The notes beneath the pieces were generated by a model. That model made no database searches, was not told the DNA's origin, and worked only from the letters and a program-made list of their open reading frames with translations. DNA of 64,000 bases from a virus: the IMG/VR virus record IMGVR_UViG_3300044726_000013, positions 1-64,000 of that record, one strand, 5' to 3'. Position numbers and translations under genes: made by a program. Below, one piece after another: positions 1-64,000 of this stretch; the first letter of the stretch is position 1, and every line of letters begins with the position of its first letter.

Positions 1-45
1 ACTCAGATAGACGGGTTCTACCGCTACAATGATGAAGCCGCTTGA
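1..45 (+). CDS. 3' end of an upstream tail gene (partial)
   Basis: The first reading frame is open from the window edge and stops at 43-45, giving a tail of 14 residues ending DGFYRYNDEAA. Its stop lies inside the start region of the J-like gene, the kind of overlap used throughout this phage. In lambda-type tails the gene before J is a tail assembly protein (K/I type), so that is the positional guess. The fragment itself is too short to identify. Confidence 0.5.
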   Translation, partial: TQIDGFYRYNDEAA

Positions 46-3000
46 GCCGCGCACAGGTGAAATCTATGGCCCTGACACCATGGTCAGGTTCTTCCTGTTC
101 AAGCACGCGCTTCAGGGTGACCGCCACGTCTGTGAGGTGCCAGCGGGCCTGAGCATAGCTGAGGCGCTTGACCTGAGCATTGAAGACAGCGGCTGGCGTG
201 AGCGCTACCGGCACAGCTTCACCATCTTTCTGCAAGACGGCAGCTTGGTGCCAGAGCATATGTGGGACCGCGTGCGGCTCAAGGCAGGCACCGCCTGCGT
301 GGCGCGCCCGGTGGCTGAGGGGCCGTTCTTGGCCATCATACCGGCGCTGCTACCCACCCTGCTTGGCCCGCTGTTTGCTGGCATGGGCTTCTTTGGCCAG
401 TTGCTGCTGACGGGCATCACAATCGGCCTGAAGTTTCTGCTGAACAAGCTGTTTGCGCCCAAGCCGGTCAAGCCCACGCCCAGTGACCGTAAGGAAGTCT
501 ACTCAATTCTCGGCTCACGCAATGAGATCACCCAGTGGGAGCCCATACCGCTGGTGCTGGGCCGCCACCGCATCACGCCGCCTCTGTGCGCCAGTCCTTA
601 CACTGAGACGGTGGGTGATGAGCAATACCTGCGGCAGTTGTTCTGCAACGGCTACGGCGCGCTGGCCATTGAGGCCAACAGCATCAAGATTGGTGAGACG
701 CTGGTCAGCGCCTTTCCAGAAGCCCAACTTGAACACCGCTACGGCTATGCCGGTGACGCGGCATCCACGCTCTACCCCCGCAATGTTCTTGAGCAGCCGT
801 TTTCCATAGATTTGCTGAAGAACGTGCCTGATGCGCAGGGCTACCCCACCGCTGCGGTGACGCCTTGGGTTGAAAAAAGAACTGCCACCGATACCGTAAG
901 CTGCGGGCTTGATTTCTCATGGCCGCAGGGCCTTGGCGTCATCTCAGATGAAGGCCAGCGCAGCGGGCGTGAGGCCATCATCTACATTCAATGGCGCAAG
1001 GCGGCCACCGAAATACCCCCAGCGGCTGCGGGCGCGTGGTCTGGCAACCTTGTGATGAAGGTTAGCGCATCCACACAAAAGACGGTCAGGCGCACGTACA
1101 ACATCACATTTCCCGCTGCCGGGCAGTATGACGTGCGCGTCCACAAAGAAAGCCCTGAGATAACCAAGTACTGGGTAGACGCCAACTGGACCGCTCTTGA
1201 CATGCTGCTGTTCACGGCGCTGCGCAGCTTCACGCTTGGCGTGCCGCTGCGGTTTGCTGACGCGCCGCTGAGCGTCACCGCCATACGCATCAGGGCCAGC
1301 GGCCAACTGAACCAAGTGGTGGACAGCTACAACTGCGTGGTGCAGTCAAGGGTGGTGGCGTTCAACGGCACCTCTTGGGTGAATGACGTGGCGTCAAACA
1401 ACCCGGCTGACCTGTTCAGGCACGTGCTGACGTGCAAGGCCAACAGGCGGCCATTCCCAGTAGCGCAGATTGATCTGGTGCAGCTTCAGAAATGGTGGAC
1501 GTACTGCGTCCAGCAGAAGTGGCACTACAACAAAGTAGTCCGCAGCCAGATGTCAGTCTATGACCTGATCATTGAAATCTGTGCTGCCGGGCGCGGCATG
1601 CCAGTCTTCAGGGACGGCAAATGGTCTGTGGTCTGGGATGAGCAGGCCGTACCCATCAGCCAGTTGTTCACCCCGCGCAATAGCTGGAACTTTGAAGAGC
1701 AACGTGACCTTGAGCCCATACCGCATGGCTACCGCATGCGCTTCCCCAGTGAAACCAAGGGCTGGCGTGAAGATGAGCGGGTGGTCTACAACGACGGCTA
1801 CAGCAAGACCAACGCCACGTTGCTTGAGGGCTTTGAAATGCCCGGCGTCACCAACACTGACAGCATCTGGAAGCACGGGCGCTTTCACCTTGCCCAGCGC
1901 ATTCTGCGCCCCGGCATCTTCAGCCTCTATGCCGGGTGGGACGCACTGCCGCTCATCCGGGGTGACCGCGTGCGCGTCAACCATGACAGCTTCAGGTACG
2001 GGCTCTACAGCGGGCGCGTGACGGCGGTGGACGCCGCCAAGCAAGAGGTGACCATTGACACCAACGTGACGCTGGCAGGTGCCACCAACTACATGTTCAG
2101 GTTCAGGCTGGCGGGCGGCACGTTCCTTGAGCGCACCATTGACCCCGGCTACATAGGCGTGGAACTCAACAAGCTGGGGCTGGTGGGCACCGCCATGCCC
2201 ATGCCCGCCGTGGGTGACCTGTTTGCGCTTGGCTACGCCAGCCTAGACAGCGAAATCTTCAGGGTCATCGGCATAGAGCCTGAAGACAACTTTGTGCACC
2301 GGCTGATGATGGTGGCTGATGCACCTGAGATAGCTGACGCTGACACCGGCCAGATACCCGACTACACTGAGGGTATCAGCGTACCCATTGACCCCTACAC
2401 CCTGCCGCCGCGCAACCTGAAGGTCAGTGATGGCGTCTATGCCGATGGCGGCGGCGTCTACTGGGCCTACCTGCTGGTCAGTTGGGAGCCCCCGGCCTAC
2501 GGCAGGGTCACCAGCTTCCAGCTTCAGTACCGTGAAGGCGCTGATGATGATGACCCGTGGTCAAGCGGTGGGTCATTTGGCCCCAACGTCACGTCAGGTG
2601 AAATCAGGCGGCTGGACAGCGGCGTCTACACCGTGCGCTGCCGCTGCGTCTTTGACAGTGGCACCTACAGCGGCTGGGGCTACGCTGAGGCCAAGGCCAC
2701 CAACGAGTACACGCTGCCCCCGGCTGACGTGACCAACTTCAGGATAAACATCACGGGTGACACGGCCATCCTGCGGTGGGACCCAGTGCCCGGCATAGGC
2801 ATCATTTATGATCTGCGCTGGGCGTCTGAGGCGGTGCCCATACCTACGTGGAATGCATCAATACCCTTGGTCACCAGCGTCACTGACAGCGCTACCATAG
2901 CCACGCGCACCGGCACGTTCTTCATCAAGGCCAAGAAGCCATGGGGCGTCAGCAGCCTGAACGCCAAGATGATCAGCAGTCTGGTGGGCAGCTTCACGCA

Positions 3001-3745
3001 ACTGAATTTCATTCAGAACATTTCTGAGCATCCAACGTTTGCGGGCGTCAAGACCGGCGTCAGCGTGCAGGATGTTGATGAACTGCGCCTGACGCCTGAC
3101 CCCACCAACACCTACTACCCGGTCACCGGCACCTACAACTTTGCCCAGCGCATTGATCTGGGTGAAAAGATATCAAGCCGCCTGAGCATCATCCTCTATG
3201 CCTACGGCTACAACCCCGGCAGCAGCATGGCCAAGTGGGTGAGCCTGTCACAGGTCAACCCGCTGGATAGCACTGACGCGTCTGAGTGGGGCATCACGTC
3301 AGAGTTCAGGGTCAGTCTGGTTGGCGCGCCCTACGTCTGGGGTGAGTGGCAGACGTTCAGGCTGAGTGACGTGCAGGCGTGGGCCATGGAATTTAGATTG
3401 ACCCTGACCGGCAAGAAGGTTGTAGACACGGGCACTGACGTGATCAGGTCAGTGACCACGCCAAGCGTCAAGCTGCTGACCGTGCAGGTTGACATGCAGG
3501 ACCGCATTGAGAAGGGTGAAGACATTCTGTCAACCACGGCGGGCAAGACCGTTGTGTTTCCCCGTGGGCGCTTTAGAGTAGTGCCTGCGGTGGTGGTCAC
3601 GGTGCAAGATATTGTGGCCGGTGATTACTGGATAGTTGACCAGAAGAGTGACACATCATTCAGGATACGCATCTACAATGTTGCCAACGCGCTGATCAGC
3701 AAGAAGTTTGACTGGGTAGCTAAAGGCTGGGGACTGGTGATATGA
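29..3745 (+). CDS. Tail tip attachment protein, lambda J-like
   Basis: A 1238-residue tail-tip (central fibre) protein that would sit at the distal end of the tail, contact the receptor and help open the tail for DNA release. The N-terminal ~100 residues resemble the small entry domain of J proteins (FKHALQGDRH). They are followed by two hydrophobic stretches around residues 100-145, then the long J core (PIPLVLGRHRITPP near 172). Two fibronectin type III-like units are visible around residues 790-890 and 895-985. The last ~150 residues look like a receptor-facing tip. The start is uncertain: ATG at 29 or 32 lacks a clear Shine-Dalgarno sequence, and an in-frame ATG at 80 (MVRFF) fits family N-termini equally well. 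The gene overlaps the next one by ATGA, so the two are translationally coupled. Confidence 0.85.
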   Translation: MMKPLEPRTGEIYGPDTMVRFFLFKHALQGDRHVCEVPAGLSIAEALDLSIEDSGWRERYRHSFTIFLQDGSLVPEHMWDRVRLKAGTACVARPVAEGPFLAIIPALLPTLLGPLFAGMGFFGQLLLTGITIGLKFLLNKLFAPKPVKPTPSDRKEVYSILGSRNEITQWEPIPLVLGRHRITPPLCASPYTETVGDEQYLRQLFCNGYGALAIEANSIKIGETLVSAFPEAQLEHRYGYAGDAASTLYPRNVLEQPFSIDLLKNVPDAQGYPTAAVTPWVEKRTATDTVSCGLDFSWPQGLGVISDEGQRSGREAIIYIQWRKAATEIPPAAAGAWSGNLVMKVSASTQKTVRRTYNITFPAAGQYDVRVHKESPEITKYWVDANWTALDMLLFTALRSFTLGVPLRFADAPLSVTAIRIRASGQLNQVVDSYNCVVQSRVVAFNGTSWVNDVASNNPADLFRHVLTCKANRRPFPVAQIDLVQLQKWWTYCVQQKWHYNKVVRSQMSVYDLIIEICAAGRGMPVFRDGKWSVVWDEQAVPISQLFTPRNSWNFEEQRDLEPIPHGYRMRFPSETKGWREDERVVYNDGYSKTNATLLEGFEMPGVTNTDSIWKHGRFHLAQRILRPGIFSLYAGWDALPLIRGDRVRVNHDSFRYGLYSGRVTAVDAAKQEVTIDTNVTLAGATNYMFRFRLAGGTFLERTIDPGYIGVELNKLGLVGTAMPMPAVGDLFALGYASLDSEIFRVIGIEPEDNFVHRLMMVADAPEIADADTGQIPDYTEGISVPIDPYTLPPRNLKVSDGVYADGGGVYWAYLLVSWEPPAYGRVTSFQLQYREGADDDDPWSSGGSFGPNVTSGEIRRLDSGVYTVRCRCVFDSGTYSGWGYAEAKATNEYTLPPADVTNFRINITGDTAILRWDPVPGIGIIYDLRWASEAVPIPTWNASIPLVTSVTDSATIATRTGTFFIKAKKPWGVSSLNAKMISSLVGSFTQLNFIQNISEHPTFAGVKTGVSVQDVDELRLTPDPTNTYYPVTGTYNFAQRIDLGEKISSRLSIILYAYGYNPGSSMAKWVSLSQVNPLDSTDASEWGITSEFRVSLVGAPYVWGEWQTFRLSDVQAWAMEFRLTLTGKKVVDTGTDVIRSVTTPSVKLLTVQVDMQDRIEKGEDILSTTAGKTVVFPRGRFRVVPAVVVTVQDIVAGDYWIVDQKSDTSFRIRIYNVANALISKKFDWVAKGWGLVI

Positions 3746-4917
3746 CGCAGTTCAATTTCGGCACCATCATTGCCAGTCAAAAGTCAGGTGCCGGTCTGGC
3801 GTCTGACCTGAACGCTTGGCGTGATGCCGTGCACTCAGGCCACAAGGGCCCGTCACTGCCCACCTACAAGGTGCCGGGCATGGCTTGGCTGAATGATGTC
3901 AACAGCCCGTGGGAAGATTACGTCTGGGACGGCGCAGCCAACGCCCTGAGGGGCTTCATTGACCCGGTGACGCACCGCTACAGCGTGGCGGGCAACTACG
4001 CCATCAGCTACCCCAGCGGCGGCGCTGTGGCGCACCTGTCTGACTGGGGCACCCTGTTCAACATGACCGGCGTTGCGGCCCAGACGGTGGCCATAGACCC
4101 CATCAGCACGCTGTTGCCGGGCTGGTGGTGCCGCATCGTAGCGCGCACCATTGCCGTGACCATTGACCCGTTTGGCGCTGAGACGCTTGACGGCGCGGCC
4201 ACCAAGCTGTTGCCCGCAGGTAGCAGCACCACGGTGTTCTTTGACGGCAGCTTCTTGTACACCGATCAGGGCGGCGGCGGTCTGACTGACTTCCCCATAG
4301 GCGGTGTGGTGATGGTGCCGGGCATCAACCCACCCGGTGGGTTCCTGCGGCTGAACGGCGGCTCTATTTCACGTGTGACCTACGCGGGCCTGTGGGGCTA
4401 TGCACAGGTGAGCGGCAACCTTGCCACCACTCAGGCAGCGTGGACAGAGGGCAAGTTTGGCCCCGGTGACGGCAGCACCACGTTTGTGCTGCCTGACCTG
4501 CGTGGCAACTTTCTACGTGCTTGGGACAACGCCCGCAACTTTGACCCCAGCCGCGTCATCGGCTCAAGTCAGGCTGACGGCATTGAAACCCATGCCCATA
4601 CGGTTGACGTGACACCGGGCGGCGCGCACGCTCACAGCCTCACTGGCGGCGTCACTGACACTGAGAGCAGCCACTTTCACAACATTGACCAGCGCAACGC
4701 CAACATCGCTGGTGGTGTCGTACCCATGGCCACCGGGTTTGACGTTGCCCAGAGCGTCATGCCATCCGCCTACGCGGGCGCGCACAGCCATACGGTCACC
4801 GGCACCATCAGCACGGCCACCACCCATGACCACGCCGTCACCGTGGGCAACAACCCCGGTGCCAGCCCTGAAACGCGGCCCAAGAACATCGCGCTGTTGG
4901 CCTGCATCAAATATTGA
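3742..4917 (+). CDS. Tail fibre with collar-type C-terminus (copy 1)
   Basis: A 391-residue fibre or receptor-binding protein. The first ~180 residues form an unrecognised shaft or attachment part. From about residue 190 there is a tail-collar-like domain with GGFLRLNG, YAGLW, TFVLPDLRGNFLRAWD and ETHAHT motifs, then His/Gly-rich repeats (GAHAHSL, SSHFHN, GAHSHT). The C-terminus is ETRPKNIALLACIKY, almost the same as that of the giant fibre ending at 59438 (ETRPRNLAMLACIKY), so the two fibres share a tip module. It overlaps the J-like gene by ATGA and is followed by its assembly partner. Family placement rests on motifs only. Confidence 0.8.
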   Translation: MTQFNFGTIIASQKSGAGLASDLNAWRDAVHSGHKGPSLPTYKVPGMAWLNDVNSPWEDYVWDGAANALRGFIDPVTHRYSVAGNYAISYPSGGAVAHLSDWGTLFNMTGVAAQTVAIDPISTLLPGWWCRIVARTIAVTIDPFGAETLDGAATKLLPAGSSTTVFFDGSFLYTDQGGGGLTDFPIGGVVMVPGINPPGGFLRLNGGSISRVTYAGLWGYAQVSGNLATTQAAWTEGKFGPGDGSTTFVLPDLRGNFLRAWDNARNFDPSRVIGSSQADGIETHAHTVDVTPGGAHAHSLTGGVTDTESSHFHNIDQRNANIAGGVVPMATGFDVAQSVMPSAYAGAHSHTVTGTISTATTHDHAVTVGNNPGASPETRPKNIALLACIKY

Positions 4918-4929
4918 GGGAGAGAACCT

Positions 4930-5208
4930 ATGGCTGGCCTGAAGATTTACAATTACAACTGGGCCACCGGGGAGTATATCAGTGACAGCATGGCTGACGT
5001 GAGCCCGCTTGAGCCAGACAAGTGGATTGTGCCCGGCTACGCCACCACCAAGGCCCCGCCAAGCCCAGAGCCGGGGCACCATGCGGTGTTTGACCGTGAT
5101 GCTGATAACTGGGTGCTTGAGAAGCTGCCGCCGCCTACGCCTGCCCCGCCACCAGATATGGTTGGTGAGAATGTCACTATAGGAGACCTGTTCAATGCCG
5201 ACAAATAA
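4930..5208 (+). CDS. Tail fibre assembly-like protein (copy 1)
   Basis: A 92-residue protein of the kind that follows tail fibre genes and is thought to help fibre folding or trimerisation. Visible features are IYNYNWATGEY near the N-terminus, DKWIVPGYATTKAPP, HAVFDRDADNWV and a proline-rich stretch PPPTPAPPP. It is a clear paralogue of the protein at 59449-59769, which shares the Y-x-TGxY, DxGKWLYPA..TKVPP and HAVF..G.W pattern. An AGGGAG-type ribosome site precedes the ATG. Only the N-terminal part resembles classical Tfa proteins, so the name is tentative. Confidence 0.6.
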   Translation: MAGLKIYNYNWATGEYISDSMADVSPLEPDKWIVPGYATTKAPPSPEPGHHAVFDRDADNWVLEKLPPPTPAPPPDMVGENVTIGDLFNADK

Positions 5209-5620
5209 GATCATAGAACATGCTGCCAGCAAGGTCTTCTGCCAGCGCGTGGCGTTCTTGGCCCTGCGGGCCGCGCACAAGGCCGCCAAAGAAACCCCCA
5301 ATGACATCACGCGCATGGCCTATTCTGAATTTGTCTTCAGGGGTGGCGAAAAGGCTGTGCTGTTGGCCCTGCACGTGGTGGCCGCCAGTGACGCCATCAG
5401 CGCGGCGCTTGAGGGTGGTGACCCTGATGCCGTGCAGGACTCTGACATTGAAGCCGCGCTGGCTGAAATCTGGGCCATGCGCAGCGCGGCCTTTGGCGCG
5501 GCTGACAATCAGGTGATGCAGATGCGGCGCATGGTGGATGAAACGGCAAAGCACGCTGAAGGTGTGATGAATGCCGTGGCTGAGGTGCGCCGTGGCCGCG
5601 CCGCTGCGCCCGGCACCTGA
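5195..5620 (+). CDS. Fibre-cassette third protein (copy 1), unknown function
   Basis: 141 residues, mostly helical and Ala-rich. It aligns over ~80 residues with the protein at 59773-60117: RVAFLAL...YSEFVFRGGEKA...IEAALAEIWAMRSAAF here, RVSFLAV...YANRVFRGDDNA...IEFALASIWDARATAF there. So fibre, assembly protein and this protein form a duplicated three-gene cassette. This copy has an extra C-terminal ~50 residues that look like a coiled coil (QMRRMVDETAKHAEG). A good AGGAG lies 10 bases before the ATG, inside the end of the previous gene. No function known to me. Confidence 0.7.
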   Translation: MPTNKIIEHAASKVFCQRVAFLALRAAHKAAKETPNDITRMAYSEFVFRGGEKAVLLALHVVAASDAISAALEGGDPDAVQDSDIEAALAEIWAMRSAAFGAADNQVMQMRRMVDETAKHAEGVMNAVAEVRRGRAAAPGT

Positions 5621-5894
5621 GGGTGCACAGTCTTGGCTGAGGGAAAATTCAACCTTAATCTATTTTCTGGTTGCGCAGGTGCTTGCCATAGGCGCGGGTG
5701 GTGCCAGCATTCTGGCCTATATGGTCAGGCTTGAGACACGCGTGGCAATAATGGAAACACGCGGCGCAGAGTACAGCGTGGCCAGAATGGCAAGGATGGA
5801 AGAGCGCATCACTATCCTTGAACAACAGACTGAAGCAAACGCGGCCCGGCTTGAACGCCTTGTTGACCAGTACCTGAAGCAGAAACAGCAATGA
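5571..5894 (+). CDS. Small membrane protein with coiled-coil tail next to the endolysin
   Basis: 107 residues. One hydrophobic segment runs from about residue 29 to 51 (LIYFLVAQVLAIGAGGASI). It is followed by a charged heptad-like helix to the C-terminus (RMARMEERITILEQQ). One membrane span plus a coiled coil, directly upstream of the endolysin, suggests a role in lysis (holin- or spanin-like) but no family motif is visible. The start at 5571 has GAAGGTG upstream and overlaps the previous gene by 50 bases; an in-frame GTG at 5592 is an alternative. Confidence 0.6.
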   Translation: MPWLRCAVAAPLRPAPEGAQSWLRENSTLIYFLVAQVLAIGAGGASILAYMVRLETRVAIMETRGAEYSVARMARMEERITILEQQTEANAARLERLVDQYLKQKQQ

Positions 5895-5912
5895 CGGCGG
5901 AGGACCCACCTA

Positions 5913-6671
5913 ATGCTGAGGTTTGAGCGCAAGACCTACTTTGATGAGGTGCGTGACACACTGTTCTACGGCAAGATGGACCAAGGGCAGGTAGATGGCC
6001 AAGAGTTCATCATTGATACGTGGGAAGACACCCGTCACACCCAAGACTTCCGCTTCTTGGCATATGAACTGGCAACTACAATCCATGAGACGGCCAGTAC
6101 AATGCTGCCTATAGAGGAATACGGCAAAGGTAAAGGCATGCCCTACGGCGTGCCTGATGCCATCACGGGTGAGACATACTATGGGCGCGGCTTTGTCCAA
6201 CTTACGTGGAAGGACAACTACGTCAAGATGACCCCGCTGGTTGACCCGCTGTTCCCCAGCCAACCCATTGATCTGGCCAAGAACGCCGTGCAGGCGCTGG
6301 TGCCTGAGTTTGCCGCCGCCATCATGTTTGAGGGCATGGAGCGCGGCATGTTCAGAAAAGATGACAAGGGACCACAGACGCTGGCCCGCTACTTTGACAG
6401 TGACACCGATGACCCCTACGGGGCGCGTGAAATCATCAATGGTGACAAGCACAAGGTGCCGTCATGGTCAAACGGCGTCTCAATCGGCAACCTGATTGCA
6501 GGCTACCACAAGAAGTTTCTGGCGGCGCTGACCGCCTCAGCAGAAGCGTTAGGGCCTCCCCCGGTTGAGCCTGACGCGCTGCCCCCGGTGCACGCCGCCT
6601 TCACGCTGGCTGACGGGCAGGCGCTGATCATCACGGTCAATGACGGCCAGCCCATGCAGGTGCTGCCATGA
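5913..6671 (+). CDS. Endolysin, glycoside hydrolase family 19 (chitinase-like) fold
   Basis: A 252-residue murein hydrolase expected to cut peptidoglycan at lysis. The GH19 signature is clear: a candidate catalytic Glu in TTIHETAST (about residue 59) and the substrate-cleft segment YYGRGFVQLTWKDNY (about 89-103). Helices follow (AVQALVPEFAAAIMFEGM). A short proline-rich linker near residue 213 leads to a ~35-residue C-terminal tail ending MQVLP. There is no signal peptide, so export would need a holin; membrane-protein genes lie on both sides. It overlaps the next gene by ATGA. Confidence 0.85.
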   Translation: MLRFERKTYFDEVRDTLFYGKMDQGQVDGQEFIIDTWEDTRHTQDFRFLAYELATTIHETASTMLPIEEYGKGKGMPYGVPDAITGETYYGRGFVQLTWKDNYVKMTPLVDPLFPSQPIDLAKNAVQALVPEFAAAIMFEGMERGMFRKDDKGPQTLARYFDSDTDDPYGAREIINGDKHKVPSWSNGVSIGNLIAGYHKKFLAALTASAEALGPPPVEPDALPPVHAAFTLADGQALIITVNDGQPMQVLP

Positions 6672-7423
6672 TCAGCCTGTATGACCCGGTGACCATCAAC
6701 GCCACTGGCCAGAAGGGCTGGGTGCTGGGTGACCGGGGAGGCCCCGGTGGCCAGACTGAATATCACGTTGACGGCACAGACATCGAGATGTCTGACTGGT
6801 TTATTGAAGCTGACCTGTCACCGCGCATCCGGCCCATGATGCCCGCCATAGGCAGTCTGGTGAAGTGCTACGCCCAAGACTGTGAGGTGCTGCACCATGA
6901 CTGGGCGGCGGGCACCCTGTATCTGGTGGCCCCACAACCCATCAAGGACGGCGCGTTTGAGTGCCTGCACCGCTACCCCAACGTGCCGCAGGCGCACCTT
7001 GCCATCTGGCACGGTGAAAGCAGTGAACTAATGGATGTCACCACGGCGTGCACCTTTGTTGACGGTGAGACGTGGGTGGCGCTGCCGCAGTTCCTCAAGT
7101 TGCGGTTCAACAGCGCCATGGGGCCGTGGGCCAATGTTGAGGATGGTGACCTGAGGGTGGTGCTGGCTGACAGCGCCACGGTTGAGTTTCAGGTCACCGT
7201 TTCACAAAAAGCGAACAACTACGCCATCTTTGGCTACGGCTGGGACGGTGCCCCGGCCGTTGAGTTTGGCCGCATACTGTTGGCCGGGGCCGCACCGGCC
7301 CGCTACACGCTGACGCGCACCGTGCAGGTGGCTGAGGCTGGCCACCTTCTGGCGTTCTACATTTCATCTGATGATGCAACAAAGGCCCTGTTATGGTCTG
7401 ACGGGGAATTGGTGATCAAATGA
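6668..7423 (+). CDS. Unknown protein in the lysis region
   Basis: 251 residues, rich in beta-type sequence. The N-terminus reads as a short domain (NATGQKGWVLGDRGGPGGQT) and the C-terminal half is hydrophobic-alternating (VEFQVTVSQKANNYAIFGYG, then ARYTLTRTVQV). No signal peptide or membrane helix is seen. It is coupled by ATGA to the endolysin before and the holin-like gene after, so it may act with lysis or be a minor virion protein. Not recognised. Confidence 0.6.
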   Translation: MISLYDPVTINATGQKGWVLGDRGGPGGQTEYHVDGTDIEMSDWFIEADLSPRIRPMMPAIGSLVKCYAQDCEVLHHDWAAGTLYLVAPQPIKDGAFECLHRYPNVPQAHLAIWHGESSELMDVTTACTFVDGETWVALPQFLKLRFNSAMGPWANVEDGDLRVVLADSATVEFQVTVSQKANNYAIFGYGWDGAPAVEFGRILLAGAAPARYTLTRTVQVAEAGHLLAFYISSDDATKALLWSDGELVIK

Positions 7424-7647
7424 CACTGGCTGGCATACTTCTGGGCGTCATCAACATCGCTATTGTGGTGGCAATTCTGATGCTGATAGGGGCCGTCATT
7501 GTGTGGTTCTTGTCGCTGATGAGTTACCCGGTACCCGCGCAGGTGCAGCGCGGCTACATGGGGGTGGTGGCGTTGATCGCCCTATACATGCTGGTGGCCC
7601 TGCTTTTGGGCATACCAACCATTCATGTGATCACCAGCGCCTCTTAA
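7420..7647 (+). CDS. Holin-like two-span membrane protein
   Basis: 75 residues with two hydrophobic helices, about residues 4-32 (GVINIAIVVAILMLIGAVIV) and 44-70 (GYMGVVALIALYMLVALLLG), joined by a short polar loop with PVPAQVQR. Size, topology and position after the endolysin fit a class II holin, which would release the endolysin to the periplasm. Holins share little sequence, so the call rests on topology and context. The 60-bp repeat element starts a few bases after its stop. Confidence 0.6.
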   Translation: MTLAGILLGVINIAIVVAILMLIGAVIVWFLSLMSYPVPAQVQRGYMGVVALIALYMLVALLLGIPTIHVITSAS

Positions 7648-7650
7648 CGT

Positions 7651-7710
7651 GCCCGCTGGGGTGCCTAGCAGCCCCGCCAGAGCGTTTTGTGGTGCCGGGT
7701 GGCATCTGAG
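7651..7710. repeat. 60-bp dispersed repeat, copy 1
   Basis: Ungapped match to 37759-37818 with 52 of 60 bases identical, including the 20-mer gccccgccagagcgttttgt at 7671-7690. Both copies can pair GGGGY with GCCCC around an 8-base loop, with a G-U pair replacing G-C in this copy. It lies between the holin-like gene and 7764-7961. A separate hairpin (AGAGGC...GCCTCT) follows at about 7718-7735. Function unknown; a structured RNA or regulatory element is possible. Confidence 0.75.
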
Positions 7711-7763
7711 TGCCCCCAGAGGCCCTGAAGCCTCTGTACGGGCCTGCTGTGAGGTTTTGAGAA

Positions 7764-7961
7764 ATGTCTGAAGAGGCACCTGTGGCCATGCCCACAGATT
7801 TCTACACTGAAGCCGGGTTCGTGAAGTCATGCAGCATGAGTTCACACCCGGCCGTGGGTGACATGGTTGTGGTTGATGGCCAGATGTACACGGTGACCGG
7901 CCGTAGCTGGGACTTTGACGTTGGCGGCATGCCGGTGCTGGTGCGCATCCGCATAGAATGA
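7764..7961 (+). CDS. Small protein, DGxxYTV family (copy 1)
   Basis: 65 residues with a compact beta-like C-terminal half: VGDMVVVDGQMYTVTGRSW, then PVLVRIRIE. It resembles the 65-residue product starting at 37066 (TGDDITFDDGDTYTVVRR...VRITIRR), and each of the two genes lies near a copy of the 60-bp repeat. A GAGG ribosome site is 8 bases before the ATG. No function assigned. Confidence 0.6.
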   Translation: MSEEAPVAMPTDFYTEAGFVKSCSMSSHPAVGDMVVVDGQMYTVTGRSWDFDVGGMPVLVRIRIE

Positions 7962-8058
7962 TTGTGGGGCGGCACCCTGTTGGCTTTTGGGGAGCGCAGG
8001 GGTGCCAGCCCCCTGCCCTACCAATTGCTCAGCGGGGCATTGGGGTGATCATAGCACA

Positions 8059-9078
8059 TCAATGGGCCGTGGTCTTGGCTGCTTTGCGTGCGTCACGCTC
8101 AGCCTTCTTGCGGGCGTCATAGGCGCGCACGTTGGCCATCAGGTCTTCAGGCGTCAGGTTTTTGCGCAGATCGTCAGTTGGCCGCTCCCGTTCATTGCAC
8201 AGAGCAAGTTCATAGTGCTTGAAGATGCTGAAGGCTTCATTGAATGCATCCAAGGTAGCTTGGGGCGGGTTCAGGTGTTGGATGAAATCCGTATGCAGGC
8301 ACCGCATGATCTTGCGGTATTCCTCATGCTTCATGACGCCCTTGCGGTACTTGATGGCGCTCAGCAGTTGCTCAAAGTTCTTCAGCCATGCCGGTATGAC
8401 CACGGTGTCCATGCGTTTCTTGACTTCGGCCAACACGCGCGTCTCAAACACCAGTTCAAGCCGTCGCTGTTCAGCTTTCAGGGCTGCGTCATACTGGGCC
8501 TGCTTTGACTTGCTGAGTACCACCTTTTCCTCAGCCTGCTTTTCTTCAGCCTGCCGCATGGCAATGGCCTGCCCGGCAATACCATCACTGACGCCAGCCT
8601 CTTGCCCTATGGCTTCACGGGTCAGGCTCTCACCCGCAGCCTTGCGGCGGTCATAGGCGCGCAGGGCGCGGTCACGGGCAACGTGTTCTTTTTCCTTGGC
8701 AGGCTTGGGCTTCTTTTTGTCTGCGTATTGTTCCATGATCTTCTGTGCTTCACGAAAACTCAGATTGGGCTTCTCTAGCACAATACGTTCCTTGTCAGGG
8801 TGGTCGTTCAATTGAAGGGCAACAGTCAAAGGCAGAGTTTGCAAGCGCTTGCAATTTGCCCATGCCAGATAGGTTGCACGATAGTCATAAACTATCCTGT
8901 ATTTACGGTCTATGTCTTTGGCGAATTGCTTTAGCGTGCCCTCACCGTGTTTAGGCTCTAGGTGGGCTACAATCTCAGCGATGCGCCACAGGTCACGCTC
9001 AGCCCGTGTGAACAGGTCACGCACTTCAGTCACGGCGGCGTCATAGGGTATGGTGTCTGGTTGTGTCAGGCTGGTCAT
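8059..9078 (-). CDS. Unknown coiled-coil, HTH-like protein of the SNF2 operon
   Basis: 339 residues. The first ~110 residues are helical (VTEVRDLFTRAERDLWRIAEI). A Lys-rich linker (KKKPKPAKEKE) follows. A possible helix-turn-helix lies near 153-172 (LTREAIGQEAGVSDGIAGQA), then a long coiled coil (RQAEEKQAEEKVVLSKSKQA). The C-terminus is basic (KKAERDARKAAKTTAH). The architecture suggests a DNA-binding or scaffolding protein. It is last in a minus-strand operon led by the SNF2 helicase. Its AAGGGGG ribosome site directly follows a terminator-like hairpin. Not recognised. Confidence 0.7.
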   Translation of the reverse strand: MTSLTQPDTIPYDAAVTEVRDLFTRAERDLWRIAEIVAHLEPKHGEGTLKQFAKDIDRKYRIVYDYRATYLAWANCKRLQTLPLTVALQLNDHPDKERIVLEKPNLSFREAQKIMEQYADKKKPKPAKEKEHVARDRALRAYDRRKAAGESLTREAIGQEAGVSDGIAGQAIAMRQAEEKQAEEKVVLSKSKQAQYDAALKAEQRRLELVFETRVLAEVKKRMDTVVIPAWLKNFEQLLSAIKYRKGVMKHEEYRKIMRCLHTDFIQHLNPPQATLDAFNEAFSIFKHYELALCNERERPTDDLRKNLTPEDLMANVRAYDARKKAERDARKAAKTTAH

Positions 9079-9093
9079 AGCACCCCCTTGATT

Positions 9094-9126
9094 TGAAAGG
9101 GGGGCAGACGGTTGCCCGCCTGCCCC
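9094..9126 (-). terminator. Hairpin with GCAA tetraloop between minus-strand genes
   Basis: Read on the minus strand, GGGGCAG-G-CGG, loop GCAA, then CCG-T-CTGCCCC gives an 11-bp stem with one G-U pair, followed by CCTTTC. It comes 6 bases after the stop of 9133-9525 and just before the ribosome site of the next gene. The U-run is short, so it may act as a partial terminator or mRNA stabiliser. Confidence 0.55.
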
Positions 9127-9132
9127 AGTGGT

Positions 9133-9525
9133 CTACTCAGCAGCGGCGCTGTCAGCGCCGTCACTGCTATGGCCAATCACCGGGCCGCCCGCCTTGCGGC
9201 GGGTGGTGATGTCAATGCCCAGATGCTTGCGCGTGTGGGTGTAGCTGTTCTTGGCCACGTTCAGGGGCGCATCAGAAACCAGCGTGTCGCCCTTGATCTT
9301 GGCGGCTTGCTGCACCTTCTGGGTTGCCACAATGTGGTCAAGTGCAAGAGTGCCGTGGGTCGTGTCACTGTTGTTGACCGCCGTGTTCAGCTTCTTGAAC
9401 TCTGCGTCAGTCATCCACAATTCAACGGCATACGGTATCATGCGTAGAAACAGCTTGACCGGCTGCATGACTTCCGTCAGCACATCAGGTACTGGCGGTG
9501 TGTTGTATTTAGCGACTTTACTCAT
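9133..9525 (-). CDS. Unknown small protein of the SNF2 operon
   Basis: 130 residues with a helical N-terminal half (EVMQPVKLFLRMIPYAVELW) and a C-terminal part ending in a low-complexity SSDGADSAAAE. AGAGGAG lies 7 bases before the ATG. It lies between the SNF2 helicase gene and the coiled-coil protein on the same strand. No recognisable motif. Confidence 0.6.
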   Translation of the reverse strand: MSKVAKYNTPPVPDVLTEVMQPVKLFLRMIPYAVELWMTDAEFKKLNTAVNNSDTTHGTLALDHIVATQKVQQAAKIKGDTLVSDAPLNVAKNSYTHTRKHLGIDITTRRKAGGPVIGHSSDGADSAAAE

Positions 9526-9590
9526 ACGCTACTCCTCTGTTGTACAACAGGACCAGCATAAAATCGCCCACACCTGAAAGTCAAATTCCT

Positions 9591-11084
9591 TTATATCCAA
9601 TCAGCCAGACCGTCTTGCACCACGCTGCGCGCCACGTTGCGCTTGGTGCGCAGGGCGTTCAGTATCTTCTCATCCACCGTCTTGGGGGCCACAATGTCAA
9701 CGTAGGTCACGGTGCCCACGGTGCCTATGCGGTGGGTGCGGTCTTCAGACTGTTCACGTATCTCCCAATCATAGCCGTTGCTGTAGTAGATCACCAGCGT
9801 GCCTGCCGTCCACGTGCGGCCACGGGCACCGGCTTGGTCAGTGGCCACCATGAAGCGCCGCCTGCCCATCTGAAAGCCAGCCTCATGGGCTTCACGCTCA
9901 GCCACGCTGATGCCGCCGTGCCACTCACCCACGGCGTCAGGGCCGTACAGTTGGCGCAGCCGCCCGGTCACCAGCATGGCGTCAGGCCGCCAGTGGCACC
10001 AGATGACCACCTGTTCTTCGCTGGCGGCAATGATCTGCTCAACGGCTGACAGGCGGTTGCTGTCAAGGCGGCGCAGTATGCCATCGTCAGTCTTGACGTG
10101 GCCGCAGATGACGCAGTGCATGCGCATAAGCTGGGTGACAACAAGTTCGGTTGAAACCTCTTCACCCCGCACCTTGGCCAGAGCAAACTGCCGCAGTTCC
10201 TTGTAGACGGTCTGCTGTTCTTTGGTCAGTTCAACTTCCCATCTGCGGTAGACCTTGGGCGGCAGGTCAAGGCACTCAACCTTGCGCCGCCTGAAGCTGT
10301 GCAGGCTGACCAATCGCTGCAACTCTTCAGTGTTGGCGGGGCCCACTTCCTTCTTGATGGTGCGGTTGCCAATCTGCATCAGCGCCAGCTTGTTGAAGCG
10401 GGCCTGAAAGGTGATGAAGTGCTTGTAGCCCAGCGGGTTCATGCCGGGCCGCAGGAACTCAAACTGCGCCCACAGGTCACTCTGGCTGCCGGTGCTGGGG
10501 CTGCCGGTCATGATGCGGTGCATGACCGCCTTGGCGCTCAGCTTGTGCAACAGCTTGGTGCGCTTGGCACCGGGGTTCTTGATGGTGGTTGACTCGTCAA
10601 TGACCATCATGGTGCGGTGGGCCTTGCAGAACGCCAGAATGAGCCCGGTGGCGTCAGCCGTGGCAGCCAGCGCCTCAACGTTGATCAGCAGTATGCGCGG
10701 GCTGGGCTGGCTGGTGTCAAGCAGCCGCCGCCGTTCATCATGGTCAACCCGGCTGCGCCCGGCCCGGTACATATGCACGCGAGCCGTGCGGGTGTATTCT
10801 GACCACAGCCAGCGCTGCACCTCACCGGGGTTGTCTTGGCTGTCACGGTGCCAGTTGGTGTACACGCCCTTGGGGGCAATCACTATCATGCCGTCAACCC
10901 GGTTGTCGGCATAGTTCATCATGAAGTCATCAATGACCACCCGGCTCTTGCCCAAGCCCATCTCCAGAAAGTAGGCAAAGAAGTCACGCCGCCAGCCAAT
11001 CTCAAGCGCCTCTAGCTGGTGCTGAAGCGGGGCTGATCGGGGGGCGTAAACCGGGGTTGCCGTCTTGGGTGCCGTCTGAACCAT
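9591..11084 (-). CDS. SNF2-family DNA helicase/translocase
   Basis: A 497-residue superfamily 2 ATPase. It has Walker A-type MGLGKSR near residue 43, motif Ia (IVIAPKGVYTNW), a DEAH-like VIDEST near 171, motif III (MTGSPSTG), and in the second RecA domain the motif V/VI region (TDQAGARGRTW, EQSEDRTHRIG). Phage SNF2 proteins remodel protein-DNA complexes or help replication and recombination; no nuclease or zinc domain is attached here. It heads a minus-strand operon. Its promoter places the start site at or next to the A of the ATG, so the mRNA is probably leaderless, consistent with the absence of a ribosome site. Confidence 0.85.
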   Translation of the reverse strand: MVQTAPKTATPVYAPRSAPLQHQLEALEIGWRRDFFAYFLEMGLGKSRVVIDDFMMNYADNRVDGMIVIAPKGVYTNWHRDSQDNPGEVQRWLWSEYTRTARVHMYRAGRSRVDHDERRRLLDTSQPSPRILLINVEALAATADATGLILAFCKAHRTMMVIDESTTIKNPGAKRTKLLHKLSAKAVMHRIMTGSPSTGSQSDLWAQFEFLRPGMNPLGYKHFITFQARFNKLALMQIGNRTIKKEVGPANTEELQRLVSLHSFRRRKVECLDLPPKVYRRWEVELTKEQQTVYKELRQFALAKVRGEEVSTELVVTQLMRMHCVICGHVKTDDGILRRLDSNRLSAVEQIIAASEEQVVIWCHWRPDAMLVTGRLRQLYGPDAVGEWHGGISVAEREAHEAGFQMGRRRFMVATDQAGARGRTWTAGTLVIYYSNGYDWEIREQSEDRTHRIGTVGTVTYVDIVAPKTVDEKILNALRTKRNVARSVVQDGLADWI

Positions 11085-11090
11085 GAAAAC

Positions 11091-11119
11091 ACTGTAAAGT
11101 CCCCTGTGCGGGGTGTCAA
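11091..11119 (-). promoter_or_regulatory. Promoter of the SNF2 operon, predicted leaderless
   Basis: On the minus strand TTGACA, 17 bases, TACAGT, with only 6 bases between the -10 box and the ATG. The spacer contains CCCC-gcaca-GGGG, which could form a hairpin or operator. The -35 box is a perfect sigma-70 consensus. Confidence 0.65.
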
Positions 11120-11148
11120 AGCCACTTTATCGCTTACCATTTCAATAC

Positions 11149-11230
11149 ACACGCGCACACGTAATAGGTCAAAAACCCTTGCATTGCGCGCTACGCGCCC
11201 GTGCAACTATTACGCTATTACGCTATTAGA
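11149..11230 (+). repeat. Iteron-bearing intergenic element, copy 1 (reads rightward)
   Basis: Contains the 12-mer ACACGCGCACAC (11149-11160). A 22-base block at 11183-11204 reads ATTGCGC, two variable bases, TACGCGCCC, two variable bases, GC. Three CTATT units follow with period 8 (11207, 11215, 11223). The same three parts, in the same order and spacing (34 versus 36 bases between blocks), occur on the minus strand at 45570-45686. It lies in the 245-base divergent gap between the SNF2 operon and the rightward early genes. Candidate replication origin or early-operon control site. Confidence 0.6.
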
Positions 11231-11329
11231 GGTGATGACCCTTTCAACTTCAAAAAGTTTTTGCCTTGCGCGCGTATAGGGTGGGAGCCTACCATACCCC
11301 GGTAACCTCAAAACTGGATAGGCAACCCA

Positions 11330-11923
11330 ATGACCACAGACGATGACCTGTCAGCCGCGCTGGCGGCAGAAGCCCAAGCGGCATCCCCGGCTGACGCTGA
11401 GGCCCCACCCACCCTAGAGCGCATGCAACAGCTTGCGGCTGAGGTGGCTGACATAGATGACCGCATTGAAAAGAACACGCTACGCATCGCGGTGCTGCAA
11501 GCCCGGCGCAACGCCATTGTGTTCAAAGACCTTGTTGAATTGATGGATGAGGCCCACGTGACCCAGCTTCAGGTGGGCGCTGACGTGTTCAAGGCCGGGC
11601 CGTACTACAAGGCCGTCATACCTGTTGAGGACCAGAACCACCCCGGCTATGCGTGGCTTGAGGCCCATGAGGCAGGCAGCTTGATCAAAAATCAGGTGGT
11701 GCTTGAGTTTCCACGTGGCTCAGAAGATGACGCCAAGCTGGCTGAAGACATGTGCCGCAAGCGTTTTCAACAGGCTGAGGTGAGCCGCAAGCGCATGGTT
11801 CACCACGGCACCTTGACGAAATGGCTGAAGGAGGTGCATGAAAGTGGTGACACCATGCCACCGCTTGACGTGATTGGCGGCACGGTGGGCCGCGTTGTGA
11901 AGATAACCAAAGCAAAGGAATAA
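11330..11923 (+). CDS. Unknown early protein
   Basis: 197 residues. An acidic, Ala-rich N-terminus is followed by a coiled coil (AAEVADIDDRIEKNTLRIAV) and a more folded C-terminal half (MVHHGTLTKWLKEVHESG). First gene of the rightward operon that continues to the primase, so a role in replication or recombination is likely by position. Not recognised. Upstream lies the iteron element and a gcgcgcgTATAGG stretch that could hold its -10 box. Confidence 0.6.
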   Translation: MTTDDDLSAALAAEAQAASPADAEAPPTLERMQQLAAEVADIDDRIEKNTLRIAVLQARRNAIVFKDLVELMDEAHVTQLQVGADVFKAGPYYKAVIPVEDQNHPGYAWLEAHEAGSLIKNQVVLEFPRGSEDDAKLAEDMCRKRFQQAEVSRKRMVHHGTLTKWLKEVHESGDTMPPLDVIGGTVGRVVKITKAKE

Positions 11924-11926
11924 ATC

Positions 11927-12811
11927 ATGGCCAAAGAAGTAGTAGCGAAGAAGAACGGCAACGGCGGTGACCTGATACCGGCTGATATGCTTGACGAGAT
12001 GATTGCCAATGCCGGTGCCGGTGTCAGCACGGCGTCTGACGACAATATTTTGCCATTCATAATCTTGCTTCAGGACCTCAGCCCTGAAGTCAAGAAGCGT
12101 GACCCTGCCTACGTTGAGGGTGCTGAGGCTGGCATGTATCTCAACAGGGCCACCAAGGCGCTGTACGCGGGTGACAGGGCCATGGCTGAGCGCACCGGCA
12201 AGCCGCAACTTGAGTTTCAGCACTGCGTGCTGACCAAGGAAATTGTTGAGTGGGTGCCCCGCAATGACGGCGGCGGCTTTGTGGCCCGCTACCCGCTGGT
12301 GGGCACGGTTGAAGACACCATGCGCAAGCTGGGGGCCCGGCAGATGGCTGACCCGCAAGACCCCAACAAGGTGGTCTGGAAGACCGCAGACGGCGCGCAT
12401 GACCTGATTGAGACGCGCTATCACTTTGGCAACATCATCAATGACGACCTGCCGCAGCCCGCCGTCATTGCCTTCAAGTCAACCGGCCACACCGCCAGCA
12501 AGTCATGGAACACCATGATGCTGGGCTTCAAGATTGTGGACCCCAAGACCCAGCGCCCCATGCTGCACAACGGGCAGGTGCTGACCATGCCTGCGTGGTT
12601 CAGGCGCTATGTGGTGGGCACCACCCCCAAGGAGAACAACAAGGGCAGCTTCTTTGTCACCACGGTGGCTGATGGCGGGGTGATCAAAGACCCCGGCCTG
12701 AGGGCGGCTGGCAAGACCCTGCACGACGGTGCCAAGGCTGGGCTGATCAAGGCTGGCACTGATGAAGATGGCGGCGGCGGTGGCCGCGCTGAGGCTTCTG
12801 ACGAAATCTAG
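11927..12811 (+). CDS. Unknown early protein, candidate ssDNA-binding or recombination factor
   Basis: 294 residues. The core has alternating beta-type sequence (EFQHCVLTKEIVEWVP, then PAWFRRYVVGTTPKENN) and a Gly/Asp/Glu-rich acidic C-terminus (DEDGGGGGRAEASDEI). An acidic tail on a beta-rich core is typical of phage single-stranded DNA-binding proteins. It sits between an early gene and the primase, where such proteins often lie. That is inference: no OB-fold signature can be confirmed by eye. Confidence 0.6.
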   Translation: MAKEVVAKKNGNGGDLIPADMLDEMIANAGAGVSTASDDNILPFIILLQDLSPEVKKRDPAYVEGAEAGMYLNRATKALYAGDRAMAERTGKPQLEFQHCVLTKEIVEWVPRNDGGGFVARYPLVGTVEDTMRKLGARQMADPQDPNKVVWKTADGAHDLIETRYHFGNIINDDLPQPAVIAFKSTGHTASKSWNTMMLGFKIVDPKTQRPMLHNGQVLTMPAWFRRYVVGTTPKENNKGSFFVTTVADGGVIKDPGLRAAGKTLHDGAKAGLIKAGTDEDGGGGGRAEASDEI

Positions 12812-12921
12812 TCTGAGCCCAAAAGGTCTGGCATAGCCTGCTTTGATGCCGGGTCGCCCCCGGCCAGCGAACACCAAGTATGCCCCCTTTCTTAAGCCCC
12901 CTAAGATAGGACCCAGACCCC

Positions 12922-14610
12922 ATGGTTGATGAAGCACTGGCGCGCCGGTTCATGCAACGGTTTGAAGGCTACACCACGGCCTACGGTACTTACGACAAGA
13001 ACAAAACGGTCACAGGCATTCTGGGCGGCAAGGTTGAGATCAAAAGCACCGCCATCACCAAGCGTGAGCCGGTGACGCTCAAACTCTGGCTTGACCACCT
13101 GAACGGCGTGGCCCCGCTGGGTATCATCCCCATACGCTCAAACAACACCTGCCTGTGGGGCTGCATTGATATCGACCAATACGGCGTTGATGTTGTTGAA
13201 CTGCAAGCACGCATAGCCAGAAAGGGCCTGCCGTTGATCTTGGCGGCCAGCAAGTCAGGCGGCGCGCACGCCTTCTTGGTCATGATGCGCAAGCTGAGCG
13301 CGCCACCAGCGGCCAGCGTCATGAAATACCGCCTAGAGGAAATGGCCGCCATGCTTGGCTATGGTGGCTCAGAGATATTCCCCAAGCAAAGCACGGTGCT
13401 GTACGCGCGCGGTGATCTGGGCAGTTGGCTCAACATGCCATACTTTGGGGACACCCGCTGGGCCTACCGCCCTGACGGCAGCACCATGCCGCCTGAAGAG
13501 TTCATGAACACACTTGACGCGCTTGAGCAGACATCTGAATGGCTGCTTGAGGTGGATGACGCAACCAAGAGCGCAGCGGCTGATGATACAGGCAAGAAGG
13601 GTGACGTGGAGTTCAGTGACGGGCCACCCTGCATGCAGCACCTGAGCGCCATTGGCATTGGTGAAGGTGGCCGCAATGAAGGCATCATGGCCATGGGTAT
13701 CTTTGCCAAGAAGAAATTCCCAAACAACTGGGAAGAGGTGCTTGAGCGTTGGAACAGGCTTTACGCTATGCCGCCGCTGCCCGCTGCTGAAATACTGGAT
13801 GTCATCAAGCGGCTGAAGCTAAAGGACTACTTTTACCCGTGCAAGAAGCAACCCATCAAGGCGCACTGCAACAGCGCCCTGTGCCGCACGCGCAAGCACG
13901 GCGTGGCGTCTGGCTCACCTGAAGACATGCCGGTTATAGGTGGCCTGTCATGCCTGCCCGGTGATGAAGAACTGTGGTTCTTGGATGTTGGTGACACGCG
14001 CATAGAACTGACCACCGAACAGTTGATGAATTACCGGGTATTTCAGCGTGTCTTGGCCGCGAAATACTACAAGATGTTCACGGGCATGGCACAGTCTGAC
14101 TGGAACATTGTGGTTGGCGCGGCACTGCGTGAAGTCAACGTCTTGGATGTGCGGCCTGAAGTGGGGCATCTGGGCCAGTTTGTTGAGTTGCTTGATGATT
14201 TTGTCAACAACAAGCACAGAGCAACCACCCGTGAGGAAATACGACTGGGGCGGCCATGGCTTGACGCAGACCTGACCGTGAAGCTTGAGGGCTTGCCTGA
14301 TGAAGCCCGGCATTTCTTCAGGCTGCGTGACCTGAGGCGATTTCTTGAAGAGGCCAAGTTCACGGTCTTCAACGCGTCACAACTGACCACGCGCCTGAAG
14401 CACCTGAATGGCGGCTCACACTTTTTTCAATTGGCTGTGGAGCCATCAAAGCCGGGCAAGGCCGGGGCCCCGGATGATGGGGCTGACGACAAGAAGAACG
14501 GCAAAAAGAAGGAGACCAAGGGCACCAACGTTTGGTGGGTGCCCGCTGACTTCATTGTGCCAATGCCCCGCGTTGAGACGCCACCCATAAAGAAGGATGA
14601 ACTGGCATGA
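12922..14610 (+). CDS. Archaeo-eukaryotic-type (AEP) primase-like replication protein
   Basis: 562 residues. The N-terminal domain shows the AEP catalytic pattern: a hhhDhD motif in CIDIDQY (about residues 81-87) and a second motif SGGAHAF (about 112-118), as in primase-polymerases of phages and TOTE systems. A Cys/His cluster, CKKQPIKAHC...CRTRKHG near 307-327, looks like a zinc site. The C-terminal part is unassigned; no Walker motif is seen, so it is not a helicase fusion. A Lys/Asp-rich linker lies near 505-530. Expected to prime replication with one of the phage helicases. An AGGA site precedes the ATG. Confidence 0.75.
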   Translation: MVDEALARRFMQRFEGYTTAYGTYDKNKTVTGILGGKVEIKSTAITKREPVTLKLWLDHLNGVAPLGIIPIRSNNTCLWGCIDIDQYGVDVVELQARIARKGLPLILAASKSGGAHAFLVMMRKLSAPPAASVMKYRLEEMAAMLGYGGSEIFPKQSTVLYARGDLGSWLNMPYFGDTRWAYRPDGSTMPPEEFMNTLDALEQTSEWLLEVDDATKSAAADDTGKKGDVEFSDGPPCMQHLSAIGIGEGGRNEGIMAMGIFAKKKFPNNWEEVLERWNRLYAMPPLPAAEILDVIKRLKLKDYFYPCKKQPIKAHCNSALCRTRKHGVASGSPEDMPVIGGLSCLPGDEELWFLDVGDTRIELTTEQLMNYRVFQRVLAAKYYKMFTGMAQSDWNIVVGAALREVNVLDVRPEVGHLGQFVELLDDFVNNKHRATTREEIRLGRPWLDADLTVKLEGLPDEARHFFRLRDLRRFLEEAKFTVFNASQLTTRLKHLNGGSHFFQLAVEPSKPGKAGAPDDGADDKKNGKKKETKGTNVWWVPADFIVPMPRVETPPIKKDELA

Positions 14611-14804
14611 GTGACGTTGACCTGATCCTGTACATGCACCATGAGACGCCTGACGCCGTGCTGGTGTCTGAAGACGGCACAGAAGCGGACGCCGTCTGGC
14701 TACCCAAGAAATTTGCTGAGCGGGGTGAGCGCCGCAGCAAAAACGAGCCTATATTTGAGTTCAGCGTGGCCGAGTGGCTGGCTCAGAAAGAAGGTTTGAT
14801 ATGA
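14607..14804 (+). CDS. Small unknown protein
   Basis: 65 residues, MSDVDLILYMHHETPDAV at the N-terminus and a charged C-terminal half with RGERRSKNEP. It overlaps the primase stop by ATGA and the following gene by ATGA, so it is translated within the replication operon. No motif recognised. Confidence 0.6.
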   Translation: MSDVDLILYMHHETPDAVLVSEDGTEADAVWLPKKFAERGERRSKNEPIFEFSVAEWLAQKEGLI

Positions 14805-15115
14805 TTGAATTTGCATTGTTACACCCGCGTGTCACCCCTGAGTGGCTGGGCTTCTTGCCCACGTTCTTCAGCCCCCGTGACCCGCGCCCGGCGCGTGAAC
14901 AGATACACACCGCCTACCTGCACGGCGGTGGCTGGCGGCCCCAGAAGGGCTTTACCTACAACCCGCAGACCCGCACCATGAAGTACCCCGGTGACCCCGC
15001 CTTCAAGCCGCTGGCCATAGCCAAGCTGCGTGATGAGACACTGATCTTCTATGAGGCTGAATATCTGGCTATCATTCAGCCTGACGGCAGCTTTGAGATG
15101 GCGCGCGTCAATTGA
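14801..15115 (+). CDS. Conserved phage protein of unknown function
   Basis: 104 residues starting MIEFALLHPRVTPEWLGF, with DPRPAREQIHTAY, GGWRPQKGFTY and LIFYEAEYLAIIQPDGSFE. I recall this pattern from many phages of proteobacteria as a hypothetical protein in the replication region; no function is known to me. The ATG at 14801 has AAGAAGG upstream and overlaps the previous stop. Confidence 0.7.
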   Translation: MIEFALLHPRVTPEWLGFLPTFFSPRDPRPAREQIHTAYLHGGGWRPQKGFTYNPQTRTMKYPGDPAFKPLAIAKLRDETLIFYEAEYLAIIQPDGSFEMARVN

Positions 15116-15360
15116 TCGGCCATACCGTCAAGCGCTGGGGCGTGCTGTGGCACTCACGCAACGCGCTTGACGGTGACCGGCAGCACCTGATGCACGGCGC
15201 GATCTTTGAAACGCGCCGTGAGGCCCGTGCCTACATTGAAGCGGAGTACGGCTACATACGCACCCGCTCTGATCTGCGCCGTGAGCCGCACGGCTGGCAC
15301 ATGCCCAAGGCGGTGCGGGTCAGCATCACAACGGAGGTTCTGCATGAACACCAGCCCTGA
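15112..15360 (+). CDS. Small unknown protein
   Basis: 82 residues with a TTG start overlapping the previous stop (TTGA). Contains RWGVLWHSRNALDG and FETRREARAYIEAEYGYI, a pattern of short phage proteins without known role. The product ends VLHEHQP and overlaps the next gene by 17 bases. Confidence 0.6.
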   Translation: MIGHTVKRWGVLWHSRNALDGDRQHLMHGAIFETRREARAYIEAEYGYIRTRSDLRREPHGWHMPKAVRVSITTEVLHEHQP

Positions 15361-15766
15361 CGGCTACCTGACCACGGCGCGCGTGCTTGAGGCGTACCAG
15401 CAATGCTGGCGGCCTGAGGGCAGCGCCCCGGCGCACAACGTTGAGGTGGCGGGCTGGCTGGTGCGCCACACCTTCAGCATCATGCGCCTGCAACGGTCAC
15501 GGGAGGCTATCATACGCATGCTGCTGAGCCTGAATGAAGGCTTCAGGGCTGACGTGGGTGAGGGCGGCAGCGTGGGTGCCATGGTGCAGCGCGGTGACGG
15601 CAGCGTGTGGACCCAAGACATGACTGACGTTGAGAAGCTGGTGGCGCTGGGCATAGCCAGCGGGCTGGCCAGCTTCTGCGCGCCGCGTGACAAGTGGGAC
15701 CGGCTGCCCGGTGGCCTGCCCTACGTCAGGGTGGAAATCACAAGATTTGGTGTGAGCGTCAATTGA
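15344..15766 (+). CDS. Unknown protein of the replication operon
   Basis: 140 residues beginning MNTSPDGYLTTARVLEAYQ. GGAGGT lies 6 bases before this ATG, which decides the start. Helical N-terminal half (WLVRHTFSIMRLQRSREAI), then GDGSVWTQDM and a C-terminal beta-like end (YVRVEITRFGVSVN). It overlaps the helicase start by TGATG. No family recognised. Confidence 0.6.
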   Translation: MNTSPDGYLTTARVLEAYQQCWRPEGSAPAHNVEVAGWLVRHTFSIMRLQRSREAIIRMLLSLNEGFRADVGEGGSVGAMVQRGDGSVWTQDMTDVEKLVALGIASGLASFCAPRDKWDRLPGGLPYVRVEITRFGVSVN

Positions 15767-17280
15767 TGGAAATTGTACTTGGCCCGCCCGGCACTGGCAA
15801 GACTACCTACCTACTCAACCAGATGGAGCAGGAACTTGGCCGGGGCCTGCGGCCTGAGCGCATAGGCTTTGTCAGCTTCACCCGGCGCGCCACGCAAGAG
15901 GCCAAGGACCGGGCCAAGGCCAAGTTTGGGTTTGTCTCACACCAGTTGCCGTGGATGCGCACGCTGCACAGCCTGTGCTTCAGGGCACTGGGTATGGACA
16001 AGGCTGAAGTGCTTGAGGGCAAGAAGCTAAAGGAATTTGGTCTGCACATAGGCGCGCCCATCACCGGGTTTGTCTCACTGGATGAAGGCACCACCTTTGG
16101 CTTTCAGACAGGTGACCGCTGCCTATTCATGGATAACCTTGCGCGGGTGCAGTGCATACCGCTGCGCCAACAATATGATGCGGACCCTGACGGCCTGACT
16201 TGGCGGGTGGTTGACCACTTCTCACGGGGGCTGGCTGAGTACAAGAGCGCGCACGGTCTAAAGGACTACACTGACATGCTTGCCCAGTTTGTTCAGCAGG
16301 GCTGGTCAACCAAACTTGACGCCCTGTTTGTGGATGAGGCGCAAGACCTGAGCGCCCTGCAATGGCAGGTGGTCAGCGTGCTGGCCAGAGGCGTTGGGCG
16401 CGTGGTGGTGGCCGGTGATGATGATCAGGCTATCTACCACTGGGCCGGGGCGGCGGTAGAGCATTTCATAGGGCTACAGGGCAGCACGGTGACCGTGCTT
16501 GACCATAGCTGGCGCGTGCCGCCTGAGGTGCAGGCCGTGGCCAACAACATCATAGGCCGCGTCACCTACCGGCGTGACAAGAAGTGGAACCCGCGTGACG
16601 GCACCGGCAAGGTGGTGCGGGTGGGTACGCTGGATGAGGCTGACATTGACGTGGGTGAAGACACGCTGATCCTTGCCCGCAACACGTGCTTTCTGCGTGA
16701 TGACGCCATGCGCCTGCTACAGGCCAGAGGCATACTGTACGAGTACAAGGGCGGCGTCAGCGTCAAGCAGTCACTGGTTGACGCCATTGTGGCGTGGGAG
16801 CGCCTGCGCCGTGGCGGTGAGGTGATGGTTGAGACTGCCGTCAAGATTTATGACGTGATGACGGCGGGCACCGGCTACCGGCGTGGCTTCAAGAAGCTGA
16901 CCGCGTGGGCGGACCATGAGCAACTGGTTACCCTGCAAGACCTTAAGGAGGCAGGCGGTCTGCTGACTGACGCCCCTTGGCATCAGGCGCTGACCCGCTT
17001 GACTGTGGATGAACGCATCTACATGCTCAAGGTCTTGCAGCACGGCCAGAAGCTGACAGAGCCCACCAAGATCAGGCTCAGCACCATTCACGGGGCCAAG
17101 GGCGCGCAGGCCGATCACGTCATTGTGTTGACTGACAGGGCGTGGCGCAGTTTCAAGGAGGGTGAACGCCTGCCTGATGATGAGGCCCGCACATGGTATG
17201 TGGCGGTGACGCGGGCCAAGCACAAACTAACGATAGTTTCTGACCTTCTCACCTACCGGAGCAAGAATTACCCCATCTAA
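15766..17280 (+). CDS. UvrD/Rep-like superfamily 1 helicase (first of two)
   Basis: 504 residues. SF1A motifs are in order: Walker A GPPGTGKT (6-13), motif Ia-type IGFVSFTRRATQEAK, Walker B VDEAQDLS near 190, motif III VVAGDDDQAIYHWAG, motif IV LDHSWRVP, motif V STIHGAKGAQAD, motif VI YVAVTRAKHKL near the C-terminus. It is shorter than UvrD (~720 aa) because the 1B/2B insertions are reduced. The start at 15766 overlaps the previous stop. The phage carries a second, distant helicase of this class at 20875. Likely role: unwinding in replication or recombination with the AEP primase. Confidence 0.9.
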   Translation: MEIVLGPPGTGKTTYLLNQMEQELGRGLRPERIGFVSFTRRATQEAKDRAKAKFGFVSHQLPWMRTLHSLCFRALGMDKAEVLEGKKLKEFGLHIGAPITGFVSLDEGTTFGFQTGDRCLFMDNLARVQCIPLRQQYDADPDGLTWRVVDHFSRGLAEYKSAHGLKDYTDMLAQFVQQGWSTKLDALFVDEAQDLSALQWQVVSVLARGVGRVVVAGDDDQAIYHWAGAAVEHFIGLQGSTVTVLDHSWRVPPEVQAVANNIIGRVTYRRDKKWNPRDGTGKVVRVGTLDEADIDVGEDTLILARNTCFLRDDAMRLLQARGILYEYKGGVSVKQSLVDAIVAWERLRRGGEVMVETAVKIYDVMTAGTGYRRGFKKLTAWADHEQLVTLQDLKEAGGLLTDAPWHQALTRLTVDERIYMLKVLQHGQKLTEPTKIRLSTIHGAKGAQADHVIVLTDRAWRSFKEGERLPDDEARTWYVAVTRAKHKLTIVSDLLTYRSKNYPI

Positions 17281-17287
17281 GGGGTGC

Positions 17288-17316
17288 TTTACATTTGATG
17301 GAACGGAGTGTACAGC
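17288..17316 (+). promoter_or_regulatory. Promoter of the histone-like gene
   Basis: TTTACA, 17 bases, TACAGC. It shares the GCTTTACA -35 context (gtGCTTTACA) with the promoter at 20798 and the minus-strand accessory promoters. The ATG follows 47 bases after the -10 box, with AGGAAG upstream of it. Confidence 0.5.
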
Positions 17317-17363
17317 TAAGTGTCGAGCGGACACTTGACTGCAACAGTAAAAGGAAGACTAAA

Positions 17364-17777
17364 ATGGCTGTAACGCGTAAACGGATTGATGAGAATGCCA
17401 TCATCACCGTACTGGCTGAAGACAACCCCAAGCGTGAGGGCTCTGCCGCCCGCGCCCGGTTTGACCTGTACCGTGATGGCATGACCGTCAGGGAGGCCAA
17501 GGCCAATGGCCTGTGGGCCACTGACATTGCCTATGACAGCGACCCCGGCCGCAACTTCATCAGGCTGACAACGGCTGACGGTGAGGACGCCACCCCGGCA
17601 CCCAAGGCCAAGAAGGCCAAGAGCGCCAAGAAGGTGGCCAAGAAGGTGGCCAAGAAGGTGGCCAAGAAGGTGGCCAAAAAGGCCGCCAAGAAGCGGGTCA
17701 AAAAGCAACCCGAGCCTGAGGTGGCAGTTGACCCTGAGGCTGAGGGAACTGAGACTGACGCCATGGCCGCTGAGTAA
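17364..17777 (+). CDS. Recurrent NPK-DGMTV domain fused to a histone H1-like basic tail
   Basis: 137 residues. Residues ~13-67 are a copy of a domain found in six proteins of this phage (NPKREGSAARARFDLY, DGMTV, FIRL). Residues ~80-115 are an H1-like tail of repeated AKKV units encoded by a 12-bp tandem repeat, followed by an acidic end. The basic tail should bind DNA or be a charged linker. It has its own promoter and AGGAAG ribosome site and precedes a hypermodification-type gene. The start at 17364 is chosen over an upstream ATG by the ribosome site and by domain boundaries. Confidence 0.75.
   Translation: MAVTRKRIDENAIITVLAEDNPKREGSAARARFDLYRDGMTVREAKANGLWATDIAYDSDPGRNFIRLTTADGEDATPAPKAKKAKSAKKVAKKVAKKVAKKVAKKAAKKRVKKQPEPEVAVDPEAEGTETDAMAAE
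17625..17684 (+). repeat. 12-bp tandem repeat in the histone-like tail
   Basis: Four perfect copies of gccaagaaggtg (17625-17672) and a degenerate fifth (17673-17684). Each encodes A-K-K-V. Such runs expand and contract by slippage, so the tail length may differ between related phages. Confidence 0.85.
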
Positions 17778-17806
17778 AGCGGCGGCAACCGGGGGAGCCC
17801 TGAGGC

Positions 17807-18649
17807 ATGCGCGTTGAAGACATCTGGGTGTTCGCCCAAAAGCGGCACTACATCTACCTGAGACGCACAGCCGGGGCACCCCCGGAAACGTGGACTGATG
17901 ACCCCATTCTGAAGACCTACCGCTTCTGCAACATGTACCGTGAACTTGACACCGTGACCGATTGGTTGCGGGTCAACTGGCGTGAGCCGCACGCTGACCA
18001 CCCTGACCTGTGGCACGCCTTTGTGGTGGCCCGGCACATCAACAACGTGCCCATGCTGACTGCGCTGGGCGGCATCACGCTGCCGTGGGACCCCGGCCAT
18101 TTCATTGACGTGGGCATGGCCCGCAAGCAGGCTGGTGAGCGCGTCTGGTCTGCCGCCTACATCATTGGCACCCGCACGCCCGGTGACAAGTGCATCTACA
18201 TTGCCGATAACGTGCTGACGCCCATGTGGCGCAAGCGTGACAAGATCAGGCCGCAACAGGGTGACACGCTGACCAGTTGGCACATGCAGCTTGGCCTATG
18301 GTTCGGCATGGCCAGCTTCATGGCGGCGCAGGTGATTGCGGATATCAAGCACGCCACCCCGGCGCTGAAGAACGCTGGTGACTGGCACACCTTCTGCGCC
18401 AGCGGGCCGGGCAGCCGCCGTGGGCTCAACCGCATCTTTGAGCGTGACAAGAATGCGCCTTGGCGTGAAGATGACTTCAGGCTGAAGCTGCTGAGCCTGA
18501 GGCAGGAACTGGCACCCATGTTTGCCGCCAGCGGCTGGGCTATACCTGACGCGCAAGACGTGCAGAACATGCTGTGTGAGTTTGACAAGTACGAGCGCAC
18601 CCGGCTGGGTGAGGGCAAACCCAAGCAACTGTTCAGAGGTGGATCATGA
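17807..18649 (+). CDS. Putative DNA base hypermodification protein (HMUDK-helical type)
   Basis: 280 residues. The N-terminal pattern IWVFAQKRHYIYLRRTAG, then WTDDPILKTYRFCNMYRELD, matches a helical family I recall from computationally defined thymine hypermodification systems (5-hmdU DNA kinase helical domain and aGPT-pyrophosphorylase-like clades). Further motifs are DHPDLWHAFVVARHIN, WHTFCASGPGSRRGLN and DVQNMLCEFDKYER. Its partners in such systems, a 5-hmdU kinase and a thymidylate synthase homologue, are encoded 10 kb downstream. It would act on 5-hydroxymethyl-dU or its phosphate in DNA. The exact reaction is unknown. It lies directly after the histone-like gene, 29 bases away. Confidence 0.75.
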   Translation: MRVEDIWVFAQKRHYIYLRRTAGAPPETWTDDPILKTYRFCNMYRELDTVTDWLRVNWREPHADHPDLWHAFVVARHINNVPMLTALGGITLPWDPGHFIDVGMARKQAGERVWSAAYIIGTRTPGDKCIYIADNVLTPMWRKRDKIRPQQGDTLTSWHMQLGLWFGMASFMAAQVIADIKHATPALKNAGDWHTFCASGPGSRRGLNRIFERDKNAPWREDDFRLKLLSLRQELAPMFAASGWAIPDAQDVQNMLCEFDKYERTRLGEGKPKQLFRGGS

Positions 18650-18717
18650 CCCGCAGCAACACCACATGGCACGCACACAAGCTGTTCAAGCGTCGGTACA
18701 AGAAAAGGCCCAAGTGA
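18646..18717 (+). CDS. Very small basic protein
   Basis: 23 codons: MTRSNTTWHAHKLFKRRYKK plus RPK. It overlaps the previous stop by ATGA and hands over to the next gene by GTGA, so it is in a tight coupling chain. 9 of 23 residues are Lys or Arg, suggesting nucleic-acid binding. Below the usual length cut-off, but coupling on both sides and the lack of a competing better frame support it. Confidence 0.5.
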   Translation: MTRSNTTWHAHKLFKRRYKKRPK

Positions 18718-18869
18718 TTTTGCCCAAGTACGACTGGCACAGCGCAGATGATGATTATGAGCCGTTGCCCGTGCCGGGCATGGGTGCGTTCTGGTTTGGC
18801 GCGCTGGTGGGCGCGCTGATTGAGGCTGGGCTGATACTGGTATTCGCTTTCATCTTCTGGGTGCTGTGA
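18714..18869 (+). CDS. Small single-span membrane protein
   Basis: 51 residues from a GTG that overlaps the previous stop (GTGA), with AAAGG upstream. A polar acidic N-terminus (DWHSADDDYEP) is followed by one hydrophobic segment to the C-terminus (GAFWFGALVGALIEAGLILV). An ATG at 18666 in the same frame would add 16 residues and is less well placed. Function unknown. Confidence 0.55.
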   Translation: MILPKYDWHSADDDYEPLPVPGMGAFWFGALVGALIEAGLILVFAFIFWVL

Positions 18870-18955
18870 TGAATATGACGCCTGAGCGGTTGGGTGCCTA
18901 TCTGGTGGCGGTGGTGGTGGTGCTGGCATTGCTGGTGTGGTTTGGAGTGATCTGA
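18869..18955 (+). CDS. Membrane micropeptide
   Basis: 28 residues, MNMTPERLGAYL followed by a single hydrophobic helix (VAVVVVLALLVWFGVI). Start and stop overlap both neighbours (TGATG on each side). Its N-terminal TPERL matches the MMPERL start of the next protein, hinting at local duplication. Supported by coupling rather than by homology. Confidence 0.5.
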   Translation: MNMTPERLGAYLVAVVVVLALLVWFGVI

Positions 18956-19155
18956 TGATGCCTGAGCGGTTGACGGATTGGTTTGACTGGCCCGGTGGCC
19001 CGGTGCCGCCCATGCCACCTGAGACGGCGGTGGTGGTGAAGTTCCGTGACGGGCTTGAGGGCCGGGCGCGCAAGGTCAAGAGCCTGCGGTGGGATCACGT
19101 CAATAGCCCTGATGACGTGGTGGCCTACCGCTACTGGGTGAGGGTTGATGGCTGA
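18955..19155 (+). CDS. Small unknown protein
   Basis: 66 residues, MMPERLTDWFDWPGGPVPP then VVVKFRDGLEGRARKVKSLR and a C-terminal YRYWVRVDG. It overlaps its neighbours on both sides. No motif recognised. Confidence 0.6.
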   Translation: MMPERLTDWFDWPGGPVPPMPPETAVVVKFRDGLEGRARKVKSLRWDHVNSPDDVVAYRYWVRVDG

Positions 19156-19378
19156 GGCTGAAGATGCTTCAGTGGAAGCGGCGCACACCAAGGCCACCCT
19201 TGAGGTGCTGAGGGCCGTCTGGACCATTGCCAAGCGGCATCAGGTCTGCGCCTCATGCCTGATGTTCAACGCCGCGTCACAGGTGAGGCTGGCGCTTGAT
19301 GATGGTGACATAGACCACGGGCCGCCTGACATTGACGAAGAGTTTGAAATAGTGGGTGAATTTCGTACTGACCACTAA
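19148..19378 (+). CDS. Small unknown protein
   Basis: 76 residues, helical, with a CxxC-like pair (VCASCLMF) near residue 37 that may bind metal. Acidic C-terminus (DIDEEFEIVGEF). The ATG at 19148 is preferred over an overlapping TTG. Last gene of the coupling chain that begins at 17807. Confidence 0.55.
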   Translation: MAEAEDASVEAAHTKATLEVLRAVWTIAKRHQVCASCLMFNAASQVRLALDDGDIDHGPPDIDEEFEIVGEFRTDH

Positions 19379-19385
19379 ATATCGC

Positions 19386-19415
19386 TTTACAATCAGGCAT
19401 GAAGGATGCTACTTA
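19386..19415 (+). promoter_or_regulatory. Promoter before 19448
   Basis: TTTACA, 18 bases, TACTTA, with GCTTTACA context and GGATGC directly before the -10 box, as at other promoters here. The gene starts 33 bases after the -10 box and has CTGGAG upstream. Confidence 0.55.
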
Positions 19416-19447
19416 GGGGACTCAACCAACCCCTCTGGAGCCAACCC

Positions 19448-19843
19448 ATGTTTGAACTTTTTAGCACTACCCTCTACCCCCACCTTGATGCCCGCACCGC
19501 CAACTGGGTCATCGCCTTTGATGAAGACGGGCGCTACTACGTAGACCACACGCCCGGCTCTGACTTCTGGGTGCCGGTGCCCTACGCCTACGCCACCCGT
19601 GAGGGCGCTGAGGCTGGCATTGCCGCCATCAAGGCGTGGGAGGCCCCTGTGGCCGCTGGTGAAGACGTGCTGAGCCTTGAGGCCCTGCGCGCCACGCCAG
19701 AGTGGGCGGCGCTGCTGACCCACGTGCACATGCGCCAAGCCATAGTGCCTGACCTGAGCGTGTTTGATTTCAACGTGGAAATCATGCCCGGTGCCTATGA
19801 CCACTACCGCGCCATCACCCTTGCTGGCGCGCAAGTGCTGTAA
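19448..19843 (+). CDS. Unknown protein
   Basis: 131 residues, MFELFSTTLYPHLDARTANW, then a beta-type segment (VIAFDEDGRYYVDHTPGSDF) and helices (REGAEAGIAAIKAWEAPVAA). First gene after a promoter of the common type, followed by a coiled-coil protein. No known family. Confidence 0.6.
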   Translation: MFELFSTTLYPHLDARTANWVIAFDEDGRYYVDHTPGSDFWVPVPYAYATREGAEAGIAAIKAWEAPVAAGEDVLSLEALRATPEWAALLTHVHMRQAIVPDLSVFDFNVEIMPGAYDHYRAITLAGAQVL

Positions 19844-19876
19844 CCATCAACCCTGAAACCAAGAAGGACCAAGACC

Positions 19877-20149
19877 ATGAATAACGACCGCCGCAAGAGC
19901 ATCAGCAAGCTGCATGACGAACTTGACACGCTCAAGAGCGCGCTTGAGGATTTGCGTGACCAGATAGACACCCTGAAGGGTGAAGAGGAAGACGGCTTCA
20001 ACAACCTGCCTGAGGGCCTGCAACAGGCTGAGCGTGGGCAGGCCATGGAAGAGGCCACCAACCAGCTTCAGACCGCCTATGACGCCGCTGACAGCGCCGT
20101 CAGCAGTCTGGATGAGGCCCTGACCGCCCTTGATGACGCGGGGGTCTGA
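19877..20149 (+). CDS. Small acidic coiled-coil protein
   Basis: 90 residues predicted almost entirely helical with heptads (SKLHDELDTLKSALEDLRDQ) and a strongly acidic character (EEEDGFNNLPEG). Likely an oligomer or protein-binding partner; no function known. An AAGGACCAAG stretch precedes the ATG. Confidence 0.6.
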   Translation: MNNDRRKSISKLHDELDTLKSALEDLRDQIDTLKGEEEDGFNNLPEGLQQAERGQAMEEATNQLQTAYDAADSAVSSLDEALTALDDAGV

Positions 20150-20150
20150 G

Positions 20151-20435
20151 ATGCGCAACGCCATGATCAACCCTGTGCCGAACCTGAACGGCAACAGCAG
20201 TGAGAGCCTGCTGAAACAACTGGGTGGCGTGCTGACCGCCCTGCATGACCTTGAGAAGGCCATGCGGGGTGCCAGCGACTGCTACCACGGGCGCAACTTT
20301 CAGACCGTGAGGTTTAGCGTTGAGAGCCAACAGGCCGCCCAGCGGGCGTGGCATGAGCGCTTTGAGTGGCTGAGCCAGTTTGAGCGTGAGATTGAAGACA
20401 TGAGGCTGGCAATCCAGCAGAAAGAAGGCATGTAA
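20151..20435 (+). CDS. Small helical unknown protein
   Basis: 94 residues, MRNAMINPVPNLNGNSSE then LTALHDLEKAMRGAS and AWHERFEWLSQFEREIED. The start at 20151 follows the previous stop by one base; the ATG four codons later is also possible. The next gene begins at its stop codon. Confidence 0.55.
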   Translation: MRNAMINPVPNLNGNSSESLLKQLGGVLTALHDLEKAMRGASDCYHGRNFQTVRFSVESQQAAQRAWHERFEWLSQFEREIEDMRLAIQQKEGM

Positions 20436-20764
20436 TGTGGATTTGTTTCAACAACGCGTTTGTCAGCGTGGTACAAGACAGGGATAAGCCCGGCTACTTG
20501 CTGGTGCGCGCCCGGCGCAAGGCGCACCTGACCAAGCTGTTCCCCAAGGCCAAGATCACCGAGACACCCAAGCGTGACTACCGCTGGCGCGTCAGCGTGC
20601 CCCCCCTCTACATGGCCGATCTAGTGGCCAAGCACATCATAGGCATTGACTACGGCAACTTCAAAGACAGCGTGAAGGAAGACGCCCTGCATGACATGTA
20701 CAGCCTCTGGTGGGGTGACCATCACCGCTACCAGACCGACCGGCACCGGCAGAAGTGGGGGTGA
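20435..20764 (+). CDS. Conserved phage protein of unknown function
   Basis: 109 residues. The pattern DKPGYLLVRARRKAHLTKLF, then DYRWRVSVPPLYMADLV and IDYGNFKDSVKEDALHDMY...WW is one I recall from many phage genomes as a conserved hypothetical. Basic N-terminal region, acidic middle, aromatic end. No function known to me. Confidence 0.7.
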   Translation: MWICFNNAFVSVVQDRDKPGYLLVRARRKAHLTKLFPKAKITETPKRDYRWRVSVPPLYMADLVAKHIIGIDYGNFKDSVKEDALHDMYSLWWGDHHRYQTDRHRQKWG

Positions 20765-20797
20765 GCGATTTTTCTTCAGCGGGGTCCATTTAGGTGC

Positions 20798-20827
20798 TTT
20801 ACAGGGCCGTCGCATATGGGCTATACG
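20798..20827 (+). promoter_or_regulatory. Promoter of the second UvrD-like helicase
   Basis: TTTACA, 18 bases, TATACG, in a gtGCTTTACA context. A leader hairpin CCGGGGC-gctggt-GCCCCGG (20835-20854) stands between the -10 box and the GAGG ribosome site, so expression may be tuned in the leader. Confidence 0.6.
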
Positions 20828-20874
20828 AGATGTACCGGGGCGCTGGTGCCCCGGCACATTTTGAGGTTTTCACC

Positions 20875-22488
20875 ATGACCACCACCAAAGTTTTTACCCC
20901 GTCACCTGAACAGGCCGTGTTTCTTGACTGGATTTCTAACGGCAAGGGCTCTTGCGTGCTTGAGGCGGTTGCCGGTGCGGGCAAGACCACCACGCTGCTT
21001 GAAGGCGTCAAGCGCATGCAGGGTGAGGTTTTTCTGGGTGCCTACAACACCAAGATGGCTGCTGAGTTGAAGCAGAAGCTGGCGGCCATGGGCCTGCCCA
21101 ACAAGGGCGCTGACGGCAAGAACGCCGCCACGTTTCACTCTGCGGGCATGAGCGCCCTGCGCAGCGCCAACAAGGCCATTCAGGTCAATGACAAGAAGGT
21201 GCGTGATCTGGTTGACGGTCTGGTCAAGAGCCAGAGCGGCGTCTTTGCCGTGCGTGACGCGGCTGACGGTGAAATCACCGCCATCTGCCAGTTGGTCGGC
21301 CTTGCCAAGCAGACCGGCTTTGGCGTTGACAATCTGGTGCCCAACGTGAAGCCCGCCTACTGGGTTGAACTGATCAACCGCCATGACGTGGCTGACCGTC
21401 TGCCCGATGATTACAACGTGGCTGATCTGGTGACCACCGCTGAGCGGGTGCTGGCGCTGAGCAACGCTGACCGTGACACCATTGATTTTGATGACATGTG
21501 CTACCTGCCGCTGTTGCGCCGCCTGCGCTTTTGGCCCAAGGATTGGGTGCTGATTGATGAGGCGCAAGACACCAACGCCGTGCGCCGTGAGATTGCCCGC
21601 AAGATGCTGCGCCCGCATACCGGCCGCCTGATTGCCGTGGGTGATCCCCATCAGGCCATTTTTGGCTTCACGGGCGCTGATAACCAGAGCCTTGATCTGA
21701 TCCGCAAGCTGTTCAACGCCAGCACGCTGGCGCTGAGCGTTAGCTGGCGCTGCCCGTCTGCGGTGGTTGCGGTGGCGCGTGAGTACGTCAGCCACATTCA
21801 GCCCGCGCCTACCGCGCCTGAGGGTGTGGTGCGCTCTGCCACCTACCGCCAGATGGTTGACACCATTCAGCCCGGTCAGGCGGTACTGTGCCGCACCAAT
21901 GCGCCGCTGATTGAATTGTGCTTCAGGTTGATCCGTGAAGGCAAGCCCGCCAAGATTGAGGGCCGGTCTATTGGTGACGGTCTGGTGGCGCTGGTTGGCC
22001 GCTGGAAGGTCAAGGGCCTTGATGCCTTTGAAGGCAAGCTGACCAAGTGGAACCTGCGTGAGACGGCCAAGCTGGCTGGCGCGCCCAAGGTTGATGAGGC
22101 CAAGATTGCCCGCCATGAAGACAAGTACGCCACCATTCTGGTGCTGCTTGAGCGTGCCCGTGAGCGTGGTTTGCAGACGGTGGCTGAGATGCAGGCCATG
22201 GTGCAGGGCATGTTCTCTGACACGGCGCTTGAAGGCCAGACGGCCAATCTGGTGGTGCTGTCTAGCGTGCACAAGAGCAAGGGGTTGGAGTGGCCGGTGG
22301 TGCACATTCTGGGCCGTGGTGACATCATGCCCAGCCCGCGCGCCAAGCAAGATTGGCAGATCGAGCAGGAAATCAACCTCTGCTACGTGGCGGTGACTAG
22401 GGCGCAAGAGGTGCTGGTTGACGTGCCCATGCCTACCCCGGAAGACCTGAAGCCCACCCAGAAGCCGGTTGAGGGGGTGGCGGCATGA
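20875..22488 (+). CDS. UvrD-like superfamily 1 helicase (second of two)
   Basis: 537 residues. Q-motif-like TPSPEQAVFLDW, Walker A VAGAGKTTT (about 32-40), a motif Ia region (FLGAYNTKMAAELKQK), Walker B IDEAQDTN near 227, motif III AVGDPHQAIFGFTGAD, motif IV LSVSWRCP, motif V SSVHKSKGLEWP and motif VI CYVAVTRAQEVLV. It differs strongly from the helicase at 15766, so this is not a recent duplication. The start is placed at the ATG preceded by GAGG; 27 upstream in-frame codons contain the leader hairpin and are not expected to be translated. Own promoter. Role: DNA unwinding in replication or repair. Confidence 0.9.
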   Translation: MTTTKVFTPSPEQAVFLDWISNGKGSCVLEAVAGAGKTTTLLEGVKRMQGEVFLGAYNTKMAAELKQKLAAMGLPNKGADGKNAATFHSAGMSALRSANKAIQVNDKKVRDLVDGLVKSQSGVFAVRDAADGEITAICQLVGLAKQTGFGVDNLVPNVKPAYWVELINRHDVADRLPDDYNVADLVTTAERVLALSNADRDTIDFDDMCYLPLLRRLRFWPKDWVLIDEAQDTNAVRREIARKMLRPHTGRLIAVGDPHQAIFGFTGADNQSLDLIRKLFNASTLALSVSWRCPSAVVAVAREYVSHIQPAPTAPEGVVRSATYRQMVDTIQPGQAVLCRTNAPLIELCFRLIREGKPAKIEGRSIGDGLVALVGRWKVKGLDAFEGKLTKWNLRETAKLAGAPKVDEAKIARHEDKYATILVLLERARERGLQTVAEMQAMVQGMFSDTALEGQTANLVVLSSVHKSKGLEWPVVHILGRGDIMPSPRAKQDWQIEQEINLCYVAVTRAQEVLVDVPMPTPEDLKPTQKPVEGVAA

Positions 22489-22658
22489 AAAGCAACTTCA
22501 CCTACGCCCAGAGCCAGAGGATGACCACCGCTGAGGTGGTCATTCTGCTGACCGTCAGCTTTGGCTGCTGGTTTACCGATCACCGGGCGGCGGCCATTGT
22601 GTTCTTGGCTTTGGCGGCGCTGTCACTGAACTGCCATTTCAGGAGAACCTACAAATGA
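22485..22658 (+). CDS. Small membrane protein
   Basis: 57 residues, MKSNFTYAQSQRMTTAE followed by hydrophobic segments (VVILLTVSFGCWF and AAAIVFLALAALSL) and a basic end (HFRRTYK). Coupled by ATGA to the helicase before and the next gene after. Probably one or two membrane spans; function unknown. Confidence 0.55.
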   Translation: MKSNFTYAQSQRMTTAEVVILLTVSFGCWFTDHRAAAIVFLALAALSLNCHFRRTYK

Positions 22659-23665
22659 AAGCCCCCAAGCGCCAGCCGCTGCTGAGTGACATGCTACTAC
22701 AGCAGACCCGCAGCCCCTACGACCCGCCGCGCCAGAGCATGCTGACGGCCAAGCGGTTTGACTTTGACGTGCCTGCCTCAGAGTTCGTGGGCAAGCTGCT
22801 GAACAAGACAGCCCGGCTGATCTTGCGTGAACAGGAGTTTGCCCGGCAGCCCTACCCGCAGACGTGGGTTGAACTTGACGCCAGCGCCTACAGCGCGGGC
22901 CTGATGGGCGCGGTTGAGGGCAACCCTGAGACGGCCGACACCAAGTTTGGCTTCCTGTATGACCGGGGCACGGTTCACGGCGGCACGGTCTATTGCGGCG
23001 CGGCCAGCAAGTGGGGCTGCAACTGGTCACCGTTCAAGATCATGCTGCACAAGCCCATGTCATTTGAGGATGAGATGGCGCTGGCCACCCAAACGGGGCA
23101 TTCCCGGTTGACCCTGCGCCAAGCCCTGATTGGCTACGCTGAACACATGCATGACCCATGGTGGCATAGCGATGAGGCCAAGAGCCTTGTGCGCAGCCAC
23201 ACCTACGTGCCCGCGCCCGGTCTGAGCATGGAACAGAACAGGGGCATCTTGCAACAGCATCAGGGCGTGCTGAAACAGGTGCTGGCCATGCTGCTGATCT
23301 TGACCCGACCGGGACGCCGCGTGCTGACCATCACTGATGAAGGCCACCAGCGCATGATATGGAAGGGCAAGAGCATAGTTCTGGCCAAGCACAGCGTGGT
23401 CAGGCTGCATATTGACCAGAGCGTGGCCATACGGCGGTTTATCAGCGGCGTGCATACAGGCTTGCACAGAAGGCTGCACGATGTCAGAGGTCATTGGGCG
23501 CAGACGCGCCGCCACCAGAACGCCTGCACGCACGTGTGGGACCCGGTTGACGTTGACCACTACCGCTGCCTGCGGTGTGAGGCCAAGCGGTGGTGGCGCA
23601 AGAACCACAGCAGGGGCCTGCCTGAGGTGGGCACCATTGTTAAGGAATATGAGGTGAGCAAGTGA
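22655..23665 (+). CDS. Conserved phage protein with zinc-like C-terminus
   Basis: 336 residues. The long N-terminal part has no motif. The C-terminal region shows HRRLHDVRGHWAQTRRH, then CTHVW...HYRCLRCEAKRWWRKNH, a conserved phage pattern with two Cys/His pairs likely to bind zinc. A related H-x-RGH element occurs in the product of 40951-41877. I recall this C-terminus in hypothetical proteins of many phages, without a known role. Confidence 0.65.
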   Translation: MKAPKRQPLLSDMLLQQTRSPYDPPRQSMLTAKRFDFDVPASEFVGKLLNKTARLILREQEFARQPYPQTWVELDASAYSAGLMGAVEGNPETADTKFGFLYDRGTVHGGTVYCGAASKWGCNWSPFKIMLHKPMSFEDEMALATQTGHSRLTLRQALIGYAEHMHDPWWHSDEAKSLVRSHTYVPAPGLSMEQNRGILQQHQGVLKQVLAMLLILTRPGRRVLTITDEGHQRMIWKGKSIVLAKHSVVRLHIDQSVAIRRFISGVHTGLHRRLHDVRGHWAQTRRHQNACTHVWDPVDVDHYRCLRCEAKRWWRKNHSRGLPEVGTIVKEYEVSK

Positions 23666-23811
23666 AGGAGATTGAACTGTCACGTACACCCATCAAGCCT
23701 GACGTACTCATTGCATGGCTCAAGGAAGCCGGTAAGGGTGGCGTCACGCCCAAGGGCATGCGGCGGCTCTGCCTTGAGGCGGCACGCGCTCTGGAGGACG
23801 CTAAGCCATGA
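23662..23811 (+). CDS. Small unknown protein
   Basis: 49 residues from a GTG overlapping the previous stop (GTGA), with GAGGTGAG upstream. Sequence is helical and basic (IKPDVLIAWLKEAGKGG, MRRLCLEAARALEDAKP) and it hands over to the next gene by ATGA. A short helix-turn-helix-like fold is possible. Confidence 0.5.
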   Translation: MKEIELSRTPIKPDVLIAWLKEAGKGGVTPKGMRRLCLEAARALEDAKP

Positions 23812-24089
23812 AGCCCATCTGTCTGAAGTGCCAGCGGTTCTACCGGCCCAAGCACAACGGCTACGCCTTCATCGAGGGCATGCCGCTGGGCGCGTCACCG
23901 CCCGGCACCGAGTACCCTGAAGGCTGGGTGCCGTACAAGCTGTGGATTGGTGACCTGTGGCAGTGCAAGGGCTGCGGCCATGAGTTGGTGTCCGGCGTGG
24001 CGCGCCTGCCGCGCGCAGAGCATTATGAGCCAGACTTTGAAGAGAAGGTGAAAAGCTATGGACCCTTGGTTCAAATTAACGACTGCTGA
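23808..24089 (+). CDS. Small zinc-binding phage protein
   Basis: 93 residues with two CxxC knuckles: CLKCQRFYRP near residue 5 and CKGCGHELVSG near 53, joined by GTEYPEGWVPYKLWIGDLW. The pattern is common in phage proteins of unknown role and should bind one zinc ion. The downstream gene starts 32 bases before its stop in another frame. Confidence 0.65.
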   Translation: MKPICLKCQRFYRPKHNGYAFIEGMPLGASPPGTEYPEGWVPYKLWIGDLWQCKGCGHELVSGVARLPRAEHYEPDFEEKVKSYGPLVQINDC

Positions 24090-24261
24090 GCGGCGGCGCG
24101 CTGAGCGGGCGGCGCACAAGTTCAGTGATGACATAGGCGGGCACGCCAGCAACTACCGCCAGACCGTGCCGCCCATGGTGCACACCAACATCAAGGATCA
24201 CAGTGATGTGCGTGACGCCACAACCGAAAAACCGCTGGCACCAAAACCTGACCGATGTTAG
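24058..24261 (+). CDS. Small basic unknown protein
   Basis: 67 residues, MDPWFKLTTAERRRAERAAH, basic and helical at the start and proline-rich at the end. It overlaps the previous gene. It is the last gene before a structured 112-base leader, so it closes the operon that begins at 20798. Confidence 0.5.
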   Translation: MDPWFKLTTAERRRAERAAHKFSDDIGGHASNYRQTVPPMVHTNIKDHSDVRDATTEKPLAPKPDRC

Positions 24262-24272
24262 GTTCAGGGGTA

Positions 24273-24309
24273 GCAGGGCCTGTAGGGGTACGGGAGTAAC
24301 AGGCTCTGC
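24273..24309 (+). promoter_or_regulatory. Leader hairpin upstream of inositol-phosphate synthase
   Basis: GCAGGGCCTGT and ACAGGCTCTGC pair over 11 bp with one G-U, around a 15-base purine-rich loop (aggggtacgggagta). It lies 3 bases before the terminator-like hairpin at 24313-24346. The pair of stems looks like an attenuator or riboregulator, but no known riboswitch family is recognised. Confidence 0.45.
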
Positions 24310-24312
24310 AAC

Positions 24313-24355
24313 GGCGGCCCGTGGCATTGGCTGGTCACGGGCCGCCTGTTTATTT
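24313..24355 (+). terminator. Terminator-like hairpin directly before inositol-phosphate synthase
   Basis: GGCGGCCCGTG and CACGGGCCGCC form a perfect 11-bp stem with a 12-base loop, followed by tgtttatttc. The GAGGG ribosome site and ATG of the next gene come about 20 bases later. Either it ends the upstream operon or it attenuates the downstream gene. Confidence 0.75.
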
Positions 24356-24373
24356 CAACACAGTGAGGGTTTC

Positions 24374-25456
24374 ATGAGGAAAATACGCGTGGCCATTGTG
24401 GGCGTGGGCAATTGCGCCAGCGCCCTGATCCAAGGGCTGGCTTACTACGGCCAGACATCTGACAACTACCCCAAGCCCGGCATGATCACACCCTTGCTGG
24501 GCGGCTACGGCCCGGCTGACATTGAGGTGGTCACCGCCTTTGATGTGGTAGACACCAAGGTGGGGTTGCCCATCAATCAGGCCATCTGGGCGCAACCCAA
24601 CAACACCACGGCAATAGTGGATAGCGTGCCTGAGTGCGGCAAGGTCTACCGTGGCCCCACGCTTGACGGTCTGGGCAAGTACCTGCGTGAGGTGGTGGGT
24701 GAAAGCACAGTAGAGCCGATTGACGTTGAAGACACGCTGGCGCTGCTGAATGTGGATGTTCTGGTCAGCTACCTGCCGGTGGGCTCTGATCTGGCGGCCC
24801 AGCACTATGCCGGGGCGGCGCTGCGCGCCAACACAGCATTCGTGAACTGCATGCCTGCGTTCATTGCCTCTGACCCTGAATGGGCCGCTGCCTTCAAGCG
24901 GGCGGGGGTGCCCATCATTGGGGATGACATCAAGTCACAGGTGGGGGCCACCATTGTGCACCGCACGCTGGTGCAGTTGCTGCGTGAGCGCGGCTATGTG
25001 CTGAGGCGCACCAGCCAGTTGAATGTGGGCGGCAATTCTGACTTCCTCAACATGCTTGAGCGCAGCCGCCTGACCAGCAAGAAGATCAGCAAGACGCGGG
25101 CCGTCACCAGCATCATGGGCGTGGAACTGCCTGCTGAAGACGTGCACATTGGCCCGTCTGACTATGTGCCGTGGCTGGGTGACACCAAGGTGGCGCACAT
25201 CAGGCTTGAGGCTGAGGGCTTTGGTGGCGCACCGTTGACCATGGACCTGAAGCTTGAGGTGGTTGACAGCCCCAACAGCGCGGGCGTGGTGATGGACGCC
25301 ATACGCTGCGCCGCCGTGGCGCAGGACCGTGGGCAGGGCGGGCCGGTGGCGGCAGCCTGCGCTTGGTACATGAAAAGCCCGCCCGAACAGTGGGATGATA
25401 GCGTGGCCAGTGATCTGCTTGATGAATGGCTGAGAGGGGATGATCTGACATGGTGA
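24374..25456 (+). CDS. myo-Inositol-1-phosphate synthase (MIPS), full length
   Basis: A 360-residue NAD-dependent isomerase that turns glucose 6-phosphate into 1L-myo-inositol 1-phosphate. It looks complete and close to the actinobacterial-type enzyme: NAD-binding VAIVGVGNCASAL (6-18), GPTLDGLGKY, LVSYLPVGSD, the active-site segment GDDIKSQVGAT (about 184-193), LNVGGNSDFLNM, SKKISKTRAV with its lysines, DVHIGPSDYVPWL, and the C-terminal DSPNSAGVV and MKSPPEQ. All motifs I would expect for catalysis are present. The start is fixed by GAGGG before 24374. It overlaps the transferase-like gene by 7 bases and opens the block with phosphatase, 5-hmdU kinase and thymidylate synthase homologue. This suggests an inositol-based DNA modification. 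Alternative: it alters host inositol metabolism. Confidence 0.9.
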   Translation: MRKIRVAIVGVGNCASALIQGLAYYGQTSDNYPKPGMITPLLGGYGPADIEVVTAFDVVDTKVGLPINQAIWAQPNNTTAIVDSVPECGKVYRGPTLDGLGKYLREVVGESTVEPIDVEDTLALLNVDVLVSYLPVGSDLAAQHYAGAALRANTAFVNCMPAFIASDPEWAAAFKRAGVPIIGDDIKSQVGATIVHRTLVQLLRERGYVLRRTSQLNVGGNSDFLNMLERSRLTSKKISKTRAVTSIMGVELPAEDVHIGPSDYVPWLGDTKVAHIRLEAEGFGGAPLTMDLKLEVVDSPNSAGVVMDAIRCAAVAQDRGQGGPVAAACAWYMKSPPEQWDDSVASDLLDEWLRGDDLTW

Positions 25457-26496
25457 GAGAATTTTCAACTGAGCAACACCGCAAGCACTTTGCTGAGTTC
25501 TGTAGGTGGGAGTTGGCCAGCGGTGGCCCAGACCCGCAACTGGCCATGGTGGCTTATATGGCCCGCCAGCAAGAGGTGAATGAAGAGGAGCAGTTGTGGC
25601 GGGCCTTCTGCTACATTGGCCCCTACAACGTGCCCTACGGTGAAGTGCTGTGGCGGCACTGGTCATACCGCGATCTGGCTGATGACGAGAAGGGCATCAT
25701 AAAGGCGGGCCTGCGCAACTGGCTTGATGCCGCTTTCAACGCTGACAAGATCACCACCCGCATTGAGCGGCGCACGGTGCGGCGGGCCGATTGGCTGCAT
25801 GAGTACCTGTTGGGTGCCCGGCGCTTCATCTGGCATGACTGGCCTGAGTTGGTGGATGAGTGCCTGAGCCTTCACCCGCACCAAGCCTATGAGGTGGCAT
25901 GGCAGAAGGTCACGGCGCTGCCGCGCATAGGCCGCTACGCGGCAATCAAGCTGATTGAGTACCTGAGGCGCTATCAGGGGCTGATGGTCCTCACGCCCGA
26001 TATACGGCCCAAAGACGCATGGTCACCGCGCCATACGCTGGGCTACATCTGGCCAGACCGCAACCTTGGCAACCGTGACAACAGCCCTGAGGCGCTGACG
26101 GTGGCCAGCCAAGCCTGCATTGACGCGCTGACGCTGCTGAAGCATGACTACGATGTCACCATAGACATGTTTCAGCTTCAGGTGCTGCTGTGTGAGTACC
26201 GTGAAAGCTGGGAAAAGGGCAAGCAATACCCCGGCCGCTCACTAGATAGCGAACTGGGCTACGCCCGCAAGGCTGAACTTGACTGGGCCTACAACAGCGG
26301 CATCTGGCGCGCCCGGCGTGACCTGTTCCCGCTACAGCATCTGGGTGAGCATCAGGGCTGGGAGGGGCCGCGCAAGCCGGTGGCCGGGTGCCTGCGTGAC
26401 CACGGCTACACGTGGACTGACCTGAAGTATGACTTCATCAAAACCACTGATATGGATGAGCCTGTGATGTGGAGAGGGTCTGATGGCAGCCGGTGA
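25450..26496 (+). CDS. Putative DNA side-chain transferase of the thymine hypermodification type
   Basis: 348 residues. A helical N-terminal part (EEEQLWRAFCYIGPYNVPYG) and a glycosylase-like helix-hairpin-helix segment VTALPRIGRYAAIKLIEYLR (about 156-175) precede a C-terminal region with IRPKDAWSPRHTLGYIWPD and DMFQLQVLLCEYRESW. This fits, as I recall, the amino acid:DNA transferase / aGPT-pyrophosphorylase group predicted by Iyer, Aravind and colleagues, in which activated 5-hydroxymethyl-dU in DNA accepts an amine or amino acid. Here the gene overlaps that of inositol-phosphate synthase, so the donor may be an inositol derivative. Catalytic residues cannot be assigned by eye. Confidence 0.7.
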   Translation: MVREFSTEQHRKHFAEFCRWELASGGPDPQLAMVAYMARQQEVNEEEQLWRAFCYIGPYNVPYGEVLWRHWSYRDLADDEKGIIKAGLRNWLDAAFNADKITTRIERRTVRRADWLHEYLLGARRFIWHDWPELVDECLSLHPHQAYEVAWQKVTALPRIGRYAAIKLIEYLRRYQGLMVLTPDIRPKDAWSPRHTLGYIWPDRNLGNRDNSPEALTVASQACIDALTLLKHDYDVTIDMFQLQVLLCEYRESWEKGKQYPGRSLDSELGYARKAELDWAYNSGIWRARRDLFPLQHLGEHQGWEGPRKPVAGCLRDHGYTWTDLKYDFIKTTDMDEPVMWRGSDGSR

Positions 26497-26677
26497 CCGG
26501 GTTGAGGGTGAGACGTTGCACACGTACCTTGGGGATGGCGTCTACGCCAGCTTTGACGGCTACCAGATATGGCTGCGGGCCGACCGCTTTGGCATAGAGC
26601 AAGCCGTGGCCGTTGAGCCTGAGGTGATGGCCCAACTGGTGATCTACGCCGCCAAGGTCTTTGGGGAAAAGCCATGA
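26483..26677 (+). CDS. Small conserved phage protein
   Basis: 64 residues, with the common phage pattern YLGDGVYASFDGYQIWLRAD followed by AVAVEPEVMAQLVIYA. It is found as a stand-alone hypothetical in many phages. It overlaps the transferase gene by 14 bases and the phosphatase gene by ATGA, so it is inside the modification operon, though the family itself is not specific to modification. Confidence 0.65.
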   Translation: MAAGDRVEGETLHTYLGDGVYASFDGYQIWLRADRFGIEQAVAVEPEVMAQLVIYAAKVFGEKP

Positions 26678-27111
26678 TGAAAATCTACCGCGTGGCAACA
26701 GACCTGATGCTGTCTGCCCGCACCCACACCCTGACCGATGACCAGTGCGTTGATCTGGTCAACAGGCATGAACTCACCGCCATCATCAACCTGTGGCACA
26801 CGCCGGATCAGCGCGTGGCCAAGATGGTTGACTGGTATGAGTGCGTGCCGCTGCCTGACGGCCAGATCAGTGAGCGCATGGCCCACTGCCTTGAAACCTT
26901 GGCAGATGACGTGGCCGCTGAGGTGCGCAGGGGCGGCAGGGTGCTGATGCATTGTTGGGGCGGGCGCAACCGCTCAGGTTTGCTGGCGGCCTTGGTGCTG
27001 ACCCGGCTGGAGCGTATAACCGGCAGCCAAGCCTATGACCGCGTGCGGGCCGTGCGGCGCGGCGCGCTGGTCAACCTGCACTTTGCCAACTACCTGAAGA
27101 GGCGGCCATGA
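26674..27111 (+). CDS. Cysteine-based (dual-specificity type) phosphatase
   Basis: 145 residues with the signature HCWGGRNRSG (His93, nucleophile Cys94, Arg100) and a plausible general acid Asp62 in VPLPDGQ, as in the PTP/DSP fold. It starts MMKIYR, with either Met possible. Such enzymes dephosphorylate proteins, RNA ends or, in PTP-like phytases, inositol phosphates. Its place between inositol-phosphate synthase and the 5-hmdU kinase suggests it removes phosphate from inositol 1-phosphate or from a phosphorylated base. That substrate is inference. Confidence 0.75.
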   Translation: MMKIYRVATDLMLSARTHTLTDDQCVDLVNRHELTAIINLWHTPDQRVAKMVDWYECVPLPDGQISERMAHCLETLADDVAAEVRRGGRVLMHCWGGRNRSGLLAALVLTRLERITGSQAYDRVRAVRRGALVNLHFANYLKRRP

Positions 27112-27521
27112 GCATTCCTGAAAAGCTACGTCAGGCATATCATAACGATCTGACTGACGTGCCCTTGCTGCTTGAGGCGGCTGATGAAATTGACAAGTGG
27201 GACCGGCGTTGGTGCGTGGCTGTTAAGACGATAGCTGAGCGTGATGAAACCATCGAGCGGCTGACGGCAGAGCGCAACAAGCTGGAAGACATGTGGCGTG
27301 AGCGCCCCACCGGCACCCGCAACCAGCGTGAGCGCCAGCTTACCAAGCGGTTGGAAGACGCTGAGGCATTAGCTTTCACGCTGGCAACGCAGGTCAGGGC
27401 GGCTGAGGCCGTACTGGTGACCATTGAGAGCCGGGCCAGCGGCTACACCCATGGGGATGAACGGGTTGAAGCCACGTTCAGGGGCATAGCGGAACTTGCC
27501 CGTAAGAAGGCGGCGTCATGA
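27108..27521 (+). CDS. Coiled-coil protein within the modification operon
   Basis: 137 residues, helical throughout with a central charged coil (AERDETIERLTAERNKLEDM). Helical start (IPEKLRQAYHNDLTD) and LLLEAADEIDKWDRR, a pattern seen in small phage proteins of the ead/Ea22 kind. Coupled by ATGA on both sides. No enzymatic motif; role unknown. Confidence 0.6.
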   Translation: MSIPEKLRQAYHNDLTDVPLLLEAADEIDKWDRRWCVAVKTIAERDETIERLTAERNKLEDMWRERPTGTRNQRERQLTKRLEDAEALAFTLATQVRAAEAVLVTIESRASGYTHGDERVEATFRGIAELARKKAAS

Positions 27522-28081
27522 GCATTGTTCTGATCAGGGGCACGGGCGGCAGCGGCAAGACCTACATTGCCGAGCAGGTGATCAAGGCGCTGGGCGGCCT
27601 GAGCGCGGCCACCACGTTCACCATGGGGCCCAAAGACAAGACGGCGGGCTACATCTGGCGGGCTCCCCCGGTTACCATCATGGGGCGCTACGGCAACGCC
27701 TGCGGCGGCTGTGACACCATTGGCGGCTGGCCGGGGGGTCCAGATGATATCTGCAAGCGCATTGCCGTTGAGGCGTCACTGGGCCAGAGCGTGCTGTGGG
27801 AGGGCATTGCCGTCAGCAGCTACGGCCAGAAGCGGTTGCTGCTGATGCCGGGCCTGACGGTCATTCAGCTTGACACTTCACTTGAGGAATGCGTTAAGTC
27901 AATCTATGCGCGGCGCGCGGCCAAGGGCAATGCAAAGCCGCTTGACCTGTACCACACCGAGCGTAAGCATAAGGCGCTGTTTACGACCACGCGCAGCAAC
28001 GCGGCGGCGGGCATTGCCACTGAGACGCACAGCCGTGAAACTGCATTGCCGCGCGTCATGGAATTACTTGGTTTAGTTTAG
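27518..28081 (+). CDS. 5-Hydroxymethyl-dUMP DNA kinase (P-loop)
   Basis: 187 residues. Walker A GTGGSGKT (8-15) and the segment GRYGNACGGCD (56-66), followed by TIGGWPGGPDDI and VLWEGIAVSSYG, match the phage 5-hmdU DNA kinases characterised by Weigele and co-workers. These phosphorylate hydroxymethyl-deoxyuridine within DNA so that a side chain can later replace the phosphate. Here it stands alone, without the fused helical domain, which may be supplied by the protein at 17807. It lies just upstream of the thymidylate synthase homologue. This is the best single marker that the phage DNA carries modified thymine. Confidence 0.85.
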   Translation: MSIVLIRGTGGSGKTYIAEQVIKALGGLSAATTFTMGPKDKTAGYIWRAPPVTIMGRYGNACGGCDTIGGWPGGPDDICKRIAVEASLGQSVLWEGIAVSSYGQKRLLLMPGLTVIQLDTSLEECVKSIYARRAAKGNAKPLDLYHTERKHKALFTTTRSNAAAGIATETHSRETALPRVMELLGLV

Positions 28082-28223
28082 GGGAGATCATTTTGAGGGC
28101 GAACGGCCAGCCCAACAACGGTAAGTCACCTCCCTATCTCCCCGGCCCAGTGCGGCTTGCTTAGAGGGTCAAGGTGATGCGGCTAGGAAAGTGCATACCT
28201 TTTTGGTTCAGAGCGTTGAGAGT

Positions 28224-28261
28224 GGCGGCGGGGCAGGCGAACCCCCCGCCGCCATTTTATT
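28224..28261 (+). terminator. Terminator-like hairpin directly before the thymidylate synthase homologue
   Basis: GGCGGCGGGG and CCCCGCCGCC pair perfectly over 10 bp around a 10-base loop, followed by attttattt. The GAGGGG ribosome site and ATG lie within the next 25 bases. The preceding 140 bases (28082-28223) hold no convincing gene and may be a leader or the 3' end of the upstream operon. Confidence 0.75.
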
Positions 28262-28276
28262 TGAGGGGAGTTTCAC

Positions 28277-29332
28277 ATGTTTACTATTCACGTCAGCAAC
28301 GTCAACTACGCATGGCTTGACGCCATCAAGCTTATTCAGCAGTACGGCGTGCCAGAAGACAGCCGCGCGGGGCGCGTCAGCGTGATGCCCGGCCCGGTGA
28401 CCACCATCTATAACCAGCCGCGCCAGAGGGTGCTGTTTGATGCTGTGCGTGACGCCAACCCGGTGTTTCACCTGCATGAGGCGCTGTGGATGCTGGCGGG
28501 GCGCAATGACGCTACGGGGCTAGATATATTCGTCTCAGATTTCAGCGCCCGGTTTGCTGAAGAGGATGGCCGCCAGCACGGGGCCTATGGCTACCGCTGG
28601 CGCAACCACTTCACCAACGTGCGTGACTTTGCGGGCGTTGACATGGATCAGCTTGACGTGGTGGTTGACATGCTGGCGCGTGACCCCGGCACACGGCAGG
28701 CGGTCATTGCAATGTGGGACGCTGAGGTTGACCTTGACCAGCCGCGCCTGAAGGATAAGCCCTGCAACACCCACATCTACCTGCGCCTGCGCATCACGCC
28801 ACGCACCGCTGGGGCTAGTGCCAGTGGGCTGATGGTGCAGGCTGACCTGCGTGAACTTGACATGGCCGTGATGTGCCGCAGCAATGACATCGTGTGGGGT
28901 TGCTACGGTGCCAACGCCGTGCACTTCAGCATCTTGCAGGAGTATCTGGCAGCGCGGATGGGCGTAGAGATGGGGCGGCTGACGCAGTTCAGCTTCAACT
29001 GGCACATGTACTCTGCCACCAAGCATCTGGCTGACATCGTGGGGGCTGAGGCGGGCATCATGGGCGGCTACCCCGGCACCGTGCCGCTGGTGACAGACCC
29101 CCGCAGCTTTGACCGTGAGGTGCGCGCCTATGTGCAAGACCCCAGCCTTGCCACGCTGGGTGAATTTGATAACGAGTTTCTGACCCGCACGGCATGGCCC
29201 ATGTACATGGCCAACATTGAGCGCAAGGCGGGCAACACGGCCACGTCTGCCCTGACGTGGGCAGAAAGCATTCAGGCACCAGATTGGCGCAAGGCCACCA
29301 TGGCGTGGCTAGAAAGGAAGATAAAGAAATGA
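28277..29332 (+). CDS. Thymidylate synthase homologue, probable dUMP hydroxymethyltransferase
   Basis: 351 residues of the ThyA fold. Catalytic Cys lies in DKPCNTH (about residue 163); the substrate loop CRSNDIVWGCYGANAVHF keeps the Asn (GAN) that in ThyA selects uracil, where dCMP hydroxymethylases have Asp. PVTTIYNQPRQRVLF, FHLHEALWMLAG and HGAYGYRWRNHF are shared with phage enzymes near hypermodification genes. With a 5-hmdU kinase next door, the likely product is 5-hydroxymethyl-dUMP rather than dTMP. The usual PCH after the nucleophile is PCN here. Preceded by a strong hairpin and GAGGGGAG. Plain thymidylate synthase remains possible. Confidence 0.8.
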   Translation: MFTIHVSNVNYAWLDAIKLIQQYGVPEDSRAGRVSVMPGPVTTIYNQPRQRVLFDAVRDANPVFHLHEALWMLAGRNDATGLDIFVSDFSARFAEEDGRQHGAYGYRWRNHFTNVRDFAGVDMDQLDVVVDMLARDPGTRQAVIAMWDAEVDLDQPRLKDKPCNTHIYLRLRITPRTAGASASGLMVQADLRELDMAVMCRSNDIVWGCYGANAVHFSILQEYLAARMGVEMGRLTQFSFNWHMYSATKHLADIVGAEAGIMGGYPGTVPLVTDPRSFDREVRAYVQDPSLATLGEFDNEFLTRTAWPMYMANIERKAGNTATSALTWAESIQAPDWRKATMAWLERKIKK

Positions 29333-29628
29333 GCATCTTCAGGACGGTCAGAAAGATCAAGGACTGTGACACCTGCAACGGCAGCGGCCGGGTACTTACC
29401 GACCCCGCCAAGGGCACTGAGGGGCCGTGTGATACCTGTGGCGGCGAGGGCCGGGTAGAGGTGCTGGTCAGGGCCAACCGGGCGGCGGTGCATCAGGCTG
29501 AGGTGGCTACCAAGCAGATGAACCCCGGCCCGGCGCGCAAGGCCGCCAAAGCCCGGCTTGCCGGTGTTGAGAAGGATGGTACTGTCAGTTCTGATGACAG
29601 TAGAGGGTTTGTGAATGAAGACGAGTGA
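29329..29628 (+). CDS. Small DnaJ-type zinc finger protein
   Basis: 99 residues with two CxxCxGxG knuckles (CDTCNGSGRV near 13 and CDTCGGEGRV near 34), the zinc-binding repeat of DnaJ-like proteins. A charged tail follows. ATGA overlap with the thymidylate synthase homologue; AAGGAAG is the ribosome site. It could be a chaperone or nucleic-acid binding accessory of the modification enzymes; no J domain is present. Confidence 0.65.
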   Translation: MSIFRTVRKIKDCDTCNGSGRVLTDPAKGTEGPCDTCGGEGRVEVLVRANRAAVHQAEVATKQMNPGPARKAAKARLAGVEKDGTVSSDDSRGFVNEDE

Positions 29629-30166
29629 CACTGATTTTGTGACTGACTGCCTGATGTTTGCCGGGCGCATCAAGCGATACCACTCTTGGCCGGTGATCCA
29701 AAACCAGACGGTGGGTGAGCATTGCTGGCAGGTGGCGCTGATCTACCAGCAACTTTGGGGTGACATCCCCAGCCCGGTTGAGAAGTACATCAGGCTGCAT
29801 GACGTGGCTGAACTTGTGCTGGGTGACATACCGTTCCCCGCCAAGGCCAACAACCCTGACCTGAAGGCGGCCTATGACGCGGCTGAGGGCCGGGCGCTGG
29901 CTGAGTTGGGCCTGTACGTGCCCACGCTGCACCCTGACGTGCGGCTCAAGGTCAAGATTTGCGACCTGCTTGAGATGATGTGCTTTGGCATGGTTGAGCG
30001 TGAACTGGGCAACACGCTGGCCCTGCCCATCATCATACGCACGCGTGAGGCGGCGCTGAAGCTGGTCAACAAAATAGATACAGAAGGTGAGCGCAACCGA
30101 ATATATGCTTGGTCTGATCAACAGATTGAGCGGCACCACGCCGCGTTGGCACAGACAGAAGATTAA
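29615..30166 (+). CDS. HD-domain nucleotide phosphohydrolase (YfbR-like)
   Basis: 183 residues. The HD pattern is visible: H36 in GEHCWQVA, H62-D63 in RLHDVAEL, D71 in LGDIPFP, and DLLEMMCFG further on, close to the 5'-deoxynucleotidase YfbR. Such enzymes remove phosphate from deoxynucleoside monophosphates. In phages with modified thymine, hydrolases of competing nucleotides help exclude dTTP, so it may clear dTMP. That role is inference from the neighbours. Confidence 0.75.
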   Translation: MKTSDTDFVTDCLMFAGRIKRYHSWPVIQNQTVGEHCWQVALIYQQLWGDIPSPVEKYIRLHDVAELVLGDIPFPAKANNPDLKAAYDAAEGRALAELGLYVPTLHPDVRLKVKICDLLEMMCFGMVERELGNTLALPIIIRTREAALKLVNKIDTEGERNRIYAWSDQQIERHHAALAQTED

Positions 30167-30175
30167 GGAGTACTA

Positions 30176-30796
30176 ATGTTGGATAAAGTCAAGACAATAC
30201 TTGAGGAGCGGCCCGGCAAGCACGGTGAGTTTGCTGAGAACAGTCACGCTACTTGGGAAATCATGCGCGCTATGCAGCATGAGCGCAACTGGCCGACCAT
30301 GACCGATCAACAGAAGCACGCCGTCTACATGGTGGCGCACAAGCTGGCGCGCATTGTCTGTGGTGACCCGGCTGAGCCTGACCACTGGGATGACATTGCC
30401 GGGTATGCCACGCTGGTGGCTGACCGTCTGCGCAAACCCGTGGTGCCCTATGACGGCACTGACGTGTACAGCGCGCTGGCTGTGGCGTGGCACGTGCCGC
30501 GTGAAGAGGCCAAGGCCCGCGTGCAGCAGATCATGCGCCAGCAAGCTGGCCAGCGCACTGAGGCCGCCGCCACCATGGCCAAAGACCTGTCAGGCAGGCC
30601 CACCAGCGCGCTTGAGGCGTTTGGGCGGTCACAGACACTACCCAAGGCGTCAGACGCGCCCCAGCGGCCCCAGCGGCCCGGCACGGGCACGCCTGAAGAC
30701 GGTGGCCACCACGCTGATGTCAGCGCTGAAGAGCTGGCTGAAGAACTGCGGCGTGAACTTGAGGCTGATCTGGGCACGCGGCAACAGGGCGTGTGA
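30176..30796 (+). CDS. Phage protein resembling DUF6378
   Basis: 206 residues. The first ~90 (VKTILEERPGKHGEFAENSH, then AEPDHWDDIAGYATLVADRL) match a phage family I recall as DUF6378, of unknown function. The C-terminal half is a proline- and acid-rich extension (QRPQRPGTGTPEDGG, EELAEELRRELEADL). It lies between the HD hydrolase and the DNA polymerase, so a link to nucleotide or DNA metabolism is plausible. Confidence 0.6.
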   Translation: MLDKVKTILEERPGKHGEFAENSHATWEIMRAMQHERNWPTMTDQQKHAVYMVAHKLARIVCGDPAEPDHWDDIAGYATLVADRLRKPVVPYDGTDVYSALAVAWHVPREEAKARVQQIMRQQAGQRTEAAATMAKDLSGRPTSALEAFGRSQTLPKASDAPQRPQRPGTGTPEDGGHHADVSAEELAEELRRELEADLGTRQQGV

Positions 30797-30799
30797 GCC

Positions 30800-32800
30800 T
30801 TGGCCAAAGCCAGACGCCATCAAGAGGGTCAGCTAGGCTTGTTCAAACCCGATAGCGACTGGCAGCCACCGGCCGAGTTGCCTGACCTGAGGGGCAGGCC
30901 GGTGGTGGCCCTAGATTGTGAAACCAAAGATCAGGGCCTGATGGACAAGAAGGGCTCAGGCTGGGCGCTTCTGAGAAGCGGCACCATCTGCGGTGTCAGT
31001 TGGGCGGCGGCGGGCAGTAGCGGCTACGCGCCCATGGCGCACCCTGACACGGCAGAGCCGCTGAACGTGATTGAGTGGGTCAGCGATCTGGTCAAGAGCG
31101 GCACCAAGCTGGTATTCCACAGTGCCGCCTATGACTATGGCTGGCTGACCCGGCTTGATGCCGACATGACCGGCGCTGACATCAATGACACGCTGGCCGC
31201 CTGCGTGCTGGTTGATGAAACGGAATACAGCTACGCCCTTGATGATTGCTGCAAGCGCATAGGCTTGCCGGGCAAAGACATGACCATGCTGCTCAAGGCC
31301 GTGGAGGCGTTTGGCAGCGACCCCAAGAAGGCGCGTGAGAACATCTGGCGGCTACCGGCCAAGTATGTTGCGCCCTACGCCATAGCCGACGCCGAGCAGA
31401 CGCTGGCGCTGTGGCACGCCACGCAGCCGCTGCTGATTGAACAGAACCTGATGGCCGCCTATGAGACTGAGATGGGTCTGGTGCCCATGGTGGTGGCCAT
31501 GCGGCGGCGGGGGATCAGGCTTGACCTACCCCGCATTGAGGCCCTGATCAAGGCGCTGGCGGTAGAACGTGACGCGGCACTGGCTGACGTGGGTGAACTC
31601 ATGGAAATGCCCCGCCCCGCCAGCATGGATGAGATACGCAGCCCCAAGAACATGGAGAAGTGGTTCACCGTCAACAAGATCACTTTTCCTTACACGGCCA
31701 AGGCACAGCAGGGCAGCTTCACCAAAGACTGGATGGAGAAGCATGAACACCCGCTGCCGCGTGCCTGTGCGCGGGCAGAACTGTATGAAGAGGCGGCGGC
31801 CAAGTTCGTCAACAACTACCTGTTGGGCTACCAGAGCAACGGGCGCATTCACGCGGAAATTCACCAGTACCGTGACACGACCGGGGGCACCCGCAGCCAC
31901 CGCTTTAGCTACTCTGAGCCGCCGCTGCAACAGATGACCAGCCCCGACAAGCCGGGGCCGCTGGGTGCCATAGGCAAGGCCATCAGGGGGTGCTTCTTGC
32001 CTGAGCCCGGTGAGCGCTGGGTGGCGCTTGATTACTCTCAGCAGGAACCCCGGCTGACCGTGCACTTTGCCAGCAAGGTGGGTGCTGAGGGCGCTGAAGC
32101 GGCGGTGCAGCGGTACATAGACAAACCCGATACCGACTATCACGCCATGGTGGCAGAGATGACCGGCAGGCCCCGACCCATAGCCAAAATCCTCAACCTT
32201 GCCATGACCTACGGCAAGGGCAAGCGCAGTCTGGCTGAGGAACTGGGCGTCAGCCTGTCAGACGCTGAGGCCATACTGGCTGACTACCACGACCGGCTGC
32301 CGTTCATCAAAAGCCTAGAGGACAAGTGCAAGAACGCCGCCAGCCAGCGCGGCTACATCAGGCTGATAGACGGGGCGCGCATGCACTACCCGCAATGGGA
32401 GGGTGGCTACGTTGACTGGGACCGGCGCGCTGACGCTGAGCGGCGCGGCAAGGTGCTGACGCCAACTGATCTGGCCACCGCGCAAGAGCGGCAGGCCGAC
32501 CCCGACCACCCGTGGTCTGGCACAAGGCTGCGGCGGGCTGACACGCGCAAGGCGCTGAACAATCTGGTGCAGGGCAGCGCGGCCCGGCAGACCAAGCGGG
32601 CCATGCTGGCCATCTGGCAAGAGGGCATCATACCCATGGTGCAGTTGCATGACGAACTTGACATCAGCACCGCTGACCGGGCAGTGGCGCTGCGGGTACA
32701 GCAGATCATGGTTGAGACGACCCCGCTGGTGGTGCCTACCATTGTGGACCTTGAGGTTGGCCCCACGTGGGGTGAAGCAAAAGAGGAGTGGCATGCCTAA
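30800..32800 (+). CDS. Family A DNA polymerase with 3'-5' exonuclease
   Basis: 666 residues, TTG start three bases after the previous stop. Exonuclease motifs: VALDCETKD, FHSAAYDYGW and YAIADAEQTL. Polymerase motif A is VALDYSQQEPRLT (about 406), the O-helix is RPIAKILNLAMTYG (about 459-472), and motif C is VQLHDELD (about 616). All catalytic residues are present, so it should be an active proofreading replicase. The residue equivalent to Phe762 of E. coli Pol I is Leu (about 467), a known viral PolA type. It must copy modified thymine or take up its nucleotide if the modification model is right. No primase or helicase domain is fused. Confidence 0.92.
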   Translation: MAKARRHQEGQLGLFKPDSDWQPPAELPDLRGRPVVALDCETKDQGLMDKKGSGWALLRSGTICGVSWAAAGSSGYAPMAHPDTAEPLNVIEWVSDLVKSGTKLVFHSAAYDYGWLTRLDADMTGADINDTLAACVLVDETEYSYALDDCCKRIGLPGKDMTMLLKAVEAFGSDPKKARENIWRLPAKYVAPYAIADAEQTLALWHATQPLLIEQNLMAAYETEMGLVPMVVAMRRRGIRLDLPRIEALIKALAVERDAALADVGELMEMPRPASMDEIRSPKNMEKWFTVNKITFPYTAKAQQGSFTKDWMEKHEHPLPRACARAELYEEAAAKFVNNYLLGYQSNGRIHAEIHQYRDTTGGTRSHRFSYSEPPLQQMTSPDKPGPLGAIGKAIRGCFLPEPGERWVALDYSQQEPRLTVHFASKVGAEGAEAAVQRYIDKPDTDYHAMVAEMTGRPRPIAKILNLAMTYGKGKRSLAEELGVSLSDAEAILADYHDRLPFIKSLEDKCKNAASQRGYIRLIDGARMHYPQWEGGYVDWDRRADAERRGKVLTPTDLATAQERQADPDHPWSGTRLRRADTRKALNNLVQGSAARQTKRAMLAIWQEGIIPMVQLHDELDISTADRAVALRVQQIMVETTPLVVPTIVDLEVGPTWGEAKEEWHA

Positions 32801-33050
32801 GCATGTATTTCATTCACGCTGCCCGTGGTGTGAGGCGGTCAACACCCGCGCCAGCAACGCCGTGCCCGGTGAGGCCGTAGCACCCACTGACGGGGATGCT
32901 TCACTGTGCTTCTACTGTGGGGAATGGGCCATCTTTGATGGTGACCGACAGCGCAAGCCTACCGCTGCTGAGTTCATTGAGATTGGTGAAGACCCAGACT
33001 GCCAGAAGCTACGGGCAGCGTGGGCGCACCTTGAGGGTGGGCGGGGGTAA
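32793..33050 (+). CDS. Small zinc-ribbon-like protein
   Basis: 85 residues with two Cys pairs: CPWCEAVNTR near residue 9 and CFYCGEWAIF near 39, then a helical end (EFIEIGEDPDCQKLRAAW). GAGGAG lies 4 bases before the ATG, which overlaps the end of the polymerase gene. Likely binds zinc; function unknown. Confidence 0.6.
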   Translation: MPKHVFHSRCPWCEAVNTRASNAVPGEAVAPTDGDASLCFYCGEWAIFDGDRQRKPTAAEFIEIGEDPDCQKLRAAWAHLEGGRG

Positions 33051-33058
33051 AGGGATGC

Positions 33059-33064
33059 TATGAT
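33059..33064 (+). promoter_or_regulatory. Possible extended -10 box before the XRE-like regulator
   Basis: GGGATGC-TATGAT resembles the -10 context of other promoters here (GGGATGC-TATAGC, AAGGATGC-TACTTA), but no good -35 box sits at the usual distance. Kept as a weak candidate. Confidence 0.3.
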
Positions 33065-33101
33065 GCGGCATGTGAAACAACGCTGAAGGAGCAACAATCA
33101 C

Positions 33102-33374
33102 ATGGCCGCTACCGTTACTGCCATCACCGCCCGGCGCGGGCTGCATGTCTCACTGGATGAACTGGTGGGCTTTGAGGGGGTCAAGCTGTTGGCCAAGCTG
33201 ATCCAGCAGCACGTCAGAAAGCAGCACAGCACGGTCAAGGATTTGGCCCGTGCCGCCAACCTGACGCCCACCACGGTGTCACGCATCATGAGCCGGGAGA
33301 CACGCAGCCCGCGCATGCTGACGTGCATCATGTTATTCAAGGCTCTGGGCTTCACCGCAGTGAGGTTTGAGTGA
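33102..33374 (+). CDS. XRE/Cro-type helix-turn-helix regulator
   Basis: 90 residues with a clear HTH: STVKDLARAANLTPTTVSRI (about 43-62), preceded by a helix (VKLLAKLIQQHVRKQ). Small single-domain repressors of this kind control early or late switches in phages. Possible own -10 box and AAGGAG site. It leads a short block of regulators. Confidence 0.75.
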   Translation: MAATVTAITARRGLHVSLDELVGFEGVKLLAKLIQQHVRKQHSTVKDLARAANLTPTTVSRIMSRETRSPRMLTCIMLFKALGFTAVRFE

Positions 33375-33535
33375 TGCCAGAAATGATGGCGATGCCAGAG
33401 GTGGAATTTCAACTGCGCCAGAACATAGCCACGCTTGAGGCCATGGTCACGCAGCTACGGGATGAGAACGCATGGCTGCGTGAACAGGTGGCCAAGGTGC
33501 TTGAGGAATTGATGGCTCACGTAGCTACGGGATGA
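33374..33535 (+). CDS. Small coiled-coil protein
   Basis: 53 residues, Met-rich start (MPEMMAMPE) then heptads (LEAMVTQLRDENAWLREQV). TGATG overlap with the HTH gene. The DNA carries an 18-base near-repeat, cacg[c/t]agctacgggatgag, at both ends of its second half, suggesting local duplication at the 3' end. Confidence 0.5.
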   Translation: MPEMMAMPEVEFQLRQNIATLEAMVTQLRDENAWLREQVAKVLEELMAHVATG

Positions 33536-33552
33536 GCAGTGAGGTTTGAATA

Positions 33553-33771
33553 ATGGATAAACTGACACCGCGTGAGCGGCAAATAGCGCACCTGATCGCC
33601 CACGGCCACCGCAACAGGGCGGTGGCTGAGCAACTGGGCGTCACAACCGGCACCGTGAAGGTGCACGTCAACAACATCTATGCCAAGCTGGGCATAGACA
33701 ACCGCGTGACGCTGGTCAGGGCGTGGCTGTTGGCTGAGAAGGCTGTTGGCTGGCAGGATGCTGCTGAATGA
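33553..33771 (+). CDS. LuxR/GerE-type helix-turn-helix protein
   Basis: 72 residues that are nearly only a GerE domain: LTPRERQIAHLIAHGHRNRA, VAEQLGVTTGTVKVHVNNIY and AKLGIDNRVTLVRAWL. No sensor domain is attached, so it is probably a constitutive DNA binder acting on phage or host promoters. Immediately downstream of an XRE-type regulator. Confidence 0.8.
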   Translation: MDKLTPRERQIAHLIAHGHRNRAVAEQLGVTTGTVKVHVNNIYAKLGIDNRVTLVRAWLLAEKAVGWQDAAE

Positions 33772-34490
33772 TGCGGGATTTGTTCAGGCGTGATGAGGTT
33801 GGCACCATCACGTTTCATTGCCTGCCTGAGTACATGGGCGTGATAGCACCGCCAATCAGGGCGGCTGACTTCTTGCCGGATTGGTACAAGAAGCTGCCAG
33901 CGATAGACCCTGATGTGTACGCGGTGAACAACCCGGCGCTGACCATCAAGCGGTGCATGCCGTTTCAGGACGCCATGACTGAGGGCTACATCTTGGTGAC
34001 CCCGGCTGAGATAACCTTTGAGGTTGACGCGGCGGGCACCAGCGTGACGCATCACAGTGAGTTCCTGAAGGTGACACGCGTGATTGACGCGCACCCAGCC
34101 TATCAGATCAAGGGCGCGCCGCGTGCCGCCAGCCGGGTAGCGCTGAAGTTCCTCATGCACTGGGTGGTCAAGACGCCGCCCGGCTGGTCAACCCTATTCA
34201 TACCGCTGATCAATAGGGAACAGCCAGAGATTGAAATCTTCTCAGGGCTGGTTGACACTGACAGGTATGACGCGGTGGTCAACCTGCCGTTCTTTCTGAA
34301 GGTGACGGGCAAGACGTTCATATTGCCCAAGGGCACGCCCATCTGCCAGTTGATCCCCGTTAAGCGCAATGACTTCACCATGGTGGTGCGGGCGGCCACG
34401 CCTGATGAGACGCTGGCCAAGCAACGCATGAACTCGGTGCTAGACAGCGCGTTGGGCTGGTACAGGCAGCACATCAGGGCCAAGCGGTGA
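33768..34490 (+). CDS. Unknown conserved-looking protein
   Basis: 240 residues, beta-rich. Motifs include FHCLPEYMGVIAPPIRAADF, DWYKKLPAID, IKRCMPFQDAMTEGYIL and FILPKGTPICQLIPVKRNDF, a pattern I associate with phage or bacterial proteins of unknown function. Overlaps the LuxR-type gene by ATGA. Transcription ends at the bidirectional terminator 20 bases later. Confidence 0.6.
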   Translation: MMRDLFRRDEVGTITFHCLPEYMGVIAPPIRAADFLPDWYKKLPAIDPDVYAVNNPALTIKRCMPFQDAMTEGYILVTPAEITFEVDAAGTSVTHHSEFLKVTRVIDAHPAYQIKGAPRAASRVALKFLMHWVVKTPPGWSTLFIPLINREQPEIEIFSGLVDTDRYDAVVNLPFFLKVTGKTFILPKGTPICQLIPVKRNDFTMVVRAATPDETLAKQRMNSVLDSALGWYRQHIRAKR

Positions 34491-34509
34491 GCCCGGCCCC
34501 AAAAGAAGA

Positions 34510-34532
34510 GGGCCCCCGCAGGGGCCCCTTTT
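34510..34532. terminator. Bidirectional intrinsic terminator
   Basis: GGGCCCC-cgca-GGGGCCC with cTTTT on the plus strand; on the minus strand the same stem is followed by a U-rich TCTTCTTTT. It separates two convergent genes (33768-34490 and 34532-35212). Confidence 0.85.
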
Positions 34533-35212
34533 CACTTGATGCTGATGTGGCCGTGGCGGGTGTCCCACCTGAAGTCTTCACGGGTCAGGCCCGCCAAGAT
34601 GGCATCACCCACGGTCATGCCGTCAACGTAGCGGGCGTAGCGCTTGAAGGCCAAGCTGCCCTTGCGCTTGGGGTTGGCCACGATCAGCGTGATCACCTGC
34701 CCGTCAGCGTACTCAGGGCGCGGGCCACGGTGGGCGCTGGCCTTGACGGTGACCTTGACCGCCTTGGCCTTGACCGGCTTGGCGGCTGGCGCGGCCTTGG
34801 CGGCCTTCTCAGGCTTGGCGTTGGCCATGGCCTTCTTGAACTGGGCCACCAGACCGGCACCGCCCTTGGCCACGCCCTTGGCGGCCTTCTTGGTGGTCAC
34901 GGCCTTGAACTTGACCACGTTGCCGCTCAGGCTGTCAGCCAGCCCCTCAAGGCCGTTGCCCGTGCCCGCTACCGGCGCTTCAACGCCATGGGCGGCAAGG
35001 CCAGCCATGTCAGCGTTGAGCCCGGCAAGGCCGTTGCGCACCAGCTTGGTGCCGTCAAGCACCAGAGAATGGTCAGCCATGATCTTGGTCAGGCGGGCAA
35101 CGCCCGTGGGCTTGTCATGGAAGCCCTTGATTTCTTTCAGCGGCAGCTTGAGTTCAGACACCGCGCGGTTGTAGGCCACGTTAAGCTGGGCCAGAGAAAG
35201 TTCGGTAAGCAT
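34532..35212 (-). CDS. Unknown protein ending in the recurrent NPK-DGMTV domain
   Basis: 226 residues. The N-terminal part is helical (LAQLNVAYNRAVSELKLPLK). The middle is an Ala/Lys-rich, histone-like linker (AKAAPAAKPVKAKAVKVTV). The C-terminal ~55 residues are a copy of the recurrent domain (ANPKRKGSLAFKRYARY, DGMTVGDA, DFRWDTRHGHISI). The start at 35212 is chosen because AGGGTGA lies 7 bases upstream; a GTG at 35221 has none. Basic linker plus domain parallels the protein at 17364. Own promoter upstream. Confidence 0.75.
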   Translation of the reverse strand: MLTELSLAQLNVAYNRAVSELKLPLKEIKGFHDKPTGVARLTKIMADHSLVLDGTKLVRNGLAGLNADMAGLAAHGVEAPVAGTGNGLEGLADSLSGNVVKFKAVTTKKAAKGVAKGGAGLVAQFKKAMANAKPEKAAKAAPAAKPVKAKAVKVTVKASAHRGPRPEYADGQVITLIVANPKRKGSLAFKRYARYVDGMTVGDAILAGLTREDFRWDTRHGHISIK

Positions 35213-35272
35213 GGTTTTCACCCTATGGTTTTGTGGGCCGCAGCCCGGTTGGTGCTCAATGGCACAAACTCC

Positions 35273-35301
35273 TTTTTACGCTCGGCGCATTGCCTTGTAA
35301 A
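35273..35301 (-). promoter_or_regulatory. Minus-strand promoter of 34532-35212
   Basis: On the minus strand cGCTTTACA, 17 bases, TAAAAA. It stands back-to-back with the plus-strand promoter at 35317, 15 bases apart, so one regulator could affect both. Confidence 0.65.
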
Positions 35302-35316
35302 GCGAGAAATGGAAAT

Positions 35317-35345
35317 TTGTGAAAATAATTGGCGGAGCCTACAAT
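35317..35345 (+). promoter_or_regulatory. Plus-strand promoter of the exonuclease X-like gene
   Basis: TTGTGA, 17 bases, TACAAT. The gene begins 23 bases after the -10 box with AAGGGG upstream of its ATG. It starts the only plus-strand island inside the accessory region. Confidence 0.6.
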
Positions 35346-35367
35346 ACGGCGGCCAGAAGGGGTAGCT

Positions 35368-36105
35368 ATGATTGACACCATAGTGGTTCTAGACACTGAG
35401 ACGACCGGCCTGAGCCCAGAAACCGGGGCTGAGATATGTGAAGTGGCGTGGGTGAGCCTTGAACTTGAGGGTGCCCACTGGGTGTTTGGGCCGGGCAGCA
35501 CGTTCTTCGTTGAAACTTTTGCGCCGTTTGACCCGGCCGCGCGGGCGGCCCACCACATCAACCCGGCGTGGTGCCAGCCCGGCGCGCCCAACTGCGCGCC
35601 ACGCGGCATCATCATTGGCAGCATGAAGACCATGGAGCGGCCCGGCCAGATGCTGTACGCGGCGCACAACGCACCCTACGACCGGGCCTTTTTGCCTGAA
35701 CTGAGCCTAGCGTGGATAGACACCTACCAGTGCGCCCGGCACCTGTGGCCTGACGCGCCCAAGTACAGCAACCAGACCCTGCGCTACTGGCTCAACGCTG
35801 AGCCGCCTGAGCATCTGTTGGCCGGGCAGGCCGCTCACAGGGCGCTGTACGATGCCGCCTGCACGGCGGCGGTGTTGGTGCGCATGCTGGCGCTGAAATC
35901 CCCTACGGACCTTGTACGGCTCAGCAACACACCCATGCTGCTTGAGACGGTGAAGTTTGGCAAGCATGACGGCCAGCCGTGGTCTACGGTGCCGCACGGC
36001 TACCTGTCATGGATGGTGCGGGCCAGTGACATGTACACCAAAGACAAAGACATCAAGCACACAGTGGATCATTACCTTGGCCAAAGCACCAACGCCCTTG
36101 CCTGA
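35368..36105 (+). CDS. DnaQ-like 3'-5' exonuclease, exonuclease X type
   Basis: 245 residues. DEDDh motifs: VVLDTETTG (Asp9, Glu11), AAHNAPYDRAF and AAHRALYDAAC. The C-terminal segment VKFGKHDGQPWSTVPHGYL, WMV matches the DUF3820 module that ends exonuclease X. Such enzymes degrade DNA ends or act in repair; a phage copy could help degrade host DNA or proofread. Start fixed by AAGGGG before 35368. Confidence 0.85.
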   Translation: MIDTIVVLDTETTGLSPETGAEICEVAWVSLELEGAHWVFGPGSTFFVETFAPFDPAARAAHHINPAWCQPGAPNCAPRGIIIGSMKTMERPGQMLYAAHNAPYDRAFLPELSLAWIDTYQCARHLWPDAPKYSNQTLRYWLNAEPPEHLLAGQAAHRALYDAACTAAVLVRMLALKSPTDLVRLSNTPMLLETVKFGKHDGQPWSTVPHGYLSWMVRASDMYTKDKDIKHTVDHYLGQSTNALA

Positions 36106-36424
36106 GACGGCACCCACCAGCCAGTATCTGGCGGACACCCTGAAGCGTGCCGGGTTCATGGAACTTGCGGCGCGTGCCGAGCGCAATGAGTTTCATGACT
36201 ACCTGTCAGCGCACGACCTGCCCGGCATGGAACTTGACATGGCGCTGGTGGCCATCATCAAAGACCCCACCTACAGCAACGAAAAGCGTGACATAGCCAG
36301 CCGCATCCGCGCCCGCCACCATGACGGTGCCTTTGACGCCAGCAAGGCTGAGAGTGACGCGTGGATGGCCAGTGAAGACGGCAAGGCCACCTTCAACAGG
36401 CTGGTCAAAGACTTCAAGCCGTGA
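36077..36424 (+). CDS. Unknown protein downstream of the exonuclease
   Basis: 115 residues from a TTG inside the end of the exonuclease gene (29-base overlap), beginning MAKAPTPLPETAPTSQYLAD. Helical and charged (RAGFMELAARAERNEFHDYL, EKRDIASRIRARHHDG). The start is uncertain because no strong ribosome site is seen. No family recognised. Confidence 0.5.
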   Translation: MAKAPTPLPETAPTSQYLADTLKRAGFMELAARAERNEFHDYLSAHDLPGMELDMALVAIIKDPTYSNEKRDIASRIRARHHDGAFDASKAESDAWMASEDGKATFNRLVKDFKP

Positions 36425-36510
36425 GCGCCATGATGTCTTTTGCCTTGGTCATCGGGTTCATAGTGACCGTCGGCATTGTATCACTGACGATCATAGGGCT
36501 GCTACCGTGA
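36421..36510 (+). CDS. Membrane micropeptide
   Basis: 29 residues from a GTG overlapping the previous stop: a short MSAMMS start and one hydrophobic helix (FALVIGFIVTVGIVSLTIIG). The next gene starts by GTGA overlap with its stop. Supported by the coupling chain; function unknown. Confidence 0.45.
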   Translation: MSAMMSFALVIGFIVTVGIVSLTIIGLLP

Positions 36511-36965
36511 CCATTGCGGATGCCGGGCTGCGCAAGGTGGTGCAACATCACCTGCACAAGTCACAGGGCTGGCTGTGGACCCCGGTTGAGACGGCGGGCA
36601 CCCGGCAGGGCGTGCCTGACACCCACTGGGCGCACATCCCCAGCTTCACCAGCGGCTGGGTTGAGCATAAGGCCACCCACGGCTGGGCGGTGACGGTCAG
36701 GCCGCACCAGATAGCGTGGATTGACCTGCACATGCGGGCTGGCGTGCATTGCCTGATCATGGTCAGGGCCATGGGGGTCGGTAGCAGCCACGACCGGGGA
36801 GACAGTCTTTGGGTCATTGACGGCGCGGCCATCAAGGCGCTGGCTGAAAAGGGGCTCAACGGCATCCCCGGTCTGGCCGTGCTGGGCCGCTGGTGTGGTG
36901 AGCCGCATGAATGGAACTGGCCTGCGGTGCAGCAACTGATGACCGGGCGGCAGCATGACCGATAG
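36507..36965 (+). CDS. VRR-NUC-like PD-(D/E)XK nuclease
   Basis: 152 residues from a GTG. The nuclease core reads GTRQGVPDTHW (PD) followed by WVEHKAT (ExK) and VRPHQIAWIDLHMRAG, the layout of VRR-NUC and Holliday-junction-resolvase-like enzymes. Phage members cut branched or flap DNA in replication and recombination. It shares an operon with the exonuclease X-like gene. Confidence 0.75.
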   Translation: MTIADAGLRKVVQHHLHKSQGWLWTPVETAGTRQGVPDTHWAHIPSFTSGWVEHKATHGWAVTVRPHQIAWIDLHMRAGVHCLIMVRAMGVGSSHDRGDSLWVIDGAAIKALAEKGLNGIPGLAVLGRWCGEPHEWNWPAVQQLMTGRQHDR

Positions 36966-37263
36966 CTGGCCCGTGCGGTACTTCAAGGCCGGTGCGGCGC
37001 TGGCTGATGAGATGCTGGGGCGGCTCAAGAATTATAACGACCAGTACCGTCTAGAGGAGAAAACTATGGCAGACGGCGCTTCAAGCTGTGAGTTCTTTGT
37101 TGAGGGCGGCGGCAGCAAGGGCCGCTACCTGATGTACAACCCGCCTATCACGGGGGATGACATCACGTTTGACGATGGTGACACCTACACGGTGGTGCGC
37201 CGCAACGTTGATGTTCAAGACAACTTTGTGCGCATCACGATCAGGCGCAAAGACAGCGCATGA
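36955..37263 (+). CDS. DGxxYTV-family small protein (copy 2), with internal start
   Basis: 102 residues from the ATG at 36955, or 65 from the ATG at 37066, which has a much better ribosome site. The last 65 residues (TGDDITFDDGDTYTVVRR, then VRITIRR) resemble the 65-residue protein at 7764, which favours the internal start. The N-terminal 37 residues (WPVRYFKAGAALADEML) look coding, so both forms may be made. A copy of the 60-bp repeat lies about 500 bases downstream. Confidence 0.55.
   Translation: MTDSWPVRYFKAGAALADEMLGRLKNYNDQYRLEEKTMADGASSCEFFVEGGGSKGRYLMYNPPITGDDITFDDGDTYTVVRRNVDVQDNFVRITIRRKDSA
37053..37068 (+). promoter_or_regulatory. Strong ribosome binding site for the internal start at 37066
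   Basis: GAGGAG followed by seven bases (aaaact region) and ATG. It is one of the best Shine-Dalgarno sequences in the neighbourhood and decides for the 65-residue product. Confidence 0.55.
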
Positions 37264-37333
37264 AGCGTTGGTTTGCTGGGTTACGTCCGCGCCCAGAGCC
37301 GGTAGGGCCTCCAACCCGTGACCGGCACCAAAT

Positions 37334-37359
37334 GCAAAAGGCCGCCCGTAGGCGGCCTT
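37334..37359 (-). terminator. Terminator of 37390-37584
   Basis: On the minus strand AAGGCCGCC-tacg-GGCGGCCTT followed by TTGC, a 9-bp stem with U-run. A second palindrome, CCGCGCCTT-t-AAGGCGCGG, sits at 37368-37386 between this and the gene. Confidence 0.7.
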
Positions 37360-37389
37360 GCAGGGCACCGCGCCTTTAAGGCGCGGGGG

Positions 37390-37584
37390 TCAGGCGGTGA
37401 GCGCGGCCAGTGCGGCCAGCGTGTCACGCAGGCCACCGCGCTGCCAGTTCAGCGCATTGGCCAGACGCTCAGCGTGTTCACGGCAGATGGGCTTGGTGTT
37501 GGTGGTCAGCACGATCTGCGCCTCTATCTGCTTGGCGCGGGTGGTCAGTTCAGCGGCGGTGAGGTGGGCAAGAAAGTTGGTCAC
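37390..37584 (-). CDS. Small helical unknown protein
   Basis: 64 residues with a GTG start and GGAGA upstream. Helical: FLAHLTAAELTTRAKQIEA and EHAERLANALNWQRGGL. It is a single-gene transcription unit with its own promoter (37619) and terminator. Unknown function. Confidence 0.6.
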   Translation of the reverse strand: MTNFLAHLTAAELTTRAKQIEAQIVLTTNTKPICREHAERLANALNWQRGGLRDTLAALAALTA

Positions 37585-37618
37585 GGCAGGTCTCCAGAGG
37601 CATAAGCGCCTGTGATCC

Positions 37619-37647
37619 CTTTTGCCTGAAGACGACCCTGCTGTAAA
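37619..37647 (-). promoter_or_regulatory. Promoter of 37390-37584
   Basis: On the minus strand gGCTTTACA, 17 bases, CAAAAG, matching the TAAAAG boxes of related promoters except for the first base. Confidence 0.5.
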
Positions 37648-37669
37648 GCCCTAAAATGGACCCAGACGC

Positions 37670-37709
37670 AAAAAAGGCCGCTGCACAGGTTGGTACGGTT
37701 GCAGCGGCC
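37670..37709 (-). terminator. Strong terminator of 37844-38092
   Basis: On the minus strand GGCCGCTGCA, 14-base loop, TGCAGCGGCC, then TTTTTT. Ten-bp perfect stem with six U: a textbook intrinsic terminator, reading away from the minus-strand gene to its right. Confidence 0.85.
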
Positions 37710-37758
37710 AAAATTGGGGTGAGGCGGCAATCTAGGGGTAGGGTGGGCACTTGGCAAT

Positions 37759-37818
37759 GCCCGCTGGGGCGTCAGGCAGCCCCGCCAGAGCGTTTTGTGG
37801 GGCTGGGTGGTGTCTGAG
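37759..37818. repeat. 60-bp dispersed repeat, copy 2
   Basis: Matches 7651-7710 without gaps (52 of 60). The 20-base core identical to copy 1 is at 37779-37798. Here the right part also joins a long stem (GGGGCT-GGGTGG with CCACCC-a-AGCCCC) that extends to about 37835. It lies between the terminator and the 3' end of the minus-strand gene 37844-38092. Confidence 0.75.
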
Positions 37819-37843
37819 CCCACCCAAGCCCCTCAGACGCGCC

Positions 37844-38092
37844 CTAGACCAGCCTGAGGGCCGTGGGCGCTGGCGCTGGCAGGTCAGGGTCTGGCTCAGC
37901 GTGCATGTAGGCGCGGGCCAGCTTGCCGTCAGGCTTGCGTATGACGTAGGCCACCACGGTGGGGTAGGGGCCAAACATGTCACAGACAACCTCAGTCAGC
38001 ACGTGGTAGGTGCCGTCAGCGGGCACGCCGTAGGCGGTGGTGATGTGACGCGGCCCGTCAACGCGGGTGAACTTCATGTTTTGATCAGTCAT
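37844..38092 (-). CDS. Small unknown protein
   Basis: 82 residues, MTDQNMKFTRVDGPRHITTA, then YHVLTEVVCDMFGPYPTVVA and a proline-rich end. GAAAGG lies 9 bases before this ATG; longer in-frame starts are less likely. Own promoter and terminator. Confidence 0.6.
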   Translation of the reverse strand: MTDQNMKFTRVDGPRHITTAYGVPADGTYHVLTEVVCDMFGPYPTVVAYVIRKPDGKLARAYMHAEPDPDLPAPAPTALRLV

Positions 38093-38144
38093 TTGGGTGC
38101 CTTTCAGATGGCGTTGAGGCGGGGCAGGGTTGCCCCGCCCCGCC

Positions 38145-38174
38145 CCCATAGACGGTAAAATCGTGTTGTGTAAA
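38145..38174 (-). promoter_or_regulatory. Promoter of 37844-38092
   Basis: On the minus strand cGCTTTACA, 18 bases, TATGGG. Confidence 0.55.
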
Positions 38175-38181
38175 GCGAATT

Positions 38182-38337
38182 TTATGATGAGGCCCCCATG
38201 GCGTGCAGAAAGCGCACCAGATCAGCCTCAGCCTTGGCCACCGGGCGGCGGCGGCCCACCAGCCAGACGGTGGCCCAGCCGTCAGTGCTGGTGTAGACCC
38301 GGCCGTCAAGCATCTCAATCTTCAGGTGCTTAGACAT
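38182..38337 (-). CDS. Very small unknown protein
   Basis: 51 residues: MSKHLKIEMLDGRVYTSTDG, then WATVWLVGRRRPVAKAEADL and a helical end. GGAGAACC precedes the ATG. A beta-hairpin followed by a helix is likely. The promoter of the next minus-strand unit starts right after its stop. Confidence 0.55.
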   Translation of the reverse strand: MSKHLKIEMLDGRVYTSTDGWATVWLVGRRRPVAKAEADLVRFLHAMGASS

Positions 38338-38353
38338 GTGGTTCTCCAGAGGG

Positions 38354-38536
38354 TTACAGGTAGGCTACGGCACGCGCCACGGCGCGCAGCATGATGAACT
38401 CCTTGCCCATCAGGCCGCGCACGCTGGTGCGCCAGTAGCCGGTGATCAGCTTGCGCACGGTGCCCACGGGCACGCCGTCACTGAATACGGTGTAGGTGTC
38501 AGGGGCAACTTTGCTGAAGGTGACGCGGCGGGGCAT
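38354..38536 (-). CDS. Small basic unknown protein
   Basis: 60 residues, MPRRVTFSKVAPDTYTVFSD with a beta-type start and a basic, Ala-rich end (MLRAVARAVAYL). Preceded by its own promoter. No family recognised. Confidence 0.55.
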   Translation of the reverse strand: MPRRVTFSKVAPDTYTVFSDGVPVGTVRKLITGYWRTSVRGLMGKEFIMLRAVARAVAYL

Positions 38537-38572
38537 GAAGGTGGGTCCAAAGGCAAAAGCGCCTTGGCATCC

Positions 38573-38602
38573 TTCTTACGCTAGGTCGCATACTGCTGTA
38601 AA
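38573..38602 (-). promoter_or_regulatory. Promoter of 38354-38536
   Basis: On the minus strand CTTTACA, 18 bases, TAAGAA, overlapping the last codons of the upstream gene. Confidence 0.55.
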
Positions 38603-39276
38603 GGACCTATTTGCACCCTACTCCATAATTCTTCAACGGCGGCGTGCCGGGCAGCCTCACGCTCAGGGTCACGCAGTGATGTCATCAGGTCATCAGGCTC
38701 ATGGCCGTCAGCCTCACCAAACAGCCTGCGCATGGCGTTGCGGTACTTGGGGCCGCAGATGCGGTAATTCATCAGGGTGATGGTGGGGTCAATGCCTGCC
38801 ATCCACACCAGACCGTTGTTGGTCTGGGCGTCAACCAGCGCCACGCGGGTGATGGCCATGGGCGCTATCACGTCATGGTAGGTGCAGTTGCCCAGACCCT
38901 TAAGGCTATCCTGCCAGTTGGTGGCATAGTTCATCAGGCGGCTGCGGTACCAGCGGGTGCGGGCCTTCATGGGCTTGCCAAGCGGGGCGTGCCCCTCTTG
39001 CTTGCGGCTGACCTGTTCAAGCCAGTCCTCATCCGGCGCAAGCCACCACGGGGCCAACAGGCCCACGTCAATCTCAAGCACCGCCAGCGCCTCACCGGGC
39101 TTGGCGGCCTCGTGGGCGTAGTGCAGGGCGTAGGCGTTGGTCAGGTAGACGGCATCAGGGCAGCTTTCAACGCTGTGCTGCCAGTTGCCCTTGCGCTTGC
39201 CGCGCGGGCGCAGGCCGTTGGCCTTGATGTCAGGCAGGTGCCGGGCGGCGGTGCCGTGGTAGAGTTTGGGGCTCAT
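38581..39276 (-). CDS. Candidate ADP-ribosyltransferase-fold protein (Tpt1/ART-like)
   Basis: 231 residues. The N-terminal ~75 show a pattern typical of the ART fold: KLYHGTAARHLPDIKANGLR, then SVESCPDAVYLTNAYALHY and GEALAVLEIDV (His-x-Thr, ...GL.PR, VYLT). RNA 2'-phosphotransferases and phage or toxin ADP-ribosyltransferases share it. The rest is helical and unassigned (FGEADGHEPDDLMTSLRDPE near the end). A phage copy in an accessory region could modify host proteins or RNA after infection. A weak but interesting call. Confidence 0.5.
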   Translation of the reverse strand: MSPKLYHGTAARHLPDIKANGLRPRGKRKGNWQHSVESCPDAVYLTNAYALHYAHEAAKPGEALAVLEIDVGLLAPWWLAPDEDWLEQVSRKQEGHAPLGKPMKARTRWYRSRLMNYATNWQDSLKGLGNCTYHDVIAPMAITRVALVDAQTNNGLVWMAGIDPTITLMNYRICGPKYRNAMRRLFGEADGHEPDDLMTSLRDPEREAARHAAVEELWSRVQIGPLQQYAT

Positions 39277-39458
39277 GACGCCACCGGGCGGGTCTGGTCA
39301 AGCGTAGCCTCAAAGGCCGCTTCACCGTGCTTCTGGCGCAGCCGCGCCAGCATCCAGTGGCTTGCGCCATAGTACGGGTGGCAATGCTGCCCCCAGCCGT
39401 CAGCAGGGCCGTTCAGCACGGCCCAGTAGGCGCGGGCATCTTTCTCAATCTCAGTCAT
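39273..39458 (-). CDS. Small unknown protein
   Basis: 61 residues beginning MTEIEKDARAYWAVLNG; AGGAAG precedes this ATG, so the ATG six bases upstream is less likely. Contains WGQHCHPYYGASHWMLARLR, His/aromatic-rich. Overlaps the next gene by ATGA. Confidence 0.55.
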   Translation of the reverse strand: MTEIEKDARAYWAVLNGPADGWGQHCHPYYGASHWMLARLRQKHGEAAFEATLDQTRPVAS

Positions 39459-39630
39459 CTTCATCTTCCTCTATGGCCAGCAAATCAGCAATGGCCTGTT
39501 GTTTGGTTTCACCGTAGCCATAGTGGCCGTCTTCCTCATAGCCGTCACGGCAGGCCATCCAGTCAAACTGGCGTATGGGTATGGGCGGGTAGATCAGGGT
39601 GGCCACAATGGCCGCGTCACGCTTGCCCAT
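39451..39630 (-). CDS. Small conserved phage protein
   Basis: 59 residues with the pattern PPIPIRQFDWMACRDGYEED, then YGYGETKQQAIADLLAIEE, known to me from many phages as a hypothetical. Very acidic C-terminus. Start set by AGGAG 8 bases upstream rather than the GTG at 39636. Confidence 0.65.
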   Translation of the reverse strand: MGKRDAAIVATLIYPPIPIRQFDWMACRDGYEEDGHYGYGETKQQAIADLLAIEEDEDD

Positions 39631-39784
39631 TGTCACGCTCCTGAAGGGCCCGCAGCCACATGGTGATGGGGCTCAGGCTGACGTTGGTCTTCTTGCGGGC
39701 AGCGGCCAGCGTGGCGGCAAGGGCCCACTTGACGCGCTCGGCATTAGCAGCGCGCTGCTTGGCGTCATCCACCTTGATGATCAT
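39617..39784 (-). CDS. Very small helical protein
   Basis: 55 residues: MIIKVDDAKQRAANAERVKW, then ALAATLAAARKKTNVSLSPI and a polar end. It overlaps its neighbours on both sides in the coupled minus-strand chain 38581-40327. Confidence 0.55.
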   Translation of the reverse strand: MIIKVDDAKQRAANAERVKWALAATLAAARKKTNVSLSPITMWLRALQERDNGQA

Positions 39785-39978
39785 CACGCACCTTCTCGGC
39801 GCACGGCGTCTACCGCCCGGCGCACTTCATCAGCCTTGGCCAGCGTCTTGTCAGACAACAGGCCGCCATTGCCGCCCACCAGCTTACCGCCGATCAGTTC
39901 ACCGTGCATGTCAAACGCCACGGCGTCGGCCAGTTCAAGCGCCACGCGCAGCAGCGTCTGCATGCGGCTGGTCATCAC
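39784..39978 (-). CDS. Small unknown protein
   Basis: 64 residues, MMTSRMQTLLRVALELADAV then LIGGKLVGGNGGLLSDKTLA and a basic helical end. Coupled with both neighbours. Not recognised. Confidence 0.55.
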   Translation of the reverse strand: MMTSRMQTLLRVALELADAVAFDMHGELIGGKLVGGNGGLLSDKTLAKADEVRRAVDAVRREGA

Positions 39979-40166
39979 GGCAACTCCTTGGCCACGTGTG
40001 GGTGGGCAGGCACGCGCTTGGTGCTGCCGTCAGGCATCACCACCTCACCAGCGGTCAGGTCACGCGCAATCTCTTCAGCCAGCTTCTGGCTGGCCGTCAC
40101 AGAGCGGCTGACGTAGCGGTGGTCACCGCTCTTCAGCACGCGGTAGACGCCGTACATGGTCATCAC
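39975..40166 (-). CDS. Small unknown protein
   Basis: 63 residues, MYGVYRVLKSGDHRYVSRSV then AEEIARDLTAGEVVMPDG. The first or third Met could start. Coupled with both neighbours. Not recognised. Confidence 0.55.
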   Translation of the reverse strand: MMTMYGVYRVLKSGDHRYVSRSVTASQKLAEEIARDLTAGEVVMPDGSTKRVPAHPHVAKELP

Positions 40167-40327
40167 AGCCCCCGGCGCTTGAGTTCGGCCTTGACGCCAG
40201 CAATCATGGCTGGGTTCATGGCATCGCCATTGGGCCGGTCAACCAGCAGCGTCAGCATCATGCGCAGGCGCTTCACGGTCAGGGTCTTGAGGTAGGCATA
40301 GTTCAGTCTTGGCTTTGGGCCGGACAT
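40163..40327 (-). CDS. Very small basic protein
   Basis: 54 residues: MSGPKPRLNYAYLKTLTVKR, then LRMMLTLLVDRPNGDAMNPA and a basic end. AAAAGGGG lies upstream of the ATG. First gene of the seven-gene minus-strand chain 38581-40327, transcribed from the promoter at 40362. Confidence 0.55.
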   Translation of the reverse strand: MSGPKPRLNYAYLKTLTVKRLRMMLTLLVDRPNGDAMNPAMIAGVKAELKRRGL

Positions 40328-40361
40328 GGGTAACCCCTTTTGGTTGGTGTTGAGCCCGGTC

Positions 40362-40390
40362 CTTTTACCCCAAGGTCGCGCTGGTGTAAA
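40362..40390 (-). promoter_or_regulatory. Promoter of the chain 40327-38581
   Basis: On the minus strand cGCTTTACA, 17 bases, TAAAAG. One of the clearest members of the promoter family. Confidence 0.65.
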
Positions 40391-40395
40391 GCGAC

Positions 40396-40854
40396 CTACT
40401 CAAAGAAATTGGTCATCAGGCCGGTGTCACGGTCAGCCGCAGTGTGGTCAGCCGCACCCAGAACCGGGGGCTCCCCGGTAGCACCGTAGGTGACCGGGTA
40501 GGTGGTGTTGAGGGCTTCACCGTTACGGTTGCGGCTGGTCACCATCAGCACGTCTTGGCGCTGGCTGTGTTCGCGCACGGGCACCTTCAGCATCTCAGGC
40601 TGGGTGCGCGGGTCAATGCGGGCCATCCATGCCTCACTGACAAAGCTGTAGCTGGCAATGCCCATGCCGTTGAGAACCTCCTTGATGATGGCGGCCCAAT
40701 GCGCCTTCTCAGCCGGGTTGCGCCACGGCGGCGCTGGCCACTGCGCCAAGTCTTCACCGTCAGGTATCAGGATCACCGGGTCAACCTTGCCGCGCTCAGC
40801 CATGGCCAGCTTGGCGTAGACGCAGGCGGCGGCGTGCTGGGCTTTGAGGCTCAT
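40396..40854 (-). CDS. Unknown protein
   Basis: 152 residues starting MSLKAQHAAACVYAKLAMAE; GGAAGG sits 7 bases upstream, so the ATG 15 bases earlier is less likely. Contains VDPVILIPDGEDLAQWPAPP, PAEKAHWAAIIKEVL and a disordered Thr/Asp-rich end. The upstream micropeptide stop overlaps its start. No family recognised. Confidence 0.6.
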   Translation of the reverse strand: MSLKAQHAAACVYAKLAMAERGKVDPVILIPDGEDLAQWPAPPWRNPAEKAHWAAIIKEVLNGMGIASYSFVSEAWMARIDPRTQPEMLKVPVREHSQRQDVLMVTSRNRNGEALNTTYPVTYGATGEPPVLGAADHTAADRDTGLMTNFFE

Positions 40855-40940
40855 TGACTTGCCTTCCATATGATCAGGGTCAGCATGGCACCTATGGCCA
40901 AGGCCCAGAGTATAGTTTCCACAACAGGGTGTAGTTTCAC
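40851..40940 (-). CDS. Membrane micropeptide
   Basis: 29 residues from a GTG with GAGGAT 6 bases upstream: MKLHPVVET followed by one hydrophobic helix (ILWALAIGAMLTLIIW). Its stop overlaps the next ATG (ATGA). Similar in size and topology to the micropeptides at 18869 and 36421. Confidence 0.5.
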   Translation of the reverse strand: MKLHPVVETILWALAIGAMLTLIIWKASQ

Positions 40941-40950
40941 AGTATCATCC

Positions 40951-41877
40951 TCAGAGTTTGTAGAAAAGGCGGTGCAGTTCTTCCTCAGTGCGCCAGTTCA
41001 CCTTGCTGGCCTTGACCGGCACCAGCTTGCCGTTGCTGAGGTGGCGCATGTGGCCGCGTCGCCAGTGCGCCACCGGGCTGGCATGGTGGCCGCCTCTGGC
41101 AGACGCCTTGGCGTAGGCGCGGCTCTGAAAGGCGCTGACGTAATCCTTGGTATGCACCACGTTGTGGGCGGGTATCTGGTGCCTGCCCTTCTTGGCGCGG
41201 GCGGCGTTCAGCTTGGCCGGGGCGGCCACGTGGGTGATGGGTATGGCGGCATCCGCAAGCAGGCGCAGCATGGTGACCAGCGGGTCAAGGCTGTTTGAGC
41301 CACGGTTGCGTTGCTCCAGTTCACTCTCAACGTGGCCACCGGGGTAGCGCATGTAGGCCGGGCTGACCAGCGTGTTGCCGGGCTTGGCGTTGATGCTGAC
41401 CATATCGTAGATCAGCACGGCATCACCCAGCTTGGGCTCAGCAATGCTGAGGCCGTAGAGTTCAACCACCAGCGTGTCTTCAGGGCGCGCGGGGTGCGGT
41501 GCCACAAGGTAGCCGTTGAAGCCGCCCTCCCAACTGGTGACGCCCAGCCAGCTTTCAAACGGGTGCGGCAGTTCGCCAGCCTCATACATGTGGCGGCTGG
41601 CAATGCTCTCACGCTTGATCACCGCGTTGGGGATGAAGCCAAAGTCAATCATGCGGCCATCAGCCACCACGTCTTTGATGACGTTGCGCAGGTAGGTCAC
41701 GTCACGCTCTTCAGTGATGGCAAGCAATGGGTTGATGGCCAGCATGGCGTCACCAAGCACGGCGTTGCGGAACGCCTCAGCGCTCTTGATGGGCCAATCG
41801 GGCAGGTGCTGAAACAGCAAGCTGACCACTTCAGCGGCTTCACGTTGGGGCAGCAGGGGCATGGTGTCTTGGGTCAT
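40951..41877 (-). CDS. Conserved phage protein with HxRRGH motif
   Basis: 308 residues. The C-terminal part reads GGHHASPVAHWRRGHMRHL, then SNGKLVPVKASKVNW, a pattern I recall in hypothetical proteins of many phages; the same RGH element occurs at 22655-23665. N-terminal region helical (AAEVVSLLFQHLPDWPIK). Start probably leaderless: the -10 box is 7 bases from the ATG. Unknown function. Confidence 0.65.
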   Translation of the reverse strand: MTQDTMPLLPQREAAEVVSLLFQHLPDWPIKSAEAFRNAVLGDAMLAINPLLAITEERDVTYLRNVIKDVVADGRMIDFGFIPNAVIKRESIASRHMYEAGELPHPFESWLGVTSWEGGFNGYLVAPHPARPEDTLVVELYGLSIAEPKLGDAVLIYDMVSINAKPGNTLVSPAYMRYPGGHVESELEQRNRGSNSLDPLVTMLRLLADAAIPITHVAAPAKLNAARAKKGRHQIPAHNVVHTKDYVSAFQSRAYAKASARGGHHASPVAHWRRGHMRHLSNGKLVPVKASKVNWRTEEELHRLFYKL

Positions 41878-41884
41878 GCCCCTA

Positions 41885-41913
41885 GCTATAGCATCCCTTA
41901 AGCGTCTGGTGAA
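41885..41913 (-). promoter_or_regulatory. Promoter of 40951-41877, predicted leaderless
   Basis: On the minus strand TTCACC, 17 bases, TATAGC, with GGGATGC before the -10 box and 7 bases from it to the ATG. Confidence 0.5.
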
Positions 41914-42128
41914 GGGACCATGTTGCGGCGGGTGTTCTTCAGTTGGTGCATGCGCATTGCAAGGAACAGGTGCACCAGTTGCGCCACGTCAGCGTTTAGT
42001 TCGGCGCTGGTGTAGCCCGTGGTCTTGTAGCCGTGCAGGTTCTGCAACAGGGTCTGAATGACGGGCAGATCGTTCTTGGCACCGTCAAGCAGGTCAAACC
42101 ATTCCATGTGGTTCAGGGCGCGGGTCAT
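41898..42128 (-). CDS. Small unknown protein
   Basis: 76 residues, MTRALNHMEWFDLLDGAKND, then a helical LNADVAQLVHLFLAMRMHQL. Coupled by ATGA to the Lar-like gene upstream. Not recognised. Confidence 0.6.
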   Translation of the reverse strand: MTRALNHMEWFDLLDGAKNDLPVIQTLLQNLHGYKTTGYTSAELNADVAQLVHLFLAMRMHQLKNTRRNMVPSPDA

Positions 42129-42403
42129 GGTGCGGTCTTTCTGGTGTTCCAGCGGGTGGCGGCGGCGTGCAGCAGGGTGGTTTCAAAGGCATCCCACGCG
42201 TGCTTGGTGTAGGGGTAGCGCGGCTGTGTGGCGCGTGTTGACATCTCAGCGCCGCATTCCCAGCACTCAACCTTGACCAGCCAGTCAGGGCTGTCCTGAA
42301 CGTCTATCAGGCCGCTGATGTCAGCCCGGCCATGGCAGAACGGGCATGCGTCAAGCTGCGGCTGGTAGGCACCCAGCTTGGTCTTGGTGCCGTGCGCGGT
42401 CAT
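42125..42403 (-). CDS. Lar-family restriction alleviation-like zinc protein
   Basis: 92 residues with the Lar pattern: LDACPFCHGRADI (first Cys pair), VECWECGAEM (second pair), then helices ending in AAATRWNTR. Lar proteins of lambdoid phages modulate host type I restriction-modification. In a phage that seems to hide its DNA by base modification it may be a second anti-restriction layer. Family name by pattern. Confidence 0.65.
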   Translation of the reverse strand: MTAHGTKTKLGAYQPQLDACPFCHGRADISGLIDVQDSPDWLVKVECWECGAEMSTRATQPRYPYTKHAWDAFETTLLHAAATRWNTRKTAP

Positions 42404-42591
42404 GGTGCCTCACCCACGCAACAGCCGTTGGTCAGCACGGTGTGGGTCATCCACATCTGGTCAGGGCGCAGCCTGACCACGGCCACCCAGCCGCCTTTAA
42501 GCTTGACGGCGGTGGGTATGGTGTTGGGCAGGCCCAGCCGCAGGGCGGCGGCGGTGGCCGCAGCCTGCGTGGCGTAGATGGCGGCGCTCAT
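42400..42591 (-). CDS. Small unknown protein
   Basis: 63 residues, an Ala-rich helical start (AAIYATQAAATAAALRLG) then GGWVAVVRLRPDQMWMTHTV. Coupled to both neighbours. Not recognised. Confidence 0.55.
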   Translation of the reverse strand: MSAAIYATQAAATAAALRLGLPNTIPTAVKLKGGWVAVVRLRPDQMWMTHTVLTNGCCVGEAP

Positions 42592-42887
42592 GCCGCCACC
42601 ACCTGTTCCTCAAAGCCGCACGCGGCCACCACGTAGGTGACGCCTTCAAAGATGAAGCGGTCACCCATCATGCTTGAGCGCAGGCCGTATTCCCTGCCAT
42701 CAATGATGGGCAGCATGGCGCGCACGGTCACGGCGTCATGGTGATCAGGGTTGCCCGGCCGTGACCAAGAGCCGCTGATGTTCTGGGTATAGCGCCACGC
42801 AAACTCAAGCGCGTCGTAGGGGTCGGCGTAGGGGGTTTCAACAGAGGCCACGTGCACGGGGCCGTGGTAGACTTCTACGGTAGACAT
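42588..42887 (-). CDS. Small unknown protein
   Basis: 99 residues, MSTVEVYHGPVHVASVETPY with AWRYTQNISGSWSR and a beta-type end (FIFEGVTYVVAACGF). AGGAG upstream. First gene of the operon 42887-41898, from the promoter at 42917. Confidence 0.6.
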   Translation of the reverse strand: MSTVEVYHGPVHVASVETPYADPYDALEFAWRYTQNISGSWSRPGNPDHHDAVTVRAMLPIIDGREYGLRSSMMGDRFIFEGVTYVVAACGFEEQVVAA

Positions 42888-42916
42888 CAGGTAACTCCTA
42901 TCCAGTTGACAGGTCT

Positions 42917-42946
42917 ACCCTAGCATCGTCTGGGGGCGCTTGTAAA
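42917..42946 (-). promoter_or_regulatory. Promoter of the operon 42887-41898
   Basis: On the minus strand cGCTTTACA, 18 bases, TAGGGT, with GATGC just before the -10 box. Confidence 0.6.
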
Positions 42947-42954
42947 GCGACTTT

Positions 42955-42989
42955 GCAAAAGTGTTGACGGCACTGGTGCCGTCATCACT
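42955..42989 (-). terminator. Terminator of 42985-43401
   Basis: On the minus strand AGTG-a-TGACGGCAC-ca-GTGCCGTCA-a-CACT, then TTTGC: a 9-bp perfect stem extended by 4 bp. It overlaps the gene's stop region. Confidence 0.7.
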
Positions 42990-43401
42990 TTGCCGGGCGG
43001 CGCAGTTCAATCTCAGGGGTAGTGCTTTCAACCACAAAGCCAAAGTCTTCAAACAGGCCGGTCAGCCGCTGCGGGTCACAGTCAGGCTCATAATTGCGGA
43101 TGATGCTGGTGCATTCCATACCGTCAGCGTCTAGATCAGCCATCACGGTGGCCATCAGGCTGCGCATGTGGCCTTGGCCGCGCTTGGTGCGGTCCTGCAC
43201 GTTGACGTAGACAATGCGGTGGGCCTCCCCGGACGCACCCAGCGCTAGGCTGATCAGGGCCGGGTCTACCTGATAGGTCTGGTGCGTCCGGGGCCCGGTG
43301 GGCTCAGCATGCGGCGTGACGGCCTGCGGCTGAGCGTCACCCGGCTGAGACAGGCTCTCAGGCGGGTGAAGGCGGGTACCATCGTGGGTAAAGGTGGCCA
43401 T
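42985..43401 (-). CDS. GNAT-like acetyltransferase candidate
   Basis: 138 residues. After a proline-rich N-terminal ~40, the sequence IVYVNVQDRTKRGQGHMRSL, MATVMADLDADGM and LFEDFGFVVES resembles the acetyl-CoA-binding motif A (RGxGH) and C-terminal strand of GNAT enzymes. The domain is short for the family, so activity is uncertain. Own promoter, predicted leaderless, and own terminator. Confidence 0.5.
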   Translation of the reverse strand: MATFTHDGTRLHPPESLSQPGDAQPQAVTPHAEPTGPRTHQTYQVDPALISLALGASGEAHRIVYVNVQDRTKRGQGHMRSLMATVMADLDADGMECTSIIRNYEPDCDPQRLTGLFEDFGFVVESTTPEIELRRPAK

Positions 43402-43406
43402 GCCCC

Positions 43407-43435
43407 GGTATAGCCTATGCGGGCCGCCATGTCAG
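43407..43435 (-). promoter_or_regulatory. Promoter of 42985-43401, predicted leaderless
   Basis: On the minus strand CTGACA, 17 bases, TATACC, with 5 bases from the -10 box to the ATG. Confidence 0.6.
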
Positions 43436-43912
43436 GTGCTGACGTGCGCCGTCCCACCGCAAGTCTTCACGGGTAATGCCACGGGCCAGCAACTCGGCCT
43501 CGGTAAGGCCGTCTTGGTAGAGCGCGTAGCGGCCATACGCCTTGCTGCCCTTCTGCTTGGGGTTGGGCACATGGCTGACCAGCACGCGGGCGGCCTTGGC
43601 GGCCCGTGCAACGGGGCTGCGTGGGCTGGGCTGGGCTGGCTTGGGCGGCTGCGGCTTGGGGTAGGGCTTGGGCTTCAGTTGGGCGCTGTCAGGGCACTTG
43701 GTCAGAACACCCTTCAGGCAGGCGGTGGCGATCATGGCGCGCAGATCAGTGCTGCGCTCAAGGCGTGACAGGGCGGCCTGTGGCGGCAGCTTGTGCTGAA
43801 TGAGGATCACATCAAGCGGCACGCCGGGCGTGGGCAGGGGCAGTTGCAGGGCCTTGCAGACGGCCAGTTGGTCAGCCGGGCACAGGCGCGTAAATGCGGC
43901 AGCGTCAATCAT
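43415..43912 (-). CDS. Protein ending in the recurrent NPK-DGMTV domain
   Basis: 165 residues. N-terminal helical part (CPADQLAVCKALQLPLPTPG), proline-lysine linker (KPKPYPKPQPPKPAQP), then a domain copy at about 111-165 (VPNPKQKGSKAYGRYALY, DGLTEAE, DLRWDGARQHLTW). Lies beside another carrier of the same domain (44006-44932). Weak ribosome site; an inverted-repeat region lies upstream. Confidence 0.7.
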   Translation of the reverse strand: MIDAAAFTRLCPADQLAVCKALQLPLPTPGVPLDVILIQHKLPPQAALSRLERSTDLRAMIATACLKGVLTKCPDSAQLKPKPYPKPQPPKPAQPSPRSPVARAAKAARVLVSHVPNPKQKGSKAYGRYALYQDGLTEAELLARGITREDLRWDGARQHLTWRPA

Positions 43913-43945
43913 TTGGGGTTCAGCCTATCCAGAGGTGAGGGGGTA

Positions 43946-43975
43946 GCTTGCACCGGGATTTGCCCCGGCGCAAGC
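43946..43975. other. Stable hairpin between two domain-carrying genes
   Basis: GCTTGC-a-CCGGG, loop, CCCGG-c-GCAAGC. No U-run on either side, so it is more likely an mRNA structure or processing site than an intrinsic terminator. Confidence 0.45.
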
Positions 43976-43984
43976 GGTATTTTG

Positions 43985-44004
43985 GTTTGTAACCGGGTAC
44001 AAAC
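43985..44004. promoter_or_regulatory. 20-bp dyad, candidate operator
   Basis: GTTTGTA-accggg-TACAAAC is a perfect 7-bp inverted repeat just after the stop of the DUF2786 gene and upstream of 43415-43912 on the minus strand. Size and symmetry fit a dimeric HTH regulator such as the XRE- or LuxR-type proteins at 33 kb. Confidence 0.4.
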
Positions 44005-44005
44005 G

Positions 44006-44932
44006 TCACGCCAGCCGCAGCTTGGTGGCGCTGGTGCCCACGGCGGTGCCAAGGTGCACCTTGTTGCCCGCAGCCATGCCCGCCTCACGCGCGCTCTGGC
44101 TGCCGCTGGTGGCCACGCGGGTGTTGCTGGCCTTGCGCAGCTTGCGGTCACCCCATTGCTCGGCAACCACGGCGTTCTTGACCACCATCAGGGCGGTGCC
44201 GCTGGTGGTGACCAGCGTCTCCGTATGCCTTGCCTTCAGCATTTCCCTGATACGGGTGCTGACGCGCGCGGTGTAGGCCAGCATGAAATCATTGCGGGTG
44301 CGGCGGTTGTTGACCCAGTTGGTGGCCTTGAAGGCGGCATAGCCACGGTCACCGGCACCCTCAATGACGCGCATCAGGTAGGTGGCCACCTCAACGTCAG
44401 CCGGGAGGCCGAAGAAGATGATCTGCCCGGTGCCGGTCTTGTGGTAGACAATGCAGGCGCAGTAATCGGCAATGGCCTTGGCGCACCACTGGCTGGGGTG
44501 CGGCCGGGCGCGGTGCGCGCCGTGAATGCCGCTTTCACACTTTTCGGCTTTGATCTCAGTCTCAGATTGTTCAATGCCGTACTTGTCCATAAGCTGCCCG
44601 GCCTTTTCAGCGGCGGCCATGGCCTCTTCCTCGGTGCAGCCGTTTTCAACGGTCTTGCTCAGCAGGGCGCGTATGCGGTTGACGGCGGCGCTGCGGTTGG
44701 CGGTGGGCGCGGCAGCGGTGGCGGCGCTGAAGGTGCTTTCACCGGCCGGTATGGCAATGAAGCCGCGCTTCTCATCCCAGTGCAGGTCTTCACGCGTGCC
44801 ACCGGCCCGCAGGTACTCACCGGGCGTCATGCCGTCACGGTAGAGGCTGAAGCGGTAGTGCGCCTTGCTGCCGGGCTTCTTGGGGTTGGGTACCAGCACG
44901 CGGATGCGCGCAACGGGTGATTTGAAAGACAT
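44006..44932 (-). CDS. Recurrent NPK-DGMTV domain fused to a DUF2786 protein
   Basis: 308 residues. Residues ~8-62 are the recurrent domain (VPNPKKPGSKAHYRFSLY, DGMTPGEY, DLHWDEKRGFIAI). Then comes NRIRALLSKTVENGCTEEEA with MAAAEKAGQLMDKYG, the DUF2786 signature, and a C-terminal part of the kind that often follows it (KCESGIHGAHRARPHPSQW). DUF2786 proteins are phage and bacterial proteins of unknown role. GGAGAACC precedes the ATG. Own promoter at 44984. Confidence 0.75.
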   Translation of the reverse strand: MSFKSPVARIRVLVPNPKKPGSKAHYRFSLYRDGMTPGEYLRAGGTREDLHWDEKRGFIAIPAGESTFSAATAAAPTANRSAAVNRIRALLSKTVENGCTEEEAMAAAEKAGQLMDKYGIEQSETEIKAEKCESGIHGAHRARPHPSQWCAKAIADYCACIVYHKTGTGQIIFFGLPADVEVATYLMRVIEGAGDRGYAAFKATNWVNNRRTRNDFMLAYTARVSTRIREMLKARHTETLVTTSGTALMVVKNAVVAEQWGDRKLRKASNTRVATSGSQSAREAGMAAGNKVHLGTAVGTSATKLRLA

Positions 44933-44983
44933 GGTGGTTCTCCAGAGGTTGAAAAGGCGCAGCCGGGTGGCCGCGCCTTGAAT

Positions 44984-45012
44984 GGTTTAGCACGACCTCG
45001 TGCCCGTGTAAA
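44984..45012 (-). promoter_or_regulatory. Promoter of the DUF2786 gene
   Basis: On the minus strand cGCTTTACA, 17 bases, TAAACC. Confidence 0.65.
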
Positions 45013-45018
45013 GCGAGG

Positions 45019-45420
45019 TTATGTGCATTCAGCCTCAAGCGCGTCAAGCTGGGGCTGAATGGCGGCCATGATGGCTTCAGCAAGGGCGTTGACGCCGTAG
45101 TCAGCAATCACGTCATAGCCGTCATTGCCGTAGATCAGGCTGAAGGTGGCGGCCTGCTTGGGGTCACCGGGCAGGCCAATGGTCTGGGCGCGCAGGGTGT
45201 CTTCATCAGTGCTGGCAAGGGCGCACATGATTTCGTGGCGGTTCTGGCTCTTGCGCAGGCACCAGTCTTCACCGTCATTGATGCTGACCAGAAGGCCACG
45301 GCGCAGGCATTCATCAATCAGGTAGCCGCAGGCGCGGCTCTCAGTCTCAAGGCGCTTGGCAAGGTCAGCATGGCCAGCGGCGCGGGCACGTTCAGCGTAG
45401 GTGGTGAAGGCGGTTTTCAT
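45019..45420 (-). CDS. Unknown protein, first gene left of the terminase promoter region
   Basis: 133 residues, MKTAFTTYAERARAAGHADL, helical, with ACGYLIDECLRRGLLVSIND and EALAEAIMA-like ends. The start is at the ATG after an AAGAAAGC stretch; longer in-frame starts run into the promoter. It reads leftward from the second iteron element. Not recognised. Confidence 0.6.
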   Translation of the reverse strand: MKTAFTTYAERARAAGHADLAKRLETESRACGYLIDECLRRGLLVSINDGEDWCLRKSQNRHEIMCALASTDEDTLRAQTIGLPGDPKQAATFSLIYGNDGYDVIADYGVNALAEAIMAAIQPQLDALEAECT

Positions 45421-45476
45421 GGGTGTTGCTTTCTTTGGGTTCAGAGGGGTGACCGGGGACGCCGGGCACATCAGGT

Positions 45477-45506
45477 CGTTTACAACATGAAAGCGACTGC
45501 TGTCAA
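45477..45506 (-). promoter_or_regulatory. Promoter of 45019-45420
   Basis: On the minus strand TTGACA, 18 bases, TAAACG, downstream of the iteron element on that strand. Confidence 0.6.
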
Positions 45507-45569
45507 CAGGGCCCTTGAAAGCGCATAAATATGCGCGCGTCACGTAGAAGGGGGTATGGGGTCAAACCA

Positions 45570-45686
45570 TTTAGGCCAATAGTGACAATAGGCCAATAGT
45601 AACAGGACCTAAGTCATTGATTAAAAACGCGTGGGCGCGTATTGCGCAATACTCAGATTATTACGTCGTTATGTGTGTGCGCGTGT
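45570..45686 (-). repeat. Iteron-bearing intergenic element, copy 2 (reads leftward)
   Basis: On the minus strand it has ACACGCGCACAC (45686-45675), then the 22-base block at 45650-45629 (18 of 22 identical to copy 1), then three CTATT units at 45599, 45591 and 45582 (periods 8 and 9). It occupies the middle of the 371-base gap 45421-45791, the longest gene-free stretch of the window. The gap also holds the minus promoter at 45477 and the terminase promoter at 45756. The rest is A+T-richer than average with no gene visible. Confidence 0.6.
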
Positions 45687-45755
45687 ATGTAGGGTTGAGT
45701 ATCGTTACGGTATGCAAACCCCGGTTGCAGTGCCCAAAACCCCGGTCTGGGCCAC

Positions 45756-45785
45756 TTTACAGGCTCACCGGCAGGGGCCTATACT
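45756..45785 (+). promoter_or_regulatory. Late promoter of the terminase operon, predicted leaderless
   Basis: TTTACA, 18 bases, TATACT, with 6 bases (ccggcc) to the ATG of the small terminase. The closest to consensus of the TTTACA family. Confidence 0.75.
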
Positions 45786-45791
45786 CCGGCC

Positions 45792-46295
45792 ATGACACGC
45801 CCTTACCCGCAGACTACGGTCTACCAGCCCCGGTGGGCAGAGGAAGATTACCGTAGACGCCCCAAGTCATTTGACCCCGAGATTGCGCTGCTGATCATTG
45901 AGCGGATCAAGAACGGTGAGACGTTGAACGCGCTGTGCGCCAACAACCGTGACTACCCGCTGCCCGGCACGTTCGTTGAGTGGCTTGAGCAAGAGCCTGA
46001 CATGATGGCCCGCTACCGCAGGGCCAAGAACATTCAGGCTGAGTTGCTGGTTGATGGCATGCTTGAAGACGGCAAGGCTGGCACGTGGGATGCCGCCACG
46101 CGGGTGGCGGCGGGCAAGACCTACGTTGAGAAGACTGACCCCGCCCGCTACGGGCCAAGGGCCACGGTGATCAACCAGCCCGTGCCTGAGGCTGAGCCCC
46201 AGTCAGACGCGGCCAAGGTCAGCGTCAAGGCCAAGGTCAATCAGATCGTTGAACGCATAGCAGCCCGCAAACGCAAGACAGAGGAAGCCAGCTAA
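45792..46295 (+). CDS. Terminase small subunit
   Basis: 167 residues. The N-terminal half has an HTH-like DNA-recognition region (EIALLIIERIKNGETLNALC, then GTFVEWLEQEPDMMARYRRA) typical of small terminases that bind the packaging site. The C-terminus is basic (VNQIVERIAARKRKTEEAS). It heads the late operon two genes before an opposing gene and the large subunit. Predicted leaderless start with no ribosome site. Confidence 0.75.
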   Translation: MTRPYPQTTVYQPRWAEEDYRRRPKSFDPEIALLIIERIKNGETLNALCANNRDYPLPGTFVEWLEQEPDMMARYRRAKNIQAELLVDGMLEDGKAGTWDAATRVAAGKTYVEKTDPARYGPRATVINQPVPEAEPQSDAAKVSVKAKVNQIVERIAARKRKTEEAS

Positions 46296-46768
46296 TGGCC
46301 GCCACCCTACGCACCACCGCACGCAACATCCAGCGCTTTGAGCCGGTCTACCACGGCAAGGGCAAGCACGCCTACGGCATCAAGCGCATAGGCAACGTCT
46401 ACCGCGCCTACCGCTTGAACAGCGGCAGGTACACCGGCATGAGCGCCAAGAGCGCTGACCATGCCACCAAGGCGCTGGCGCTGGCTTGGTGCCAGACTGA
46501 CTTTGGCTTGGCGCGGCCGGGCACCATTGCCCCCACGACCACCACGGCCAGCTTTGTGCAGCCCGCCATTGGGGCCACGGTGGCCGTGGCGGTGACCAGC
46601 GCAGCCGGGCTGGTGGTGGGCCAGAACGTGACAATCGGCACGGGCGGCAAGTATGAGATCACAGCCATTGCGGGCCTGAGCATCACCTGCAAGAACCTTG
46701 GCACGGGTGTGACCACTGGCGCTACCGTGCCAACGGCACAGGCGTTCACGGTGGTGGGTGCTTGGTGA
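46295..46768 (+). CDS. Unknown late protein with beta-rich C-terminus
   Basis: 157 residues. The basic N-terminal ~70 (NIQRFEPVYHGKGKHAYGIK, VYRAYRLNSGRYTGM) is followed by a small beta domain (VAVAVTSAAGLVVGQNVTIG) seen in phage virion proteins. TAATG overlap with the small terminase. Possible minor virion or packaging protein. Confidence 0.55.
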   Translation: MAATLRTTARNIQRFEPVYHGKGKHAYGIKRIGNVYRAYRLNSGRYTGMSAKSADHATKALALAWCQTDFGLARPGTIAPTTTTASFVQPAIGATVAVAVTSAAGLVVGQNVTIGTGGKYEITAIAGLSITCKNLGTGVTTGATVPTAQAFTVVGAW

Positions 46769-47067
46769 ACCTGAAGCTGGTTGATGAGCCACAGCAGGGG
46801 CCAGAGCCCCCGGTTGAGCCGCCCCCGGTCTATGTGGTCAAGGTGGCCATCCTTACGCCCAAGGGCAGGCTGCTGGGGTGTCTTGAATGCCCGTGGTCAG
46901 GGCCCGGCACCATCGGTGATTTGTGCAACAACCTGATTGCGGTGAACAAGGAACGTGCAGACCTAGACCACTGCCGCATTGAAGTGAGGTGGGTGCGGCA
47001 GCGGCCACTACAGGATCACCCTGAGGCGGGTTCAGGCAGCAAGCAAATGAGCCTCAATCAAGGGTGA
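46765..47067 (+). CDS. Small unknown late protein
   Basis: 100 residues from a GTG overlapping the previous stop: MNLKLVDEPQQGPEPPVEPP, then VAILTPKGRLLGCLECPW and a basic end. Not recognised. A GCCCGGC-tgcaag-GCCGGGC hairpin lies about 30 bases after its stop, between it and the convergent gene. Confidence 0.55.
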   Translation: MNLKLVDEPQQGPEPPVEPPPVYVVKVAILTPKGRLLGCLECPWSGPGTIGDLCNNLIAVNKERADLDHCRIEVRWVRQRPLQDHPEAGSGSKQMSLNQG

Positions 47068-47120
47068 TGGCGCTAAAGGCAAGCCTCTGGCCCAGCCCGG
47101 CTGCAAGGCCGGGCACCCAT

Positions 47121-47420
47121 TCAGACCGTGTGCAGCTTGAAGCCGGGCACGCCCGGCATCTTGAACCGGGTGACCTTGCGCTCTTCCCTGATATCAGACC
47201 AGCCGCAGTAGATGCCAAGCGCCTTTTCCAGTGACAGCACAAGGCTGTGCACGTCTTGCGGGCACTCAACATCGTCGGGTGACCACGGCGTCAGGGGCCG
47301 CAGTTCACTGGCCTTGATCAAGGGCACGCCGTTGAGCGTGACCACAAAGCTGACGCGCAGGCTGTCAGTACCCTCGGCAGCATCAGGCATACGGTATAGT
47401 TTCAAGGTTGGCGTCTTCAT
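47121..47420 (-). CDS. Opposing gene between the terminase subunits, unknown
   Basis: 99 residues, MKTPTLKLYRMPDAAEGTDS, then SLRVSFVVTLNGVPLIKASE and EERKVTRFKMPGVPGF, beta-rich. It reads against the late operon, with its own promoter at 47446, the arrangement of a moron gene. Function unknown. Confidence 0.65.
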   Translation of the reverse strand: MKTPTLKLYRMPDAAEGTDSLRVSFVVTLNGVPLIKASELRPLTPWSPDDVECPQDVHSLVLSLEKALGIYCGWSDIREERKVTRFKMPGVPGFKLHTV

Positions 47421-47445
47421 CGGTTAACCCCCTAGTAATTGCTGA

Positions 47446-47475
47446 TGTATAGCCTCCCATTGTCAAAAAAGTAAA
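47446..47475 (-). promoter_or_regulatory. Promoter of 47121-47420
   Basis: On the minus strand TTTACT, 18 bases, TATACA, with GGC before the -10 box as in others. Confidence 0.6.
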
Positions 47476-47569
47476 GGACCCGACCGGCTCACCTAACGTA
47501 AATCATCACACATTGGTTGCAATCAGTAGCGTTGGACTGTAGTTTACCCACAGGGCTGTAATGGCTCCG

Positions 47570-47625
47570 GCCACCCCCGTGGCAGTACTTCCTATCCAGA
47601 GGTTGACGCGGGGGTGGCTGTTTAT
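47570..47625 (+). terminator. Terminator-like hairpin before the large terminase
   Basis: GCCACCCCCG and CGGGGGTGGC pair perfectly over 10 bp around a 29-base loop, followed by tgtttatc. The large terminase start is 43 bases further. Upstream, TTGCAA-17 bases-TAGTTT (about 47517-47545) could be a plus-strand promoter, which would make this an attenuator. Confidence 0.7.
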
Positions 47626-47660
47626 CATTTACCTTTCTGAGGGGGTAAAAGGATTAATAC

Positions 47661-49088
47661 TTGAACGCCAACGTAGCCGTGGCGACGTTGCTTGCTGAAA
47701 TGCCCGCTCATGAGCGGGAAATCTTTTTCATGGGCCTGAGCCCACAAGAGGCAGACTATCTGCTGTATGACTGGTCCTTCTGGGGCCGCCCATCACAGCA
47801 AGAGCCGCCCGGTGAGTGGTCTGTGTGGCTGGCGCTGGCAGGCAGAGGTTACGGCAAGACCCGCATGGGCGCTGAGTGGGTGCGCGCCATGATGTGCGGT
47901 GACACGCCGTTGGCGCGCGGGCGCTGCGGGCACATGGCGCTGGTGGCTGAGACAGCGGCCGATGCCCGTGATGTCATGGTGCAGTCAAGCGGCGGCATAC
48001 TGAAGTGCCATCCACCTGAGTTCAGACCCGTCTACACCCCCAGCCTGCGCAAGCTGACATGGCCCAACGGGGCCACGGCGCACACCTACAGTGCCGACGA
48101 CCCTGAGCAACTGCGCGGGCCTGAGCATGAGGCTGCATGGTCAGATGAGTTGGCCAAGTGGCGCTATGCCCAAGAAACGTGGGACATGCTGCAATTTGGC
48201 CTGCGCGTGGGCATCAACCCCCAGCAACTGGTGACCACGACCCCGCGCCCCATACCTGTCATCAAGGAATTACTTGAAGCCCCCGACACCTATATTACGC
48301 GCGGCAGTACTTACGAAAACTATGAGAACCTGAGCCCGGCTTTCATCACCAAGATGGAGCGGCGCTATGAGGGCACGCGGCTGGGCAGGCAAGAACTGCA
48401 CGCTGAGGTGCTTGATGACGTGCCGGGCGCGCTCTGGACCCGGCGCATGCTTGAGACGCGCAGCGCAACCAACCCCATGGGGGCGGGCATGCGCAAGGGC
48501 GAGGACCTGCCAGACATGCTGCGGGTGACGGTGGGCGTTGACCCGTCTGGCACCCAAGGGGAACTCAACATGCGGCGCGTTGAGGCGCGCGGCGGTGACC
48601 ATGATGATGAGGTGGGTGATGACATCGGCATTGTGGCGGCGGGCCTTGGTGAAGACGGCATGATCTACGTGCTGGATGACGCCACGGTGAACTGGGGCCC
48701 GGCTGATTGGGCGCGCCGCGTGGTGCAGACCTACAACAACCATGAGGCAGACATGATCGTGGGTGAGGCCAACTTTGGCGGGGCCATGGTTGAGCATACC
48801 ATCCGCACCGTTGACAGGCGGGTGCCGTACCGCGCCGTGCACGCATCAAGGGGCAAGGCAGTGCGTGCAGAACCCATTGCGGCGTTGTATGAACAGGGCC
48901 GCGTGCGCCACGTCTATGGCAAGCCGCTGAGCAAACTAGAGGATCAGATGATCTACATGACGCAGCGCGGCTATGAGGGGGCGGGCTCCCCGGACAGGCT
49001 TGATGCAGCCGTGTGGGCCATCACTGACCTGATGTTTGGCAAGAGCGCCAGAGGCGGTGCCGTGAGCATGAAGGGAGGGCATCACTGA
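47661..49088 (+). CDS. Terminase large subunit
   Basis: 475 residues from a TTG (AGGA 7 bases upstream). ATPase: Walker A GRGYGKTR (61-68) and Walker B/catalytic Glu region AWSDELAKW (about 158-166). Nuclease: VGVDPSG (about 291-297), VGEANFGG and RLDAAVWA with its Asp near the C-terminus. Complete two-domain packaging motor that moves and cuts the concatemer. TGATG overlap with the portal gene. Confidence 0.93.
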   Translation: MNANVAVATLLAEMPAHEREIFFMGLSPQEADYLLYDWSFWGRPSQQEPPGEWSVWLALAGRGYGKTRMGAEWVRAMMCGDTPLARGRCGHMALVAETAADARDVMVQSSGGILKCHPPEFRPVYTPSLRKLTWPNGATAHTYSADDPEQLRGPEHEAAWSDELAKWRYAQETWDMLQFGLRVGINPQQLVTTTPRPIPVIKELLEAPDTYITRGSTYENYENLSPAFITKMERRYEGTRLGRQELHAEVLDDVPGALWTRRMLETRSATNPMGAGMRKGEDLPDMLRVTVGVDPSGTQGELNMRRVEARGGDHDDEVGDDIGIVAAGLGEDGMIYVLDDATVNWGPADWARRVVQTYNNHEADMIVGEANFGGAMVEHTIRTVDRRVPYRAVHASRGKAVRAEPIAALYEQGRVRHVYGKPLSKLEDQMIYMTQRGYEGAGSPDRLDAAVWAITDLMFGKSARGGAVSMKGGHH

Positions 49089-50713
49089 TGGCCAAGACAC
49101 CCTTGAAGGTGGTCAAGCCTGAGCCTGAGCCCACAACCAAGGGTGACGTTAAGGAGAAACACCCTGATCTGGCGCTGATCTGGGAAGATTGGCAAGAATG
49201 CCGTGACACCGTGGCCGGGGCCACCACGGTCAAGGCCAGAGCCGAAACCTACCTGCCCATGCCAAGCGGCTTCAAGGGCAGCACGCACCCCAATGACATG
49301 TACGCAGCCTACAAGATGCGGGCGCAGTTCCCTGATCTGGTAGCGCCTACCATTCAGGGCATGCTGGGCATCATCCACCAATCAGAGGCGCACATTGAGG
49401 GCCTTGAAGAGGGCAGCCCGCTGGCTGAGATGTGGGAAAACGCCACGCCAGACGGCCTGACGCTTGAGGCGTTGCACCGCAAGATCACTGAGGAAATCTT
49501 GACGGTTGGCCGGGTGGCCTTGCTGGTTGATCTGCCGCCTGAGGGCGGTGACCTGCCGTGGATTGCCTTCTACCGGGCTGAGAGCCTGATCAACTGGTCT
49601 GAGAGCCGCAATTTCTTTGTGCTAGAAGAGGATTACCGGGTACGCAACGGCTATTCTTGGAACGGCAAGCAACGCTACCGGGTGCTTGAACTAGTAGACG
49701 AAATCTATCAGGTGCAGGTGCTGGCTGAAGACGGCACCCCGCTGACCAAGGATGATGACACCAGTGACCAAGACGTGGCTGAGGGCATTGCCACCAGCGT
49801 GGTGGTGCCGCAGGCGCGCGGCGGTGAGGCGCTGGGTGAGATACCGCTGGTGATAGCGGGCAGCCGTGACCTGAGCCTGACGCCCGACCAGATACCGCTC
49901 ATTGGCGTGGTGCGCAGCGCCACGGCCATCTACAGGCTTGACGCTGATTACAGGCACCAGCTTTTCATGAGCGGGCAGGAGACCCTGTTCTACATTGGGC
50001 TGGCGGCTGAAGACGTGCCTGAATACGTGGGCGCAGGCGTCGGCATCAGCATACCTGAGGGCGGTGACGCCAAGTATGTGGGCCCAAGCGGGGCGGGCAT
50101 TGCCGCGCACAAGACAGCAATTGAGGATGAACGCGCCAATGCGGCTGAGGCAGGCTCACGCATGTTTGCGGTGGGTGACAAGAAGGCGGCTGAGAGCGGT
50201 GAGGCCCTACGCATACGGGCGCGGGCTGGTAGCGCCACCCTTATCAGCGTGGCGCAGACATCAGCGGCGGCGCTTGAGAAGGCGCTGCGCTACAGCGCAT
50301 TGCTGGTGGGTGAAGACCCGGATGAGATCATAGTAAAGCCCAACCTTAGTTTCCTTGACAGTGACATGACCGCTGAAGAGGCCAACAAGATGACAGAACT
50401 GTGGATGAACAAGGTCATCAGCTATGAAACCCTATACAACAACCTTCAGCGTGGCCGCATTACATCGGAGGAGAGAACCGCTGAGGAGGAACAAGAGTTG
50501 GTGGCTGAAGAGGAATCTGCGGCAATACCCGAGAGTGACGTGGCTACTGGGGGAACTGAAGTGCCGTTGGCTGTGGACCTGTCAGAGGGCACCGGCACAG
50601 ATGAGTACGGCCCGGTAAGCCAAGCTGAGATTGATGAACTGTTTGCCCCTGAAGAGCCTGAGTTGCCCAACCCTGATGATATGCCGCCACCTGAAGGGAC
50701 GCCCCAGCCATGA
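49088..50713 (+). CDS. Portal protein (DUF4055 family)
   Basis: 541 residues. Phage portal of the DUF4055 kind: AAYKMRAQFPDLVAPTIQGM, GRVALLVDLP, PWIAFYRAESLINWSESRNF and SGAGIAAHKTAIEDERAN. It forms the dodecameric channel at the head vertex. The acidic C-terminus (EEQELVAEEESAAIP) is disordered. Coupled to the large terminase before and a tail-type gene after by ATGA overlap. Confidence 0.88.
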   Translation: MAKTPLKVVKPEPEPTTKGDVKEKHPDLALIWEDWQECRDTVAGATTVKARAETYLPMPSGFKGSTHPNDMYAAYKMRAQFPDLVAPTIQGMLGIIHQSEAHIEGLEEGSPLAEMWENATPDGLTLEALHRKITEEILTVGRVALLVDLPPEGGDLPWIAFYRAESLINWSESRNFFVLEEDYRVRNGYSWNGKQRYRVLELVDEIYQVQVLAEDGTPLTKDDDTSDQDVAEGIATSVVVPQARGGEALGEIPLVIAGSRDLSLTPDQIPLIGVVRSATAIYRLDADYRHQLFMSGQETLFYIGLAAEDVPEYVGAGVGISIPEGGDAKYVGPSGAGIAAHKTAIEDERANAAEAGSRMFAVGDKKAAESGEALRIRARAGSATLISVAQTSAAALEKALRYSALLVGEDPDEIIVKPNLSFLDSDMTAEEANKMTELWMNKVISYETLYNNLQRGRITSEERTAEEEQELVAEEESAAIPESDVATGGTEVPLAVDLSEGTGTDEYGPVSQAEIDELFAPEEPELPNPDDMPPPEGTPQP

Positions 50714-51132
50714 GCATGCCCGGTGACTACCCGCTGGACCTCTACCACGGTGACAGCTACAACTGGCAGTTCAAGCTGTGGACTGATGAGGCCAAGACGC
50801 AGGCGCTTGACCTGACGGGCGTCACGGTCAAGGCTGAAATCCGTGACAAGCCCGCAGGGCTGGCCATCTACCCGCTGGACTGCACGGTGGCTCTGCCCAA
50901 CGTGATTGAGGCCATTCTACCAGCCAACATGAGTGACACGCTGCCCATAGGCACTGATATGGTGTGGGATATTCAGCTAACCTACCCAAATGGCAGCGTG
51001 AACACCCTGTTGGCGGGCAAGGTGAGCGTTACCCAAGACGTTACCGACGCCGTTGACCCAACCACCCTGCCTGAGGCGCGCACCACGGTGAAGGTGATGC
51101 AGCCCCAGTTGGTGAGGGCACCACGCAGATGA
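50710..51132 (+). CDS. Virion protein with BppU-like N-terminal fold (tentative)
   Basis: 140 residues: YPLDLYHGDSYNWQFKLWTD, then VTVKAEIRDKPAG and WDIQLTYPNGSVNTLLAGKV. Beta-sandwich pattern seen at the N-terminus of baseplate or fibre-attachment proteins (ambient strand D-x-W-x-F, ...LAGxV). It directly precedes the collagen-like fibre, so it may anchor it to the tail. Confidence 0.6.
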   Translation: MSMPGDYPLDLYHGDSYNWQFKLWTDEAKTQALDLTGVTVKAEIRDKPAGLAIYPLDCTVALPNVIEAILPANMSDTLPIGTDMVWDIQLTYPNGSVNTLLAGKVSVTQDVTDAVDPTTLPEARTTVKVMQPQLVRAPRR

Positions 51133-52484
51133 ACCAGATCATCACCGACTTGGTGGTCACGCTGGCTGAGGCCACCAGCGTTGACATCACGGTGCATCCG
51201 GGGCCGGTGATTGAGGTTGTGCAGCCTGCCGCCATCTATGTGGAGATTGGTGACATAGGCGGCCCGGTTGGTCCTCAGGGGGCGCAGGGCATACCGGGGC
51301 CAGCGGGCCCGCAGGGCTTGCCCGGCACAGGCTTTGTGATCAAGGGCACCGTGCCCACTGAAGACGCGCTGCCCATAGCCCCGGCACCGCTTTACATGGA
51401 TGGCTGGGTCACAGAAGACACTGACCATCTGTGGGTGTGGAACGGCTCAACATGGGTAGACTGTGGTGACCTGAGCGGTCCCCCCGGCCCTACCGGCGCG
51501 CAGGGCAATACCGGGGAAACCGGCATTGAGGGCCCCATTGGCCCAGAGGGGCCGGGCGGGCCCATTGGCCATGAGGGCCCGCAAGGGCCGCAGGGCCTTC
51601 AAGGGGAAATTGGCTATCAGGGCCCCATTGGCCCGCAGGGCGCGGCTGGTCTGGGCGTCAACTTCAAGGGCACCGTGGCCAATAGCGGGGCGCTGCCGCC
51701 CACCGGCAACCAGCCCAATGACGGCTGGGTGACGCTTGACACGGGCTACACGTGGGTCTGGACCGGCACGGCGTGGATCAACGTGGGCATCATTCAGGGC
51801 CCGGTTGGCCCCATGGGGCCGCAGGGCATCAAGGGCGACCAAGGCCCGCAGGGCGTCACGGGCATACAGGGCAACCCCGGCGTGGATGGCGCAGAGGGGC
51901 CCGCAGGCGTGCCGGGCGCGCCGGGCAATCAGGGCAGTCAGGGCATACCGGGCGCGGCTGGCGCACAAGGCCCACCGGGCTCAACCGGGCCCATTGGCCC
52001 TACCGGCGAGACCGGGCCCATGGGGCCTGTTGGCACCAATGATTACGCTGATCTGGTGAACGTGCCAGCCACGTTTCCACCGTCTGAGCATGCACACTCA
52101 CAAGATGAGGTGGCGGGCCTGCCTGAGGATCAGGCGGCGCAGAACGCGGCCATTGCCGCCAAGGTGCCTGAGGCCCCCCTAGACGGCCTTCAGTATGCCC
52201 GCATGAGCGCCACATGGGTTGTGGTGGAGGCCAGCGGCGGCAGCGCCACCTACGTGGGTGATACGCCACCCGCAGACGCTGTGCCCGGCCAGTTCTGGTG
52301 GGAGAGTGACACCGGCAACCTGCTGATCTTCTATGACGACCTGAACGGCGCACCCCAGTGGGTGCCTGCCATGTCTAGCCTCACGCAACCGGGCGGCGGC
52401 GCGGTGGCCGGTGGCCGCATCACCATTGGCACCAGCCCGCCAGCAACCCCATCCATCAATGATGTCTGGATTGATACAACATGA
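51129..52484 (+). CDS. Collagen-like fibre protein
   Basis: 451 residues. Three blocks of Gly-x-y triplets (about residues 48-68, 119-177 and 222-297) form collagen-like stalks. They are separated by two similar globular inserts ([11 protein letters not shown]...[16 protein letters not shown] and [11 protein letters not shown]...[16 protein letters not shown]), so one unit has been duplicated. The C-terminal ~150 residues form a further non-collagen part ending NDVWIDTT. Likely a trimeric decoration or fibre protein. Starts by ATGA overlap. Confidence 0.8.
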
Positions 52485-52714
52485 GTGACTTTGGTGAAGT
52501 AGGCAAGGTTTCCGTAGCAACGTCTTCAAACGGCGGCATGCCGGTGGAGTACTTTGCTGAGCGTATAGTGGAAAAGCTGATATTTGTTGGTGAAAATGCG
52601 CCTGAGCCCATCAAGGCGCAGGCGCTGGAATACCGTGAGCGCATGCTTGGCATTGTGTTGGCCGGGCTCAAACAGGCAATAACGTCAGACCGGGCCTATA
52701 GAAAGGGCATGTGA
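52481..52714 (+). CDS. Small conserved phage protein
   Basis: 77 residues: PVEYFAERIVEKLIFVGENA, then PEPIKAQALEYRERMLGIVL and KQAITSDRAY. I recall this helical pattern in short proteins encoded near fibre or head genes of many phages, with no known role. Overlaps the previous gene by ATGA. Confidence 0.65.
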   Translation: MSDFGEVGKVSVATSSNGGMPVEYFAERIVEKLIFVGENAPEPIKAQALEYRERMLGIVLAGLKQAITSDRAYRKGM

Positions 52715-52715
52715 A

Positions 52716-53171
52716 ATGGCAATCGTTCAAGCAATGTGCAGCAGCTTCAAGGTAGACTTGCTGTGCGCACGCCATAATTTCCTGCTGTCAGGCGGCCACA
52801 GCTTCAAGATCGCGCTCTACACCAGCGCGTCTAACCTGTCTGCCGCAACAACAGCCTATGGCGGCGGCAGCGCCACCAATGAGGTGGCGGCGGGCGGCGG
52901 CTACACGGCAGGCGGCGTGGCGCTGACCCGCGTGGACCCGGTGGCGGCGGTGTCACCCATCACCACGGCCATCACCGACTTCTCAAATGACCCCACGTGG
53001 TCAGGCAGCACCATCACGGCGCGCGGTGCGCTGGTCTATAACGACACGGCGGCGGGCAAGAACGCTTGCGTGACGCTTGACTTTGGTGCTGACAAGATAT
53101 CCAGCGCAGGTGACTTCATTGTGCAGTTCCCCCCGCCTGACGGCACGCAGGCAGTCATCCGTATTGCCTGA
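52716..53171 (+). CDS. Conserved virion-type protein
   Basis: 151 residues: GGHSFKIALYTSASNLSAAT, TNEVAAGGGYTAGGVALTRV and ITARGALVYNDTAAGKNACV, a pattern common in phage structural proteins of unknown position (tail or head decoration). Beta-rich; likely part of the particle. Confidence 0.65.
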   Translation: MAIVQAMCSSFKVDLLCARHNFLLSGGHSFKIALYTSASNLSAATTAYGGGSATNEVAAGGGYTAGGVALTRVDPVAAVSPITTAITDFSNDPTWSGSTITARGALVYNDTAAGKNACVTLDFGADKISSAGDFIVQFPPPDGTQAVIRIA

Positions 53172-53177
53172 CACTAG

Positions 53178-54785
53178 ATGGCCGATGATGTCCGCCTATT
53201 TACCACGCCCGGCGCGGGTAGCCTGAATGTCCCGGCTGGTGTCACGCAGGCCAAGGTTGAGGCGTGGGGCGCAGGTGGTGGCGGGCAGGTGGCCACTGCG
53301 CAAGAGGGCGGTGGTGGCGGCGGCGGCTATTGCGCTAACACTGTAACGGTCACACCGGGCCAGTTACTCTATTGGACAGTTGGCGCTGGCGGCGCGCCGG
53401 GTGTCAATGGTGGCGAAAGCCATGTTGGTGACGCTTCTTTACAAGTAAATTGCAATATTTCCGTTGCGGGTTTTGGTGGCAACGCTGGCAATGCTGTCAA
53501 TGCCGGTGGTGGCGTTAGTCTTGGGCGCGGCGCTTGGAACACTGGCGTCACTGGCAACAACGGTGGCATGGGCCTTGCGCCGCAAGGCGGTGGCGGCACG
53601 CGCGGTGGTTCTGGCGGTGGTGGTTGCGGCGGCCCGGCTGGCGTAGGTAGCCCCGGCGCTGCGGGTGCCAGCGGTGCCAGCGGTGCTGGCGGCGGGGGCA
53701 ATGGCAACACAACGGCGGGCGGTACATCGTCAGCCTCTGGCGTGGCTGGCAAGGTTGGCGGCAGTGACATTGACGGCGGTGCCGGTGGCAGTGGTGGTGG
53801 CGGCGGCGCGGCGGGTACAGGCGGTGCCGGTGGCGTGCCGGGTGGTGGTGCGGGTGGTGGTGGTAGCAGCGCCAATGCAGGCACGGGCGCGCGCGGTCAG
53901 GTCCGCATCACGTTCTATGAGCCAGCGGCCCCGGTCAGCGTCACGGTCAGCGCCACGGGCGTGGCGGCCACGGGCGCGGTGGGCACGGTCACTGTCAGCA
54001 CGCCTGCCCCAGCGGTCAACGTCACCGTGCCGGTCACGGGCGTTGAGGCCACGGGCGCGGCTGGCTATGCCAGCGTCAGTGCTGGCACGGGCGTAAGCAC
54101 AGGCGTCACGGGCGTAGCGGGCACAGGCGCGGTCGGCTCTGTCACGGCCACAGGCAAGCAGAACATCAGCACCACGGTGAGCGGCGTTGCAGCGGCGGGC
54201 GCAGTGGGCACGCCTATCGTCACAGCCAAGAGCAGCGTCACCACGGTGGTGTCAGGCGTTGAGGCCACGGGTGCCGTGGGCACGGCCACGGCGGGCACCA
54301 GCACCAACGCCAACGTTGCCGTCACGGGCGTGGCGGCCACGGGCGCAGTGGGCACGGCCACGGCCAAGGTGAACGCCAGCGTTGCAGCCACGGGCGTGGC
54401 GGCCACCGGGGCGGCGGGCTCGGCCACGGCCACCGGCAAGCAGAACGTCAGCACGGTGGTGAGCGGCGTTCAGGCGGCGGGCGCGGTAGGCTCTGTGGGC
54501 GTTGCCGTGGGCGGCGCGGCCAGTGCTGCGGTGACCGGCGTTGAGGCCACGGGCGCGGTCGGCTCTGTCAGCGTCACCGCCAAGGTGAACGCCAGTGCCG
54601 TGGTGAGCGGTGTACAGGCGGCCGGTTCTGTTGGTACAGTGAACGTGTCAACCCCTGTCACCCCAACTGGTCTGATAGCTGTTTGGAATGGCAGTGCTTG
54701 GGTCGGTAAGCCAGCCAAAGTATGGACAGGGGCCGCGTGGGTGCAGAAACCAGTCAAAGTATGGAACGGGGGCGCGTGGGCATGA
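53178..54785 (+). CDS. Gly-rich repetitive fibre protein
   Basis: 535 residues in three parts. Residues ~1-245 are extremely glycine-rich with a beta start (FTTPGAGSLNVPAGVTQAKV) and could form a polyglycine-type tip like that of some phage adhesins. Residues ~250-500 contain ten copies of [T/S]GVxxxGxxG spaced about 20-25 residues apart. The end has three VWxGxAW units. Repeats are also visible in the DNA and likely vary by recombination. Probably a surface fibre. Confidence 0.7.
   Translation: MADDVRLFTTPGAGSLNVPAGVTQAKVEAWGAGGGGQVATAQEGGGGGGGYCANTVTVTPGQLLYWTVGAGGAPGVNGGESHVGDASLQVNCNISVAGFGGNAGNAVNAGGGVSLGRGAWNTGVTGNNGGMGLAPQGGGGTRGGSGGGGCGGPAGVGSPGAAGASGASGAGGGGNGNTTAGGTSSASGVAGKVGGSDIDGGAGGSGGGGGAAGTGGAGGVPGGGAGGGGSSANAGTGARGQVRITFYEPAAPVSVTVSATGVAATGAVGTVTVSTPAPAVNVTVPVTGVEATGAAGYASVSAGTGVSTGVTGVAGTGAVGSVTATGKQNISTTVSGVAAAGAVGTPIVTAKSSVTTVVSGVEATGAVGTATAGTSTNANVAVTGVAATGAVGTATAKVNASVAATGVAATGAAGSATATGKQNVSTVVSGVQAAGAVGSVGVAVGGAASAAVTGVEATGAVGSVSVTAKVNASAVVSGVQAAGSVGTVNVSTPVTPTGLIAVWNGSAWVGKPAKVWTGAAWVQKPVKVWNGGAWA
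53930..54660 (+). repeat. Imperfect DNA repeats in the fibre gene
   Basis: Ten units of roughly 60-75 bp, each with a core such as ggcgttgaggccacgggcgc, encode the [T/S]GVxxxGxxG protein repeats. Units five to ten are more alike than the first ones, suggesting recent expansion. Confidence 0.65.
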
Positions 54786-57700
54786 ATGGCCTTTGATTTC
54801 CCAACTAGCCCCGCTGAAAATCAGGAGTTCACGCCGCCCGGTGGCGTGACCTACATCTACAAGACCCCGCGCTGGCAGGTGAAGCCGCCCACCAACGGCT
54901 CAGGCTCAGCACTTGATGCTGATCTACTGGACGGTCAGCACGGCAGTTACTATCTCAGCTACCTCAACCAGACGAACAAGCCGTCAGGGTATCCCCCGGC
55001 TACGCACACGCATGTTATAGGGGACATCACCAACCTTCAGATAAGCCTTGACGCCAAGGCACCGTTGGCCAGCCCCACCTTCAACGGCAAGGCTACCACG
55101 GCGGCCAGCGCGGCCGGGGGCGCGGGCTTTGCCGTGCTGCCGGGCGCAGCACCCAGTGCGCCGGTCAACGGTGACATCTGGCTGACCACGCTTGGCCTGT
55201 ACGTGCGCACCAATGGCGCAACCATGGGGCCGCTGGGGGTCGGTGGTGAGCCAGCCATAGCCTTGGGCACCGCTGCCCAGTACTGGCGCGGTGACAAGAA
55301 CTGGGCCACGCTTGACAAGGCGGCGGTCGGCCTTGGTAACGTTGACAATACTACCGACCTGAACAAGCCGCTCAGCACAGCCACCACCAGCGCCCTGAGT
55401 GGCAAGGAAAATACCATTGCCGGGGGCACCGGCACTCAGTACTGGACTGGCTTGAAGGCGTGGGCCACGCTTGACAAGGCCGCAGTGGGCCTTGGCAACG
55501 TTGATAACGTCAGTGACGCCAACAAGGCCATTAGCACGGCTACCCAGACGGCGCTGAACCTCAAGGCCACCTTGGCGGACCCCACCTTCACGGGTGACCC
55601 CAAGGCACCTACGCCGCTCACGGCTGATAACGACACCAGCATAGCCACCACGGCCTTTGTGCAGGCCAACATGGCGCTGAAGGCCAACGCCACGCACACG
55701 CATACCATTACCGATATCACCAGCCTGCAAACCAGTTTGGATGCCAAGGCCCCGCTGGCCAACCCCAGCTTCACCGGCAAGGTGACCACCCAGCTTAGCA
55801 GCACCACGGCGGCGGGCCTGATATTGCCCCATGGCGCGGCCCCCAGCGCGCCGGTCAACGGTGATATCTGGACCACTACCGTTGGCCTGTACGCGCGCAT
55901 CAACGGCAGCACGGTTGGTCCCTACGGCGGCACGGGCAGCTTTGAGCCTATCATTGCGGGTGGCTTGGGCTCTCAATACTGGACCGGCCTGAAGACGTGG
56001 GCAACGCTGGACAAGGCGGCTGTTGGCCTAGCGAATGTAGACAATATCAGTGACGCCAACAAGCCGGTCAGCACCGCCCAGCAAACCGCCCTGAATGGTA
56101 AGGAAAACACCATTGCCGGTGGCACCAGTGCGCAGTATTGGACTGGCCTGAAGGCATGGGCAACGCTTGACAAGGCTGCGGTCGGCCTTGGTAATGTTGA
56201 GAACACCACTGACCTGAACAAGCCGGTCAGCACGGCCACCACTACAGCGCTCAACCTGAAGGAAAACACGGCCAGCAAGAACGCCCTGAACGGCTACGCG
56301 GGCCTTGATGGCACTGGCAAGATACCAAGCACCCTGTTGCCAGCCTATGTTGACGACGTTATTGAGGTAGCGAACTATAGTTCACTGCCCTCTACCGGCA
56401 GTACTGGCATCATCTATGTCACGCTGGATAACAACAAGACTTACCGCTGGTCAGGTCTGGCTTACGTTGAGATTTCATCCAGCCCCGGCAGCACTGACGC
56501 GGTGCCTGAGGGCAGCATCAACCTGTACTTCACGGCTGCGCGGTCAATGGCCAACAGCCCGGTGCAGAGCGTGGCCACGCGCACGGGCGCGGTGGTCCTC
56601 ACCAGCACAGATGTGGGCCTTGGCAACGTCACCAACACCAGCGACGCCAACAAGCCGGTCAGCACGGCACAGCAGACCGCCCTGAACCTGAAGGCCAACA
56701 TTGCCAGCCCCACCTTCACGGGCAAGACCACCACCCAGCTTAGCAGCACGACCGAGGCCGGTCTGGCGCTACCTCACGGCGTTGCGCCCAGTGCCCCGGT
56801 CAACGGTGACATCTGGACGACCACAGTGGGGCTCTACGCCCGCATCAACGGCCAGACCGTTGGCCCCTATGGCGGCTCAGGCAGCTTTGAGCCCATCATA
56901 GCGGGTGGCACTGCCGCCCAGTACTGGACCGGCCTGAAGACGTGGGCAACGCTTGACAAGGCCGCCGTAGGCTTGGCGAATGTGGATAACATTGCTGACG
57001 CCAACAAGCCGGTCAGCACTGCGCAGGCGGCGGCTGACGCGCTGCGCGTGCTGAAGGCCGGTGACACCATGTCAGGCGGCCTTAACTTTGGCACCGCAGC
57101 GGCGGCGTCTGCCCAAGACCTGACCCGGCATCTGGCCCTGTACAGCACCACCTACGGGTGGAACGTCACGGCAAGCAGCCTCAACCACGTCACCAACACC
57201 GGGGCGGCCCACAATTTCTACGCGGGCGTCACGCTTGTGGGTACGCTTGGGCCCACCGTTGCCAATCTGCCGCTGGGCCTCACCACGTTGGCCCCCGCCG
57301 CCAATGACAGCACCACACGCGTGCCCACCACGGCGTGGGTGCAGGCTGAGATTGCCTCTGACATCACGGGCAAGGAAAACACCATTGCTGGCGGCACCAG
57401 CGGCCAGTATTGGACCGGCCTGAAGACGTGGGCGGCGCTTGACAAGACTGCCGTTGGTCTAGCGAACGTTGACAACACCACTGACGCCAACAAGCCCATC
57501 AGCACGGCCACCGCCACCGCCCTGAGCGGCAAGGAACCCACCATTGCAGGCGGCACCGTTGCCCAATACTGGCGCGGTGACAAGTCATGGCAGAACCTGC
57601 CAGCGGGCGGAGAGCCGCCCATAGCATTGGGCACCACGCTGCAATACTGGCGCGGTGACAAGTCATGGCAAACACTGGACAAGACTGCGGTTGGCCTCGC

Positions 57701-59438
57701 TAACGTTGACAATACTTCTGATGTCAACAAGCCGGTCAGCACGGCGCAGGCGGCGGCTGACGCGCTGAAGCTGGCGCTGGCTGGCGGCACCATGAGCGGC
57801 ATGCTCAGGATAAACACGGTAGATGGCGTCACCAGCCTGTTGCTGTCAGGCACCAGCAAGGGTATTCGGTTTGTACCCAGCGCCAGCTATTTTGCCATTG
57901 AGGGCGTGGATTACACGGGCGTGGGCTCATACCAGCCGCTGCGGTTGTACGGCACGGCCATCATTCTGGCAGCGGCCACCAGCGTACCAGCCAGCACCGC
58001 TACCGTGGCTGGCTTCAACACAGCCCATGGCGTTGCGCCCACCGCCCCGGTCAACGGGGATTTCTGGTCAACCACGACGGGCTTCTATGGGCGCGTCAAC
58101 GGCGTCACCAAGGGTCCCTTTACGGATGACGCTGCTGTCACCGCTGCCGTAGCTACCAAGGAACCCGCCATTGCCATGGGCACCACCGCCCAGTATTGGC
58201 GCGGTGACAAGTCTTGGCAGACGCTGGACAAGGCTGCGGTTGGCCTTGATCAGGTTGACAACACCAGCGATGCCAACAAGCCCGTCAGCAATGCCACCAG
58301 CGTTGCCCTGAACCTGAAGGCCAATCTGGCCAGCCCTGCGCTCACGGGCGTGCCTACAGCGCCAACGGCGGCAACAGGCACCAACACCACGCAACTGGCC
58401 ACCACGGCGTATGTGATGGCCCTCACAGGCACACCGCCAGTTGACGGGTCACCCGCTGACGGCACCACCGGCCTGAACACGATGATTGCGCCCGGCTGGT
58501 GGCAGAAACTGGTGGGGCCCAACAACACCAACAACCCTGCACCGGGTACTTACTGGTGGATACTGACCCTAGTCTACGTGCCCAATTACTATACCCAGTA
58601 CGCTTATCCCTATTACAGCAATGACGGCTTCGGCTTACTGCATCGTAGCTGCAACAACGGTGTCTGGGGGCCGTGGTCAGGTGAGGTGTCACCCGGCACG
58701 GTGGCGCATCTGGCCAGAGCAACAGCACCTGTTGGCTGGCTGAAGGCCAACGGCGCAGCCGTCAACCGCACCACCTACGCGGCGTTGTTTGCGGCCATAG
58801 GCACGGTCTATGGCGCGGGTGACGGCACCACCACCTTTTTGCTGCCCGACCTGCGCGGTGAGTTCATACGCGGCTTTGACGATGCCAGAGGCATTGACAG
58901 CGGGCGCGCGTTCAACAGCGTCGTGCAGCTAGGCGGCGTTGAGAGCCACACCCACCCTATACTCGCTATTGCCACTGGCGGGCGGTCAGCGGGGCATACG
59001 CACACCACCGCCGTGTCTGGCACCACTGGCGGCGTCAGCGCCAACCACACGCACAGCTTCTCAGACACCAGCAGCGCCACCGGCAACGCCAGCGCCAACC
59101 ACACACACGAACCATCCACCGTAGCCAATAGCTTCGCTACCAATCTGCCTACGGCTGGCACTGGCATAGCGATCACATCCAGTTCTTTTGCTACGGCGTC
59201 TGTGGCTACGACCAGCGCATCTGGCGCGGCGCACACCCACACGGTAGCGGTGTCAGGCACGTCTGGCGGCAACAGCGTTGGCCACACGCACACCTTTGCT
59301 GACAATGCGTCAAGCAGCGGCACTGAGAGTGTAGACCACACCCACACCACACCGGCCACCAACACCGTAGCCAACACCGGGGGCATCACTGAGACGCGCC
59401 CGCGCAACCTTGCTATGCTTGCATGCATCAAGTACTGA
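54786..59438 (+). CDS. Giant tail fibre with collar-type C-terminus (copy 2)
   Basis: 1550 residues. The N-terminal ~30 are an attachment motif (FPTSPAENQEFTPPGGVTY). The shaft has nine copies of a unit around VGLGNVDN...SDANKPVSTA, alternating with IAGGT..QYWTGLKTWATLDK segments and PLASPTF/GK..T tracts. From about 1300 there is a collar-type region (WLKANGAAVNRTTYAALF, FLLPDLRGEFIRGFDDARG), His-rich hairpins, and the tip ETRPRNLAMLACIKY shared with the fibre at 3742. Main candidate for receptor binding. Preceded by other fibre genes, followed by its assembly protein. Confidence 0.85.
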   Translation: MAFDFPTSPAENQEFTPPGGVTYIYKTPRWQVKPPTNGSGSALDADLLDGQHGSYYLSYLNQTNKPSGYPPATHTHVIGDITNLQISLDAKAPLASPTFNGKATTAASAAGGAGFAVLPGAAPSAPVNGDIWLTTLGLYVRTNGATMGPLGVGGEPAIALGTAAQYWRGDKNWATLDKAAVGLGNVDNTTDLNKPLSTATTSALSGKENTIAGGTGTQYWTGLKAWATLDKAAVGLGNVDNVSDANKAISTATQTALNLKATLADPTFTGDPKAPTPLTADNDTSIATTAFVQANMALKANATHTHTITDITSLQTSLDAKAPLANPSFTGKVTTQLSSTTAAGLILPHGAAPSAPVNGDIWTTTVGLYARINGSTVGPYGGTGSFEPIIAGGLGSQYWTGLKTWATLDKAAVGLANVDNISDANKPVSTAQQTALNGKENTIAGGTSAQYWTGLKAWATLDKAAVGLGNVENTTDLNKPVSTATTTALNLKENTASKNALNGYAGLDGTGKIPSTLLPAYVDDVIEVANYSSLPSTGSTGIIYVTLDNNKTYRWSGLAYVEISSSPGSTDAVPEGSINLYFTAARSMANSPVQSVATRTGAVVLTSTDVGLGNVTNTSDANKPVSTAQQTALNLKANIASPTFTGKTTTQLSSTTEAGLALPHGVAPSAPVNGDIWTTTVGLYARINGQTVGPYGGSGSFEPIIAGGTAAQYWTGLKTWATLDKAAVGLANVDNIADANKPVSTAQAAADALRVLKAGDTMSGGLNFGTAAAASAQDLTRHLALYSTTYGWNVTASSLNHVTNTGAAHNFYAGVTLVGTLGPTVANLPLGLTTLAPAANDSTTRVPTTAWVQAEIASDITGKENTIAGGTSGQYWTGLKTWAALDKTAVGLANVDNTTDANKPISTATATALSGKEPTIAGGTVAQYWRGDKSWQNLPAGGEPPIALGTTLQYWRGDKSWQTLDKTAVGLANVDNTSDVNKPVSTAQAAADALKLALAGGTMSGMLRINTVDGVTSLLLSGTSKGIRFVPSASYFAIEGVDYTGVGSYQPLRLYGTAIILAAATSVPASTATVAGFNTAHGVAPTAPVNGDFWSTTTGFYGRVNGVTKGPFTDDAAVTAAVATKEPAIAMGTTAQYWRGDKSWQTLDKAAVGLDQVDNTSDANKPVSNATSVALNLKANLASPALTGVPTAPTAATGTNTTQLATTAYVMALTGTPPVDGSPADGTTGLNTMIAPGWWQKLVGPNNTNNPAPGTYWWILTLVYVPNYYTQYAYPYYSNDGFGLLHRSCNNGVWGPWSGEVSPGTVAHLARATAPVGWLKANGAAVNRTTYAALFAAIGTVYGAGDGTTTFLLPDLRGEFIRGFDDARGIDSGRAFNSVVQLGGVESHTHPILAIATGGRSAGHTHTTAVSGTTGGVSANHTHSFSDTSSATGNASANHTHEPSTVANSFATNLPTAGTGIAITSSSFATASVATTSASGAAHTHTVAVSGTSGGNSVGHTHTFADNASSSGTESVDHTHTTPATNTVANTGGITETRPRNLAMLACIKY

Positions 59439-59448
59439 GGGAACTGAC

Positions 59449-59769
59449 ATGGCCAACCCCCCAATTGTTTATCACTACCACCACACCACGGGCGTTTATC
59501 TCAACGCCAGCAGTGAAGCCGACCCTGACCCCATGGATGAGGGCAAATGGCTCTACCCGGCTGACACCACCACCAAGGTGCCGCCCAACGTACCCAACCC
59601 CAAGACGCAGCACGCGGTGTTTGCAGACGGGGCGTGGGCAGTACAAACCATACCGCCACCACCAAAACCAACGCATGCCGAGAACGTTGCCAACGCGCCC
59701 AAGAACCGGCTAGTACGCGGGCCGCAAATTTCTGACGTTCTGACGGGTCAAACCGTAGATAGGGGATAA
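59449..59769 (+). CDS. Tail fibre assembly-like protein (copy 2)
   Basis: 106 residues, paralogue of 4930-5208: YHYHHTTGVYLNASSEADPD, then DEGKWLYPADTTTKVPP, HAVFADGAWAVQT and a proline-rich linker. The C-terminal RGPQISDVLTG differs from copy 1. Start at 59449 from AGGGAAC upstream and alignment with copy 1. Confidence 0.6.
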   Translation: MANPPIVYHYHHTTGVYLNASSEADPDPMDEGKWLYPADTTTKVPPNVPNPKTQHAVFADGAWAVQTIPPPPKPTHAENVANAPKNRLVRGPQISDVLTGQTVDRG

Positions 59770-59772
59770 ACC

Positions 59773-60117
59773 ATGACAAGTCTTAATATCGTGCAGGCCG
59801 CTTCTGACCCTGACTTCTACACAAGGGTGAGTTTCCTTGCCGTGAAGACGGCGCAGAACGTGGCATCTGAAGACCCCGGCGCGGCCAATCACCTTGCCCG
59901 CGTGGACTATGCCAACCGGGTGTTCAGGGGCGATGACAATGCGGCGCTTCTGGCGCAGCACGTGGCCACCAACCCGGCCATAGGTGCGGCGCTTGAGGCC
60001 GGTGCCACCGTGCCAGACGGCGACATTGAGTTTGCGCTGGCCAGCATCTGGGATGCCCGCGCCACCGCCTTCTACGTGCCGCCACGCGAGCCGACACCCG
60101 CAGCCACCGCTGAGTAA
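59773..60117 (+). CDS. Fibre-cassette third protein (copy 2), unknown function
   Basis: 114 residues, paralogue of 5195-5620 (see shared RVSFLAV, VFRGDDNA and IEFALASIWDARATAF). It lacks the coiled-coil extension of copy 1 and ends in a proline-rich tail. Three bases after the previous stop. Confidence 0.7.
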   Translation: MTSLNIVQAASDPDFYTRVSFLAVKTAQNVASEDPGAANHLARVDYANRVFRGDDNAALLAQHVATNPAIGAALEAGATVPDGDIEFALASIWDARATAFYVPPREPTPAATAE

Positions 60118-60123
60118 ACTGCC

Positions 60124-62718
60124 ATGGCCAAGCGTCTGGGCAAGAAGCTGCATATGAGCCGTGGGGCAACCCACGCCCGCATGCAGTTTCAGGAAGCCAA
60201 GCACAAGCGTGATGTCAGCGGCAAGTTTGCTGACATGCCGGGCAGCGTTGTGCCGGGCCTTGACGGCAACGTTGCTGACATAGCGCCCGCAATGCAGCCA
60301 GCCACCAAGGCTGACTGGATGGCAGGTGCCAAGACCAGCAAGGTGACGGGTGATGACCTGATCAAGCTGCACGTCACCAGCAACCCCAAGAAGGCGGGCA
60401 GCGCGGCGGCTGAGCGCTTTGCCAAATACACCGACGGCATGAGCGTGGCTGACTACCGCAAGGCCGGGGGCACCGCTGAAGACTTGGCTTGGGACCGCAA
60501 GCGCGGCTTTGTCAGCTTTCACACGCCAGACACCTACCACAGCATCAGCACCAACGGGGCCTCCCCGGTCAGTCAGATCAACCACCAGACCGCCACTGGG
60601 CGGCTGGCCAACATCAAGGCGCAGGCTGAGGCCAAGGCAGGCGTGACCACTGAGGCGGTGAAGCCACCCCCACCTGACGTGCCCATGAAGGCGTCTGGTG
60701 AGCCGCCTGAGCCACCGCCGCCGCCCAAGCCGGTAGAAGCGGCCCCTAAACCCGCCGCTGCGGCCCCAGCCAGCCCCGCCAGCGCGTCTGCGGCCCCCAA
60801 GGCACCTGAGACACCCGCCGCGCCCAAACCCGCGCCCACGGGCACGCCTGAGGCCGCTGTGGTGGCCAAGCCGCCTGAGGTGGGCGTGGTTGAGCCTGCG
60901 GCAGCCCCCAAGATTGAGCCAAGCACCAAGGTTGGCTTCTACAAGAAGGGGGTGACGCCGGATGAGACAACCACGCTGAACGGCGTTGAGTTGAAGCCGT
61001 GGACCCCGCCCAAAGACAATGCGGGCTGGGCCAAGGTTGACGGGCAGAACCCAGATATCGGTGAGACACCGCTGAATGCCAAGGGCAAGCGGCCGGGCGC
61101 TGGCGTGCTGATCACTGAGCCTGACGGCAGGGTTTGGCTGGTCAAGCCCACCAAGGGTTATGGCGGCTATGAGTACACATTCCCCAAGGGTGGCCAAGAC
61201 CCCGGTGAGGGCCTGTCACTGCAAGCCACCGCCATCAAGGAAGCGTATGAAGAAAGCGGCCTGAAGGTGCGCATCACTGGCGTGGCCGGTGACTTTGAGG
61301 GTGACACCAGCGTGGCGCGCTACTACCACGCGGTGCGTGAGGACGGTAGGCCCGCAGATCATGGCTGGGAGAGTGAAGCCGTTGTGCTGGTGCCCAAGGA
61401 CCAGCTTGACCTGTACTTGAACAAGAGCCGTGACAAGAGCATTGCCACACAGCACCTGAAGCCTGAGCCCAAGCCCGCTGGCGCGCCGCCTGCCGCGCCT
61501 GCGCCCAAGCCTGCTGAAGGCCCAACCGTGGCACCCAGCGGTCTACCGCCGCAGATGCCCAATGACCACCGCTTCAAGATTGAAGACGTGGTGGACATGC
61601 CCGCCCACAAGATGGTTGATGAGGGTGACGCGGGTCTGGAGTGGGAGTACAAGAAAGAATATCACCAGTACGGTGGCGATAACTGGGTCAAGAGCGTGGG
61701 CGGCACCCGCATCACAGACCAAGCTGACTTCAACAAGAAGTATAAGGATGCCCCGCTCACTTATCTGACCAATGATCAATACGATAACCTTGGCTACACC
61801 AGCGTCAACACCAAGAAGTTGCCCACGTTCAACGAGATTGCGCCGGGCCTGATACAGCGCAACCGTGACCCCAAGGCTATCAGGGACCGCATGTTCAACG
61901 GTGTGACCACGCCGCCTATTGTGCTGAAGCACGGCAACACCTACCGCCTGATGGCAGGCCAGAGCCGCATTTGGACCGGCCTGTCTGCGGGCATCAGGGT
62001 GCCGGTCAAGGTCATAGACGTGACGCCCGGTGCAGCCAAGCCAGTGGTGGGCAAGGGCAAGTTCACTGAGGCTGACATTGTGGGTGACAAGGTAGTCACT
62101 TCAATGTTCAGGGAAAAATTCACCACCCGCATGAACAAGCTGCCTGAGAAGTTTGTCAGTGCGGCCATAAAGGATGGTAAGCCTCACCTCTACGGCAGCT
62201 ACAAAGGTGCCACAGACGCACCGCACATGAAGATGAGCGGCACGTCAAAGGCCCCGGTGGCTTATTATGCCATCAAGGAAAAGCACACAGCCTTCTTTGA
62301 AGACATGAACAGCAAGTCGGGCAAGGCTCTGAAGGGCAATGGCTACACTGACGCGGAGGTAGAGGAATATCACTTGGGCAACATTGCCCATGAACTGGGC
62401 CATCAAATGGATTATATCAACCGCACCAAGGTGCCGGGTAAATTTCAGATGACGGGTGGGTCAAAAGACCCTGAGTTCATGACCAAGGCTGAGAAGATAC
62501 GGAAGAGATATGTCACAACGCCCAACCAGACCGATCAAGAGAAGTGGGCCACCTATTTCACGTCTGATCAAGAGATGTGGGCGGCGGGCACCGAGGTGGT
62601 GATGATGGGCGGGCGCAGGGGCGTCAGCAGCAAGAACAGCTTGCTGGGCAAATTGATGCATGAAGAGGGCTTGGTTGATTGGATGACTGCCCATTACAAG
62701 AGTAGGGGTGCGCTGTGA
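60124..62718 (+). CDS. Multidomain virion-associated polyvalent-type protein (recurrent domain, Nudix, ParB/Srx-like, zinc protease)
   Basis: 864 residues. A KHKRDVSGKF motif near the start is shared with the protein at 62945. The recurrent domain is at ~79-133 (SNPKKAGSAAAERFAKY, DGMSV, DLAWDRKRGFVSF). After a Pro/Ala linker there is a Nudix-like box near 355-380 (KGGQDPGEG, then KEAYEESGL, spacing two residues longer than canonical). After a second linker comes a ParB/sulfiredoxin-like segment near 597-635 (PPIVLKHGNTYRLMAGQSRI). The C-terminal zincin has IAHELGHQMDY near 754. Such mixtures match the pol yvalent proteins described by Iyer, Aravind and colleagues, thought to enter the host with the DNA. 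Confidence 0.75.
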   Translation: MAKRLGKKLHMSRGATHARMQFQEAKHKRDVSGKFADMPGSVVPGLDGNVADIAPAMQPATKADWMAGAKTSKVTGDDLIKLHVTSNPKKAGSAAAERFAKYTDGMSVADYRKAGGTAEDLAWDRKRGFVSFHTPDTYHSISTNGASPVSQINHQTATGRLANIKAQAEAKAGVTTEAVKPPPPDVPMKASGEPPEPPPPPKPVEAAPKPAAAAPASPASASAAPKAPETPAAPKPAPTGTPEAAVVAKPPEVGVVEPAAAPKIEPSTKVGFYKKGVTPDETTTLNGVELKPWTPPKDNAGWAKVDGQNPDIGETPLNAKGKRPGAGVLITEPDGRVWLVKPTKGYGGYEYTFPKGGQDPGEGLSLQATAIKEAYEESGLKVRITGVAGDFEGDTSVARYYHAVREDGRPADHGWESEAVVLVPKDQLDLYLNKSRDKSIATQHLKPEPKPAGAPPAAPAPKPAEGPTVAPSGLPPQMPNDHRFKIEDVVDMPAHKMVDEGDAGLEWEYKKEYHQYGGDNWVKSVGGTRITDQADFNKKYKDAPLTYLTNDQYDNLGYTSVNTKKLPTFNEIAPGLIQRNRDPKAIRDRMFNGVTTPPIVLKHGNTYRLMAGQSRIWTGLSAGIRVPVKVIDVTPGAAKPVVGKGKFTEADIVGDKVVTSMFREKFTTRMNKLPEKFVSAAIKDGKPHLYGSYKGATDAPHMKMSGTSKAPVAYYAIKEKHTAFFEDMNSKSGKALKGNGYTDAEVEEYHLGNIAHELGHQMDYINRTKVPGKFQMTGGSKDPEFMTKAEKIRKRYVTTPNQTDQEKWATYFTSDQEMWAAGTEVVMMGGRRGVSSKNSLLGKLMHEEGLVDWMTAHYKSRGAL

Positions 62719-62945
62719 CAACGTTTGTGCATGTGATCAGCCTGACTGCAACGCTGTACCCGGTGCTGACCCAGAATGAAAACATTCTGGGCGACGGTGA
62801 GATGACGCGTGATGAATTGGAGGCCATGCTGCCTGAGGGTGAGCGGCTGAGTGAGGGGCATTACGAAATCAGTGATGACGGCGTGGCCCGGTGGGTGGGC
62901 TTTGATCTGCCGCCACCCGCTGATGAGGCGGATGAGGCGTTCTGA
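62715..62945 (+). CDS. Small unknown protein between two domain-carrying proteins
   Basis: 76 residues from a GTG overlapping the previous stop: MTTFVHVISLTATLYPVLTQ, then TRDELEAMLPEGERLSEGHY and a very acidic end (PPPADEADEAF). Its stop overlaps the next start (TGATG). Not recognised. Confidence 0.6.
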   Translation: MTTFVHVISLTATLYPVLTQNENILGDGEMTRDELEAMLPEGERLSEGHYEISDDGVARWVGFDLPPPADEADEAF

Positions 62946-64000
62946 TGCCCGCTGGTCTGAAGCTGAAGACAGCTAAGATATCCAAGGGTGCCCACGGCAT
63001 CAAGATCAAGTGGGACATGAACAAGCACAAGCGTGACAGCTTGACTGGTCGGTTCACGTTCAAGCCCGGCACTGAAGAGTTCAAGTCTGAGCCGTTCGGC
63101 CCCGGCAAGACCGGCAACATCAAGGGCACAGATGTCATCAAGCTGCACGTCACCAGCAACCCAAAGAAGCCGGGTAGCAAGGCCAATACTGACTTTGAGA
63201 ATTACAAGGATGACATGACGGTTGCTGAGTTCAGGGCGGCAGTCGGCAGCAACGTCAAGGCCAATGAGCATCTGACCTATGACACCAAGAAGGGCTTCAT
63301 CACCATTCATGACCCGGCCACGCTGCCCGCCAAGCCGCTGGCCCAGCCTGAGCCGCCGCCCCCGCCCAAGCTGACCATGGCCGAGTATGCCATCACCAGC
63401 AAGACCAAGAACCTGCAACCGCACGACAAGATCAAATTGCTGGCGGGTGAGAACCCCAAGAAGGCGGGCAGCAAGTCTGCGGCCCTATTCTCAAACTATA
63501 AGGATGAGATGACCGTTGGTGAGTTCCACGCGGCCATTGGCAACAAGAAGGCCAGTCAGGAAACGTTGCTCTACGACCTCAAGAAAGGCTTCATCAGCGT
63601 GCACAACGGCGCTGATCTGGCTGACATGCAGAGCGGCAAGCTGAGCCCCGGCAAGCTGGCGGCGCACATGCAGACGGGTGACAAGGGCCTTGGCGTGGTC
63701 AGCAAGAACCCGTTCACCCCCGGCACCAAGAATTATCAGGACTTTGAAGACGCCGCCTTTGACCAAGGGCTGACCACGCAGGCCAAGGTGACAGCCAGCG
63801 TTGACCCGGCCACGGGTGCGCCCAAGCCCAAGTCACTGGCTGATCTGACAGATGATGACGTGGTGGTGAGCCAGTACGGCACTGAATACACCGCGTCGAT
63901 GATGAAGGCCAACACTGACCCACTCTTCAAGAAACAGGTGGATGACAGTCTGGCGTCTGGCAAATGGACCGTCAAGCCCAAGCCGCCTGCCCTTATGGAT
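62945..64000 (+). CDS. Protein with tandem copies of the recurrent domain (cut by window end)
   Basis: 352 residues visible, open at the right edge. It starts with KHKRDSLTGRF, as in the protein at 60124. Domain copy one is at ~63-122 (SNPKKPGSKANTDFENY, DDMTVAEF, KGFITIHD), copy two at ~161-220 (ENPKKAGSKSAALFSNY, DEMTVGEF, KGFISVHN), and a degenerate third at ~246-300 (SKNPFTPGTKNYQDFED). Linkers are Pro/Lys-rich. Likely a second virion-associated or injected protein; the C-terminal effector part, if any, lies outside the window. Confidence 0.75.
   Translation, partial: MPAGLKLKTAKISKGAHGIKIKWDMNKHKRDSLTGRFTFKPGTEEFKSEPFGPGKTGNIKGTDVIKLHVTSNPKKPGSKANTDFENYKDDMTVAEFRAAVGSNVKANEHLTYDTKKGFITIHDPATLPAKPLAQPEPPPPPKLTMAEYAITSKTKNLQPHDKIKLLAGENPKKAGSKSAALFSNYKDEMTVGEFHAAIGNKKASQETLLYDLKKGFISVHNGADLADMQSGKLSPGKLAAHMQTGDKGLGVVSKNPFTPGTKNYQDFEDAAFDQGLTTQAKVTASVDPATGAPKPKSLADLTDDDVVVSQYGTEYTASMMKANTDPLFKKQVDDSLASGKWTVKPKPPALMD

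Follow-up and report, generated by a model that had tools for sequence, protein, structure and literature searches.

Several phage systems related to the locus studied here have been described. In the SP10-type 5-hmdU DNA kinase of Bacillus phages, a kinase domain (HMUDK_HMUD1) and a helical domain (HMUDK_hel, called hel in the following) are found in one protein. An example is Goe26_01450 of Bacillus phage Goe26, a natural fusion of 636 aa with the PF18748 kinase at residues 35-193 (E 3.5e-24) and PF18723 at residues 312-597 (E 4e-45), and with a TS-family gene just downstream. The BFVD also lists an SP10 '5-hmdU DNA kinase' of 637 aa that matches the hel fold. In phages of the M6/YuA type, in which thymidine is hypermodified to 5-NedU, kinase and hel are separate genes (YuA gp13/gp14, SN1_021/SN1_020), and TS-family and ADDT genes are present as well. 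The kinase gene directly adjoins the hel gene in YuA, M6, Sonora, Ab18, Rhizobium I72, Simon and Sinatra, and the annotation of SN1 places aGPT-Pplase1, an older name for hel genes that is still used in records, next to a 'nucleotide kinase' (PMC9476957). In Delftia phage phiW-14 (gp72) and Acinetobacter phage nACB2, finally, a stand-alone hel lies tens of kb from the kinase (63.8 kb vs 31.4 kb and 8 kb vs 105 kb, respectively).

We have analysed a window of 64,000 bases, corresponding to bases 1-64000 of a virus record totalling 79,594 bases, which contains both a hel gene and a kinase gene. It has the same two domain families as the SP10-type enzyme and likewise a TS-family gene near them, but here the two domains are encoded by two genes 8.9 kb apart, and the kinase is too divergent to match PF18748. 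With the M6/YuA-type phages it shares the separate kinase and hel as well as the TS-family gene and, by a weak match, an ADDT-like gene; in those phages, however, kinase and hel adjoin, their hel is 38-39% identical to that of the window, and the window adds an inositol-phosphate-synthase-like (MIPS-like) gene. The stand-alone hel far from the kinase is a likeness to phiW-14 and nACB2, which differ from the window phage in being large myoviruses, with a hel identity of 29-33%. Both the two-gene split and the wide separation are thus already known arrangements.

The unexpected and most interesting result is instead that the hel family swaps partners, which follows from the mutual exclusivity of kinase and TAGT genes described below. 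The reading that we favour, with a probability of roughly 0.7, is that the hel protein of the window handles the DNA, without catalysis of its own, as one subunit of a two-gene 5-hmdU DNA kinase, and that across phages the family exchanges kinase and TAGT partners as an adaptor for 5-hmdU DNA.

The helical protein and its predicted fold

The hel gene (17807..18649, +) is an open reading frame of 280 aa, whose sequence includes ETWTDDPILKTYRFCNMYRELD. The protein matches the Pfam family HMUDK_hel (PF18723) with E 5.4e-36 and 124.8 bits (cut-off 25) over profile positions 4-278 of 281, and also phrog_2396 (E 1e-49). The original prediction had assigned it to the helical domain linked to 5-hmdU kinases, and this agrees with the full-length match over the cut-off. 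The gene itself is accordingly a member of a known family. The same search across 14 control genomes gave no match to the family, a nucleotide search of the window region against phage records matched nothing, and a sequence search of hel, the kinase and the ADDT-like protein against solved structures gave no relevant match.

The dN/dS of hel is ~0.16 and ~0.20 in comparisons with relatives that are 92% and 79% identical, respectively, which indicates a constrained protein gene. An alignment of 107 sequences has twelve residues that are invariant in the family, namely R45, D48, R76, N79, F171, D179, G200, G202, G206, C257, E258 and K261, and all of them are kept in the window protein. D192 is near-invariant, being present in 106 of the 107 sequences.

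The AlphaFold2 model of the protein is all helical, with a pLDDT of 96.4. Its best solved match is PUGT of phage PaMx11, a 5-PmdU glycinyltransferase of the ADDT kind (PDB 8z2n, 8z2m; Foldseek E 0.02, probability 0.97), with a VIA Z of 10.9 over 228 residues, followed by HhH DNA glycosylases of the OGG1/EndoIII/AlkA type with Z 8-10.6, values near 10 being moderate for an all-helical protein; the queuosine salvage enzyme DUF2419 is also matched. In the pathway PUGT comes in at the next step, but it is a catalytic transferase from a different Pfam family, and the sequence identity to hel is 11%.

With the HhH-GPD glycosylases (OGG1, EndoIII, AlkA), hel would, to judge from these moderate scores, have the predicted fold in common, and it also has a GxGxF hairpin and a near-invariant Asp downstream of it. 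The hel stretch GxGxF-M-A resembles the HhH hairpin, F171 is found in 107 of 107 sequences, and D192 follows 21 residues later. By mapping of this pattern rather than by superposition, we infer that F171 sits at the position of the catalytic Lys of the bifunctional glycosylases, and that D192 resembles the GPD aspartate. We know of no glycosylase activity for hel. The predicted glycosylase-like fold with a Phe at the presumed Lys position suggests that hel is a base-recognising or base-flipping subunit, which would bind or present the base without excising it.

Divergent HMUDK_hel relatives (L126-L182, 21-30% identity) were also observed in bacterial and archaeal contigs, from Alphaproteobacteria, Patescibacteria, DPANN archaea and haloarchaea. 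With the exception of L127, they have no match to the kinase profile nearby, and several of the alphaproteobacterial ones have a thymidylate-kinase-like gene ~4.3 kb downstream.

The separate kinase and the modification block

We now consider the kinase gene (27518..28081, +). It encodes a stand-alone P-loop kinase of 187 aa with the Walker A motif RGTGGSGKT and without a helical domain, and it would provide the catalysis in the 5-hmdU DNA kinase. It matches phrog_800 (E 1e-8), and its relatives adjoin HMUDK_hel genes. In the Pfam search no family was over the cut-off, and PF18748 (HMUDK_HMUD1) gave no match at E <= 1. The assignment to the 5-hmdU kinase family was therefore made through a profile built in this analysis and not through the curated PF18748. 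This profile finds the window kinase, which is its own query row, with E 7.6e-52, and, with the window kinase included, it also picks up the kinase portion of the Goe26_01450 fusion with E 2.8e-24. Many records of the 5-hmdU kinase family (phrog_800, YuA gp13, Ab18 ORF12) bear the annotation 'terminase small subunit', apparently in error.

The gap between hel and kinase, which are on the same strand, is 8.87 kb, so that the earlier description of a kinase lacking the helical domain some 9 kb away is borne out. Similar separations are found in relatives with hel identities of 79% (L006, gap 8.7 kb), 66% (L188, 9.2 kb) and 68% (L024, 7.0 kb), and these three form one clade with the window in the hel tree. 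Among 95 loci with both genes, which were not de-duplicated, the kinase lies within 700 nt of hel in 75 and within 100 nt in 51. It is always on the same strand as hel, and upstream of it in 69 of the 75 close pairs. For kinase records without a hel close by, hel is present elsewhere in 4/4 of those of at least 34.5 kb and absent in one of 33.8 kb, the rest being short fragments. Most relatives have the two halves as separate genes, and the two-gene split is thus the norm.

On the basis of the natural fusion, the adjacency and the co-occurrence, it is well supported that the products of 17807 and 27518 together make up one functional unit, and they would presumably form a physical complex. The split enzyme of the original prediction stands in this respect but is incomplete, as hel is also found with partners other than kinases. 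It should be noted that the 5hmdU DNA kinase of phage M6 has been reported as purified and active, with the presence of the helical protein not stated (PMC6449724), which means that the kinase may work alone. A read-through chimera from L070 (hel, two in-frame TAA stops taken as Gln, and kinase) was also modelled; its kinase half has a pLDDT <50, probably through misalignment of the kinase rows onto hel. Two kinase genes of the same family together with one hel were observed in nine loci (L200, L194, L246, L241, L248, L206, L225, L254 and L050), usually in tandem and ~4 kb apart in L050; a division of labour is possible in these cases.

The kinase is part of a block that starts with the inositol-phosphate-synthase-like gene (24374..25456, +; PF01658 E 5e-35, TIGR03450 E 2.5e-134, the latter below the equivalog cut-off). 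Beside it lies a gene for a divergent amino acid:DNA transferase-like protein (ADDT, formerly aGPT-Pplase2; 25450..26496, +), the probable next step of the pathway. Its match to PF18724 is weak, with E 0.018 and below the cut-off in the protein scan and E 6e-4 in the genome search, while among its relatives the one in G001 is over the cut-off and that in G033 just below. The kinase follows at 27518, and then a TS-family enzyme, a probable dUMP hydroxymethylase for 5-hmdU supply (28277..29332, +; PF00303 E 4.5e-18, phrog_5131 1.5e-81), which has the uridylate-type Asn. An HD-domain gene at 29615 completes the block. Kinase and ADDT occur together in the same 11 hel records, which are those with a strong kinase match. 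Four hel records (the window, G001, G033 and G034), each with a kinase, contain an inositol-1-phosphate-synthase-like gene, invariably at ~1-1.5 kb from the ADDT-like one, and in L236 a relative of this gene starts 21 nt after hel. The gene may feed an inositol-type group, an unusual precursor, into the modification.

The following sequence of events can then be proposed. The TS-family enzyme at 28277, given its family and its Asn residue, would make hmdUMP, which would be built into the phage DNA. There, as its fold and its partner pattern suggest, hel would recognise 5-hmdU by means of the HhH-glycosylase-type fold and probably flip the base. The P-loop kinase at 27518, judging from its family, would then add a phosphate to the hydroxymethyl group. 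This phosphate would, if the weak match of the protein encoded at 25450 is a guide, probably be replaced with the next group by that ADDT-like protein.

Kinase or TAGT glycosyltransferase as partner

To place hel in a wider context, 40 hel-bearing phage records were searched with four families (kinase, ADDT, TAGT and TS). The kinase is present in 12/40, a count that includes Sinatra (E 8e-6) and leaves out G008 and G017, which have weak partial profile matches (E 0.003-0.004). A TAGT-type glycosyltransferase (PF20691), a family known from the di-glucosylation of 5-hmC in T6 and absent from the window phage, is found in 24/40. No record has both and four have neither; the Fisher test for this exclusivity gives 3e-7, where it has to be kept in mind that the records are related and hence not independent. 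In 43 hel loci the TAGT cluster lies at a median of 27 nt from hel, often directly after it as in the marine clade, and never alongside a kinase. The idea that the kinase-less phages are mere fragments was rejected, as several are >50 kb and TAGT is present in exactly those records.

The original prediction, which tied the helical domain to the kinase, is thus too narrow, because the kinase-less phages pair hel with a TAGT glycosyltransferase. In a hel tree of 138 labelled proteins (46 TAGT, 92 kinase), a quick tree with many weak forks, at least 10 partner changes are needed. The 12 invariant hel residues are identical in the two groups, and a TS-family gene is present in 36/40 hel records, with both kinds of partner.

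The uridylate-type Asn of a TS-family enzyme marks a uridylate substrate. It is kept in 113/113 of the TS-family neighbours, which makes 5-hmdU, and not 5-hmC, the more probable common substrate in kinase and TAGT phages, and for the same reason the option that the TAGT phages make 5-hmC is disfavoured. The hel-paired TAGTs sit with uridylate-type TS-family enzymes and not in the T-even context (PMC13216743).

With a kinase as its partner in some phages and a TAGT in others, hel would be an interchangeable adaptor for 5-hmdU DNA; in the simplest interpretation, recognition of 5-hmdU DNA resides in hel and the chemistry in its partner. We lean, by a small margin, towards a still broader formulation, according to which hel is a general 5-hmdU-DNA recognition subunit rather than a kinase domain, with the P-loop kinase, TAGT and perhaps a sulfotransferase-like protein as partners, and in which the hel-TS-TAGT sets are 5-hmdU-glycosylating systems; glycosylation of 5-hmdU would then take place in the TAGT phages. 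In the kinase-less L031, a weak sulfotransferase match (PF13469 E 3e-4, below the cut-off) comes right after hel. Three further contigs of 120-463 kb (L033, L034 and L036) have hel without a match to kinase, TAGT or TS family, and in L033 a weak DruA match follows hel.

Another option considered was that hel is itself an enzyme, either along the lines of the aGPT-Pplase1 name that records still use for its relatives or glycosylase-like, with 5-hmdU or a modified form of it as substrate, working alongside the kinase or glycosyltransferase and not as a subunit of it. The polar residues R45, D48, R76, N79, D179, C257, E258 and K261, invariant in the 107 sequences, and the near-invariant D192 would fit with this, as would the catalytic nature of its closest fold relative, PUGT. 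However, these residues are the same with either partner in spite of the different chemistry, an invariant Phe apparently takes the place of the glycosylase Lys, and hel is naturally fused with the kinase, and we therefore regard this option as unlikely.

Neighbouring genes and what the pairing would mean

Upstream of hel there is a UvrD/Rep-type helicase gene (15766..17280, +; PF00580 E 1e-29), and the order helicase-then-hel is shared by close relatives and by a clade of marine phages (L005, L006, L025, L026, L069, L068 and L097). It could be envisaged that hel mainly serves this helicase or the replication machinery, by marking or reading 5-hmdU DNA, with the kinase 9 kb away acting alone. 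The retention of hel in kinase-less phages, and the conserved order in the window clade and the large marine clade, are consistent with such a role. The marine clade, however, has TAGT directly after hel, so that a modifying partner is not missing there, and in most of the relatives with a kinase a helicase of this kind is absent beside hel. This scenario appears less likely still than that of hel as an enzyme. That hel, having left the kinase neighbourhood, is a dispensable relic no longer needed for modification in this phage is highly improbable in view of its dN/dS, the retention of every family-invariant residue, and the conservation of the separated layout in relatives at 66-79% identity.

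Between the helicase and hel lies the gene for a small protein of 137 aa (17364..17777, +), which consists of an N-terminal phage domain of ~65 aa and a Lys/Ala-rich tail that looks histone-H1-like. The original prediction had this neighbour presenting or protecting DNA during modification. The histone role is rejected, as no support for it was found: the Pfam search gave no family at E <= 1, and hence no histone or nucleoid-protein match, the Lys-rich tail is absent in the relatives L025 and L026, and the dN/dS is ~0.62. The ~65-aa domain, moreover, is found seven times in the window (17364, 34532-, 43415-, 44006-, 60124, and twice in the ORF from 62936), fused to differing partners, namely the Lys-rich tail, DUF2786/DUF7168 and NUDIX. 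It has the pattern NPKxxGSxAxxRFxxYxDGMTVxxxxxAGxTxEDLxWDxxxGFI, carries no Pfam name, and is present in 26 of the loci examined. Rather than being a part of the modification enzyme, the protein belongs more probably to a family of small phage domains, outside the modification pathway.

Returning to hel as an adaptor for 5-hmdU DNA, this reading, if true, would have a number of consequences. The Pfam name HMUDK_hel would be misleading, and the phages that combine hel, TAGT and a uridylate-type TS-family enzyme, of which there are dozens, would become candidates for glycosylated 5-hydroxymethyluracil DNA. TAGT without a known T-even glucosyltransferase or a known target has been reported in 288 of 753 phage genomes (PMC13216743), and the hel-TS-TAGT sets may supply the substrate for a share of these 'solitary' phage TAGTs. 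The role of the helical protein would also be directly testable, through the question of whether it confers 5-hmdU specificity on any enzyme paired with it. In addition, hel would be a portable module that directs enzymes to a chosen DNA base.
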